Assembly (NCBI GenBank): GCA_009602725.1
Contig: WELB01000038.1
Location: forward strand, 462,051-517,992
From: Spirogloea muscicola
Lineage: Eukaryota; Streptophyta; Zygnematophyceae; Spirogloeales; Spirogloeaceae
DNA length: 55,942 nucleotides
Direction: 5' to 3'
A program made the position numbers and the translations under genes. Positions 1 through 55,942 of this stretch are shown in pieces (within the stretch, counting starts at the first letter, position 1; each line of letters begins with the position of its first letter). Under the pieces are notes generated by a model. It searched no databases. It was given only the letters and a program-made list of their open reading frames with translations, and was not told where the DNA came from.

Positions 1-95
<95 letters not shown>
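1..95. repeat. (TC)n microsatellite
   Basis: An almost perfect run of TC dinucleotides starts at the first base and fades into a C/T-rich tract that continues to about 300. It lies upstream of the S4-domain gene and may form part of its pyrimidine-rich 5' region. The true array length is unknown because it is cut by the window edge. Confidence 0.97.
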
Positions 96-98
<3 letters not shown>

Positions 99-304
99 CT
101 CTCTCCCCTTCAGTCCCTCCCTCCCCCCCTTGATCTCTCACACTCCCTCCACCCCTCTCCACTACTCAACTCACGCTCCACACCACCCCTTCCTTCACAC
201 CTCCCCACCCCCCCTTTTCCCACAGTTTATTTCGAACAGCAGCTTCCTCTCACTCCACTGCCTGCCTCCGTCCTCCTCTCCTCCCTCCCCCCTTCCCTCG
301 GCTG

Positions 305-2798
305 ATGCATGCCTGGCCGTTCACGGCAATGCTGGCCAGCAGGGCCTCCGGGGCCGTGGCATCCGCCGCGCACGACGTCCTCTGCCGCCACGCTCGCGCC
401 GGTGCGAGGCGGCGGGGGAGAGCGGCGGTGGCAGCGGCCGCCGCGGCCCTGCCGCGCAAGCAGCGCGAGGAGCTCCTGCTGGGCGTCGATCGCGGCCACG
501 TGCACGCCGTCGGGCGCGCCCTCGAGCTCGTGGGCCACCATTCTCTGAGCAGCCAAGCATGATCTCGCTGGTGTTCAGGACATAACATTTGGTCATTTGA
601 ATTTGGATTGAAGTGACATACTTCAATGTTCTTGGGAAGTTTCTTGATCTCATGACATGAAGGAAGACTGTGACAGCCAGCTCAATAGGACAGGCAGCTG
701 CTCCATACTCAAAGTCCCTTAAGCGCAAAACCTAGACCTTCAAACTTTAACCTCTGAATCCTAAATCCCCTGTCCTGACATCTGACCCACAGCGAGTGTC
801 TGCCTCGTCCATGTCAGGCGGTGAGTTCGGCCGATCGCTGGGCAGTGGCCCACACCGACTTCCTGACGCCGCCGGCGCGCACCGACGCCCTGCGGGTCCT
901 AAGCCGGCTCGCCGGCGTCGGCGTTGTGGCCTCCGGCGGCTACCCTCAGGTCCGGGAGCCGCCTCTGCGTCTTTGTGTACATGCATTACTGGGCAGTCGC
1001 GCGCCCAGAGCGCTCCGCTGACAAGGTGATGTCTGCAGGGCTGGGCTGTGACGCGGATCGCCACTGATGACCGTGCGGCGTATGGGCAGGCGGAGCGCTG
1101 CCGGCTGTCAGTCGGCCACCCGGAGGCGCTGGCCACAGGCTGCAGAGGTGCAGACAGTGGCAGTGACGATGCAACCGGCTTTGTCGGTGCAGTGGCTGCT
1201 ATCAGGTCTACCCCAGGCTCTGCTGCTGCACCTTCGATCAAGGTTGCCAGACAGACGCAGAAATTACGACACAGTTTTAACTCCATGACGTGCACATTAA
1301 GTGTCATGGCTGTTGAGATGCAATGGAGACCTGTCTGTCTGCCTGCTGTTCAGTGTCAGTGGGGACTTTGAGGCCAACGCAGTGAGCCATGGGGACTTCC
1401 TTGGGTCGGTCTTGGGGACGGGCATCGTGCGCGAGAAGGTTGGCGACATCCTGGTGCAGGTTAGCAGCCTTGCTCTCTCTTGCAGCTTGAGCCACAGCTC
1501 AGGGTGTGCTCAGGAGCACAAAGTGTGGACCGCATAGGCAAGGTCATCCTAGACTTATCCAGAAGCACAAGAACCTACGGAGTGCTTGCTTCGCGAACGA
1601 GCACCACTCACAGCTTCCTTGTCTTCAGGATGAGGGAGGAGCTCATGTCATCCTAGTTCCTGAGCTCGTCGAGTATGTCACCGGCAGCCTGACACAGGCA
1701 CGTTGCTCGTGACGCTCTGACGACCAAGCTTGACACCCAAGCCAACCTGATGACTCAGTTCAGTCTTGCAGTCTGATTTCACATGATGCTCTTCAATCAG
1801 TGAAGTCACACTTAAAATACTGATCACTGATCTCTCTTACACATGACGCGAACTCAGCAGTGTCCCACTGCTTAAGCTGCTTCCATCATAGTCAGCTTCT
1901 ATACCAATGGCATGTGGTTGTCTTTTCAATAGGTCCGCCATACGCCTGTGACGGTGGAGCCAATCAGTCTGGCTGATCTCAAGGTCAAGGCCCCCAAGTT
2001 AGTGGCGCTACTGCTCAATATGTACCAATTGTCTGCAGTGCTCAAGCATCTAGACTAAGCCCTGCTTTTGCAACTCACATGACAACTTGGCGTCTCTTTC
2101 TGTCTTGCACCTTCCGTTATTGCCTGCCCTTGCCTTGAACCTGTCAGACTTGCTGTCACAGAAGAGCCTACATAGATGGCCCAGCCAGAAGCCTCTGCTG
2201 TGTGTTGGTATCTCTTTGTTCAAAGATGAACAAAGAGAGTCTCACTGTGTTGCACAGAGTGGACATCTTGAGAACTGTGGAAGCCTCCACAAGACTTGAC
2301 GCGCTGGCCAGCTTTGGCTTCAAGGTCTCTCGCACAAAGATTGCTGACTGCATCAGGTCAGTACCTTGAGACTATGAAGCTATGAGTCGTAGTCATGTCA
2401 GCCTGTTTTAGTTTGCAGCTTATTCATGGATTTTGTAAGGCCTTTGTTGCAGTGCCGGAGATGTGAAAGTGAATTGGAAGGAGGTTAAAAAGGGAGCCAT
2501 CTCTCTAAAGACCGGCGATGTTATCTCCGTGAAGGGCAAAGGTCGACTGGAGGTAAGCACTCATTATGTGGTGGTGGTTTCACGTTCCATCTGAATTTGG
2601 GGAGTCTGACAATCAAGCTGCTGGCAGCGTTCTTGTCAGTGGGCTCACATGCCATGCCATGCCATGCCATCCACTAACTTCACCTGGCAGAGAGCTGAGG
2701 TCACCCAGAGCTCCACATCCTACCAAATGCAACAGGTTGGTCCAATTGAGATGACAAAGAAAGGGCGATATGGTGTCGAGATCACTCGCTTTGTGTAA
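305..2798 (+). CDS. S4 RNA-binding domain protein, PSII-S4/YlmH type (plastid)
   Basis: Nine exons give a phase-consistent 324-residue protein: 305-529, 818-949, 1090-1205, 1354-1459, 1629-1697, 1933-1997, 2258-2356, 2453-2552, 2736-2798. The N-terminus is Ala/Arg-rich like a plastid transit peptide; a second in-frame ATG lies at 329. The middle holds the family blocks HTDFLTPP, AERCRLSVGHPEA and SHGDFLGSVLGTGI. The S4 fold covers the last third (RLDALASFGFKVSR, then LKTGDVISVKGKGRLE), and the end TKKGRYGVEITRFV is the usual family terminus. Relatives are universal in cyanobacteria and plastid-bearing plants, where the family carries a photosystem II S4 label; bacterial YlmH-type relatives bind ribosomal RNA. 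The exact role here is inferred, probably plastid RNA or ribosome related. Intron 5 (1698-1932) uses a GC donor after CAG, because a GT donor three bases on would break the frame. Confidence 0.9.
728..778 (+). repeat. Degenerate CCTAAA telomere-like tract in intron 1 of the S4 gene
   Basis: The tract contains AAACCTAGACC, CTTTAACC and ATCCTAAATCCCC, loosely following the CCCTAAA plant-type telomere unit. It lies within the intron between exons 530 and 817. Similar tracts occur elsewhere in the window (19.87, 35.27, 42.69, 42.85 and 43.1-43.26 kb). Confidence 0.5.
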
Positions 2799-3017
2799 TT
2801 CTACCAACATTGGCTTCACACAAGACGTTATAAAGTATTTGGCCATTGCCTGTTGCTCAACAAATTTCGAGATGAAAAAGCAAGGTACTTTGCGAATGCG
2901 ATCAACCCGCAAAACAAATGTGCCTAAGAATCGTTGGGAAATGCAAGTAAGAGTAGCACGAGCAAGCTCTGTTAGAGGTGTGCCATGTCTGGACATCTGT
3001 AACGTCAATGCCTGCTG

Positions 3018-6000
3018 CTAAGCTCTGGGGGTCAAAACTTCGACAGCCCCACTACGAGGCGTCACAAGCTCTGCAATCGTGGCATTGCAGAAGAAGCACT
3101 TTCTGCTATTCAGCAAGTGCCGCGATATGCACCTCCTACAAGACAAATGGGAGCACGGCATCAAGAACGTGTCTGCCTCGCTTGCATAGCAGATGGCACA
3201 CAAAGAGCTCTCCTCGTCGTCCTCAACTGACAGATGCGTCCCAGGTTTTGTGCCAAGCGGGTGCTTCTCCACGCTCACTGCACCATTTGCAAGTCTAGCG
3301 CGTCAAGCAAATGGCCAGCTTTGGAGACTAGCATCAGGTTCCAAACCTCTCACGCCTAACTCATGCTGGATGCCAGACCCACTTCGCCAGACAATGTTTG
3401 CAACTGACAGAGACGGTATTTATTGATGACATCTCTGAGTGCCTTATGAATTGTGAATACCTCGCAAATTTGCTCTACGCGTCTCAGCCGCCCGAGCAGC
3501 CTCCACCTCCTCTCTGAAGTGGCGAACGAAGTTCTTCAGCTGAGGAAGCCTGGAGAGTGAGTGATCCCCCCTGAAAACGTGTGCCTGTTCATATATCCAT
3601 AGGCATTTTGATACAGTTCATTGGATCAGGATCATCAGACTGCACAAAGCTGAACCCACAAACCTCATATACTCACAGTCATCCTTAAGCCTACACCTAT
3701 ACTACATACTGCCGCCCACGCTTGCCATGACTCGCTGTGGCCTTACCTAACAACAGACTGTAGGCAACATCACTTCTCAAAGTCAAATGCTTGATGAATA
3801 TATAGACTTGCTAAAGCAACGAATCTGCTTTGAGGCAGACGTGGAAGCCCGGACTTCTCATCTTGCTCTTTTGGCAGGAGCTCACCCAGTTCTTGGCTAC
3901 GAGGCGCTCAAAATTCTCCACTGCAGCTGGTGAAGCATCAATGAGCGCCAGTTGCTTTGCTATGTTATGTCTTTGTAGACCTGGAAAATTTTCAAGAGCA
4001 CAATCAATGAGCAACTCCAGGAGTTGACTAACTTGCCTGAGACAAGCAAACCTTGTCGGTCTCAGAAGGAACCTGAGATGCATGCTTGCAATAGCATGCG
4101 CGGCTGATAGCACTAATCACAGTACCTGCTGCTAAATTAAGCATAGCAACTCACACCTAACTTCACACAGTAATAAGCAACTTACCTTCTGAGCTACTAC
4201 ATGTACTTTGTCCTCCTAGAGTAGCTACAATGCCCACAATTGGCGCCAAGATCTGCCACTTGGTGACTTTCTCTGCAGACCTCAGCCGGCACTTCAACAT
4301 GCTGCAATGACAGACATGTAGCTTGAGCAAGATTCAGAGCTTGATCATCCCCAAAGAACGGCTGGCCTGAAGACCCTCCTACAAATGAGATCTTGAAGCT
4401 GACATCTGTCTCTTACCTTAAGCAAAAAACCTTTATCTCCCAGCTCGATTTGATATACAAAAGCCAACATTTGCATGACCGAGTTTTCATAAATTTGTCT
4501 TGCAAGTCAATGTTGACCTTCTCTCAGCCTAGACCCTCCATGCCTGAATCATGGACCTGTTGATTCTGAAGACGAGGACTTGGCTGCCAACAACACACCA
4601 GGACCTCGGGTATGTCAGACTACTCCCAAGTCACAAAGCTCTCACCTATCAAAGAGCCGCGCGTCTGCATCTGAGGTGGTGTGATTCAGTGTAAACATGA
4701 TGAACTCGCACAACCTCTGCAGATTGATCTCTGGCCCTTCGAGAAAGACTTCGGGGACCTGCAGAGCGAAAAACTCCAGGATCCTCTCCAGGTTGCACGA
4801 TAATTCAAACATGATGCTGCACTTGCGCTGTTGCAAGTCCTGCACAGGCTAGCGGACAGCAAGCAATGCAAAGCTGTCAGTTGCAATACAAATACTGCTG
4901 TGTCATTCAGTGCCATTCAGTCATGGACAAAGCCAATTTTGTTCCAGCCTAAGTCCTACACTACATAGATTTCCTGCTAATGCAGTATATGACAATGCCC
5001 CACAGGTTTGTAGCTCTCACTTGCCGACGGTACAGCGTATCCTGCATCTCCTTAATGGCAGCAGAAAACTCAGTGACTGTCCAATTGAGGGTATTAAAAA
5101 GTTGATTCAAGAAAGCTAGAAACAGCTTTTCATTCTCCCTGCAGCTATCTCTGAGTAAGGCCTGCAGAAGTAGCAAGGGTGCTCCAGGTCAGGCGCCAAG
5201 CGCGGACTCTTCTGGATATGAATAGGAGAGACAGATGGCGTCATGTCTTTGCAGCGTGCTCAGAACCCATTGCATATGCATAGGACCCATAACATGAACT
5301 TGACCTGGAAAACGGAGGAAGAGCATTCCGAGTATGCCGAGCCAGCTTCCAGCTGAGCATCTGAGGAGCCAGAGTTGCCAAACCCTTGGCCGTTGCACAG
5401 CCTCAGCAGAATGTTCGACACGGGTATCCAGAACCGGTTGTCAAATGCAGTCAGCAGCGCGGGCACCATGTGCTTCCTGGCTGCTGGATTGACCTCAAAC
5501 GCGGCAACATATTCCTTGTACTGCAGTAAGACCGAGATGGACTGGAGAAGCATGTCCCGTATGTCTGGGTTGACTATGCGCGAATCGATCACATGCGTGA
5601 CCAGGAAAGTTACCTGCGCAAATTGGTACAATATGCTACCAGGTGCGTCAGTTGCTGACTGTTAGCACGTGTTAGCCACCTGTAGCCAAGGATATGCAGG
5701 CTGGGGCGGGCCAATATGAAGCTAAAACCGAAGCAGAGACACTGTACACAGAATCAACCAGCAGGTTGCTACATAGATTGCACAGATACCAACTACTGAA
5801 GCTGGAACAAAAATGTAACGGCATGATGTCATGCATACCAAGGAGGAAAGGCCCTGTCGAAGAAGGAAAGAAGCAGGCGCTAGAGGTGGATCACTGCGCC
5901 TCAGTGCATGGAAGCTGTCTACCATGGTCTCCAGATAGTACTCAGGGACATAAGCAAAGACATCGCCACTCTTGCTCAAGGCCATAAGCAACTTGACCAT

Positions 6001-9000
6001 CCATATGCACGTCGCATACATAGCCTCTTGCTTCCATGTTGCGAAGCACGTAACACGGTACCTGCATATGGATTTCAACATGTTAAAAAAAGAAGCATGC
6101 AGGTCAAGCAGCAGATGTAGCACATGCCATAGTGAAAAAAAAAGGCCACAAAATATACTAACAAAAACAGACATTCCTGGAGAACATGACAGCCAACATT
6201 GGTTGTTGCTCTTGTCACTCTAAATTTCAGAGGCTCTTGCAAGTAATTGAGGTAGTTAATAAGCGTACTTTCATGGAGAATGCGTCTTAGATGCAGGTTG
6301 GCCCTTACCATACACATCGACGGACATGTTCAAGCACATCGGCCCGATACACTTCACGGGCCACTGCCAAATGGCGAGCTCTGTCAGAACTTTGTGACGA
6401 GCTAGGCGAGATCTGCCGCTCGACATCAGCAAGCTGTGCAGCAGCTTGCACCTGGCCTTGCAGATGCAAGGATGCCTGCAGACAGGAAAGACACAGTCAA
6501 CTCCCATAGCTGGGCAGCTCGGGCTGCACACGGAGGTGCTATTATACGCTTTTTGAAGAGCTTAGGGAGTCAATGCAAAATGGAAACCTTGAGACCAACA
6601 CACTCAAGTGCACCCATGACAATAGTGAGCTACCACTGCATGCCATACTTGACTGTATGAGAAATTTCTACTTTCCAAAGCATGTAACAGCATGAGACCT
6701 GCTTGAGTTCAACAGATCATGAGGTATATTCACAGGAGCGACCTGCTTCAACGAGGAGGCCAGACCGAGATGGTACAGCAGAATCATGGTGTCCGCTAAT
6801 CGCTCCTCACGGAAATCATCGTCTTGCGCGGCTAGACTGCTCTGCCGTTCAGCCGCACCAGGTCTGTAGTGATCGCATGCAGGCCTCCCACTTGTGCTAG
6901 CCTCGCCAGCATCATGCCAGCACCGGTTGCTTGAGCTGGGCTCCTCCGCACCTTGCGGACCATCAGACTGAGCATCCTCATCCTCGTCCCACTCCACCGC
7001 TTCGTCAGGGCCACAGTGCACGGGGTGAGCCTTCAGTAGATGGCTGAATGTACCGCCCAGCCTAGGCAGTGTGGCATATGGGGCGCTGCTGCGGATGAAC
7101 GGCTTAGTCTGGAACCTCTGTTTGCCGCCTCTATGCAAGAAGCCCCCTCCAGTGCCCTCCTCTGCCAGCTTCTGAGAAGATTGCATGTGGCATCTGTCGC
7201 AAAGCGCATCCTCTGCCTCTGAATGGTGTTGCGGTGAGTCTGATCCACAGTCTGAGAACTTATCTTGGGCACCCAACTCTGACTTAGCTTGGACGCTGCC
7301 TTTGGCAAGCAGGCCAGGCAGCATCTTGCTGTGGTCGCCTTGCGCGAGGCCAAAGGACAGCATCCTGAGCAGGACAAAGTACGCCGAGACGAGCACAGAC
7401 TGGTCTGCCAGGCCGGGCGGAGGGATGTTCCGGTTCGCTCCCAAGTTCTTCATTGTCAGATTCTGGAGGAAAAGGCATAGGACCAGACCTTTGCTGCTTG
7501 TATGATCAGCCCCTGCGACACAGAGGGGAGCATCAAAGTGGAGCAGCTGCTTGCAGAGCTCAACTTGCAAGTCCTCTACCTGCAAAAGTAAACGAAAACG
7601 AAAACTCCAAGTGAACCACAAACGTAACAGCTGACATAGCACAATGAGCTACCCTGCTTATGGACTACGGAGCTATCTGTACAGAACAACTAGAAACCAT
7701 TGCAATTTGCCAGAACAGCTGGTCAACAAATGACGAGCCAAATGCCGTGAGGAATTGGCCAGGAGCTTTGAACAAGAGCAGGCGGCCACTCAAGGGGAGT
7801 CCAGTGACTTTGCTGGTTAGAAGTGGACCTGAGCGACTGCTGCTGCCAGGGTACTTGTGACCTGTTTCAACTGTGTCTCTGTGCATGTGTCACTGCCGCC
7901 TTCAGTACATCCAGGCCACCAGACTGCTGGCAGCAATACTTCTAAGTCTAACCTGAGTAAACAGAAGCAAAACAGCTTAAGTGGCTGATAGCATCCACAG
8001 ATAGGACGTTGTATTGTCAAGTGTGACTTGTCGTTCCAAAGATGTGTTGATCATTGCTTGAAGCCAGCTGAGCCACTATCAAGCAGCAACAATTGCTCCC
8101 GAGCAGCACAGGAACAGGATATATTGAAGCACTGCTTACTTTGTGGATCCTTTACGAAAGAGAAGGCCTTCTAGAGTAGATTGAAAGCTGCAAGAGTGGA
8201 GCCAGAAAGCCATCCAGTGCCATCGTGATATCAGCTTATTGGCCACAGCAAGATAAGGGTAAGGGCCCTTTGCTAAGTCACCACCTGGCGGACAGAAGCT
8301 GCAACAATTCACAGCCACAATCAAAGGCCCGTATGAATGACATCTTGTACTCGCCGCGAAAGCGGCCTGTGATCAGCAAATACACGGCACGCGACCAGGT
8401 ACTACACAAGTATGCACACAGTCAGCATGTGCCTTTATGATGCTATTTACAGCCAGTAAAACCTTTGTCATCGTTACTAGGAAGCTTAAGTGAACTGGCT
8501 GCCTGCAGAATACACCTCTTTGTGAATGATAATATCAACATGGGCAGGCAGACATACTACCTGCTCGTCGTGCAACCGTAAGCTAGTGCATCCATCACAA
8601 CTGGTATGACCCCCTTCAGCACGTACTCATCCAGGCACGCCAGCAAAAGGTCCAGGACCTGCAACGCAAAGCACGAGAACTGATGTCTACCAGCCTTGCT
8701 GTGTGAACATCGCTCTCTATTCAACACGGTAAGTAGAAAGTGCCACCGTGCATAGCTGCAGAGCTAATTGAAATACTTATGATGGAAGACAAGTACATAT
8801 GAGCCCTTCTCACCTCTTCCAGACTCTCCGTGTCATGAGGAGGGGATTGCCGGAACGCACTGAGGAGGAACGGCACAAGCGCTGCCCAGATGACATAAGC
8901 CCCTCGGATAGGCACAGTGTCGCCCTTCTGCTCCTTAAGGTCCAACTCCTGCTCCGTGGACCAGCCCAGCATCAGCAGCAGGCCCAGGAGTTCTGCGAGG

Positions 9001-10990
9001 CAGGCTGCCAGGAGCACCCGGTCATCCTCCGGGAGCGGTGATGGGCGATGGAGCCTGTCCTGTGGTGTGAGCGCTGCCGCCGCCTCCTTGCTGTCGAGCT
9101 GCACAAGCCTCTGGAGGCAGGCCAGCAGGTAGCTGGCCTGCAGCGCCGGCCCAGGCCTCGCCAACGCATCGGAGGGGGCCGGCATGGCCGCAAATTGCTG
9201 AGTGCCACCAGGCGCCTCCATGGCAGCGGAGGGAAGCACGTCCAAGTCCCTCAGCCAGCTCCCGAGCTCCACCTGCGACTCCTCCTGGCTCTGCTTCTCG
9301 GTCTGCTTCTCAAAGAGGGACTGCCACTCCTTGAAAGCCTGGTCCGCCTTGGCGGTCACCCGGGCGCTGGCGAGAACGTTCTCGAGGCTGTCGAGAGGCC
9401 TGTCATCCAGGCTGGGCGGTGCCTGCACGGGGAGGAAGCCCAGCACCGGATGCTGCATCGGCCGCGAGCCGAAGTTGAGCAGGCAGCGCTCGCCGTACGA
9501 CAGGGAGACGGCCGGGAAGTAGCCCAGGCCCGGCTCGAGGCTCCGCACGCCGGTGAACGCCACGCCCAGCGGCACGCCGTTGCGGTAAAACGAGATCTCC
9601 CGTTGCTCCAGGTCCAGGCAGCACCCGATGACGTCGCCCGCCACCCACGGCTGCGCATCAGTCGAGAGCGAGCAAAGCCACATCAGGTCACAAGGTCGGC
9701 GAGCTCCTGCTTTGCATGGCCAAGGTCTTCGCAAACGCCGTCAACCAACAGTCGGAAGCCATGAGCATTAGAGGGCGTATGAGACACGGCAAGTCCTTCT
9801 GCGGCACTTTCTTTGTGACCAGCAGCGCAGCAGCTGTCACTCACCTGGCCGTACTCCTGACAACCGCCGCCCCACTTGAAGAGCCGCTTGCCATCGTACG
9901 CGTACGAATCCGCTGCGTCGCCCACGCCGTCCTCGTTGGTGAAGGGGCACCGCAGCGTCGCCCAGCCGAGCTGCTGGATGCCGGCCGTGAACAACGTCAC
10001 CTCGTACATCCATCGCGCCTACAGAGAGTGCCAAGCCGATGCTGCGCGATCAGGCACGTGGCATAGTCAGAGCAACCATTGCTGGGAGCACTGCCGGACA
10101 GCAGCGGTCCAGCTAATGGCCGCCGACGTCGGGCTAGGACAACAACGCTCGCAATCAGTGCTGGCATAGACCCGTGCCGCCAGTGCCGCCGCAGACCTTG
10201 TACATGCAGACGTTCGCCCGGGCGCTGCTGAAGTTGCTCTGGCTCTCGAGCAGGAGGCCCGCGGCATCAAACTTGATGCCGCCCGAGGAGCTCTCCTCCT
10301 CCATCTGGGCGACCGCCGGGCCGAGCCGGCCGGCGGCCACAGCGTCGCCCGGCCACTGGCCCTCGGGGTCGTCGGCCGGCACCGGCAGGCGGCCGAGGCG
10401 GTCGGCCAGGTAAGCGCGGACGTGGCGGTAGTTCACGGCGCCGCCTTCGACCAGCGGCGACGCCGCCACCGCGTGCTCCAGCTCGTGCGCGTCGAGCACG
10501 TGGGCCAGCGTCCGCTGCTCACGCAGGCGGCGCAGCAAAGCTCATCAGCCCCCGCAGGACAAGACCTGCCGCGGCCGCCTCCATGGCAGCGAAGGCTGGG
10601 AGTCAGCGGCGGGGACTCCGCGAGGGCTCCCCGAGAGCCGCTGCGCGAAAGGCGCAAGGCGGCGCGCCGGCCTGGCTGACTGACCTGCAGCTGCGCGCCG
10701 AGCGCGGCGTCCGGCTCGGGCACGGCCATCTTGCGCATGAGCGCCGCGCGGTGCAGCGCGCCGCCGGCCGCGCCCCCACGGTCGTCGAGGAGCAGGGCCA
10801 GGCCCAGGCTCAGGCGCGTTTTTTTTTTTTTTTTTTTTTTTTTTTTCCGCCCGCGCTCCTGGAGCAGGCCTCCCGCTTCTCGGCGAGGCGCGGCGCCGCC
10901 AAAGTCTCGCGCCGCGCGCGGCGGCGGCGGCGGCGGCGGGGGTTGCGGAATGGGGGGGCACGTGGATTTTCGCGACGCGGGACCGATCAT
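3018..10990 (-). CDS. RKP: RKP/KPC1-like E3 ubiquitin ligase (SPRY + RING)
   Basis: Eighteen exons in transcript order: 10685-10990, 10197-10514, 9845-10018, 8814-9650, 8561-8658, 8351-8401, 8140-8298, 7829-7952, 6743-7579, 6309-6475, 5839-6061, 5305-5613, 5021-5161, 4646-4839, 4207-4301, 3886-3980, 3479-3584, 3018-3277. All junctions keep phase, giving about 1497 residues (plant RKP is roughly 1280). The SPRY domain spans exons 3-4 (RWMYEVTLFTAGIQQLGW, VAGDVIGCCLDL, YRNGVPLGVAFTGV). The central LGANRNIPPPGLADQSV and GFLHRGG blocks and the stretch LLQSISVLLQYKEY are diagnostic of RKP. The C-terminal RING reads CAIC...CSHLSCRRCISRHL...CFFC. Animal KPC1 ubiquitinates the CDK inhibitor p27, and plant RKP is linked to Kip-related proteins; substrate here is inferred. 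The start is uncertain: the ATG at 10990 leads into a poly-Lys run encoded by (T)28 on the plus strand, so the N-terminal frame depends on exact homopolymer length. Confidence 0.93.
10819..10846. repeat. (T)28 homopolymer inside RKP exon 1
   Basis: Twenty-eight consecutive T lie inside the first RKP exon and read as a run of AAA lysine codons on the minus strand. Any length error or polymorphism shifts the N-terminal frame. The family-like stretch LGLALLLDDRG follows immediately downstream in the transcript, so coding sequence is secure only after this tract. Confidence 0.95.
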
Positions 10991-11860
10991 GGAGATGAAA
11001 GCTCTCCTTCCGCGTCACCCTGACGCGCTGACGCTGCCGGGGACGCTGACGCTGCAGTCGCGTGAGTGGAGCCCGACGCTGACGCTCCAGGCGGAGCGCT
11101 GACGCTGACGATTTGCCTGTAGCTGCGGCTCCTGATGTCAGGCAAGACCGAGCGCCGAGGGGCTCAGGCTTAAGACCTACGTCGCTCATTGTTTTACATT
11201 ACCATATCCAGGGTCTATGATTGGGCTGTGGGATTATAGATGGGGTTCAGCATCTGTGGGTCACTCGCAGCGCCGTTGATTGGGTCTCTGTCTACAGCCT
11301 CCATTACTGTGCCTGGCATCGTCTGCTAAGCCGCTGATCCTGGCCCCTGCAGCAGGCTGCCTGCTCACTGGCCGCTAGCTGTCCTAAACAGGTCGTCAGG
11401 AATAAGTATAAGCGGCATGGCCAGCCAGAAGGGCTCACCACTGCATGCAGCCAGCGGAGATGAAGACAATGACTTGGTGCGAGCAGTGCGCGGAGGAGTG
11501 TCTGGCCACGAGCAGCTTCGCCAGGAGGACTCTTGGTTTCAAGCAGTGGTCAGGGCTTAGAAGGAGCAGCCAAGTGTTACTGAGTCCCCACGGCAGAGAG
11601 ACAGCAAGGAGAAGTCAGGGGGAGGAAGGAGGGGCTTGATGAGCGCTCGCAGGTCACCGGCAAGTGTAAGGTGCAGCTCCACTTGCTCGTGAAGTGCTCC
11701 GATAATAGTATGAGAGGGTTTAAGAGAAAAGCTAACGTGGTGCCCACCACAAGCTGAAAAGCTGGGGCGTCACAGATGATCGGACGCTGACTTCTAAGTA
11801 TGCGCTAATTGGCCATGAGAGTATTGCACACTTTCAGTTGTTGCTGCTGTTGACGGCGTG
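10991..11860. other. Intergenic region between RKP 5' end and GMP synthase 3' end
   Basis: No exon or homologous motif is visible. It begins with a cluster of GACGCT hexamers (11019-11115, mostly GACGCTGACGCT units with interruptions). The remainder is unremarkable mixed sequence that must contain the RKP promoter and the GMP synthase 3' flank. Confidence 0.6.
11019..11115. repeat. Interrupted GACGCT hexamer array
   Basis: The unit GACGCT(GACGCT) recurs about six times in under 100 bases, each cluster separated by short GC-rich spacers. It lies just upstream of the RKP start. A similar short run (GACGCTGACGCTGACG) occurs at about 35202. Confidence 0.8.
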
Positions 11861-14800
11861 CTACTCCCACTCCACCGTGGCAGGAGGCTTGGACGTGATG
11901 TCGTACACAACCCTGTTAACACCGGTGACAGCATTACAGATCCTGGCAGCAATATTGCCCAGAAGTTTTGGCTCAAACTGGTACCTGCAGGGTTTTTTGA
12001 AATAGATTAATGTTAAACATTTAGCTCAGAGGTCAAGCGCTCTACAGCTCAAATTCGCAAGGGACATTTACTCCTTGTCCTTCATGACCAGATCAAGCTA
12101 TCAAAAGCTCAAGAGGCGTCCTAAACGTGCATGCCACCTGTGCATGCGGACGCGCAACAGACAGTTCCTTACAAATTTGCAATTATTGAAAGAGCATGCA
12201 AGAATCTCAGGGCCAGTGCTCGTCCAACAAGCCCATATATGCCCTCAATTATAGCACAGTGCATCACCAAGTAAGCTGTCAAAGTGGAAGGTGTTGAACA
12301 GTCTACCAGTCCGCTGTCATGCCGTCTTGGCTCGTGATGGCGCGGAGGCAGACGACATTGGAGTGCGTCCTCCGGTCCCCTTGTACGCCTACGCTCTTCA
12401 CCGGCAGGAACACCGCGAATGCTTGCCAGATGTCATCATACAGCCCTGCCTCCTTGATGCTGTTGATAAAGATCTCGTCAACCTGCAGACACGCCATGGC
12501 CGAGCAACATGGTTGTAACATTAGGACGATATAATGGCAAGCAAAAGCACGTTAATTCCAAGGACCACTCGACTGGGCATGTGATAGCTTACCAAAGAGA
12601 CAAGCTGTTACAATACCTGGCGGATGGTCTCGAGGGCTCCATCTGCGCACACGTCCCCAAGAATCCGCACAGCTAAGCCAGGCCCCGGAAATGGATGTCG
12701 CTTCAGAAAGCTCTCGGGCACTTCCAGCAATGCCCCCAACTTCCGGACCTGGCAAAAATAGAGAGCAACGTGTCGACGTACGCTTTACAAGTGTACACAA
12801 CTCTGGAAGTACATAACATTCTCTGGAAGTACATAACACTGACTCTATTCTTGATGCTCAGACAATCCATATGGCGGGTGACATAAGTCACCATAACCAC
12901 TATAAGCCAGAACAAACTGCAGTCTTGCAGCATTGGCAGGCATGAACGAAGCAATGTATAACGTCTTTTGGGAGTCTTTCGAGTAACATAGATGCCGCAA
13001 AGACAATGTACATCAGTAAATGCTCGTACTTCGTCCTTGAAGAGCCACTTCAACGGCTCCACCAGCGCCATGCGCATCTCCTTGGGCAGGCCGCCGACAT
13101 TGTGGTGGCTTTTGATCATGTGCGAGTGCTTCATGGAGCTCCCTGGCGGCGGGCACGACTCGATCACGTCTGGATACAGAGTTCCCTGGACGAGGAACTC
13201 TGGCCTCTTCCCCCTCTCGGTCTCCAGCTTGGTTGCAAAGTTGTCGAACACTGCAATGAACTCCCGCCCTATGATCTTGCGCTTCTGCTCCGGATCTGTG
13301 ACCCCTTGAAGCTTGCTCAAGAATTGCTCGCTGGCATCTATGCAGGTGACTGGGAGGTGGAGATCCTTTGTGAAAGTGGCCATCACCCTCTCCCGCTCCT
13401 GGTATCTGGACGAGGAGGTAAATAAGAAGCAGCACAATGCAGAAGATAGCGGGCAGCCTGGTACAGATTATGTCCAAATATGATATGTGAAGACAGATAA
13501 CAAATAACAATGATAAATTATATGCATCACCAAATTGATTACCCCATGTTCCAGACGCAGATCCTAGAAGGACTGCTGCGCAAGGCCGCCTCAATAGCTG
13601 ATGGGCAAGGCCTGAATCTCTGACCCAATTTCAAGTCCTAGAGCCTGCATACTGAAGTTTGATTATGCGGGACTTGGACCACTGCCCTGACCTGAGCAGG
13701 CCGTTGTCAACGAAGGCGCAGTGCAGCCGATCCCCTATGGCTCTGTGCACCAGTGTGGCGGCCACAGTGGAGTCCACTCCACCCGAGAGGGCGCATATCA
13801 CGAGGTGCTCTTCACCGACCAACTGCTTCACTGCAGTGACCTGAGTAACAGCAGATTGCAAAGGACTAGTCACCAAATAGACAAAGTGCAGGAAGCAAAT
13901 TATGTGCTACAGATGCCACATCCAGAGCCAGCATGCTGGATAAGTGCTCAAAGAAGCGAATCGAGAAGGCTTGCTCATGCTAGGCAGCAGGAGCACGGCA
14001 GCTGACCTGCTCCTCCAGCACATCCTCCATCTTCCAGTCTGCCGTTGCGCCTGCAATTTCAAAGACAAAGCGCCGCAGCGTCTCCATGCCAAGCTTCGAG
14101 TGTGTGACCTATGAAGATGTAAGAGGATGACAGCAATTGAAGAAGTGTAATGACCTTTGACAAGAATAAGTACACACTGATCACGTCACAAGGCTGGTTA
14201 CATGACACTGGCTTTAGCCGAGGGCCCAATAAGTGGAGCAGACTGCACCTCAGGGTGGTATTGCAGGCCATACACTTTCAGCTCATCGCTTTCAATAGCC
14301 ACAATTGTGCCCTGCTCACTCCTCGCCACGACCTGTTGAAAGCCAAGGGTATCTATGCACACAATGAGGGCTCACCAGAAGCTTAGCGTACATGCTTGGT
14401 CCTGATAGCTCAGTTGGCAGAGCACTGGGCTTTAATCTATTCAATCCAATTAAGGACGCGCTAAGCATCTCCTTGGACACGAACGCAAGGTGACGAGCAC
14501 CGCTCCAGGAGCCGCCCCTCGCAAGGCAAGAGCACGAGAACCTAATGAGCTGACGGGCAGGCAGAGAACCTTGAAGCCGTTGGGGAGCTCCACAACCTCG
14601 TCCCCGTGGCTCATCCAGACGACTTGCGACGGCTGGCGGCCGTCACCGAACAAGCGGGAGCTGCCTTCCGGATGGATGGCCATGCGGCCATACTCCTGGG
14701 CCTCGGCCTGCCGCACGATGCCCCCCAGCCGCTGCACTGCCAGCTGCATGCCGTAGCAGATGCCCAGCACTGCCACATTTGACCAGGCCGCAGAATAGCA

Positions 14801-15669
14801 GCTGTGAGTTGAGAAGCACACAGCATTAAGCTCTAACTCCTGAACCCAAGCATGTGGGTGCTATCCCGGGCTGTCGGCGCTGAGTTGAAGCTCACCATAA
14901 ATGTTGCTGGACTTGGTCCACTCAAAGAACCCAACAGGCACCATCGGCGAGCCCTCCATGTGCACCGACTCGGGGCCCCCGGACAGGACGATGATCGACG
15001 GCTTCACTGACTGCCACACGGCAGAGACGTCGGAGGAGAAGGCTCAGGATGACTGATGAATCTTGGCTCCGACCGCTACCAGTAACAAGGACTGAACGAG
15101 GGTCTTGTCTGTCAACTTAAACGTGCTTGTCTCGACGATAACGGACACGCAGCTGACGACCTCGTGCCCTTTGAGAAGCAGGATGACAGCTGATAGAGGG
15201 CACTTATTGAATGGTACCAGCAAAGCGGATTTCCCTGCACTTACTACAGGCTTTACAACGTCTATCCCTTCTTGAATCAGTGCAATGATGTCACCGTGAT
15301 TGGCTAAACGATTCAATAATGCGTAAAGAGAGAGAGAAGACCGAGTTGTTTGCCCGCTAAGAGGATGCTGTCTCCTTGCAGGTCACGGCACTGCAGGCAT
15401 GGTACAGCCAAATAGTGGCATTGATGATGGGCTATCAACAATCAAGGCGGAGTTACCTGGATGCGCTCGAGCGTGGAGTCGGCCGAGAGGCTGATGGAGT
15501 AGACGCCGAGCTCGCGGACGCGGCGCGCGATGAGCTGCGTGTACTGCGAACCGAAGTCGAGCACGAGCACGACCGAGCGGGCGCCGAGGTCGGGGCCCAG
15601 CAGCGGCGCCGCCGCCGCCGCCGCGGCGTCGCCGTTGGCCAGCCGCCCNGCCACCTTGGCGTCCTCCAT
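11861..15669 (-). CDS. guaA: GMP synthase (glutamine-hydrolysing)
   Basis: Ten exons: 15457-15669, 14896-15010, 14570-14769, 14249-14332, 14007-14108, 13692-13840, 13030-13405, 12617-12748, 12307-12482, 11861-11984. They total 557 codons including the stop, in phase throughout. The enzyme converts XMP to GMP using glutamine and ATP, the last step of guanine nucleotide synthesis. The N-terminal class I glutamine amidotransferase half shows [27 protein letters not shown], the nucleophile in [10 protein letters not shown] and the catalytic His/Glu in GLQYHPE. The ATP pyrophosphatase half carries the P-loop [12 protein letters not shown]. The synthase dimerisation domain follows, with [15 protein letters not shown] and the terminus [20 protein letters not shown]. 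The N at 15649 lies in a leader codon. The short Ala-rich leader gives no clear transit peptide, so location (cytosol or plastid) is open. Confidence 0.97.
14399..14457 (+). pseudogene. Truncated tRNA-like sequence (tRNA pseudogene or SINE head)
   Basis: It lies in the GMP synthase intron between 14333 and 14569, on the opposite strand. GTCCTGA pairs with TAAGGAC at 6 of 7 acceptor positions. The D arm GCTC...GAGC with loop AGTTGGCA is intact and forms a good pol III A box. The CTGGG 5' anticodon stem and a CTTTAAT loop follow, but the 3' anticodon stem and T arm have collapsed, leaving 59 nt. It resembles tRNA-Lys(UUU) with one loop T lost; a functional tRNA is not supported. Confidence 0.6.
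15044..15316 (-). other. 91-residue open frame inside GMP synthase intron 1
   Basis: This frame lies in the intron 15011-15456, in the same sense as the host gene. It begins [17 protein letters not shown] and ends [14 protein letters not shown], and its composition is protein-like (few Arg/Pro runs, balanced hydrophobics) unlike the GC-rich shadows nearby. I do not recognise it, and GMP synthase homology skips it entirely. It could be a nested exon, a mobile-element remnant or chance. Confidence 0.3.
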
Positions 15670-15725
15670 CTGTCCGCCGCCGGCGCCGCCGCCGCCGCCG
15701 GCGCCGCCGCCGCCGCCGCCGGAGG
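15601..15725. repeat. GCC microsatellites with an N in GMP synthase exon 1 and leader
   Basis: Two GCC-rich runs (about 15605-15625 inside exon 1, encoding Ala; 15675-15722 in the 5' leader) flank the N at 15649. The coding run lies between the initiator region and the DFGSQYTQL motif. Confidence 0.85.
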
Positions 15726-15795
15726 TGGCCTCGTCGCGCTAGGGCCGGCGCCTGAGCATCTGGAGACGCGGGCTCGACTCTGCGCAGGAACGAAT

Positions 15796-15845
15796 TGGCC
15801 TCCCTTGCATTTCATGCGTCCGCGCGCCTTCTCTCTCTCTTTTCT
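15796..15845 (+). repeat. GGCCTCCC...CATGCGC...GCGCCTTCTCTCTC repeat, copy 1 of 4
   Basis: A conserved block of about 50 bases reads TTGGCCTCCC, then TTTCATGCG, then CGCGCGCCTTCTCTCTC. Further copies in the same orientation occur at 16517-16560, 42184-42230 and 51438-51490. This one lies directly upstream of the GMP synthase start (on the opposite strand). It may belong to the local retroelement family. Confidence 0.65.
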
Positions 15846-15884
15846 TCCTTCGGAAGAGCTCACTGTTTTGCGGCTACTCTTTCC

Positions 15885-16410
15885 GACTTGCGGCTGCTAA
15901 CTAGAGGTTACTGAATGGTCAGCAAGACTAGTCTGGCAGATCTCTATGTGCTCACTCGCAGGGGATGGAAGAAGGGCTCGCCCATTGAGAATATGGGCTG
16001 GAACAGCCAGCCCAAAAAAGAATGAACAGAGTACAAGAAGAAAGTGCTCGCCCATTGAGAATAGGGGCTGGAACAACCAGCCCGAAAAGAATGAACAGAG
16101 TACGAGAAGGGGGCCAGGGGAAGCGCTAAGTAACAGAAACAAAGCTGCTACGAGACACTCAGTAACCCCTGCTAAGCAGCCGCAGATCAGAGATGCTGGA
16201 GGGGGGGGGGAAGCCAGGCGAAGCCCTAAGGCGAAGCAGCAGAAATGACAAGCACACAAGAAAAAACAAAGCAGCTACTAACCACTCAGTAACCCCTGCT
16301 AAGCAGGCGCAGGTCGGAGAGGCTATGCTCCTGGAAGTATGTCCCCTGGCCAGAGCCAGAGGCAGCAGCAAGGGCTCGGCCAGCACGCAGGTGCAGCGCA
16401 CGGGCCATGG
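15885..16410 (-). mobile_element. LINE 3' end fragments (family A), minus orientation
   Basis: The block shows the element's 3' tail read on the minus strand. CTCGCCCATTGAGAATA then GGGCTGGaacagCCAGCCC and AAAGAATGAACAGAGTAC appear twice in tandem (from about 15975 and 16050). GGGGCCAGGGGAAGCG and the CAGTAACCCCTGCTAAGCAG block follow, the latter also duplicated (about 16160 and 16287). The stretch to 16410 matches the end of the retroelement ORF seen at 20.7-20.9 kb (ASCAGCAAGGGCTCGGCCAG side on DNA). It is a 5'-truncated, internally rearranged copy. Confidence 0.8.
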
Positions 16411-17798
16411 ATGGAGTGCCCATTCAGTCGTGCTATTCCACTTTGTTACTTCAGGCCCCTCTCAGACTTCTGTTTGTTCTTCTCTCTCACATGTCTCCAA
16501 CAATATCTTGGCTTGCTTTGGCCTCCCTCTTACTTCATGCGCACTTCGAGCCTTTCTCTGCGCTGTCTGGGCGCCCTTCTCGACAATCTTGTCTGGGCTG
16601 GCCCCTCCAGCGCAAGCGCCGTCGGAGAAGAGCAACTCCCTACCTCAGCACGATCCGCTTTTCGCCCTTTGCCATTCTCGACGTACTTTTCTGAGGTGGC
16701 CCTTCACAGAGCGCATCAAGGAAGAGAAGAGCATGTGCTGCTTTGATTTCAAGTACGTAAGCGCCCACCCTCATCAGATGGAACAAAAGGTGAGGCTAGA
16801 AGGCACGGTGGCTGCCGTCCACTTCCCACTGCATAATTTGGATGACGTCTATCCGCCTGCTAGCTATTCTGATTAGCATCTACTGACTAGAGGTTACTGA
16901 GAGTCCCCTTGCTGCTGCCTTAGTGCTTAGCACCTTGCTTTCTGCACCATCCGGCTCCTTTAGACCTTGTCCATTCCTTTGGGCTGGCCTCTCACAGCCA
17001 CCAGTCAATTGGGCCGCGCTTTCCTTTGGATGACAGGCTGCTAAGGCTTCGGGCTTGTTGGCAGCCATTTTGTGACATACGTTGTCTGAGCGTCAGCTTG
17101 TCAATACCAGTTCAGGGCCCAGCTGTGCATCAGGTGACAGAGTCGTTCTTTGAGAGAGCCGCTCGCTGCTTCAAGTGAATGTCCTCTTCACCTCAGTGTC
17201 TCCCATAGAAGCAGTGCACCAGTGGCGGATATCAGTACCAGTGGCTCAGCATGAATCACGAAAGATTCTTGGTTAATGACGCTCGCTCACCCAAAGGTTG
17301 CCAAGAAGTGATAGAAAGGGTGGCCAGAAGCTGGCCAGAAGTAGCACAGATAGCATAAGACAGTAATTTGCAACAAGCGTGCAATGTGTGTGCTTAGGTG
17401 GGGAGGTCTGAGCTCTACAACTTCTTGTCTGTTGTGCCCTCTCCTTTTGTACAGATGGACACTCGTCCAAGGAAAGGCAGTCGCCATGGGCCTTGCAAGT
17501 ACAACGACCCCACTGCTTATGGCATTGCCAAATCACTGCGCGCTGCTCTGCTGCGAGACGAGTGGTCCACTGCCTTCACTTCTCTACTGTGCGCTTGCGG
17601 AGTGCCACCTCAAGCAGGCTGCACGGCAGCTGGCAACAGCTGCTGTTGGGCCAGCTTCTCCCATGGCAGCTTTGGTGCAGTTCTCTGTGGCGCTACTTGC
17701 GGCCACTCCAAGCCACCTGCACAATCGCCTCTCACATTGGCCTGTGGCCTGTGTCTAGACAGAGGCTTGAGGCTGGGCGCAGCACCGCTGCACTGCAC
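16411..17798. other. Gene-free stretch with repeat debris
   Basis: I see no supported exon. Positions 16517-16560 carry a copy of the GGCCTCCC...CTTCTCT repeat, and 16595-16620 a GGGCTGG half-hairpin of the LINE tail. Open frames of 60-230 codons here are Cys/Leu/Arg-rich, lack domain motifs and overlap in several frames, so I did not call them. Confidence 0.5.
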
Positions 17799-19275
17799 TT
17801 AAAGAAGGGGGGCACTAATCACTAATAAGGTAAATAGTAGGCCTACAGCAATTGCCTGCCTTGGCAACCTCGCCGCTGTGCTGGGCGGAGGTGCGGCCGG
17901 AGGTGGAGAGATGTTGGTTGGCGAGGGAGAGGCGTTGGGGGTCGCAGCAGGCGGTGGAGGGGCGTTAGGGGGTGCGAGTGCGGCAGGTGATGGGCTCGGG
18001 GCTGGGCTCGGCGCTGTGGCGTTGCAGGGAATCTCGCCTGATGTGAAATTGTACAGCAACCTGCCCACGCCGCCAGGGTTTTGGCACAGCCAGTGAGTTA
18101 CTGCAGCCAGGAGACGTGCTCCACAAGTAAAGCTAGGACAAACGAGGGTGAGCGAGCACACTCACTGTGCACAAGCTTGCACTAGCGACCTCTGCTGATA
18201 GCCGGCCCGCTGAAGGTGTGAGAAGAACTTGCCCCCGCAGTCTGCATTGTTGGTCGTCGCAAGGACCTGCAAGCAACAACTTGCACCGATGAGTCCAATC
18301 ACTGTCAACTCTGGTGCCTCCTTGCACCATCAAGCCCAGCCACACGTGCTGCAGCACTCAAGAGGCAGCAGTATTGCAGCACCACCTCGACAAAGTACAT
18401 CACGGAGCAAGTTAAATCTGACAAGGAGGTCTGCAGCTGCTCACCGTATTGGAGCAAAACAAACGTACAAAGGCCTGAGAAGTAAGCCAAGCAATGCTGA
18501 AGTCACCAACAAGTATTACTTGTGCTTAATGCGTTTTCCTTCAAATGTTGACATTCATCAAGGCCAAAAATAGATGACTGACGCGCACAGAGTACCTAAA
18601 CAGCGATAGCATCTGATGCGGCAAAAGAAAGAGGTAAGCCATTGCAGCGTACCGGGCAGCACGGTGAGTAGTCAGTTGTAGTGTTGGGGCAGGCCTTAAA
18701 AAACGGCGTGTAATCGATATCGGTGTTGGGGTCGATAGGGCACTCTGCGTGGAAGCTGAGACTGTAAGCCTGCCCGAAATTTCCAGCACACAGCGCAGAT
18801 GGGGCAGCCAGCACTGCTCGGCACAACAGCAAAACAACCACAGCGAGATGCTGAGCCGGGCTGCACAGCGCTTACTTGGTTGCACCTGCAGGAGGCTGCG
18901 GCCCGGGCCCGCGGAGCGCGCGCCTTCGTCCAGCCATTGTGCTGCGCAAGAGGGGTTTGAAGAGTCGAGCACAGTTCTCGAGTCAGTGGACTCGCGGCGA
19001 GCACTTTGACGACCAGGCAAGTCCATCCCGAGGAACGTCGACGGTCTCGGCGGCCTTGGCCCGGAGACGACGGCACGACGAAGCGCTGCGGCGGGCTCTA
19101 CAGAAGCCAAAGGCTTGGCATTGGCGCCGCGGTCGACAGTGCCAGCAACAGCAGCGTCCAGCGGCCGGCGAGCCCGGCGGAGAAGACGGCCTCGGGCCAG
19201 GGCTGCCGGACCTTGTGCGACGGCGGCGCAGGCGAGCAGCGCCAGCAGCGCGGCGGCGGCGGCGCGGGGGGCCAT
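17799..19275 (-). CDS. Secreted Cys-rich protein, probably GPI-anchored, unknown function
   Basis: Four exons (18886-19275, 18602-18769, 18166-18266, 17799-18132) join in phase into 330 residues. The start MAPRAAAAALLALLACAAVAQG is a clear signal peptide. Residues 30-130 are Arg/Ala/Pro-rich. The central domain has ten cysteines within about 115 residues, including a CC pair (DYSPCCPVRCNG, NADCGGKFFSH, VQACAHFTCGAR, HWLCQNPGG), and ends with CNATAP. A Pro/Ala/Ser stalk typical of arabinogalactan-like proteins follows, then a basic spot and the hydrophobic tail AIAVGLLFTLLVISAPLL ending at the stop, as in GPI signals. N-glycosylation sites NTT, NFT and NAT are visible. It resembles plant GPI-anchored glycoproteins in layout, but I do not recognise the Cys domain. 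A cell-surface location is inferred. Confidence 0.75.
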
Positions 19276-19527
19276 GGCCGGGGCTGACGCGGCTGCCGTG
19301 GAATGGCCGGCGGGCTGGCGGATAGTAATAAACGGGGGGGGGTGATGTTGGGGACCGGCCGTTGACTCATCGCGGACCAGCCTCGCCGTCACAACCCCGT
19401 TGCTGCCGCCCCCGTTGACGGCACGCCGGGCTTGCCGTCAGGGCAACAGCCGCAAGTCAAGTGGGCAGTCGCAGCAAGAAAGGAGTTGCGCGCAAGCAGC
19501 AGGTGGAGAGTGCTCCTCTACTCCAGG

Positions 19528-19790
19528 TCACTCCGACTTGCGGCTGCTGACTCGGGATTACTTAGCTCGCATTCGCCGAAGTCTCTTGCATGGCTATGTG
19601 ATTCTGGCGCCTTTTGGCCTTCTGGACCTTGTTCAGTCTTTCTGTGCTGGCTTACTAAGCTCGCATTCGCGGAAGTCTCCTGCATAGCCGTGTGGTTCTG
19701 GCGCCTTTTGGCCTTGTGGACCTTGTTCAGTCTTCCTGTGCTGGCTTTTCACAGCCCCCGCCCTCTTCGGAGAAGTAGAAATTGCCCATA
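19528..19790 (+). mobile_element. LINE 3' tail remnant containing a 94-bp tandem duplication
   Basis: CTCCGACTTGCGGCTGCTGA followed by a CGGGATTACT block matches the family-A tail start. A unit beginning GCTCGCATTCGCCGAAGTC and ending CTTTCTGTGCTGGC is repeated at 19565 and 19659 (period 94). The second copy ends in the hairpin half GCTGGCTTTTCACAGCCCC and CGGAGAAG. Confidence 0.7.
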
Positions 19791-19799
19791 GAGGAGGGG

Positions 19800-20640
19800 C
19801 TGGCGGAGAAGTGGCTCTCCAATGCGGTGAACGTACAGCTGCACACGACCTCCTCCGATCGGTCCCTAAACTCAAAACCCTAGATCCTAAACCCTCAACA
19901 TAGCAAGCAATGGTCGGCATCTTTCAGGAGGCCGGCTACACGGTGGCGATGGAGAACTCTTCCGTCATGCCAATCCTCCGGAGGGCCGACGGACTCCATA
20001 CGCGCCGTGTCGACTTGGTGGCGTCCACGCCGGGCGGCGGCGCGCGCATCATCGCTGACGTGGTCACCACTGATGTGGTCGACCGCCCCAACCCGGGGCT
20101 CTCTGCCTCGCGGGTTGGCCCCGCTGCGGCGAAGGCCGCTCGCAGCAAGGCGGCCAAACACGCCGACCACCCGGCTGCAGATGAATTCGTCCCCCTGGCT
20201 GTGGACGTGCACGGGGCTCTCGGGTCCCAGTGGCTCGACCTGCTGGCCAGGCTTGTGCGGCGCGCTGTGTCCCGCAGGCGAGGTGAGCCGGCTGACTTCA
20301 ACGCCGCTGGCTCGTGGGCCCAGGTCTATCGCATGCGTTTGTCAGTCTCCCTCCAGCGGTCCTTGTCCCACGCCTTGCATCTGCGTGCTGGCCGTGCTCT
20401 CGCTGCAGCCTCTGACTTTCGTCAGGGGGATTGTTTCTGGCAGCTAGTCTGTCGGATTTGAGGCTCCTCACTCGTTGCTACTGAGTGGTCCATCTACACC
20501 CGTTCTGACAGCGCTTTAGGCCCCTCCGTCATTTGGCCCCTTCAAACCCTTGTCATTCTTTTTGGGCTGGCTTCTCATAGCCCTTGCTCCTATTGAAGGG
20601 AGAAGTGGTTCAGCCCGAGAAGAAATAACGAGGGGCGAAG
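19800..20640 (+). mobile_element. LINE ORF C-terminus plus 3' tail, 5'-truncated copy
   Basis: From about 19815 the plus strand reads the C-terminal part of a non-LTR retrotransposon ORF2: an AAHDLL block, FQEAGYTVAMEN, RRVDLVAST, GGGARIIADVVTTDVVDR, DEFVPLAVDVHGALG, QVYRMRLSVSLQRS and LHLRAGRALAAAS. The R-x-D-L then ADVVTT pattern resembles the R-P-A-D / D-V motif that follows the zinc knuckle in many plant and algal LINE proteins. After the frame ends near 20460, the tail carries TTCTTTTTGGGCTGG...CATAGCCC. The copy is interrupted by a telomere-like insertion at 19864-19910. Confidence 0.85.
19864..19910 (+). repeat. Telomere-like insertion inside the LINE copy
   Basis: CCCTAAACTC, AAAACCCTAGATCC and TAAACCCTCAACA stand between the codons for the HDLL block and the GIF(Q)EAGY block. 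The second copy of the element (minus strand, about 21255) runs from HDLLRDAMF directly into GIFVEAGY with no extra DNA. The insert is about 45 bp. Confidence 0.75.
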
Positions 20641-20689
20641 GGGCCAAATTACGAAGGGGCCAGAAGCGCAAATCTCAAAACCAGGGGTA

Positions 20690-22015
20690 GGAGGAATCAC
20701 TTAATAGCACCGAGTGAGGAGTCTGACAGACTAGCTATCGGAATACAATCCCCCTGACGAAAGCCAAAGGCAGCAGCGAGAGCACGGCCAGCACGCAGGT
20801 GCAAATCGTGGGCCATCGACCGCTGCAGGGATACGGAGAGTCGCATGCGGTAGACCTGAGCCAACGAGCCAGCGGCGTTGAAGTCAGCCTGCTCACCTCG
20901 CCGGCGGGACACAGCGCGTCGCGCAAGCCTGGCTAGCAGGTCGAGCCACTGGAACGAGAGCCCCGTGCACATCCAAGGCCAGGGGTACGAACTCGTCCCC
21001 AGCCGCGTGGTCAGCGTGTTTGGCCGCCTTGCTGCGAGCGGCGTTCGCCGCCGCATGGCCAGCCCTTGAGGCAGAAAGCCCCGGGTTGGATCGGTCCACC
21101 ACATTGGTGGTGACCACGTCTGCAATGATGCGCGCGCCGCCTCCCAAGGCCACCAGTCGACCCGCCGCGTGTGTAGCCCGTCGGCCTTCTGTAGGAGTGG
21201 CATTATGGGAAGTGTTCTCCATCGCCACCGCGTAGCCGGCCTCCACAAATATGCCGAACATGGCATCCCTGAGGAGGTCGTGGGCTGCCGTGCATTCACC
21301 TCCAGTGGCGCAGCGGAGGACATGCGCCGGGTCCGCCGACCGTTCCCCGCACTCGCACTGCACCACACTCAGCAGACAGGGCGGGGGGAGACCCAGCAGG
21401 CGATGGACTGCCGTGCGAAAAAGCTCATCCGGCATCCTGAGTGCGTCGCAGAGGGGGAGCGCCGTGAGCCAGGCTGCCGCGCCAGGGGAGGATGCTGATC
21501 GCAGCCGAGCATGGCCGCGCACGTCTGTCGTAGGGAGGAGCCGCAACGTGGCCGTGAAAGCCGCCTTATCGACCTCCGCCATGTACCGCGCCTGCGCCCG
21601 CGAGTCGCTGGAGTGGGCCAGATGTGCAAACGGGACCTCACGCTCTCCGCGAGGGCTGGGTGCTCCACGAGTAACTTCACGAGTGTTGAGCAGAGCGGAG
21701 CGCCACCTGAAAAGGCAACGAGCCGGTTGCCACCTCCGCCACAGGCTGCTGCAGCATGGGCCGCCCATCCTGGAGGAAGCGCTGTGCCACCGACGTGGCG
21801 ACCTGAGCCCAGCTGCCGAGCTACGCTGGCCTGCAGATGCGAGCGAGCGAGCGGCAGCCGAGGCCGCCATGGCCGACTGGCAGAGTGGCCTTGTGCACAG
21901 CAGCTGGCGAGTTGAGGAAGCAGAGGCCAGCCCTAAAAGAAGGACAAAATCCAAAGAGCCAACAGGAAGCCGAAAAAAGCATTTCACAGTTAGACACACG
22001 ACGACGCGCCCGGGA
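20690..22015 (-). mobile_element. Longer LINE ORF2 C-terminal copy (degenerate), convergent with the plus copy
   Basis: Read on the minus strand from about 22000 to 20700. LPVGHGGLGCRSLAR is the conserved post-RT GGLG block. WLTALPLCDALRMPDELFRTA follows, then a C-x-C...H-x-L-x-C zinc-knuckle-like segment (QCECGERSADPAHVLRC), FVEAGYAVAMEN, GGGARIIADVVTTNVVDR, DEFVPLALDVHGAL and LHLRAGRALAAAFGFRQGDC, ending SSLGAIK and a stop near 20700. At least two frameshifts (about 21820 and 20950) separate these blocks, and reverse transcriptase itself is absent, so the copy is dead and truncated. It faces the plus copy tail to tail with about 60 bases between the tails. Confidence 0.87.
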
Positions 22016-22435
22016 GCTCATCAGTAACCCCTGCCAAGCAGCCGCAGGTCAGAGAGTTCACTTCTACTCAGTTGAAGTGGTCCTCCGATTTCACAGCCGA
22101 TACTTTCATATCAGCAGCCGCTTTCTAATTGGGGGCTGTGAAGGGCCAGCATACAGAGGTTGTTCACAACTCTATTAGCTGTCTAGTCGATCAGGACACT
22201 GTTTGGAGAAGAAATACTCAGAAAGGGCAGATAGTGAGCAATATAAAACCATCGAGTGTGTGTTAAGTGATAGAGGGCCTGAGTTGCCAAGTACAGTAGA
22301 AGGCAAGCACATTGACAGATGTACATCACCTGCTGCCAAGCTGACACCGCTTATTAGCCACGAGTCAGGGCGCAGAGGTCGCCAAGTAATGCCCGAATAC
22401 CAGACGGCAAACGGCCACCAGATAGTGGGCGATAA
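22016..22435 (-). mobile_element. LINE tail fragments, families A and B
   Basis: 22019-22055 is the CAGTAACCCCTGCCAAGCAG block that abuts the longer LINE copy. 22300-22405 is a second tail type (family B): AAGGCAAGCACATTGACAG, ATGTACATCACCTGCTGCC, AAGCTGACACCGC, CGAGTCAGGGCGCAGAGGTC, then CCCGAATACC. Related family B copies lie at 25580-25680, 26130-26235, 50765-50960 and 51105-51235. Confidence 0.7.
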
Positions 22436-22439
22436 GTGG

Positions 22440-22530
22440 CCATATCGACGCGACCGCTGACGAGGGCCGCCCGCCGCCGCAGCAGCCGCCGCCGCCGCCG
22501 CTGCCGCCGCCGCCCCCGCTCCCGCCGCCG
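22440..22530. repeat. GCC/CCG-rich low-complexity tract upstream of HisB
   Basis: CCGCCGCCGCAGCAGCCGCC-type trinucleotides run to about 22530, immediately before the HisB start codon at 22555. The N at 22586 lies just inside the first exon. Confidence 0.85.
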
Positions 22531-22554
22531 CCATTCCGTGGGCTGCCGAGGCCC

Positions 22555-24740
22555 ATGGAAATACCTGCGGCAGCACCGCCAGCCGNGTGCGCCCGCGCGG
22601 CCACGCCGGCCGCCGGCTGCGACGGCGCGGCGCCCTTCTGCCCGCTCTACAGCGCCGCGACGAGCGCCGCCGTCCGCCCAGCGTCCAAGCCAGGAAGCCG
22701 GAGGCTGGCCGTGAGAGCTGTCCAGAACGGGGCCGCGGCCACGGCACCGCCGCAGACGCAGGCTCCGGAAGTCTCCGGTGCGCACGCTCTAGGGTTACAA
22801 TATGTGTACCAAATGTATCGATGCTACAATAAATGGAATGGGATATGCAATGATCTTATGAATAGCACTAGGGAGATAAGAATCTACCAAACAATGATAG
22901 GTTTCTGTAGTTGTTTAGCCTCTTAGTAGCTAGTAGACTTAGAAGTAATTGAGCCCTCCATACGCCAGCCGGCGGCCAAAGCATCAGGCTGCACACTGCA
23001 GCAACATAGGCTGGCGCTGGAAAGGCTCTGTCCTTGTAATTGAGCAGCTTTGAGCATGGCTGCTCGAAGGATTCTCCTCCGTCTTGCGTTAGCCCGTCTT
23101 GGATGTTGAGTGTTGTTGGTTTTTCCCTTGTAGGTCGCTCGGCCACCGTTGTGAGGAAGACCAAGGAGACGAATGTGGAGGTCACGATCAACCTCGATGG
23201 AACCGGCCTCTGCATTGCCGACTCTGGCATTCCGTTTCTGGATCACATGCTTGACGTGAGTGCTTTGCACTGAGCGCCCCGCTTCGAAGCCCAAGACCTC
23301 AGGCTGCTGTACATAGTATCATCTTGATGGTGCAGAGCACACAATAGGCTTTTTGATGCCTGCCTTCGTGCAATACAGCTTGTATGAGCCTCAAGAGCGC
23401 CAGGAGCTGATTTAGGTGATTTAGGTGCCATGCATTACTTACTTTTTCGTTGACTTCTTTCCTGCTTCCATGGAGCAGCAGCTGGCATCTCACGGGCTCT
23501 TTGATGTTACTGTTCGTGCGGAGGGTGACACATTCATTGATGATCACCACACCAATGAAGACATAGGATTGGCACTTGGCACCGTGAGTACCATCGGATT
23601 GCACAGTAGCCGTATTTGCTCGTGACTGGATAACAATACCACCAGAACCTATTCATGCAGGCCAATGGAGTAGGCAGATTGTATTTGTTGAGTACAATTT
23701 AGGTTTCCAAGTGTTGCAATGTAGTGCTCATCCTGAAAGCCTGTTCTGGACATGCACAACAATATATCTTCAGGCACTTGCTCAAGCCCTAGGAGATCGG
23801 AAAGGCATCCATCGTTTCGGTGACTTCAGTGCACCTCTGGATGAAGCTCTTATCCATGTTGTACTGGTGAGGAACGTGACATTCACAAAGTGCTTTCCAT
23901 CAGAAGAGGTAGTTGCAGATAGCAGCATAGCATACTAGAATTGATTAAGCAAGGTAAACATGTTCAATTTCTGACTTGCTCCAAGTCAGCTGATGCTCAT
24001 GTTCTGACAGAAGCAACAACCTGTGATGTCAGGACCTTTCTGGCCGACCTTACCTTGGGTACAATGTCTCCATCCCAACCCAGCGGGTTGGCAATTACGA
24101 TACTCAGGCAAGCTGAAACGTAGAATCTTATAGTGCTGCAGCTTGCAGGTCCTGTGATTTTGATGTCTGGATTTATGTCATTACTTATCATTATCGAAGT
24201 CACGTCTACGTTGTGGTAGGCAAATGTGCATCATCATTGGCACTTGGACAGGATTGTATTGAAGCCGTGTTTGTGTCAATCAGCTGGTGGAGCACTTCTT
24301 CCAGTCTCTTGTCAACAACTCAGGAATGACGCTTCACATACGACAGGTTGACATTCTTTGTCAAAAATGTCCTGTTTGAATATTAGACGCAGTTGGACGA
24401 TTTGGCTAAGCCACCAGCAGTGATGCTCATGCACCAGGAAAGCAGGGCATTGAAGACTGATTTCTGCAACCATGTCTGCACAGCTCGATGGCAAGAACGC
24501 TCATCACATCATCGAGGCTACATTCAAGGCCTTTGCACGGGCATTGCGAAAGGCTACTGAAGTTGATGCAAGACGAGCTGGAAGCATACCAAGGTGCGCC
24601 TGAAGCAACTGAAATGGTCACGTTGGAGTGGTATTCTGCGAGCTACTTTGTGCAAGCTTCTCTGCTAGGGCTCCACATGATGCACGCCATTGACTGTCCT
24701 CTCTTTTGTCAGCTCCAAGGGGGTTCTCACGCAAGCTTAG
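22555..24740 (+). CDS. hisB: Imidazoleglycerol-phosphate dehydratase (plastid)
   Basis: Eight exons (22555-22777, 23134-23255, 23479-23583, 23774-23866, 24033-24107, 24284-24346, 24484-24593, 24713-24740) give 272 residues in phase. It dehydrates imidazoleglycerol phosphate to imidazoleacetol phosphate in histidine biosynthesis. The first exon is an Ala/Pro/Ser-rich leader consistent with a plastid transit peptide. Manganese ligands sit in the two family repeats: FLDHMLD / ASHG and [14 protein letters not shown], then HFFQS and [19 protein letters not shown]. The C-terminus SSKGVLTQA is normal length. There is no phosphatase fusion (unlike enterobacterial HisB), so it is the plant-type monofunctional enzyme. 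Intron 5 (24108-24283) has a GC donor; reading on gives an immediate stop, so this is forced. One N at 22586 affects a leader codon. Confidence 0.97.
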
Positions 24741-25560
24741 CAACCTTTACATCTCTTGATTTGAATACGCTGGCGGGAGAAGCTGGAGGTGGTCATTGTT
24801 TACCTGTATATCTTACAGGCATGTGGACAGGCACGAAGGCCAAGTCGCCCGGCAGTGCCTGTGTGTGGCCAACTCTTATCAGGCATCAAGGCTTTTATGG
24901 CCAATGTCGAGAGTAGCAGTCCTGGTTAACCAGGCGGTCGACATGCCAGAACAACTTGGGCAGGCGGTGCACTGTGTCGTATGTGAGACGGTCGAGGCTT
25001 GAGAGGAGGCCTGTTACGAGATATCCCGTCGATGGCTTACTGATGTCAATCTGACAAGGCATGTGAGGTGGCTGCTCACGTGGACATCTGAGGAATGTCA
25101 CCTATCTGTTCAAATGTGTAACAATTTTCGCAAACACAGCACCTCCAGCTTAGTCCCGGTCAGGTAAGTGCGTATTTGCCCTTGGACCTTTCGATCTCGC
25201 ATCGGCTGGCCAATCCCATCCTACCGTCCCAACCAACTCAGCGAAGTGCGTATCTGCCGCGGAGCCGTGGATCTGGCCTGAGAGGGGCAGCCCCATCCTA
25301 CTGCTGAACCGCTCAAAAGCCCGAGGAGAAGCCAAAAAGCCCCAAGGCCCGCTTAAATGGGTGTGACCAACCTTGACGAGCGATGGCGGGTACCGGCCAG
25401 GCTAGCGGCGGGTGAAGGGAAATAGGTGAGCGAATAGCAATCCCAGGCTACACTGGCCTTGGGGAGCAAGGGTGGAGGGGCAGGGCAGAAATAGCGGTCT
25501 CAGGCTATGCTGGCCTTGGAATCGAGCAAAATGCGTGTGTTTTAAGAGATGGGAAGGCCA
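24741..25560. other. Gene-free stretch with short local duplications
   Basis: No exon is supported. Two imperfect direct repeats are visible: an AAGTGCGTATTTGCCC...CCCATCCTAC block at about 25166 and again at about 25243, and a CAGGCTACACTGGCCTTGG block at about 25444 and about 25501. They look like decayed tandem repeats next to the LINE cluster. Confidence 0.5.
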
Positions 25561-26300
25561 TGTGTGGCCAAGTACAAAGGCAAGCACATGGACAAATGTA
25601 CGTCACCTGCTGCTAAGCTGACCCGCTCAGTAACCACGAGTCAGCACATAGAGGTCGCTAACTGATGCTCGAATACCGGACGGCAATCGACAAGCTCTTG
25701 AACTACCAGCTAAGGCTCGACCAGCTTTCTGATGCAACGCATGCGCCTGAGCTCGCTGCAGACAAGCTGACACTCGACGTCGCAAAAATGACAGATAGGC
25801 TGCCGGCATACCCATCTGGGCTGGAAGCATATCCTCGCGTCGTGCATATCCGAGACTCACTATGTTCTCAAGTAGGGTGTGGAGGGGGTGGAGGGGGAGC
25901 CAAATGGTTCTTGTTTCTTCTGTGCTTTTCTTATTAGCGCTTCCCCTGGCCCCTTCGAGCCTGTTCATTCTTTTTGGGCTGGCCATTCCCAGCCCCTATC
26001 CTCTATGCGCGAGCACTTCTTCTCATATATTGGCCAAAGAGCCTGCTCCAAAAACAAATTCATACTTCCCGACCGAGGATAGAAGGAAAATTCGTGTATT
26101 TGAAACAAACGAAGGCCAAACGCCAAGTACAAAGGCAAGCACATCTAAAGTCCTACATAATCTACAGCAAAGTGACCCGCTCAGTAACCACGGGTCAAAA
26201 CATAAAGGTCGCTAATCGATGCCTGAATACTAGATGTCAGATACGAAGCCCTTCTGCCACCAACTAGAGCTCGGCCAGCTTTCTGGTGCAAGGCATTAGC
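25560..26300 (-). mobile_element. Nested LINE fragments (family A tail in plus, family B in minus orientation)
   Basis: 25580-25680 and 26130-26235 are minus-strand family B tails (AAGGCAAGCACAT, CGCTCAGTAACCACG). Between them, 25690-25860 reads on the minus strand as LGYARREDMLPAQMG, QAHALHQKAGRALAG, and 26280-26400 reads as the parallel LGYTRRADVFPVELG. A plus-orientation family A tail (GCGCTTCCCCTGGCCCC, TTCTTTTTGGGCTGG, CAGCCCCTATCCTC) lies at 25937-26020. Multiple insertions on top of one another are the simplest reading. Confidence 0.75.
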
Positions 26301-26704
26301 CTGAGCACGCTGCAAACAGGCCGAAACACGTCGTCGCAAGAAAGACAGATATGCAGCTGGCAGCCCAACTCAACCGGAAACACATCTGCACGACGTGTGT
26401 AGCCTAGATTGGCAATGTTTTGGAGGAGGGTGTGGAAACGAGGACTCAGACAACCAAAGACGTCGATTGCCGCTGGCAGGAGCTGATCGCATTGAGGGTA
26501 GTCGGAGTAATGCTGCAGCTTTCTTTGTTCTGCAACGCCCACTGCGTGACCAGCGAAGTGTGTGGATGCGAGGATAGAAGAATGTGCTCGCCCGTAGAAA
26601 AGAGGGGCTAGCAGAAGCCAGCCGAAAAAGAATGGACAAAAATCTGGATAAGCGAGCGGAGGGCTGGGGCCGAGCAGATCACTCGGTCCAGTCTCTTCCT
26701 TGGG

Positions 26705-26835
26705 GCCGGTTTGCCGCCGCCGCCGCCGCCGCCGCCGTCGCTGCTGTCGTCGTCGCTGCCATTGTCGCTGTTGTCGTCGTCGCTGTCTCCGCCGTTAATG
26801 TCCGCAGCCGCTTCCTCCGCCGCCGCCACCGCTGA
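26705..26835. repeat. (GCC)n / (GTC)n compound microsatellite
   Basis: GCCGCCGCC units pass into GTCGTCGCTG and TTGTCGTCGTC units and back to CCGCCGCCG. Translated, it gives poly-Ala/Val or Asp/Gly runs in different frames with no conserved protein. Confidence 0.9.
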
Positions 26836-26877
26836 GACACCAGCTGCCATCGAGCGAGCGTTGCGGACGTTCCAGGG

Positions 26878-28210
26878 CGTCTGCTAAAGAGCCTACCACC
26901 GACGAACTCCGTTTGACCGGTACGTCAACCGGCACATAGGCAAGGCACGCTTGCTCTTGCTCGACGTAAGACTCCGACATAGACTCGGAGGTAGTTCATC
27001 TTATGGTACTTACATCAGTATCCTATGCGACAGTCGTATTGAGAGCTTCAATCTTTGCAAGCCTCTGTACTAACAAAGACCCTATACTTGGGCGCGATCG
27101 AGTTACTGGTTCTTTAGACCCTATACTTGGGCGCTATTGAATACCGGTTACTAGTGAAAGATCGATACTGTTACCGTCACTGTTGCTGTGACGCTTACTT
27201 GATACTCAGTACTCTGAGTCTCATCTCAGTGTGGTCGACTTCAGTTCCGGATCTGGTGCTTGCATCACTGCTGATTGCTTGGTGTTTCCGTCGCCTTTAC
27301 TGGACCGAGTAAGCTCATGGCGTCCTGGCCTTGAACTCAAGGTGCTCACGGCAGTGGAACTTTGACAGTCATCATCAAGCCTGGGTCAAGCTAAGAGACA
27401 CTCGGCTTTGTGTATGGTATTTGCGATGAAGTAGGTACACGCCTGAAGGCAATTGCACCATGTTGATGCTGTGCTGCTGCGCTGGGCGCTGGTACAGAAG
27501 CAATTCCAACACAGCACCAATCCTGGCGCAAGTTCGCTAGGATCGGTGGACTGTGTTGGAAACAATTGCTTCTGTACCAGCACCCAGCGCAGCAGCACAG
27601 CATCAACATGGTGCAATTGCCTTCAGGCGTGTGCCTCCTTCAACGCTAATACCATACATAAAGCAGAGTGTCTCTACCAGCCAACTCCTTCCCTTGACCC
27701 CAGGCTTGATGATGCCTGTCAATGTTTCAATGCCGTGAGCACCGTGAGTTCAAGGCCAGGACGCCATGAGTTCACTCGGTCCAGTAAAGGCGATGGAAAC
27801 ACCAAGCAATCAACAGTGATTTAAGGACCAGGTCCGAAGCTGATATCGACCACACTGAGATGAGACCCAGAGTATTGAGTATCAAGTAACCGTCACAGTA
27901 ACAGTAACCGTAACAGTATCGATCTTTGACTAGTAAACGGTGTTTCAATAGCGCCCAAGTATAGGGTTTCTTAAGAACCAGTAACTCGATCGCGCCCAAG
28001 TATAGGGTCTTTGTTAGTATAGAGGCTTGCAAAGATAGAAGCACTCGATATGACTGTCGCAAAAGACACTGATGTAAGTACCACAAGGTGAACAACTTCC
28101 GAGTCTCTGTCGGAGTCTTAGGTCGAGCAAGAGCAAGCGTGCCTTGCCATGTGCCGGTTGACGTACTGGTCATATGGAGTTCGTCGGTGGTAGGCTCTTT
28201 AGCAGACGAC
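26878..28210. repeat. 1.3-kb inverted repeat (foldback-like element)
   Basis: Two arms of about 650 bp are reverse complements at roughly 90 percent identity by eye. The left arm starts CGTCTGCTAAAGAGCCTACC at 26878 and the right arm ends with its complement at about 28210. Arms include CTATACTTGGGCGC (26-27.1 kb) against GCGCCCAAGTATAG (27.95 and 27.99 kb), and CTTTACTGGACCGAG against CTCGGTCCAGTAAAG. The inner borders read ...ATTCCAACA and TGTTGGAA..., separated by about 40 bp that itself can pair (AATCCTGG...TAGGAT). Open frames conserved between the arms (RLLVKDRYCY, LLIAWCF) follow simply from the arm identity. Candidates are a foldback transposon, a large-TIR nonautonomous element, or two head-to-head LTRs. 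Confidence 0.85.
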
Positions 28211-28619
28211 CTACTCGGTCGGAAATCATCCATCACAAGCACCAGTTACCTTCTCATTCCGATACTACACACTACCTATACGCATGTATCGTTATCAAGC
28301 AAAGGACTACCCAACTCTCTCGTTTTCTGATTCTTTTCACGATATTCGGCATTGCTGGCCACGTGAACTTCAAGAAGTCACCTAAACTCTACATTAACAT
28401 TTGTCCTATCGACGTTACCTGGCAACCGACACTAGGTGGCACGACAGGACCCATCGTGACTGGACACACCACGCAGCTCAACCCATAAACCCCAAATGTC
28501 AGTAAGTGGCTGAGCCTCTGGCCACATGTAAATCCCAAGGGGTTTGAATTTGGAGAATTTTAGCCCGCCGTTGGCCAGCGATGAAACCGTTCCGACTTAG
28601 CTCCTCCCGTCTTTTTTTT

Positions 28620-28821
28620 TCCCCGTCAAGCTAAACCTCCGCCGCCGCCGCCGCCGACTGGCGTTGGCTCGAGCATGGCCGCCGCCGCCGCGCACCGCGC
28701 CAGGCCTCCCAGCGCCCGCCGCGGGCTGCAGCACAGTCCCCGCGCTCTGAGGCACGTCGTGGAGGCCGCGAGGCGGTAGCGCTGCTCGCCGAGGACCAGG
28801 GGCCCCTTTTTGCGGTGTCGG
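28620..28821 (+). promoter_or_regulatory. GC-rich 5' leader of the carrier gene with an upstream ORF
   Basis: After a short T-rich run, CCGCCGCCGCCGCCGCC marks the leader. An ATG at 28675 opens a 34-codon frame (MAAAAAHRARPPSARRG...) that stops at 28779, before the proposed start at 28822. It looks like a transit peptide, so it could be a true alternative start joined by an unseen splice, or an upstream ORF. Confidence 0.4.
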
Positions 28822-31800
28822 ATGGAGCGGGACCAGGCGCAGGACGCCGCGATCTCGGGCGTGGAGCTTGACGGCACCGCGCAGCGGCCCCTTCCGAGCG
28901 ACCGCCAGCTGAGGAAGCCGCTGCGCTTCCGCTTCGAGGCCGGGGGGCCCTTCAGCTTGTCATCACAGCGACCATGGCTCCGTCGGGGGCCCGGCGTTCG
29001 TGCGCCCGCGGACGCTGCGAGAAGAGCAGTCGCTAGATGTCAAACGTGGTTGCAGCCTCATGGCGTCGGGACGACGACGGCAAGAGCAAGTGTCGCATGC
29101 TATGCATCTCTGAGCACGGCGGCAACCTCTGCGGCCCATGGGAAACTGAAGGATGGGGACTTCGGCGAGGGCGATGCGCTTGCTGAGCACCCGACCACCA
29201 GCCAGCTCTTGTCCCGCCCCATCGCTTTGATCAAATATGTACCAAAGGTGCGCAAGTGGTTGAGCAGAGCTCTATGCCTTGTCTTCTGGTTTGAGACCTC
29301 TGCCAGCATCTGCAAGGCATGCATTCCTCCATCCATTCCACTCAACCTCAGGTCAGGTCATGCACGATCAATTACGAGCACGTGGTCATAAGTAAGACTG
29401 CCATTCAGTGACAACTCCCCCTATCAGCAGCGCCTGATACATGAGGAACAGCTGCAGCTGCAGCTAGCAGTTGATTTTGTATTCCATCTTGTGGCAGGAC
29501 CTTGCCCTGTTCTTTGCAGGAGCAGTCGCTGGAGCTGCAGCCAAAACCGTGACTGCACCTCTTGACAGAGTCAAATTGCTAATGCAGGTCAGTACTCCCA
29601 GCCGTTGCTGCTTTCATTGTCAGAGCTTGTCTCACTTCAAGCAGATATCAATCTCGCTGACCTACGCTGACAACAATGTGCTCTATGCAGGTGCAAGCTA
29701 TTCAGGCACGTGAGCCGGGCGCTCAAAAAGCTTTGGGCTTCATTCAGGCATGTCGTCATGTACTGCAGCTGAGCTTGCTCAGCAATGCTTAGCCATGCAT
29801 ATTGGTTGAGACGTTCACAGTGTTTATCCTGTCCTCAAGTTGTTGATGTCTAGGAGTACAGAAGACTTGTAAGTTGCTCAAGGAGTGCCTTGACTGTCCC
29901 ACGATGGTCAGAAGTTTGCTGATCAACAATATGTATTCTATCACACAGTCACTGCTCAAGATTGGCAAAGACGAAGGTCTTCCTGGATACTGGAAAGGCA
30001 ACCTTCCCCAGGTGCCGGAGAGAAATCCTTCAGTCATGCTATGTATATGCTTTGTTTCTGTTTCTTAAAAATTGCAGAGACCTGCATTATGGAGCTAATC
30101 AGCTGAATGAAGCATGTTGTGCAGGTCATAAGAGTGATCCCATATAGTGCTGTCCAGCTCTTTGCGTACGAGCTCTACAAGGCAAGTTACAACTCTGACA
30201 AGCTGGTCGCCGCTTGTACACCAGCCTCTTGTGTCTTTGCTCGTGGTGAGAACTGCTAGGACATTCTGCTGACTGTCGCTATTTGTGGGCAAATTCAAAC
30301 AATATCCAGAAAGGGTTTCAAGGGAGCAGTGATCAGCTCTCTGTTGGTGCGCGGCTTGCAGCCGGGGCGTGCGCAGGCATGACGTCAACTCTTGTATGTT
30401 CATCTCAACCTACACTGCAACAAAGTTGCATCATATGGCAGCGAAGATGCAAGAAAGGAACGTGGAGGAGGCCACATATGCTTATTCGTATGATACATGT
30501 CTTTCAGGTAACTTATCCTCTGGATGTGCTGCGTCTTCGACTTGCAGTTGATTCGTCTACTAAGTCCATGCGCCAGGTATGTCTAAATGTCTAACCTACA
30601 GTGTGACGCCTAGCTAGCATGTTTGCATCCTGTGCAATGCCAGCATCTTAGTACTTTGAATTGTACAAGGGGACAGTACAAGGGGCAAGTACAGTCATGT
30701 ACATCTACAGGTTGCAACAATGATCTCTGCAATGCATATTTGGTGCAGCTTTAGGATGTTGACATGTGCCAGTCTGATGGTTTGGTCTGCAAAATCCAGG
30801 TAGTAACAGGTATGCTGCGTGACGAGGGTCTGTCATCGTTCTACAAGGGCTTAGGGCCGTCTCTACTAGGGATCGCTCCTTACGTGGCTCTCAACTTTGT
30901 GGTTTTTGACTTGTGAGTGGGCTTTGTCCCTGGAGAGTCTTCGTAAGCAGGGGGCTTCGTACTGGAGCCGCTAGCAGTCAACAACCACAGTCCATTTTAG
31001 AAGTAGCTTGCATCAATAGTTGCACTTCAATCCTAAGGAACTGGTGTGAACAAAGACAGTAATTGACAAACCCATACTTTCTGGTATGCAGTCGTTCATG
31101 GCAACTGCTTGATATTGCTTGATTGCCAAATCTGAGTGCCTGGGCAAAGCATGCCCTACAGGAGGTCCTCAAGAGCTTGCATCCAAAGGAAATTCGTTGG
31201 ACTGATTGTGCAATTCGAAACCTGGCAGGATCAAGAAATCCTTGCCCGAGGACTTCAGGAAAAAGCCCCAGGCATCCTTTGTCACAGCCTTGTGCTCCGC
31301 CACCTTCGCCACAGTTATGTGCTACCCATTGGACACAGTCAGGCGCCAAATGCAAATGCGGGGGAGTCCGTATAAGACAGTATTTGATGCCATTCCAGGT
31401 CAGAAGCTCACTCTCCCAGTAGCTTGCGTTGTGCTACAAGGGGGTAACTTAGGTCATGGCTTAGCTGCAAGTGTGTTGCTCAGCAAGCAGCTCAAATACC
31501 TGTCAGCATTTGCATGTCACAATGAGGAGGCGATTGCCCTGCACACGACTTCAAGCCCCTGGATTTGACCACCAGGGTGTCATGCCAAAAATTGTGTTTC
31601 TTGATGTGACAGGCATTATTGCTCGAGATGGTGTCCCAGGTCTCTACAGGGGCTTTCTTGCCAATGCTCTCAAGAATCTGCCCAACAGCAGGTACTGTGT
31701 ATTACAACTGTGTGACACAGTTCTGTCATCAATAGCTGACATACTGGAGTTACGCTACCTGGTGATCAGACAAGTCAAATTTGATAACAGGGTGTGGCAT

Positions 31801-31962
31801 GGATCTCGCGACCGGGCTTATATCCTGACAAATGAATATGTGCTCCCTTGCAGCATTCGCTTGACTACCTATGATGCTGCCAAGAATCTTCTCATCCACA
31901 GTCAGGCCGTGTATGACCAGCTTGTCCAGGAGAGAAGAAGGGGCACAGCTAGGGTCCAATAA
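28822..31962 (+). CDS. TAAC: Thylakoid/plastid ADP-ATP carrier-like protein (mitochondrial carrier family)
   Basis: Eleven exons (28822-29247, 29498-29587, 29691-29747, 29949-30011, 30125-30181, 30310-30393, 30508-30576, 30800-30912, 31229-31398, 31613-31691, 31854-31962) give 438 residues. Three carrier repeats are visible. Each has its signature: TAPLDRVKLLMQ, YPLDVLRLRLA and YPLDTVRRQMQM, with matching second motifs such as GYWKGNLPQVIRV, FYKGLGPSLLG and LYRGFLANALKNLPN. The blocks SRPIALIKYVPKDLALFFAGAVAG and DQLSVGARLAAGACAGMTST closely follow the land-plant thylakoid ATP/ADP carrier, which moves ATP into the thylakoid lumen. Roughly 110 extra N-terminal residues would serve as a plastid leader; the precise start is uncertain. 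Introns 3 (29748) and 5 (30182) have GC donors, both forced by frame. Confidence 0.92.
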
Positions 31963-33332
31963 CAATTTTGTTAGAGATCTGATTTCCCCTCTGTTAGATT
32001 CAACACTGCATAGGCTGAGGCATACTCAACATGGCTCAAGTTGTACATCCATTGAGTCCTTTAACCTTGTGTAACGTGGATATGAGCCCCGAGTGAGGAC
32101 AAGCAGAGATGTTACCCGGAACAGACTACCACATTTGAGGTGCTGCAGCCCGACTTCACCGGTGTAGACTGTGGTCAGCTAGGAAATTGATTTCACTATT
32201 CATATTACGCCTATGAAAGCAGGTCATTGATGTGGACATATAATTAGAGGGGGTCCTGATCATAACGGCGAGGTTGTGACAATAACAAATGCTGCGCATG
32301 TAAACTGCACGTTGGTTCTTCACATTATTTGACAGCAGAATCTACTGCTAGCAGGTTATGTTTCAGGTGCAATTTGAAGCCAATGTAGCTGTGCTTGTGG
32401 GGCGAGCCATGACGCACAGGCCTTCAGCAGTTGAGCTCTTGGAGACTCCGTCTCCAGAATGTAGAGAACTTGTGGGCGGAATTCACCCTGCAAACCAGGA
32501 ACCAGCAGCCATATGCTGTCAATAGTATGTCATAACAGTGAAATGGTCTAACTAGCCTGCGCCATCATGGGTGTTGTGATACAGAAGTGGCGCATTACCG
32601 GTCAGAATGCTGGGCCCGAAGATGATGCCTGGGTCACAATTTGGGTCCTGGCACCTTAGCTAGTCAAAGCATGGATGAATATTGCAAGCACATGATGCTA
32701 TGCATGCAATCGCAAGAACTGGAGTGGTGAGTCCAGGCTGCAAAGCTTGTAGATAGTCACCGCTGCGCACTCAAAGAGGAGAGACTTGAAGATGTTGTAA
32801 ACGTATGCTTAATGCTGATCCTCATCTTGATTCCCCTGAATGACATGTGCTGTATGGGCTGACCTCTTGAGTATGTCCAGAAGGCTGCAAGACAGACCAA
32901 GCATTAGAGCCAGTTGCAATCTGTGACCACAAGAGTCTGTCTCAATCCTCAGTGCCACAGGTGCATATGACACATTCAGGCATATTCCATCGTGTCAGGG
33001 ATTGCAATGAACACAAGTCTTCCAAACCTTGAGAGGGAGATAGGACCGAAGCAAGAATTGCTTGCTTTCGCAACATGCTTTGCAGCCGGTCAGATGACTC
33101 ACCAAGCACCTCGCGGACTCATAGCACAGAGAGCCTGGCACTGCATCATGCTGGACATCAGGGTGTCTCCGATGGTCACTTACATATTCGCTCAGCTTGG
33201 CTCCTGCTTGAGAATGTGTTCTGCATTAGGTCCTAAGAGTCTGACCAGAATTGAGCAGCTTCATGGGATCAGACGACCTGACCGAGCTTGCAATGGCAGG
33301 TCAAGTCTGGTCGCCTCAGCTTGTGGACTCAC
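31963..33332. other. Intergenic or 3' region; possible terminal exon of the Topors-like gene
   Basis: No strong coding signal. One candidate minus-strand exon at about 32356-32490 follows TTTGCAG and reads GEFRPQVLYILETESP... to a stop (complement of TTA at 32356). It accepts phase 0 from the last sure Topors-like exon (donor after 33333). This is weak evidence; the rest shows nothing recognisable. Confidence 0.3.
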
Positions 33333-35505
33333 CATAGCAGCAGGGCCAGCGCCGGCTGCGCCGAGCGTTGCAGCATCGTAGGCGGCAATGTCCATCTCCG
33401 AGGCCAGAAACCTTCTTAGTTCCTCCTCGAACTGCTCCGCGTGCTCGAAGACGAATGGCCTGACTGCTTTCACAACAGCCACGCTCCAGGGGGCGCTCTC
33501 TCTCCATCCTAGGCCAGCTTGCGGGGCCACTATCCAGGCCTTCTTGCCCGGCCTGCAGAACCTCGGAGGCTGATGTAAATTGCTAACTCACTAGCACCTT
33601 CCTGAAATCTGTGATGAGGTTCAGGTCTCAGCAGCAGCAGGTATTCGCAGCCAGTTTGCCGGAAATCATCATATCCTTGACTCATGGATAATGTGTTTGA
33701 ATCAGACCTGGGTAGCAGTTTTTCAATGACGCCGATAACGTGCAGCGCGACAACGTCTACGTCCACCACCTGCATGAATGACTGGCACAATGAGGCTCAG
33801 CCACAGTCATGCCATTTTGCCCAACTTTTAGAGAGGCACATAGTCGTAAAGTGTAGCAAGCAAATATCTTGGCCGCACTTCATGACTTCGAAGCACAGCT
33901 CTTTTCTTTCCAGCCCCGGAAGTATGCTGTCCTACACAAAGCCATGCAGACTTGACTCTTTCAGGCCCAGAGAAAAATCTCTGACCAGCATGAGGGCTTG
34001 GAGCTCCCGGTGGACCCAGCAGCGGAGCCACCGCTTTTGTTCCCCTGGGGAGGTGCGACGGATCCAGGGTCTTGGAGGCGGAGCGAGCTCTTCACGGCGC
34101 TGTTCCCCTGGTAGCTCGGGCTCGCCGTTCAACGCTGTTGACGCCTGGCCATCTGAGTTGTCGGCAACCAGCAAGCTTACAAAAAGTTTGTCGGGATTGT
34201 GTCTCTCTCTATTTGCTCGAGTGCCAGCTGAAGTCCAGTACCAGGTACGATTGCTGCAAATACGCACAGCTGTGACTTCGACCCCTCCAGAACCAAAGGG
34301 GTGAAGTAGGCCCAATCTTTGGTGACATTGTGGCTAGAAGATGATCAACGGTCTGTGGAGCTTGACACGAGAATTAAATCAAACTCAAGTGTCCTTGCTC
34401 GTGCAGCTTACAACGCCTCACCTGCCAGAGCTGGTCCAGGTTGTAAATAACGAGCACGGCGCTGGCGCTGGATGTCGGACAGCGCGAAAGCATCAGGGCT
34501 GCGCAGGCGAAGAAAGCCAAGCCGTGCAAGCCACCACAGTCAATAGGATGTCAAGCTGCTTGTCTAATGTCTAACGGCGGCATGCCGCCAGCGCAGCGGC
34601 AACATCCGGAGCCTGCCTTCTAGGAGCCTTCAATTGTCGTGGGTTATGGTCACACTAAGGGGAATGTCTGCGGTCCACTAGCAACGAGCAGGGAAGAGTT
34701 TGTGATCAAAAGTGTAAGGTTGTCATGTCATGGTTGCTGGAGCACCGTAGCGACAGTGTGGCGGCCGGTGGGAGAGATTGGGGACCTGCCAGGGGCCTGG
34801 CACACGCGCGTCCGCTCGAAGTCGTGACCGGAGAAGTTGTGGATGACGGACGTGTAGTGCGTCTGCACCGGCAGTCACAACAACTGCAGGTACTTAGGAG
34901 TGGCCTTATCTCGCATGTCACGACAACTGTGGGTGTAAAGTGAAGCCTGTTGGCACACTGCCCTTGCCTATGCGGCGGAGACAGCTGCCTGACCACGCCC
35001 GCAGGACGAGAGAGTGATTGCAGTAGCTACCCAAAAACTCGTTTGCAAATAACAACACAGCGTTGACGGGCAGAAGTGACTCTTTGTGCAACGTGAGCTG
35101 GGGACATGGGAAGCGCAGCTCCGTACCACAAGGTTGGTGGCATGCACAATGTCGAGAGCAGTGGAAAGTGACTAGCAACACAGACACTAACACTGGACCT
35201 GACGCTGACGCTGACGACAGATGGCAACTCGGCCTCCATATGCCAGACAGTGCTGAGGGCTGAGGGTTTAGAATTAGGTGGTTCATGGTTTGGGATTCAG
35301 GGCACTTGGATACGTCGAAGTTAGAGGTTCTGACTTGAGCTCCGGCACGTGGGTGAGCCGTGTGCGCGGAGGGGCAGGCGCTGAGCGCCCACCTTGCAGA
35401 GCGGGCAGACGGGGCCGCGCCAGCGGCCGTCGGCGTCGCCCTTGGCGGGGGCCGCAGGCGTCGAGGCCGCCGACCAGAGCTGGATGCAGGCCAGGCAGAA
35501 GCGGT
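33333..35505 (-). CDS. Topors-like RING E3 ligase, N-terminus missing
   Basis: Exons on the minus strand: 35393-35505, 34786-34862, 34422-34498, about 34180-34230 (uncertain), 33986-34099, 33708-33769, 33333-33561. The first encodes the second half of a RING: (H)RFCLACIQLW ... GPVCPLCK. YTSVIHNFSGHDFERTR and RQRRARYLQ follow. Then come the Topors-type C-terminal blocks WVHRELQALML, VVDVDVVALHVIGVIEKLL and VRPFVFEHAEQFEEELRRFLASEMDIAAYDAA. Plant and animal Topors proteins are ubiquitin/SUMO ligases; the substrate here is unknown. The first RING half (Cys-x2-Cys) should lie in an exon upstream, but the sequence there is a GCG microsatellite with an N at 35642, then LINE fragments. Either the exon is beyond them, lost in an assembly join, or the gene is damaged. 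The 3' end is also open. Confidence 0.7.
35255..35300 (+). repeat. Telomere-like GGGTTTAG tract in a Topors-like intron
   Basis: GGCTGAGGGTTTAGAATTAGG and TGGTTTGGGATTCAGGGC lie in the intron between 34863 and 35392. The tract is a degenerate match to TTTAGGG on the plus strand. Confidence 0.45.
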
Positions 35506-35569
35506 CTGCAGGTGGCAGGCCGCCGCGGGGGCGTCGTTGCAGGCCCTCGGGAGTCAGGGCGCAGCTCCG

Positions 35570-35645
35570 ATGGCGGAGGCGGCGGCGGCGGCGGCGGTGG
35601 CGGCGCTAGCGGCAGCGGCAGCGGCGGCAGCGGAGGAGGCGNGCC
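35570..35645. repeat. (GGC)n microsatellite with N at 35642
   Basis: GGCGGCGGCGGC units with AGCGGC variants run from about 35575 and end at GAGGCGNGCC. It lies exactly where the missing first RING exon of the Topors-like gene would be expected. Confidence 0.9.
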
Positions 35646-35689
35646 AAAAGTCGGAGTAAGTTCGGAGCTGGAACTTGCTCTGTAGTTTT

Positions 35690-36425
35690 CGCTCTGGAGC
35701 CCCTTCGAAATCTGTTTCTTCTTTTTGAGGCTGGCCAATCACAGCCATCGTCCTCTACTGGAAGAGCCACTTCCTTTTCTTAGGGGCCGAGGGACGTGAA
35801 AATGCAGCAGGCGCAGGTGTATCGCATGCGCCTGTTTGTCTCGCTGCAGAGTTCTATGGCTCGAACGCTGCATCTGCGTGCCGGTCGTGCCTTAGCTGCA
35901 GCCTCTGGCCCTAGGAAAAGTTGCGCGCCCATAGAGAAGAGGGGCTGGCAGAGGCCAGCTGAAAAAGAATGGACAAAGTTCCAAATAGCCAAAAAGATGC
36001 CGAATAAGGAAAATGACACAGCTAGACAGCCAGGGAATCCGCTACCAGGAGACCAATTTCTCCAACCTGCGGCTGCTTAGTAGGGGTTACTGAGTGATTC
36101 GTAGCTACTTGATTCCCTGTGAAAAGCCAGCCCACAAGAGATCAACAAGGTCTACGGGAAGCCGGCAAGCATTAACCAGACGGCGACCACGACTGCCTCT
36201 GTGTTCTCGCTGCTGCCTCTGGCTCTGGCCAGGGGACCCACTTCCAGGAGCCTAGCTTCTCTGACCTAAGGCTGCTTAGTGGGGGGTACTGAGTTATACG
36301 TAGCTTTGTTTGTTGTTGTGCTTGTTTACCGTAGCGCTTCCCCTGGGCCCCCTTCTCGTACTTTGTTCCTTCCTTTTCGGGCTGGCTTTTCCAGCCCCTA
36401 TCCTCAATGGGCGAGCCCTTTCCTC
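35690..36425 (+). mobile_element. Several LINE 3' fragments between two divergent genes
   Basis: 35800-35925 reads QVYRMRLFVSLQSSMA, LHLRAGRALAAASG, the same ORF end as at 20.3 kb. 35925-35990 is a tail in minus orientation (GGGGCTGGcagaggCCAGCTG, AAAAAGAATGGACAAAG). 36055-36100 and 36250-36425 are plus-orientation tails (GGCTGCTTAGTAGGGGTTACTGAG; GCGCTTCCCCTGGGCCCCC; GGGCTGGcttttCCAGCCCC). The cluster separates the 5' ends of the Topors-like gene (-) and TAF5 (+). Confidence 0.85.
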
Positions 36426-36475
36426 TGTGCAAAGCATGCCCACTAGGCTTTGTGCCATAAATAGTCAACTGGCTT

Positions 36476-36603
36476 TTGCTCCTTCCCCTTCAAGCGCGCG
36501 CCCTCCTCCGGGGCCAAGCTCGTGGGTACGCATCTTGGGTGCCACCCAATGGTCAACCTCTAACGGTCCACATCCCCGCTGTCCTGGTCTTGGGTGTGCA
36601 CCC

Positions 36604-36650
<47 letters not shown>

Positions 36651-39600
36651 TGCAAGAGCCCTCCCTCGCAGCGCTTGCCGCTGCGGGCCTGCTGACTGCC
36701 GCCGCAGAGCTCGTCGCGCAGACTGAGCTTCTCCACATCCTCTACCCCGTCTTCGTGCACGCCTTCCTGGAGCTCGTGTCCAAGGGCTTCCCATCGCAAG
36801 GTACGACGCGATGCCGAGCCTGCCGACTGCCGACCCACGTCGCCGTGTCCGTCATGAGCCCCGTTGCTCAGCCGACGGCACCGCTGCCCCGACCGGTCAC
36901 CGTCTCGTGGCTCACCATCTCGTCGCGCGAGGGCCGCGCTGCAGCCAGGGAGTTCTTTGGCGAGTTCAAGGTGGACCACGAGCGCGTGCACCTGCGGGAC
37001 CTGCAGAAGCTGGAGGGCGTCACGGACGCCCGCCACTTGCAGGTGACCACTGCGCTACCGCTCACCTTACCTCATGGCATTCGACTTTCAGCTGCCATCA
37101 AGTCGAGTCACTCTTGTTTGCTTACCCTTGCTAGCGACTGATGTCCATGATAAGCTCCAGCTCTTTGCCGTTGCGGGCTTCTCGTGATGCAGGAGAATGG
37201 CCTCGTTCGCACGTTCCGTGACAACAAGTTCAACGTCAAGCTCTGCCAGGTCAGCCAGCGCCTGGACTACCTGCACAGTGTGACTCAAGGACGGGAGACA
37301 TACTATCTCTGAGTATAGAAATAACTGTAAGGGTTCTATTAGGTTTTGCAGTATTCTGGTCGCAGGCAGTCTCTGACGCGAGGACAGCTCACAGTCTCGC
37401 CGGGGCCTGACGCAGTGCCTCCCATGTGTGGCCAGTACTCGTTCAATCTCCTGTTGCAACTCCTGCAAGGCGCGGAGCTCATGCTCATACTCTCCATCGT
37501 CAACGAGCATGTCAACCTGCAAGGTCCCTCGCAGCTCACCAGCCTCTTTCACTGGATGTATAGGGTTCTATTTGCTAAACTTTGCTCGGACGGGAAGTCT
37601 CTTGCTTTCTGAGACTTGCCCCAATGCCAAGTTGCTCTCTTTTCCTCTGGTATTAGCTGCTGGATACACACGACCGTTGCAAGAGCCTTGCATAGACTCA
37701 CAAGACGTGAGTGCGGCTTTGACAGTCCTTCCTGGCCAACCGTCAGCTGCCGTGGAGGAGGAGGATTCAGTGACATTTACGGGAAAGGAGTCGGAGCAGA
37801 TCGAGTTGCTGAACCAGAAGGAGATCCAGTGGGGGGTGTGGTCCGAAGCCTGTCTGTAGATATACCAACGAATTTTTCAACGACAGCTGCTTGTCATACC
37901 TACAGCCAGATTAGTGAGCCTTCACAAGAGTCCTGTCAATTGCTTACGGCTTCATGTCTAACACCCTGAATCAGTAATTAGTGCCCATGAGATGCTTTGC
38001 ACTTTGTACTGTGAAGGCCTTGGAGGGCTCGATTGAGCATAAGTATGAAAAGGAGGTGGCCGCTCAGAGCCAGGGAACGGACGGCATGGATATTGACACC
38101 GATGACAGCAAGGTCTGCGGTCAGCTGCTGGTCAACCTCGAGTCACGGCCTATTGAGGGCGAGATGTGGCTGGCAGCTAGTGGCAACAAAATAATGGCTG
38201 TGTTTCCACTTCTTCGTATCACTTGCAGGTTTATGGCACTTGGATCCTGAGCTGTATACCCTTGACTAGAAGGACTATTGGTGTAGATGATCATCTCATA
38301 TGCTGTATTGATGAATATTGTATAACAGAAGAGGAGTGCAGACGGACTTAAGCTCGGTCCCAAGAAGGCCAAGCGGGACAAAGACCTGGCGGCTGGTGGC
38401 AAGCCATCCAAGGCCGATGGTGGCCCTGGCGGGCCATCCACGCCCCGAGTGCGGCCCAACCTTCCGATGCCCAAGCTGTGAGGTTCCCATCCTAGCTTCT
38501 CACAACATGCGACATCCTCTTAAGCGCCTTGTGACTGACCTGCACTTATGCTTTGGTTGATGTGGAACCTTTGCAATGAAGCCTGCGGCTGATGCAAGGG
38601 TCAAGGGACCCAGTCGTTATGCATAGGTTTGGCCTTGAAGCCGGGTGCGTGGCTGTCCTGCAGGAAGGAGGAAGTGGAGCAGGCCTTTCTTGACGATCTT
38701 CGTCGCCGCATCAGGCTGAGCGCTGCAGGGCTGCCGTCAGTCTGCTTCTACACATTTGTCAATACGAATCATGGGTACAATGACCATCTTGTTGCGGCGC
38801 TTTCAGCACTTCAAGCTTGTCAGGAGCCGTCTTGAGCCAGTGACTTTCTGACAGAGTAAGGTCTTTTGACGTCGCGATTTGCATCATCACTGTACAGGCT
38901 CAATTGCGTGGGCTTGACACAGGATGGTGCTCTTGTGGCCGGTGGATTTTCGGATGCTTCCATCAAGGTACATACTGTAGGAAAGTATTGTTGAGCCTGT
39001 GAAAACTGACTTCAGAGCATAGCCGTATTGCACGACTTCTCTGCGGTTTGCTGATGTACTTGCGTGCATCAACCTGGGACCTTCATTACACACATCTTGC
39101 AAAGTGCTTAGTCTGTATACATCGATATTTTCAAATTAGTGGATCCAGAATGTATTGGACTTTGTGACACGTTGTGGTATGGGCTGCACCATCATTATAT
39201 ACAGGTCTGGAGTATGGCAAGGAGTGGGGGCACGAGCGGCAAGCCGTTGGCTTCCCCTGGTGCACTTTTGTTTGTCATCCTCCGCCCCAGACAAGATGGC
39301 CGTCAGCTTGCATCAGAGGAGGCATTTCAATTGTTTATGAAGCAGGCATGCAGGTTGCCGTCAAATAACTACGATCATAATTAACAGCTTAGCTTAAATG
39401 CTTAGATGTCTGCTTGTGCAGATGACAGAAGCAGGAAAGCCACTGCCGCCCCGCCTGCTCCTGCTGCTGCCGGCGAGGCTATCCAGAAGGGCAGCAAGGC
39501 GAGAGGATACACCCTGCTTCAGGGCCACTCCGGACCTGTCTATGCGACCTGCTTCAGTCTAGATTCTAGCTATCTCCTATCTTCCTCGGCTGATTGCACA

Positions 39601-41502
39601 GGTGACCTGTAGATGCTCACCTATGCCATCCTTCAGTCCGATCATGTATGGGAACACTCCAGGGGCTATCATTGAATACATGCATCGAGCAAGATAGGAA
39701 GCATATCAAGGCCATGCATTGTCCTTCGCGTCAGAGATGCTCTTTGCAATGTATACTTATGTCTAGTAGGTCCGCAGATACATGAGGTCCCGGCTTGCTT
39801 CTGTAGCTCCAGTTGCAGTCCTTTTCCTGGTGCTGCTTCTCAGCGCCACTTCCTTGTGACTTGCTAATCAGCAGTGCGGTTATGGAGCATGGAGTTGAAT
39901 ACGAACCTGGCATCCTACAAGGGCCACAACTATCCTGTCTGGGATGTACAGGTGGGAGGATTTCTTTGGCAGGAGTACTCAGATGCCTATCGCCCACCGA
40001 GTGAGGGCATAATGCAGGACCCCTGGCACTCACCACTCTGTGTTTTGCTGCAACAGTTCAGCCCTGTTGGCTTGTACTTTGCGTCTGCCTCCCACGACCG
40101 CACGGCCCGCCTTTGGTCCATGGAGCGGAGCCAGCCGCTGCGCATCATGGCCGGGCATCTGTCTGATGTGGATGTGAGGCTCTGGCTGAATCATCTGTTT
40201 CCTATTGTCTCTTTGTCTCACAAATTGGTAGAGATATGTGTGACAAACAATTGTGAGCCAAGCATGTGCTGCTTTGTCTTCCATCTACATTTTCGATCAT
40301 GCATCAACATTGTTATGAGAACATTGTATCAATCAAGTGCAGTGGGCTGTTGACGCTACAGTCAACGACTGCAGAGAATTGATATTGGAGTAGGTGCGTC
40401 GTCTGGAAGTGTGTCAGGTGGCACGTGAACTGCAACTACATCGCCACAGGCTCAAGCGACAAGACGGTGCGCTTGTGGGATGTCCAGTCTGGGGAGTGCA
40501 TGCGCATCTTTGCCGGGCACAGAGGCTCTGTGCTGTCCTTGGCAATGTCCCCAGACGGCAGGTAGGTCAACCTGATATTTCCTTTTTTAATCACAATAAG
40601 AGCCACCAGATCTAGGATTGGCCATATGGTGCATAAATCTACACAGACTTTCGTTTAACAGTGTGATGGCTCTTTGATCTCCTGGCGCAGGTTCATGGCC
40701 TCTGGCGATGAGGACGGCGCAATCATGATGTGGGACTTGGGGTCTGGCCGGCGTGTCACGCCGCTCCTCGGCCATACTGCTTGCGTCTGGAGCCTCGCTT
40801 TCAGGTACAACAGCGCTCCACTCATGCATGCAAAAACAGCTACGCCTGCAGGTCTGCCGACTTGGAGAGTGAGGAGACTTGCACACTGTGTGCCGTGTTC
40901 ACTTGGTGCGGAACTTCTTGCAGTGGGGAGGGGTCGCTCCTAGCGTCTGGATCTGCAGATAACACTGTGCGGCTATGGGACGTCAGTGGCAGCACAAAAG
41001 CCCCACGTTTGACCGAGAAGTATGACACTGTGAACCACACTTCAGCTGGCAGACAATGTTCTGAGTTTATGATACTGCCACGCGCTTCCGCGAGAATGAT
41101 TCAGTGGACCTGCAATACAAGGCACTTGGACTGGTAATCCTCCCTCTTGGCACTGAGAGACGATGCATGTCAACATGGTGCAGGGGGAATGCCGCAGCTA
41201 ACAGGAGGTTGCGGTTGGTGAAGACTTTGCCGACCAAGTCTACACCGGTGTACGCGCTGCAGGTGAGGAATGAACTCCTGCAGTAGTCTGAAAGCAGCCC
41301 CTAATATGTCGCACTCAGTGCACATACCACGGAAAAGAGTTGGTGAAGTTGGTGCCTGAGCTAGCTGGACAGACCCTGCGCAAACAAATGCTTGGAATGG
41401 CTATCTGACCAGTCAACTCTGCTGCAGTTCACGAGGCGCAACCTGCTGTTGGCATCTGGAGCCTTCACTCCTCCGAAGCCCTCTCCACAGCTTGTTACCT
41501 GA
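36476..41502 (+). CDS. TAF5: TAF5, WD40 subunit of TFIID/SAGA (5' end incomplete)
   Basis: Eighteen exons; after the first (ends 36800) they are 36945-37042, 37193-37249, 37436-37523, 37705-37835, 38017-38112, 38332-38477, 38664-38774, 38898-38967, 39205-39259, 39422-39601, 39875-39951, 40057-40173, 40410-40561, 40691-40804, 40924-41019, 41205-41262, 41428-41502, all in phase. The conserved TAF5 N-terminal domain 2 is present (LLHILYPVFVHAFLELVSKG, ARE-FFGEF, VHLRDLQKLEGV, YSFNLLLQLLQ). An acidic/basic linker follows, then six WD40 repeats: GHSGPVYATCFS, VRLWSMELN, ASASHDRTARLW, ATGSSDKTVRLWDV, ASGDEDGAIMMWDL, ASGSADNTVRLWDV. It ends TLPTKSTPVYALQFTRRNLL, typical of the family. TAF5 scaffolds TFIID. 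No in-frame ATG or LisH motif is seen before the Pro-run (36601-36652), so the true first exon lies upstream of, or was displaced by, LINE fragments. Confidence 0.93.
36601..36653. repeat. (CCG)n microsatellite in TAF5 exon 1
   Basis: About 17 CCG/GCC triplets encode a polyproline run just before LQEPSLAALAAAGLL of TAF5. The conserved domain begins about 30 residues later. Confidence 0.95.
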
Positions 41503-42616
41503 ACAAATTTTGCAGTAAAGGCATGTACAGATTTTCCAGAGGCAATGAGTTTGAGCACCAGGTGCCATGCTTCTATTGCTTGTGTCCTCATAGTGATGGC
41601 GCTTGTAGCTTGCCGCCAGGCCTGTGGTAGGAAGATGGTCAGTCTCTTGCAGGCTGTGCCAGAGCCACCCGGGGTAGGGTTTCCTGCATCACAGGAAGAG
41701 GACGAGCTCTTCAGCTCTCAGCTGGGTGCAGCTGCCTCAGCAGCATATCAACGTGGGGCGTTGTCGTACGCCGTGCTTTCAGACTTAGAGCTCAGAGAGG
41801 GCTCGTGTAACGCAAGATGGTCCGGCCACCGTGGCGCACGCCTGGAAGTGGAGGGCTTGGGGCTTGTCCTGCTGGACTCCCTTTATAGTCGACGCTCACC
41901 TTGACCATGTCAACCTTGGACCTGGCCTTTCATAGCACCGCCTTTTCTTGGACAGCTCCTTCTTGCTAGTGCTCATACCTTGGTCACTTCTTTTGGGCTG
42001 GCTTCTCACGCTTCCCTTCTCACAGCCATCGCCTTGCTTAAATTGAGCCGTATCTTTCGTGGGCTGGCCCTTGCCCACTTTAAGAGGCTGCCTTTTTTGC
42101 TCCTACTGCTAGCATAGATAGGGCTTCGCTTTCCGTAATCCATTTCTTGCACTAGCTTCTGCGTGAACAGTGTGTTGGCTTAAATTGGCCTCACTTTCAT
42201 TTCGCGCTCACCGCGTGCCTTCTCTGTCTTTCATGCTGCCAGCAGCTGGACTCCGGCGGCAGCAAAGAAGCCCCGAGTCCCCCACCTCGGCCTGCGCTGC
42301 CGCACGCAGCCCGGCACGCCGCCTTGGTCCTGGCCGGCGGCTCTCGGCATTGATTATTCTTCTTGGGCTGGCCGATCACAGCTTTCGCCCTCTACTGGAA
42401 GAGTCTTTCTCTCGGCCGCCGCCCAGCGCCGCCATGGCGGCCGCGCGAGCTCCGCCGTGGGGTTTGAGCACCAGGCCCGCCCGGAGGCCTCGTTCACACT
42501 AGTCGGGTCCATCAACGTTGGCAGCCTTTTGGCCTCGCCCGGCCCTGTGGAGCTGCTTCGTGGGCGAGCACTGAGTTCCCAGCTGCCGCTAGCCCCTGCC
42601 GTGGGAACGCGCCCCT

Positions 42617-42658
<42 letters not shown>

Positions 42659-42727
42659 TCCGCCGTGGTTCAGGGGGTTTAGATTCTAGGGTTCAACGTT
42701 GAGGGGTTAGGTTTTAGGTTTTAAGGC
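41503..42727. mobile_element. Intergenic region with LINE-tail and other repeat fragments
   Basis: 41985-42015 and 42058-42080 carry TTTTGGGCTGGCTTCTCAC and GGGCTGGCCC tail pieces. 42184-42230 is copy 3 of the GGCCTCCC...CTTCTCT repeat. 42355-42410 matches the tail variant GGGCTGGCCGATCACAG...CTCTACTGGAAGAG also seen at 35733-35770. 42615-42660 is a (GCC)n array, and 42680-42722 holds TAGGGTTCAACG and GGGTTAGGTTTTAGG. No exon is supported before the dehydrogenase. Confidence 0.6.
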
Positions 42728-44842
42728 CGACGCAGCGGCAATGGGCTTGGCGGCGTACGTGACGGCGCGGCGGGNGCAGGCGAGGCCGCGGCGCGCCGCT
42801 TCGGCGCCGCCGAGCTCCCCGGCAAGGTCCGCGCCGCCGCCGCCGCTGCGAAACCCTGATCCTAAACCCCAAATCCCTGAGCCCTGGAGCGGAAGCCTGA
42901 GAGTCCGCGGCTTCGGCGGCGCAGGTGGAGGTGCGGGAGCTGGACCTGGCGTCGCTGGCGTCCGTGCGCGCCTTCGCGGCGGCGTTCAGGGCCTCGGGCC
43001 TGCCGCTCCACTTCCTCATGTCCGCCGCCGCCCCTCCGCACTGACACCGCCGCTGCCGCTGCCGCTGCTGGCGGGGGCCTCTGATGGGCTCTCGCGCTAA
43101 ACCCGCCCGCTGGCGCCGCACACAAAACCCCATTCTCCAAAACCTTCACAAACCCTTCAACTCGAACCCTAGACATCCATACTTGTCCACCCAAACCCCA
43201 ACAAACCCTTGACCATAAACCCTGCCCTGAGCCTAGACCTCCATGCCTGTCCCCCTAAACCCTGGATTCGCTACGCAGAGGCTGGACAAAGCGTCGGACT
43301 GGTGGACTCCGGAAGAGTCTTTGTCTTTCTCTCTCTGGAGCTCTGGGGTTCAAGTCCAGCCTCGCTCACCCCGCCTCGTCCCTGCTTCGCCTCCCTCGCC
43401 CCGCGGCGGCGGCCTGCAGCAACAACGCCGGCGTCATGGCGTGCCCCTTCGAGCTCACCGCCGACGGCCACGAGCTGCAGTTCGCTACCAACCACCTGGG
43501 TGCGCAGCGCTGCGCCGGCCATGGCAGGCGCGCCCATCTTGCCGGCCGTTTCTGGGCGCTTTGTGGGTCCTGTTGCCTTGTGGGTTGGCCGTGCCGGCCC
43601 TCGGCTGACAGCGGCCCTCGGTGACAGCAATGGCGGCGGCGGCGGCCAGGCCACTTCCTGCTCACCAGCCTGCTCCTGCCGGAGCTCAAGGCGAGCGCGG
43701 ACGCCAGCGGCGCCGAGTCGCGCGTCGTGGTCGTCGCCTCGATGGCGCACAAGCTCTTCCCGGTCAAGGGTGGCATCGACTTTGACAACATCAATGACAA
43801 GAGGAGGTGAGTGCCGGCCCGCTCGCTCATCGTCCCGTCGGCCTCCATGGCCTTCAAAAGCCTAATCTGGCGAACATCTATCTTGCCTCCCAGGTATTCG
43901 CGGACAGGGGCATACGGCCAGTCGAAGTTGGCCAACATCCTGCACGCCCGCGAGCTCGCTCGACGGCTCCAGGTCAGGGGCGGCGCCTCCTGACAGTTGC
44001 GCGTCCATCTCTCTTCTCGCTGCCCATGCAAAGGAGCTGCTGGCTTTGCATTTCTGCTGTCCTTCACACGTAGCTGTTGCTGCAGGCGGATGGTGTGACA
44101 AATGTGACGGTGAACGCCCTGTGCCCGGGGTCCATTTCCACGAAGCTCCAGCGCCATCTGGGCCCAGCCTGGGCCAGCGGTGACATTGGCCGACCCTCTC
44201 TGCTTCTTACCTATACCCTTACTGCAGAACTTTAGTGCTGAATGATTAGCCTTCATTGTGAAAGATAGAGTATACATGTGAATCTCTACTAGAGACAATG
44301 CCCGCCCGCTCTTTGCTCCTAAAGTACGGAGCCTGTCTCCTAACCTGGCTGCCTACATGAGATGGTTGAGCAGGCACCTGGCTGACATTGACTGTTTGTA
44401 CCTGCTGCAGCAATTTTCAAGCTGCCGTTCCAGTTCCTACTCAAGTCCATACCCCAGGTTTGCGACATCGTCGCTTGGCTTAGGCAGCAAGAGGCAGTGC
44501 GGCATGACAGGACTGTTACATTTCCTCCACTCTCGTGCTATTTGCTGCTGACTGCCAGGAGTCAGCCACAGCGAGCTACGTGGTAGTGAGCCCGACACTT
44601 GCGGGCATCAGCGGCATGTACTTCCGTGCCTGCAATGAGAATGAGGGTTCGTGCTTTCTGCTGCTGACTGCCAGGGTGCAGCCACAACGTGCTATGTTGC
44701 AACGAGCCCCACACTTGCGGGCGTCAGCGGCAAGTACTTCACGGACTGCAATGAAAACGAGGCTTCGTCGTCGGCCATGTCCCACGACGATGGGCTGGCC
44801 AAGAGACTCTGGGAGTATAGCGAGAAGGCCACAAACCTATGA
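42728..44842 (+). CDS. Short-chain dehydrogenase/reductase (retinol dehydrogenase/TIC32 type), 5' incomplete
   Basis: Exons: about 42728-42826, 42925-43019, 43420-43499, 43650-43806, 43894-43972, 44086-44179, 44411-44457, 44675-44842, all phase-consistent. Together they read [73 protein letters not shown], the catalytic [19 protein letters not shown] and a C-terminal [12 protein letters not shown]. These are classical SDR features: NNAG, Ser, and Tyr-x3-Lys, with an NAD(P) fold. The N-terminal Gly-rich TGxxxGxG motif is not found; the first exon seen starts just after it and contains an N at 42774, next to a (GCC)n array. Substrate is unknown; the family reduces aldehydes/ketones, and some plastid members act on pigments or in import. 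A near-copy of the last exon lies at 44559. Confidence 0.85.
42851..42890 (+). repeat. Telomere-like tract in dehydrogenase intron
   Basis: AAACCCTGATCCTAAACCCC and AAATCCCTGAGCCCT fall wholly inside the 98-bp intron 42827-42924, making up much of it. Confidence 0.65.
43095..43265 (+). repeat. Long degenerate CCCTAAA/AAACCC tract in dehydrogenase intron
   Basis: The intron 43020-43419 contains many spaced copies: CGCTAAACCCG, CACAAAACCCC, AAACCCTTCAACTCGAACCC, TAGACATCC, CCAAACCCC, AAACCCTTGACC, TAAACCCTGCC and CCTAAACCCTGG. It also contains two copies of a TAGAC(C/A)TCCAT(G/A)C block at about 43172 and 43231. Confidence 0.7.
44535..44765 (+). repeat. Tandem duplication of the dehydrogenase terminal exon
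   Basis: The unit starting GTGCTATTTGCTGCTGACTG at 44535 recurs as GTGCTTTCTGCTGCTGACTG at 44651, 116 bp on. Both end their intron part with GACTGCCAG and then encode (E/G)(S/A)AT-YV--SPTLAG(I/V)SG-YF--CNENE. The downstream copy has the proper stop and family-like sequence (GKYFTDCNE). The upstream copy has diverged (GMYFRACNE) and reads on into a different frame. Confidence 0.85.
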
Positions 44843-45674
44843 ACGGAGCAAGCTGTAAAAGGGCCACAGGGCAGTGCTTGATCACCGGTCTCGTGGAGCA
44901 TGGACACAAAGCACAAAGCAGCCACCTCTGCGAAGATTGGCAGGCAGCACGCTTCGGGGCTGCCATCTTGCCATGCCACACGTGCCACCCTTCCAGAAGC
45001 CATGTAGTGTTATGTATATTGCTATCCAGCTGCAGCTCTGGAACAGGCTGTCTTCTCGTGTCCCCCCACAAATCCTATTGCTTGCCACACACATAGCTTC
45101 TTCACATAGACATATTGGCAGCCTTGCTTCCTGGAATCGAAGTCTTGGCTCTAGCTACAGCTTGCTGCTGCTGTTGCACCAGTCTGCACACAGCATATTA
45201 TTATGACAGCATCTGTTGTACGGATGCAGAATCAGCATCCAGCTGGCAAGGTCGTTAGAGGCATCATATATAATGTTGACAGAGAGCAAAATTTCCTGAT
45301 TCAAGTGTGTGCTAATGTGCTCGATTCAAGCAAGCTGGTGATGCTCGTGAGTTCTAGGTAAGCACAATAGGCAGGCCCACCTTTGCCGAGCATGTGCAAA
45401 TGCTGTACGTTATCGACAGCGCTTCAGTGATTTCAATTTGGAATGCACAAATTGAGGGCTTGGTGGAGAGTGACGACGAGCTGATACTTGCAGTGCCAAA
45501 ATTGGATGGCATGTTGTGAGAGCGAGAATGTTGTGTCAGGTGACGAGCCATCATGTGGTAAACTCGACTGCCCACAAACATCACCACGTCTGGCAACGTC
45601 TGGCCAGCACCTATCTATTCGGCTACGAACTGCACTTTCAGGTGCAGACACAGCAGCAAATGGCTACTTGTTCA
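44843..45674. other. Convergent intergenic region
   Basis: The region lies between the 3' ends of the dehydrogenase (+) and the HOS15-like gene (-). No exon, RNA gene or repeat is recognised; it should contain both 3' UTRs and poly(A) signals. Confidence 0.6.
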
Positions 45675-48600
45675 TCACATTCTAAAGTCGAGGACGCAGA
45701 CGGTGTTGTTGGAGAAGCAGGCAGCCACCTTGTCTCCATCGCCGTTCCAGCAGACCTCGAAGATGCCGCTGCTGCCTCTGTAGGTCCGGATGAGTGACCC
45801 GTCCTTGACGGACCAGATGTGAAGGCAGCAATCGAAGGATCCGCTCGCCAGCAGCTCTCCGTTTGGGCTGAAGGCCACAGAGTAGACCGGCTCTCTGCAA
45901 AGACGGGCCCGTAAGCACTGTCAAATGAAAAAGCATGGACAACAGCAGGAAGATTGAGCTGATCTTACCCTCTTTATGACCAACTACAGGCACTTAGGAG
46001 CGATCTACTTCGCCAACAAGTTGAATGTGAAACAAAAATGGTGGGGGCTCAGCAATGAGCAGCCCAGGGAGGCCAGAGACTCACGTGTGCTTGGTGAGGC
46101 TGTGGAGCCTCGTGCCTTGCTCCACCTCCCATAGCTTGATGGTCGCATCAAACGATGCGCTGCACGACAGCCAAGACATGCCTTGTAGGTTCAGCACACC
46201 TCAGTTGCAATAGCCTAGCCGTGTGTTCCAGCCTAGCAACTGGTTGTGCAGTCGCCTGATCCTGGGCTGCAACTTACATGGCACTGCAATAGGTGCCTGA
46301 ATCATGAGGAGCATTATTGTAACGTTCATACCTTGCCAACACAAGCTGCTGGTTGGGGTTACTGGTGCCAGGCCCTCCAGGACTCCACTTTATGGTATAT
46401 ATCTCCTGCTTGACAACAATGGCAACACAACAGCCTTGCAGAAGATATAAGGTGCTGCTTGCTATCTCGGACATGAAAGGCAAGTCTAGACACCTTCGTT
46501 CAATCCTCTGCATCCTCCGACATCAAGATGCAAGGTCAAGGACAGAAGGGGACGTCTCTCACCTTCTGATGCTCCTTAAAATCGTGTAAGCACTTATCCT
46601 GCTTTAAGCTCCAGATCTACAAAACCCAACATCAAACTTGAGCCCCTTAGACACAAGGGCTGTTGAGGGTCTAGCTCTCCACTCAGACAGCAACATTCGT
46701 ATGACATGCAATTCTAGGCAGTAGAAGAAAGATGAATGCGGCTGCTGATGCGGCTGTGTGCAGTTCCAAGGAGACTTGCCACCAGACTACAGCGAACTTA
46801 TACACACAAGACACTGTCAAATGAGAGCAAAGTCATCGGTCTCATGTGACAGTGTCTTGTATGTCTTGTGTGTGGACGAGCACGCTTACCTTTGCGGTGT
46901 GATCGTCTGAGCAAGAAGCAAGTAAAGTGCCGGTAGGATCCCATTTTATGGCGTTGACTTCGTCCTGTCGAGGGAAAGGACGAACTTTCACATATAGCGG
47001 ATATGGGTGTGCAACTAAGAGAGGCATCTGCTGAAGCACACAACACCACAAGAGAGTAGCCAGGCCGGCAGACCTGGTGGCCAGCGAAAGCCTTGACAGG
47101 CCGGGTCTCTCCGAGCTTGCAGACGTATATCATTTTGTCTGTGGAGGATGTTGCAAAGCTCGTATTGTTTCTCCAATCCACGTCCAAGGTAGGGGCTGCT
47201 TCAGCAGAGGATCTCGTCAACATATGCGCCTTCCACAAATTTTCTGGGCTTCAAAGTGTACAGCATCTGCTCAACCTCGAAGCAGGTGCAAGCAGGGATG
47301 ACTACTCCTTTCCATGAGTCTGCGGCATCATGTTGAATGCTCCATGTCCGGCTTACCTGAGTGAAACTCGAACTGCTGCTTCACTTCGCCAGTCTTTGCA
47401 TCCCAGATAATGGCAGTCTTGTCTACACTGCCGCTGAGAAGGCAATCAGCTTTCTTGTTCCACTTCAAAGAGAAGATGGGGCCTTTGTGCTTGTTCAGCG
47501 TGTTCTTCAGCTCCCCTGACCACACATGCCAGGACATGCATTGTGAGTCTCTGAAGATGTGCCAGCAAGATCGTTCAAGATGAAAGAGTGTCGCAAGGTC
47601 TTCATATCCGCTTGCGATACGACAACATAGAAGGAGATAATGGAAAACGAGGAATGCAAGCAGCATGCTGAGTGCCGCTAGCCATGAGCAGCGCTGCAGA
47701 AAGCATACCCACCATCTTTACTCCAGACCCGCGCTTGTCCATCATAGGAGCCCGTAGCCAACAATGATCCATCACCCTGATGGCCATAATTACAAGTAAA
47801 TCAAGCTCAACCATTGCACAAAGCAGGACCTAGTGCACTCACAAGCCACGATGTAATCTGCGACAAAAAGGACGATGGAGGTCTACGGGCATGGTGGATG
47901 ATTGCATGCGAGTTGGACAGAGGTGATCCATACATTCCAGTCAAGTGTGGTGACGTCTTTGCTCTTCTCGTTTGTCTTTCCCTTCAAGTGCTTCAACACC
48001 ACTGCGCGGGCACTGGCTTGAGCAGCAGGTCCTGATGGCCCGTCCGGGAGGGACCAAATCCTTGCCGTGGAGTCGCCAGACCTGAGCACAAGGGGTGTCA
48101 TCTAAGTCAGGATACAGATGCATCATGCTTGCTTAGAAGTTTGACCAATCCAATCACGTCCTGTTACAATGATCCCAACATCCAGTCAAGTGCTCTTGTA
48201 CTCACTAACCCTCACATCCTGAGCCCTTACAGTAAAAGCTGGAATTGCCATGCAGCCTGACATATAACAATTAGGCAGGCTTTGTAGTGCAATTTGCAGC
48301 TAAAGGGACTAGTAGTGCCTGCCTGTGTTCAAACGGCTCACCCAGAAGCTAAAAGGGACCCCGTGGAGCTCCAGGCGCAGATGAAGACCTATACAGTGGA
48401 GCATGTTAAATAATAACAGCTTAAAGGTCATGCTCGTCAGCAACTCAGCTCAGTCATGCATTCCTTATATTGACAGAGTCATCAAAGACCTGCATGTAAG
48501 TGCTTCAAGATAGCCAGCACAAGCCTTCAGCTAGCCGCCTTATCATGATGCGTGCTCTCAGTAATCCTAGCAATGTACATTCTACACAGGACCCTTTGCA

Positions 48601-49776
48601 GGTCAGAGTAGTATGTGCGCGCAGTCCCTGTCTTACAATAGCATTACGTAGCTTGGCACTTCTGAGCTGAAAGAAGAATGGCAGCAAACAAGAAGGACTG
48701 GAGGGCCAAGTCCTGTCCTGAGAACAGACCTCAGATGTGTGCCCTTCCAGTATTGTCACGTCGTGGGGCGAAATCTCAGCGGGGATGACAACCGGGTCTT
48801 CGTCCATCGGCTCTGGTCCTGCACGCCAATCTCAGTAAGGCCCCATTGCAAACCTTCATGTTGTGTTGCTGAAGAAGCATAACGCAGCAGAAAGACTGTA
48901 CTGACAGATATCAGAAGGGAACTCAATTAGTTGGCACTCAAGGGGCTTCTTGCAAGGAGCCGGCAACTCGAGTGAGCAGCTTACCTCCGTTGCTCTCCTG
49001 CACCTCGACCTTGGGGACCTTGTCGTCGCGGTCGCGGTCGCGCTCCAGGCGCTCGAGCTTCTCGCGCTCCCGGTCCCTTTCCCGCTCCCGCTCCTTCTCG
49101 CGCTCCCGCTCGCGCTCCTGCCGCTCCCGGTCCCGCTCCCGCTCCCGCTCCTTCTCCCGCTCCGCCTTCTCCCGCTCCTTCTCCCGCTCCCGCTCCCTCT
49201 CCCGCTCCCGCTCCCGCTCGCGCTCGCGCTCCCGCTCCCGCTCCTTCTCCCGCTCCTTCTCCCGCTCCCGGTCCCGCTCCAGCCGCTCGCGCCGCTCCTT
49301 GATGGTTTGCCTCAGGTCCGTGATGTCCTTGGTCAGCAGGTCCATCGGCTGCAGCAGCGAGAAGTCCCCGTCCACCTCCGTGCCATTCTGGAGACGCCCC
49401 GGCCAGCGCAGGCGCGTCAGCTCGCGACTTGTTGCAGACTCTCTGACGGCCGTGAGATCAAGTTGTCCTGCGAACAACGAGCGCTATTGGGCCGTCGGAG
49501 GCGGAGTGAGTGGCGAGGCCATGAGCAGGTCGTCAACTCACGTCGCTGAGGTTGGCCTCGAGCTCGAGGTACTGCATGCCCTTCTGGATGAAAGAGACGA
49601 GCGCGCCGGGCGGTACGTCGTTGCCATTGATGGAGTTCTTGGTGAGGCAGGCCTCGTAGCCCAGCGTGAAGGCTGCGTGCGTGAAGCCTGTGCAGCGGCG
49701 CTTTGCCGTCCGGCGTCAGGAGGCAGCAACCAAGAAGGAGCGCGCAGGCAGCATTCACTGGCGCGGAACAACAACA

Positions 49777-49814
<38 letters not shown>

Positions 49815-49993
49815 TACGACGACGACGACGACGACATCAACAATGGGTTGCGCCCGCTGAAGAAACGCTTGAATAAGCAAGCAGCGTCGATGGCAATGGA
49901 CGTGGCAAACGCCGCAGCCGCAGCGGGCTCACCCGACTCCTGCAGGTAGCGGAAGATGAGGAAGTTGAGCTCGTCGGACGTGATGGTCGTCAT
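45675..49993 (-). CDS. HOS15: HOS15/TBL1-type LisH-WD40 corepressor subunit
   Basis: Fourteen exons (49933-49993, 49542-49687, 48985-49387, 48730-48818, 48342-48388, 47934-48081, 47713-47776, 47357-47515, 47074-47195, 46890-46964, 46563-46616, 46332-46405, 46085-46159, 45675-45894) give 578 residues in phase. The start [27 protein letters not shown] is the LisH motif; [26 protein letters not shown] follows as in TBL1. A 100-residue Arg/Glu/Lys run is next, then eight WD40 units ([37 protein letters not shown]-like [55 protein letters not shown]), ending [11 protein letters not shown]1 family proteins bind histone tails and histone deacetylases; plant HOS15 works with HDA9/HD2C in gene repression. 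Nuclear location is expected. Confidence 0.96.
49060..49295. repeat. CGCTCC hexamer minisatellite coding the RE/KE run of HOS15
   Basis: Repeats of CGCTCC, CGCTCG, CTTCTC and CGGTCC on the plus strand encode (Arg-Glu)n with Lys-Glu interruptions on the minus strand. The run lies within exon 3 between the LisH region and the WD40 domain. Plant HOS15 has an equivalent charged coiled-coil segment, so the domain is conserved but the DNA repeat can change length freely. Confidence 0.9.
49768..49836. repeat. (ACG)n microsatellite in HOS15 intron 1
   Basis: ACGACGACG units with one TACGAC interruption run from about 49775 to 49832, inside the intron 49688-49932. Confidence 0.95.
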
Positions 49994-50740
49994 GGCAGCA
50001 TGCCACGACGGCTCCGCCTCGACTCGACGTTCTGAGCCTTATGAGGCTTGGAGAGTGGGCGCAGAGCGAGGAATAACCACAGAATTACGGTATTAGTAGC
50101 CGGGTCTAGGTTTCCATATAGGAATGCCGTTCAGCTTTCAGGCCCCCCTTGGCAGGCGGCGCGCGGCAGTCGGCGCCCGCTGCCGCGCCGCCTCGGGCTC
50201 ATGCGCCGCCGCCGCCGCAGCCGCACGTCTGGCGCCCGCGAGGAGCCCCCCGGTGCTGCGGCCTCGCCGCCACAACGCCGGCCGCGGCAGCCTCCCGCAG
50301 GCTCCGTCCCAGCGGCCTCAGAGCGCCTCCACTCGCTTCAATCCGAAGGCTTCTCAGCCTTCTTCTCAGTCGTCGCCGCCGCCGCCTCCGAGGCCGAGAC
50401 TTGCCGCGCTTGCGCCATCTGCCGCGCACCTGGCGCACGGGCCAGGCGCCGCGGGCCGCCGCCGCTTTCTCTGCCTGCCTTGGTCGCCGCCGGCTGTGCC
50501 ACGTGGCAGGCGCCCTCCCGGGAGCTCTCGCAGCCCGGCGGCGGCGGCGGCGGCGGCGGGACAGTGGTGTGATGGCCAAGGTTTCCTTCAAAGGAGAGGG
50601 CCTGCTCGAGGCAGAGGCTTGTACATAGCCCGGAGCGGGGCGCGGGGAGGGGGGGTGGTTGCTCTCATAGGCATTTTTGGATTTTGTTTGGGAAAGCTTT
50701 GGGAAGGCGCTGCTTGGCCCCTTTCATGGCCTCCCCATCT
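49994..50740. promoter_or_regulatory. GC-rich 5' region of HOS15, no gene called
   Basis: Very GC-rich DNA with GCCGCCGCC and GGCGGC runs (to about 50560) and several overlapping Arg/Pro/Ala frames. A plus-strand first exon is possible, but no domain or splice partner supports one. It must include the HOS15 promoter. Confidence 0.45.
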
Positions 50741-51300
50741 CTTAATACACACGCATTCCTTTCGGGCATCAGTTAGCGACCTCTATGGAGAAGGGCTCGC
50801 CCATTGAGGATAGGGGCTGGAAAAGCCAGCCCAAGAAAGAATGAACAAAGTACGAGAAGGGGGCCAGAGGATGTGCTGTTTCGTGGTTACTGAGCGCTTA
50901 GCAGCAGGTGACGTACATTTGTCGATGTGCTTGCCTCTGTACTTGGCCACAGAGAGAAGGGCTCGCCCATTGAGAATATGGGCTGGAACAGCCAGAGGCC
51001 CTCCATTTCTCAATACACACTCACTTTCTCCTTCGGAGAAGGGCTCGCCTCGGACCTTGTCCATCCGTTTCGGGCTGGCCTTTGACAGCCCTGGCCCCCT
51101 TCTGTCCGGTATTCGGGCATCGGTTAGCGACCTCTATGTGGAGACTCGTGGTTGCTCTGCGGGTCAGCTTAGCAGCAGGTGATGTACATCTGTCGATGTG
51201 CTTGCCCTTCGTACGTGGCCACACAGGCCCTCCATTACTGAACACACACTCCAGTCCCTTTTCCGCTATAAATACTCCAGCGTGCTGGGCGTGCATTAGG
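50740..51300 (+). mobile_element. LINE tails, families A and B, plus orientation for B
   Basis: Family B appears at 50765-50960 and 51105-51235 (GGGCATCGGTTAGCGACCTC, CTTAGCAGCAGGTGATGTAC, GTCGATGTGCTTGCC, GTACTTGGCC). Family A tail pieces in the opposite sense lie at 50788-50870 and 50955-50995 (CTCGCCCATTGAGGATAGGG, GGGCTGGaaaaGCCAGCCC). A further GGGCTGGCCTTTGACAGCCC hairpin is at 51072-51092. Confidence 0.8.
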
Positions 51301-51437
51301 CCAGGCTTATGGCTTCCGTGGTGGTGGTCTGGCTCCTCAGCTTAGCTTGTCAGATATGTGCTCACTCGAGGATATATGTGTCCCCTTGCTCTTGCTTGCT
51401 AGCTCATCGACCCGTACCAGGACATTTGTAAGGCTAG

Positions 51438-51490
51438 ATTTGGCCTCCCCTTCGAATTCATGCGCACCGCGCGCCTTCTCTCTCTCTTCG
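51438..51490 (+). repeat. GGCCTCCC...CTTCTCTCTC repeat, copy 4
   Basis: TTTGGCCTCCCCTTCGAATT, CATGCGCACCGCGCGCCTT and CTCTCTCTC match the copies at 15796, 16517 and 42184. It is followed by a GGGCTGTGGCC half-hairpin as in the LINE tail. This suggests the block is part of a larger repeat. Confidence 0.65.
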
Positions 51491-51820
51491 TTTGGAGAGC
51501 CACTTTCTTTCCCAGCCCTCTTTTCTTTCTTTTGTCTGGGCTGTGGCCTCATTGATACCTTGGCCAAACATGTTCTGTGAGGCCGACTCAGAGAGATTCT
51601 GCTGCATGTGGTCTTGCCCCTGACCCAGCTTGCCTCGGATATACAACGCCTTTGTTCGGCGGGCTCACGGGCTCTGCTTGCCTTCAACTGACAACTTGGT
51701 GGTCTTTGTGCCACTACCATGGCCAGCTCAGGCGTCAATATGACATGCTCGGAGGAGCTATACTCAAACAGCCCAGCGATCCTCATCGCAGTAGAGGGTG
51801 TCAGTTATCTACAGAGAACC

Positions 51821-54800
51821 TTAATCAGCTGCATGCTGCCACCGTTCCTTGGCAAGGTCAATGTTGGCCACCAATCCATTGTCGTACACCACCTGCCAAG
51901 GTCATCCGTGCCCTTGCTCAGAGGCATGCTGTCAGCGCACTTAATGATGTGCAACATGCAGGCAAGACTTCTGCGAGGTCTCTAATGGTGTGGGAATGAT
52001 CACAGACCTGATAATGCTTCGCGAACTCGAAGTCCTTCACTTCAGCAGTCAAGTATCTGACAGGACATGTGCACCCATCAGTGTCCTGCCATCGTGCAGA
52101 GAAGAGTCGATATGGACAAGGGCATCAATTAATAAGCAGTACTGCAAAAAGAGTTCGTACTACTGCTAGCCTGCGTTCATACCTGTGTAGTTCAGTACTC
52201 CAGATGTTGATACGGCTGCCCAACAACTCGCATGCTTGCCTCCTGCCCACCCTCTGCATGTAATGCAAGCTTGATTGATGTATCAGACTCAGACGATGCT
52301 GTGCATGAGCCCGTAAGCCCGTTATCTGCATGAGCAGGGCCAGGACATCCAGATGTGCAGGGAGGATAACAATCTAAAAGTTGCGGGGTGCTGGCCCAGT
52401 GCAATGCAAGCAACAAATGACAAGATTCCTATGCCGCGGCTGGGGCAAATGAACCTTAGTGCGTGCAATTGCAAGCTTGCTGACTTCCTCGTACTTCCAG
52501 TCCTCCTTGCTCAAGTTCAGCTCCTCTGTAGTCCCATCCTCATACAGGATCTGTTTTTAAAACAAAACAGCAAATAAGCTCTCCTGTCTATAGATTGTAC
52601 ATCGTCCTAATGCGGCTGCCCATTTGCCAATCACTGGTATTCGGGGGCGCAATTCACACCGTGTGCTTTTTGGTCACCACGTTGTAACACTTGACGTCCC
52701 CGCAGTAATATCTGCAGCTTCGAAGATGAACTTCCAGTCAGTGACTTCTGTCTTATCAGCATAGAAACATTTACGCAAAGCGGATGTGCAGCTATTTTAG
52801 TCAGCTTTGGCCAGAGAAGGCAAAAACCAACGTCAAGATCAGCGATAAGCTGATGGAGGGCAATGCTCGTCATCTACTCTTGGCAGACTTACGCCTGGTC
52901 AAGCGGCCACCACACCCTGACCCGTTTGCCACACAAGGAGATCAACGACAGGATCTTGCTCCTGGATAACATCTGCCCGTCTGCTGTAGTCAGCCATGCG
53001 AAGACCAACACAAGAGGCTTAATGATTTGCAGACAACTTGTCAAAGTCAGTCATGATTGAAGTCTAAGCTTGAAACACACTGGATGTTGCACAGGCATCT
53101 GGTCTTCTATGTCACCTCTGTCAGCGTTGCCCTCTGCTGTTGGAGGCTGCTGCGAGGTAGCCGGGAAGAGCTCTCTGTGGACATCGTTCTGATAGTCCTT
53201 CTGCGCCCCAGACATCACGTGCACATCAGGAAACCTGCAACTGGTGCCAGGGCAGTAACCAGAAAGTAGAAACTCATTGAGATAGTGCAAGTGGTATAAA
53301 AGGAGCTGAGCTCCAAAGGTTGGAGGTTTATCGTGTACAAGCAGAGCAACAACAGAAACGGCAGGATAGCTGGCAAAGGAACCTTTGTGTTGGCTGACAG
53401 GATACCGCGGCAACCCTCCATTCCGCAGTGACAGTCCATCCGCTCTGAACCGAACTGAACAAACCTGCAGAAGCAGCCACATTCTCATCATTTCCATCAC
53501 ATTCTCATTATTGACCAGCTCTTGTGCACGATACATTTGCCCAAAGCTGATAACAAGGAGGTGCAACCATTAAGAGGGCCGCCATAAGGGCATAGCCAGA
53601 GAAAGACTTGAGCAAGAGCAAAGGCCTGGAGTAAACAGCAGATAAAGAGTTACTTGAACAACTGCAAGAACCCCTTACTGGTAATTGTAGCTCAGTGTGG
53701 AGCCCTTTGATATGTCAGTTGTTGCGTGGATGCCAATCCTCATCTCCCCATCAATGTGCCTGTGACTTGTGCCCTAATTAGAGTACGTGTACTCGTCGAT
53801 GGTGGAACTGGTGCAAGAGTTGTGCAGAGAGAGGAGAAGTCCAGCGCACCACTTTTGCAACTCGCAATTTGGGCGGCAGCTGTGGTTGATGAGCCGCGAC
53901 AAGTTGCCCTTGAAGGTTGCATCAATAACCATGTCGCGATTGATCTCAACCATGTAGAAGTCCTGCGCCTTTTGGGCCTTCAGGTCCCACAGCCTCTGCT
54001 CGCACGTCGCATCGTCAATGACTGCAACGGAAGTGAATCATGGAGATGTGAGACCGCCAGCTCTCACGATGCTGACCATAAATACATGTCATCCATAATG
54101 CAGGAATATCCTAGAGCTTAGGCATGGACGGCTGAAGGTTGTGGGGCAATGGAGTTTGCATCAAGGTCAGGCTTCGTGTGCTTTTCTCGTGGATGCACAT
54201 GAGCTTCCGAAGAAGCACATCAAGCAGCCCAGGAGTGCCGGTGTGCTTATGCCAAATATGCTGGGCATGCAGTATTCCTCAATAGTCCTACCTTCACCGA
54301 CATATTCAATTATGAAAGACCCCTCCTTTATGTCTTCGGCAGCTCGCACTCCCCAGCCGCACTTCTCAGTCTGCAGCAATGTTCAGGCTTCAGGAAGGCG
54401 AAACCGTTATGACAAATTTCCACTTTGGATATCAATGCTGGCCGAGTGCTGGCCGGCTAGCGCAGACCTTGACGGGCTTGAGCTTGGGGCCGCGGCGCCT
54501 GTGAAAGGGCACGTTGCCGCACGTCTGCCCGCATGCGCAGAGCTTGGAACATGTAGTGAACAGCACCCTGCCGTCAAAGACAGTGTCTGTCCGTCAGACC
54601 CAGGCTCTACTGAAGCCGACGTGCCTCACGCGGCCCATTGGAGAGCTTGATAGCCGCCTTAATTGTCAATAGTCAAGCTGCGAATGCTAAGTGATGCATT
54701 GCAACAATTGTCGCCCCCAGTCGCTGCTCTTTGTGTCCTCCCACTTGCTTGCTACCAGCTTCACAGCAGGTACAGGCTATTGTAACGTGGGTCGCCTTTA

Positions 54801-55899
54801 GGCAAGCGGCTGCAATCGTCTGATCGCCATGGAGAAAGATGAAGCTGTAGGTGTGACAGAAGGTGCGTAGCAGAGTACCTGCAGAGGCAGTCGCTGTCAC
54901 ACCGCCCGCTCGGCTCAGCGCCACCGCCTCCATTGGGCGCGTTCGCTACCTCTGCCGCCGCGCAGCTGCACGGCATGCAGTCCCCCTTGCCCTTGTGCTT
55001 GGGCCGCTTTGCGACGTACTCGCCTTCACAATGGCGCTGGTCAAGGAGCACGGCTCAACGATGCCTTGCCAAGACACAGGCGACGCGCAAACCCCATTCG
55101 AGTTGATGTAGATTCAATACATTTTGTATAAATCTATTGTAACAGCAGCCGGCTCAGCTGGCAGGATACTGCGCTTGATGTGGACGAACGGCGGCGGGCG
55201 CTCCGCCGAGGGCTTGTGGGCTCTGCCGGCCTGCGCCAGCAGCGCAGCCGGGACCTCGAACTCTCTGGGCGTCTGCGGAACTCGCAGCTGCCTGAACGCC
55301 AAACCCACGTCGCATGCGCGCATGGCCGCCCGCTCCACCTGCAGCAGACGCGCACGGCAGACTGAGATCACGGGTTCAAACCCCGTTGCTCGCCGACTCC
55401 GACGTCCTCCCTGGCTTGGCTTTTGGCTAAACCCTGGCTGCCCAGCTTTGGTACAGTGGCCAACCGCCAATATGGGATTATTTGGGCGCACCTCATGGGC
55501 CTCGTCTCTGGCGGCGTGCCGGTCGCAGAGGAAGCGGCGCTGGGCGTCGCCGGCGAGCAGCCGGGCGCCGCCCACGCGGGCGAGGCAGGCCTTGTGCAGC
55601 GCGCGGGGGCAGCTTGCGCAACGGAGCAGCAGCGGCGACGAAGCGCCGTCGGCGGCGTCGAGGCCATCGCCGTCGGCGTCGGGGCCGCCGCAGGCCTCGC
55701 AGGCGTGCAGCGGGCAGACGCGGCCGTCGGCCGTCGTCGCCCGCAGGCACTCGGCGTGGTACAGCTGCCGGCATTGCCCGTGGCGGCAGACCATGAGGCC
55801 AGCGCCGACGTTGCCGCCGCCGCCGCCTCCGCCGCCGCCGCCGCCCTCCTTGCAGTAGAAGCAGACGGCCTGCGCGGGCTCGCCGGGGGCCCCGGCCAG
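51821..55899 (-). CDS. PHD-AWS-SET-postSET histone methyltransferase with two Tudor-like domains (5' partial)
   Basis: Fourteen exons seen: 55492-55899, 54879-55036, 54468-54567, 54292-54370, 53850-54021, 53679-53759, 53383-53464, 53093-53200, 52893-52972, 52660-52711, 52455-52550, 52183-52253, 52008-52056, 51821-51892, all in phase. Order: PHD-type fingers (CFYC, CRHGQC, LYHAEC, CEACGG, CASCPRALHKAC, CDRHAA); AWS (CMPCSC, CDSDCLC, CSKLCACGQTCGN); SET (CGWGVRAAEDIKEGSFIIEYVGE, SRLINHSCRPNC, STLSYNYQ); post-SET (CHCGMEGCRG). Then two modules GKRVRVWWPLDQAYYCGDVK...LYEDGTTEELNL and LLGSRINIWSTELHRYLTAEVK...VVYDNGLVANIDL resemble plant Tudor-like domains. AWS-SET-postSET marks the ASH1/NSD/SETD2 group that methylates H3K36; specificity here is inferred. 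The gene probably continues past the right edge, since 55899 follows an acceptor-like ACAG. Confidence 0.9.
55345..55400 (+). pseudogene. tRNA 3'-half remnant (perfect T arm) in a SET-gene intron
   Basis: ACGGG-TTCAAAC-CCCGT at 55370-55386 forms a perfect 5-bp T stem and 7-base loop, and GGTTCAAACCC is a good pol III B box. No D arm or A box is found upstream and the acceptor partner is missing. It lies in the intron 55037-55491, antisense to the SET gene. A tRNA-derived SINE remnant is likely. Confidence 0.45.
55815..55850. repeat. (GCC)n microsatellite in the SET-gene PHD exon
   Basis: GCCGCCGCC/TCC units encode a polyglycine run between the CFYCKE and CRHGQC zinc-ligand pairs. The insertion lengthens the first PHD loop by about twelve residues without removing ligands. 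Confidence 0.9.
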
Positions 55900-55942
55900 C
55901 TGTCAGGCAGGGCACGGCTGCAGGCCCTGCGGCGGGCGAGCC

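Follow-up and report, generated by a model that had tools for sequence, protein, structure and literature searches.

Gene architecture

In the window, the whole stretch of 55,942 nucleotides of Spirogloea muscicola DNA that was analysed, positions 51821-55869 encode on the minus strand a protein with PHD, AWS, SET and post-SET domains followed by two tandem Tudor units, Tudor 1 and Tudor 2. The visible gene model consists of 15 exons and 14 introns (Table 1); the start codon lies beyond the window, further 5'. Splice sites were fixed by a three-way alignment of the window copy with two other genomic copies of the gene (designated C38, C14 and C12 where they have to be told apart). Over the three copies, all donors are GT (42 of 42) and all acceptors are AG (42 of 42), the intron phases agree, the chain is in phase throughout, and the visible frames are intact (572, 572 and 571 residues). 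The sequence-only reading had joined a methyltransferase and Tudor-like modules in one in-phase chain, and this is borne out by the GT-AG sites, phases and open frames of all three copies; the PHD, the SET/post-SET and both Tudor strings that it quoted are present in the minus-strand sequence. It had given the span as 51821-55899, of which the 3' end stands; exon 1, however, most likely starts at 55869.

The starts of exon 3 (55023) and exon 9 (53200) were chosen because other candidate acceptors are unconserved or out of phase among the copies. A start of exon 3 near 55041 was dropped, the conserved AAG acceptor at 55023 restoring the frame, and so was an exon 9 acceptor at 53234 (ttgcag), which gives the wrong phase and is unconserved in C14 and C12. 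For intron 8, the rejected acceptor GCTYAG/CTCC is in phase in C38 and C14 and, as read from the alignment, out of phase in C12.

Three short families of direct repeats, one of them a GGC run, were seen within the gene. No tRNA was found in the window, and no Rfam family exceeded its gathering score in 50000-55942. A search of the alga's own genome for the RuBisCO large subunit gave no match and hence no plastid marker, and one Lhca exon was taken in its place.

Table 1. Visible exons of the PHD-SET-Tudor gene, in 5' to 3' order, with window positions (a slash in a splice site marks the junction).
Exon	Content	Position	Strand	Support
1 (visible 5'-most)	NSD-type PHD (PHD_NSD), then variant PHD (PHDvar_NSD-like), glycine run	55492..55869	-	acceptor GCGCAG kept in 3/3 copies
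2	linker to AWS domain (..PPFVHIKR)	55170..55338	-	phases 0/1, splice sites conserved
3	AWS start (SEYVAKRPK..DCLCR)	54879..55023	-	AAG acceptor weak, yet conserved in 3/3 copies
4	remainder of AWS	54468..54567	-	AWS Pfam match, 3.3e-5
5	SET N-terminal part (GWG, EYVGE)	54292..54370	-	frame, PDB alignments
6	SET core (NHSCRPNCELQKW)	53850..54021	-	frame, PDB alignments
7	SET C-terminal part (LSYNYQ)	53679..53759	-	frame, PDB alignments
8	post-SET (CHCGMEGCRG)	53383..53464	-	donor AAG/GTT kept in 3/3 copies
9	SET-to-Tudor linker	53116..53200	-	open and indel-free in 3 copies; acceptor GCGCAG/AAG weak, conserved
10	Tudor 1, first part (GKRVRVWWPLDQA)	52893..52980	-	frame, PDB match
11	Tudor 1, middle (YYCGDVKCYNVVTKKHT)	52660..52711	-	frame, PDB match
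12	Tudor 1, end (ILYEDGTTEELNLSKEDW)	52455..52550	-	frame, Pfam and PDB match
13	Tudor 2, first part (GSRINIWSTELHR)	52183..52253	-	frame, PDB match, intron positions
14	Tudor 2, middle (YLTAEVKDFEFAKHYQ)	52008..52056	-	frame, PDB match, intron positions
15	Tudor 2, end (VVYDNGLVANIDLAKERW), stop codon TAA	51821..51892	-	frame, PDB match, intron positions

The two further copies are collinear with the window copy, at 87% identity, and the three lie on three contigs with the same exon order; as a guess, the genome of the alga may be triplicated. Divergence between copies amounts to 16-17% in introns and 6% in exons. Most parts of the gene are under selection, dN/dS in the copy comparison being 0.17-0.19 for exons 1-8 and 0.12-0.21 for exons 9-15, while exon 1 is loosely constrained (0.32, 0.57 and 1.21).

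The methyltransferase part

The visible protein matches the Pfam families SET (4.7e-26), PHD_NSD (3.5e-10; residues 3-55, 40.5 bits versus a cut-off of 23.9), PTM_DIR17_Tudor (1.2e-7) and AWS (3.3e-5), all above cut-off, AWS only just (24.3 versus 23.3 bits); a match to PHDvar_NSD (9.2e-5, 22.8 bits) is under its cut-off of 27. When the genome was scanned with PHD_NSD, three of 13 matches passed the cut-off, and all three are copies of this gene. Among the best 60 of 120 PDB matches, the SET part is closest to the H3K36 methyltransferases NSD3 (2.3e-50), SETD2 (2.4e-50), NSD2 and ASH1L, the best scores leaving NSD and SETD2 unseparated, and the best H3K4 and H3K9 enzymes are far weaker (8e-23 and 3.5e-22, respectively). 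GWG, EYVGE, NHSCRPNC, NYQF and the post-SET cysteines, which we take to be the catalytic motifs of SET enzymes, align to NSD3 and SETD2 in four alignments.

The protein thus has the AWS, SET and post-SET domains with intact motifs that define the Ash/NSD/SETD2 class, and the NSD-type PHD ahead of AWS-SET that marks the NSD family. Pfam revealed no PHD/C5HCH stretch beyond residue 402, downstream of which there are only four cysteines, and the 572 visible residues matched 10 families with E no higher than 10, PWWP not among them, the N-terminus being outside the window. Since Tudor units replace the post-SET PHD/C5HCH module, the protein was not filed as an NSD. The gene most likely encodes an Ash/NSD-class histone lysine methyltransferase, with H3K36 as the predicted target.

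The Tudor units

Tudor 1 matches the Tudor domain of Arabidopsis RDM15 (PDB 7de9) across the whole domain (E = 1.5e-14), with 24-26 of 52 residues identical. The RDM15 aromatic cage (W616, Y623 and Y641) is complete in Tudor 1 of all three copies, and five of the seven contact residues given in PMC8184781 (cited here, like PMC5725981, PMC11508336, PMC11204290 and PMC13361950, from excerpts) are kept, D643 and E647 being the other two. The aspartate pair D643/D645 is incomplete, with D645 replaced by T in three of three copies, and Q654 is replaced by E. The RDM15 Tudor is an H3K4me1 reader in which the aspartate pair underlies the choice of the mono-methyl state; given the T at D645 and the E at Q654, the mono-methyl specificity of Tudor 1 may therefore be lost. 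Tudor 1 is a putative, and probable, methyl-lysine reader. A scan of the alga's own genome with PTM_DIR17_Tudor gave 12 matches, five of them above cut-off and none in this gene, in which the Tudor exons are split.

Taken alone, Tudor 2 matches no Pfam Tudor model. Its top PDB match is the RDM15 Tudor (E = 0.0022), and its score of 22.9 bits compares with a maximum of 14.3 among shuffles (3000 made, 2715 scored); a control with 63-residue windows was unusable, the best five of 44 scored overlapping Tudor 1. An hhalign comparison of Tudor 1 with Tudor 2 (one pair) gave a probability of 89% (E 2.2e-6). Both internal introns of Tudor 2 occupy the same alignment column and phase as those of Tudor 1, and we therefore conclude that Tudor 2 is a copy of a three-exon Tudor unit. 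The cage of Tudor 2 is lost in all three copies (W616 to S or N, Y623 to L, with Y641 kept); it is a degenerate, worn tandem copy. The 'two likely methyl-Lys/Arg readers' proposed from the sequence alone are thus reduced to one probable reader, with its methyl-lysine cage intact, and one worn copy. With introns common to both units, Tudor 2 is a clean case of a domain that was duplicated and then lost its binding site.

Proposed function and alternatives

The best reading of the gene, as far as sequence can tell, is a read-write chromatin enzyme. We estimate at roughly 0.65 the probability that this is one gene for an Ash/NSD-class H3K36 methyltransferase whose RDM15-type Tudor docks on H3K4-methylated nucleosomes. 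Through Tudor 1, whose presumed ligand is H3K4me1 first, with the choice of methylation state perhaps relaxed, the enzyme would attach to nucleosomes with low-methylated H3K4; the SET domain would then methylate H3K36 at the docked nucleosomes, so coupling the two. Tudor 2, its cage lost after tandem duplication, would probably pack against Tudor 1 or bind another partner. Such coupling has precedent: in plants, Arabidopsis among them, H3K4me1 is said to assist in bringing H3K36 methyltransferases to gene bodies (PMC11204290).

The protein could also be fused as described while Tudor 1 reads a different ligand, be it H3K36me2/3 (the enzyme's own product, which would serve spreading) or some other methyl-lysine or a methyl-arginine, or does no more than stabilise the fold. 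The two substitutions in Tudor 1 fit this, some contacts to H3K4me1 and H3R2 being lost with them, and a similarly placed cage in the PHF1 Tudor serves H3K36me3 (PMC8184781); recruitment of Arabidopsis ASHH3 has, moreover, been speculated to occur via H3K9me2 and existing H3K36me3, not H3K4me1 (PMC11204290). We consider this rather unlikely in view of the identity of Tudor 1 to the RDM15 Tudor (24-26/52), its full cage and the retention of D643 and E647.

The joint between SET and Tudor is the weakest point of the gene model. The exon 9 acceptor scores (0.4, -0.4 and 0.8, with a matrix built from the gene's own introns) are among the weakest of 14, and all three copies have an in-frame ATG (MSGAQ/MSAAQ), at 53215, 15 bases ahead of that acceptor. 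Exon 9 alone shows little sign of constraint (dN/dS 0.15, 0.46 and 0.36), and its variable columns by codon position (3, 6 and 6) display no third-position excess. All this would suit two transcription units, in which a SET gene would end by reading through beyond exon 8 and a separate small double-Tudor gene would begin at the ATG, or a Tudor part made from an internal start as well. Over the first 27 residues, the read-through tails of C38 and C12 have 23 in common, but four of the five changed codons alter the residue, so that their likeness reflects slowly diverging DNA and not protein constraint; the C14 tail is frameshifted after one residue, and tail lengths differ (55, 17 and 35 residues). 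The exon 8 donor is conserved. Only about 170 bases separate exon 8 from the ATG, and the read-through stop of the window copy overlaps that ATG, which leaves little room for a gene end and a new promoter. Tudor-bearing Ash-class proteins are, besides, already published. Without exon 9 the frame would, moreover, be broken, exon 8 ending in phase 0 and exon 10 starting in phase 1. Two units thus appear improbable, and we infer that a single transcript spans the joint. An assembly or annotation artefact, with unrelated exons taken as one gene, is scarcely credible, since the exon order is shared by copies on three contigs, the splice sites are conserved, and the SET and Tudor exons are under constraint.

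A wider proposal can be made tentatively, at somewhat less than even odds: that an H3K36 methyltransferase of the plant lineage uses an RDM15-type Tudor of its own to read H3K4me1 directly, and that the duplicated Tudor 2 lost its cage and gained another role (for example in geometry or an autoinhibited state).

Comparison with known proteins

Class II-1A Ash-class SET proteins of Selaginella and Marchantia carry a TUDOR domain (PMC5725981), and the ASHH3/ASHH4 branches carry Tudor_SF (PMC11508336). Tudor domains in Ash-class SET proteins being already published, the present gene, with its plant-like enzyme, is not of a new kind. These proteins likewise unite AWS-SET and a Tudor-superfamily domain in one chain. 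By domain description alone, Table 1 of PMC5725981 pairs TUDOR with AWS-SET, whereas PHD-AWS-SET is found here, and a tandem Tudor with a degenerate second copy goes unmentioned in the excerpts of both papers. Searches for relatives with the same domain order gave 26 pattern matches in viral contigs with the 572-residue alignment (0 confirmed), no match there with 308 residues, and seven matches in bacterial and archaeal genomes (0 confirmed); these misses say little, because the collections are non-algal and no pattern extends across an intron.

NSD1/2/3 also have PHD_NSD and a variant PHD ahead of AWS-SET-postSET, and NSD3 is the best PDB match; they differ in carrying PHD/C5HCH after SET, where the Tudor pair stands here, and PWWP was not found in the visible part of the present protein. 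The Chlamydomonas and Volvox ASH1-like proteins are, similarly, algal AWS-SET enzymes with an added Royal-family reader, which is a PWWP there and an RDM15-type Tudor here (PMC3457860). The RDM15 Tudor itself resembles Tudor 1 over the whole domain, aromatic cage included, but Tudor 1 differs at D645 and Q654 and is attached to a methyltransferase.

A functional parallel would be SDG8/ASHH2, an H3K36 methyltransferase with an attached H3K4me1 reader (PMC13361950); both activities are predicted here. The SDG8 reader is a CW zinc finger that prefers H3K4me1, one domain named for H3K4me1-guided H3K36 methylation (PMC13361950), whereas no CW is among the Pfam matches of the present protein. If our reading is true, a Tudor would do what the CW finger does in SDG8, physically linking H3K4me1 to H3K36, and, in an alga that may count among the relatives of land plants, a Tudor of an H3K4me1-reading family on a methyltransferase would be a direct, testable second route beside it.

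Gene structure and genomic copies

The sequence-only reading had joined PHD, AWS, SET and post-SET to two Tudor-like units with every splice junction in phase, and all of the quoted strings are present in the sequence (Table). A DNA search of the organism's own genome (153 Mb, 471 contigs) with the 4.1 kb gene region recovered it at full length three times, in the window's contig (C38) and in contigs C14 and C12, the latter two each at 87% identity to the window copy; the remaining matches among those listed were short repeats. The three copies allow each exon and intron to be compared internally; 15 visible exons were set by three-way alignment. GT donors (42/42) and AG acceptors (42/42) are present throughout the three copies, the splice phases agree, and the frames are open for 572, 572, and 571 residues. 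Divergence between copies is 6% in exons and 16-17% in introns. The dN/dS ratio is 0.17-0.19 in exons 1-8 and 0.12-0.21 in exons 9-15, which lack indels in all copies and whose 60 variable columns are distributed 12, 16, and 32 over codon positions 1, 2, and 3. Exon 1 (0.32, 0.57, 1.21) and exon 9 (0.15, 0.46, 0.36) are looser. Two ambiguous boundaries, the starts of exons 3 and 9, were decided by conservation. We conclude that the gene is conserved and its visible frames are intact.

Features of the gene and its surroundings (window positions unless a contig is named)
Feature	Position	Remark
Chain from PHD to Tudor 2, sequence-only reading	51821-55899	minus strand
First triplicated segment	51821-55942	
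Exon 1	55492-55869	
GGC/glycine run	~55810-55850	between first cysteine pairs of PHD region
tRNA-like motif	~55369-55416	intron 1; GGTTTGAACC
Exon 3 start	55023	
Exon 8, donor side	53383	
In-frame ATG	53215	15 bases upstream of exon 9
Exon 9 start	53200	
Recurring phrases	50770-51260	downstream of gene; ggcgagcccttctc, aagcacatcgaca
Second triplicated segment	40001-46000	
Dispersed repeat	~42111-42246, 42350-42443, 42610-42665	
RDM15-type Tudor of another gene	C2:1530928-1531170, C14:290322-290573, C36:500414-500605	one open frame

In exon 1, dS is 0.03 between the C14 and C12 copies and 0.13-0.14 between each of them and the window copy, unlike the whole gene, for which the three are roughly equidistant; this looks like a gene-conversion tract. 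The glycine run varies in length and sequence among copies. The other copies carry related forms of the intron 1 motif, as does one further listed match (C117); ARAGORN found no tRNA, and the motif is perhaps an old tRNA-derived element. Downstream of the gene, the tabulated phrases and similar ones recur in slightly differing settings.

The second segment likewise matches C14 (84%) and C12 (82% and 87%, in two pieces), and the triplication therefore extends to larger segments. Both regions are present as three collinear diverged copies (82-87% identity; gene-copy dS 0.17-0.19), the pattern that a triplicated or hybrid genome should show; passages of PMC11712027 and PMC7994812 describe a genome triplication in Spirogloea muscicola. 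Short stretches of the dispersed repeat match many contigs at 76-96%. One Lhca-type exon of the same genome is closest to a group of chains that includes 9s1l_4 (1.9e-79), 5l8r_4 (2.1e-76), and 7wfd_A4 (4.2e-76), and matches far more weakly 7yca_4 (6.6e-54) and 7dz7_4 (1.7e-46). We take 5l8r and 7wfd to be from land plants and 7yca and 7dz7 from chlorophyte algae; as a guess, this match and the triplicated genome suggest a streptophyte alga, Spirogloea muscicola for example.

The methyltransferase part

Pfam SET, PHD_NSD, and AWS score over their cut-offs, while the variant NSD PHD scores below its own. Among the best 60 of 120 PDB matches, the SET part is closest to NSD3 (2.3e-50) and SETD2 (2.4e-50), followed by NSD2 and ASH1L, with the best H3K4 and H3K9 enzymes at 8e-23 and 3.5e-22, respectively. 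Because NSD3/SETD2-class matches lie so far above these, H3K36 is, by family, the likely target. The usual catalytic motifs are found in the four alignments shown. An AWS search of the genome gave eight matches, five over the cut-off (C129, C99, C112, C205, C34), with the AWS exon of this gene below it in two copies; the gene is thus one of several Ash-class genes. The PHD_NSD cut-off was passed by its three copies only (3 of 13 matches).

The two Tudor units

Two likely readers had been proposed, of which one appears to stand. Tudor 1 (exons 10-12) passes the Pfam PTM_DIR17_Tudor cut-off and matches 7de9 (E 1.5e-14), the Tudor of the Arabidopsis protein RDM15 according to a passage of PMC13361950. 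According to PMC8184781, the cage of this domain is made up of W616, Y623, and Y641, both mono-methyl-lysine protons are bound by D643 and D645, and H3R2 is bound by E647 and Q654. In all three copies Tudor 1 retains the W, Y, Y cage, D643, and E647; D645 is replaced by T and Q654 by E. Tudor 1 is likely a methyl-lysine reader, judged by these residues, and a strict choice of H3K4me1 is not assured. The Tudor of another three-copy gene (Table) keeps both aspartates; in its C36 copy the first six contact residues are W, F, Y, D, D, E.

Tudor 2 (exons 13-15), in contrast, was not found by any Pfam Tudor model when searched alone. Its top PDB match is again 7de9 (E 0.0022; next, 0.13), a profile built from the three copies of Tudor 1, RDM15, and one more Tudor of the same genome gives it 22.9 bits (maximum 14.3 among 2715 scored of 3000 shuffles), and hhalign gives 89% probability for the single Tudor 1/Tudor 2 pair; on these comparisons it is a Tudor by descent. 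Its two internal introns share alignment columns (15, 33) and phases (2, 0) with those of Tudor 1; only the phase-0 intron is apparently common to the C19/C119 Tudor gene, whose splice sites were placed by eye. Tudor 2 is most simply explained as a tandem duplicate of that three-exon unit. The cage is lost, its positions being S/N, L, and Y, and D643, D645, and E647 are replaced by N, L/M, and A, the state of a worn copy.

One gene or two

Intron 8 is where the SET part joins the Tudor part; its donor is conserved, and its acceptor is among the weakest of 14 on a matrix built from the introns of the gene itself. The in-frame ATG, which is present in all three copies, could be the start of a separate Tudor gene, and the weak acceptor and weak constraint on exon 9 would suit it: that exon is open and indel-free but shows little sign of being read, because its variable columns fall 3, 6, and 6 by codon position. 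Against two genes, exons 8 and 10 are out of frame when joined without exon 9. Read-through past exon 8 stops at 55, 17, and 35 residues, with a frameshift in C14; the C38 and C12 read-throughs agree at 23/27 residues, yet four of the five changed codons alter the residue. In the window copy the read-through stop overlaps the ATG, which leaves scant space for a gene end and a new promoter. We consider that the SET and Tudor parts form one gene, with a probability of about 0.8.

Comparison with known systems

Passages of PMC11508336 assign a Tudor_SF domain to the ASHH3 and ASHH4 branches, with PHD in some ASHH3 members, and part of PMC3457860 reports the gain of PWWP by Chlamydomonas/Volvox ASH1 proteins. 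A methyltransferase with a Royal-family reader is therefore already known in the Ash class; ASHH3/ASHH4 resemble the present gene in carrying a Tudor-superfamily domain, whereas the reader added in the algal ASH1 proteins is PWWP and here it is an RDM15-type Tudor. The passages retrieved from the open-licence literature searched mention neither the RDM15 subtype nor the cage nor a degenerate tandem copy. The gene is probably one reader and one worn copy added to a known kind of writer-reader.

Tudor 1 would keep the enzyme on H3K4-methylated nucleosomes while the SET domain, so held, methylates H3K36. A role of H3K4me1 in recruiting Arabidopsis H3K36 methyltransferases is cited in part of PMC11204290, which for ASHH3, however, speculates on recruitment by H3K9me2 and H3K36me3. 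The importance of the gene would be greater if Tudor 1 proves to couple H3K4me1 to H3K36 methylation. In SDG8, an H3K36 methyltransferase, it is a CW finger that prefers H3K4me1 (PMC13361950, in part); the present gene, if the coupling is true, would be a second, Tudor-based route to the SDG8 logic.
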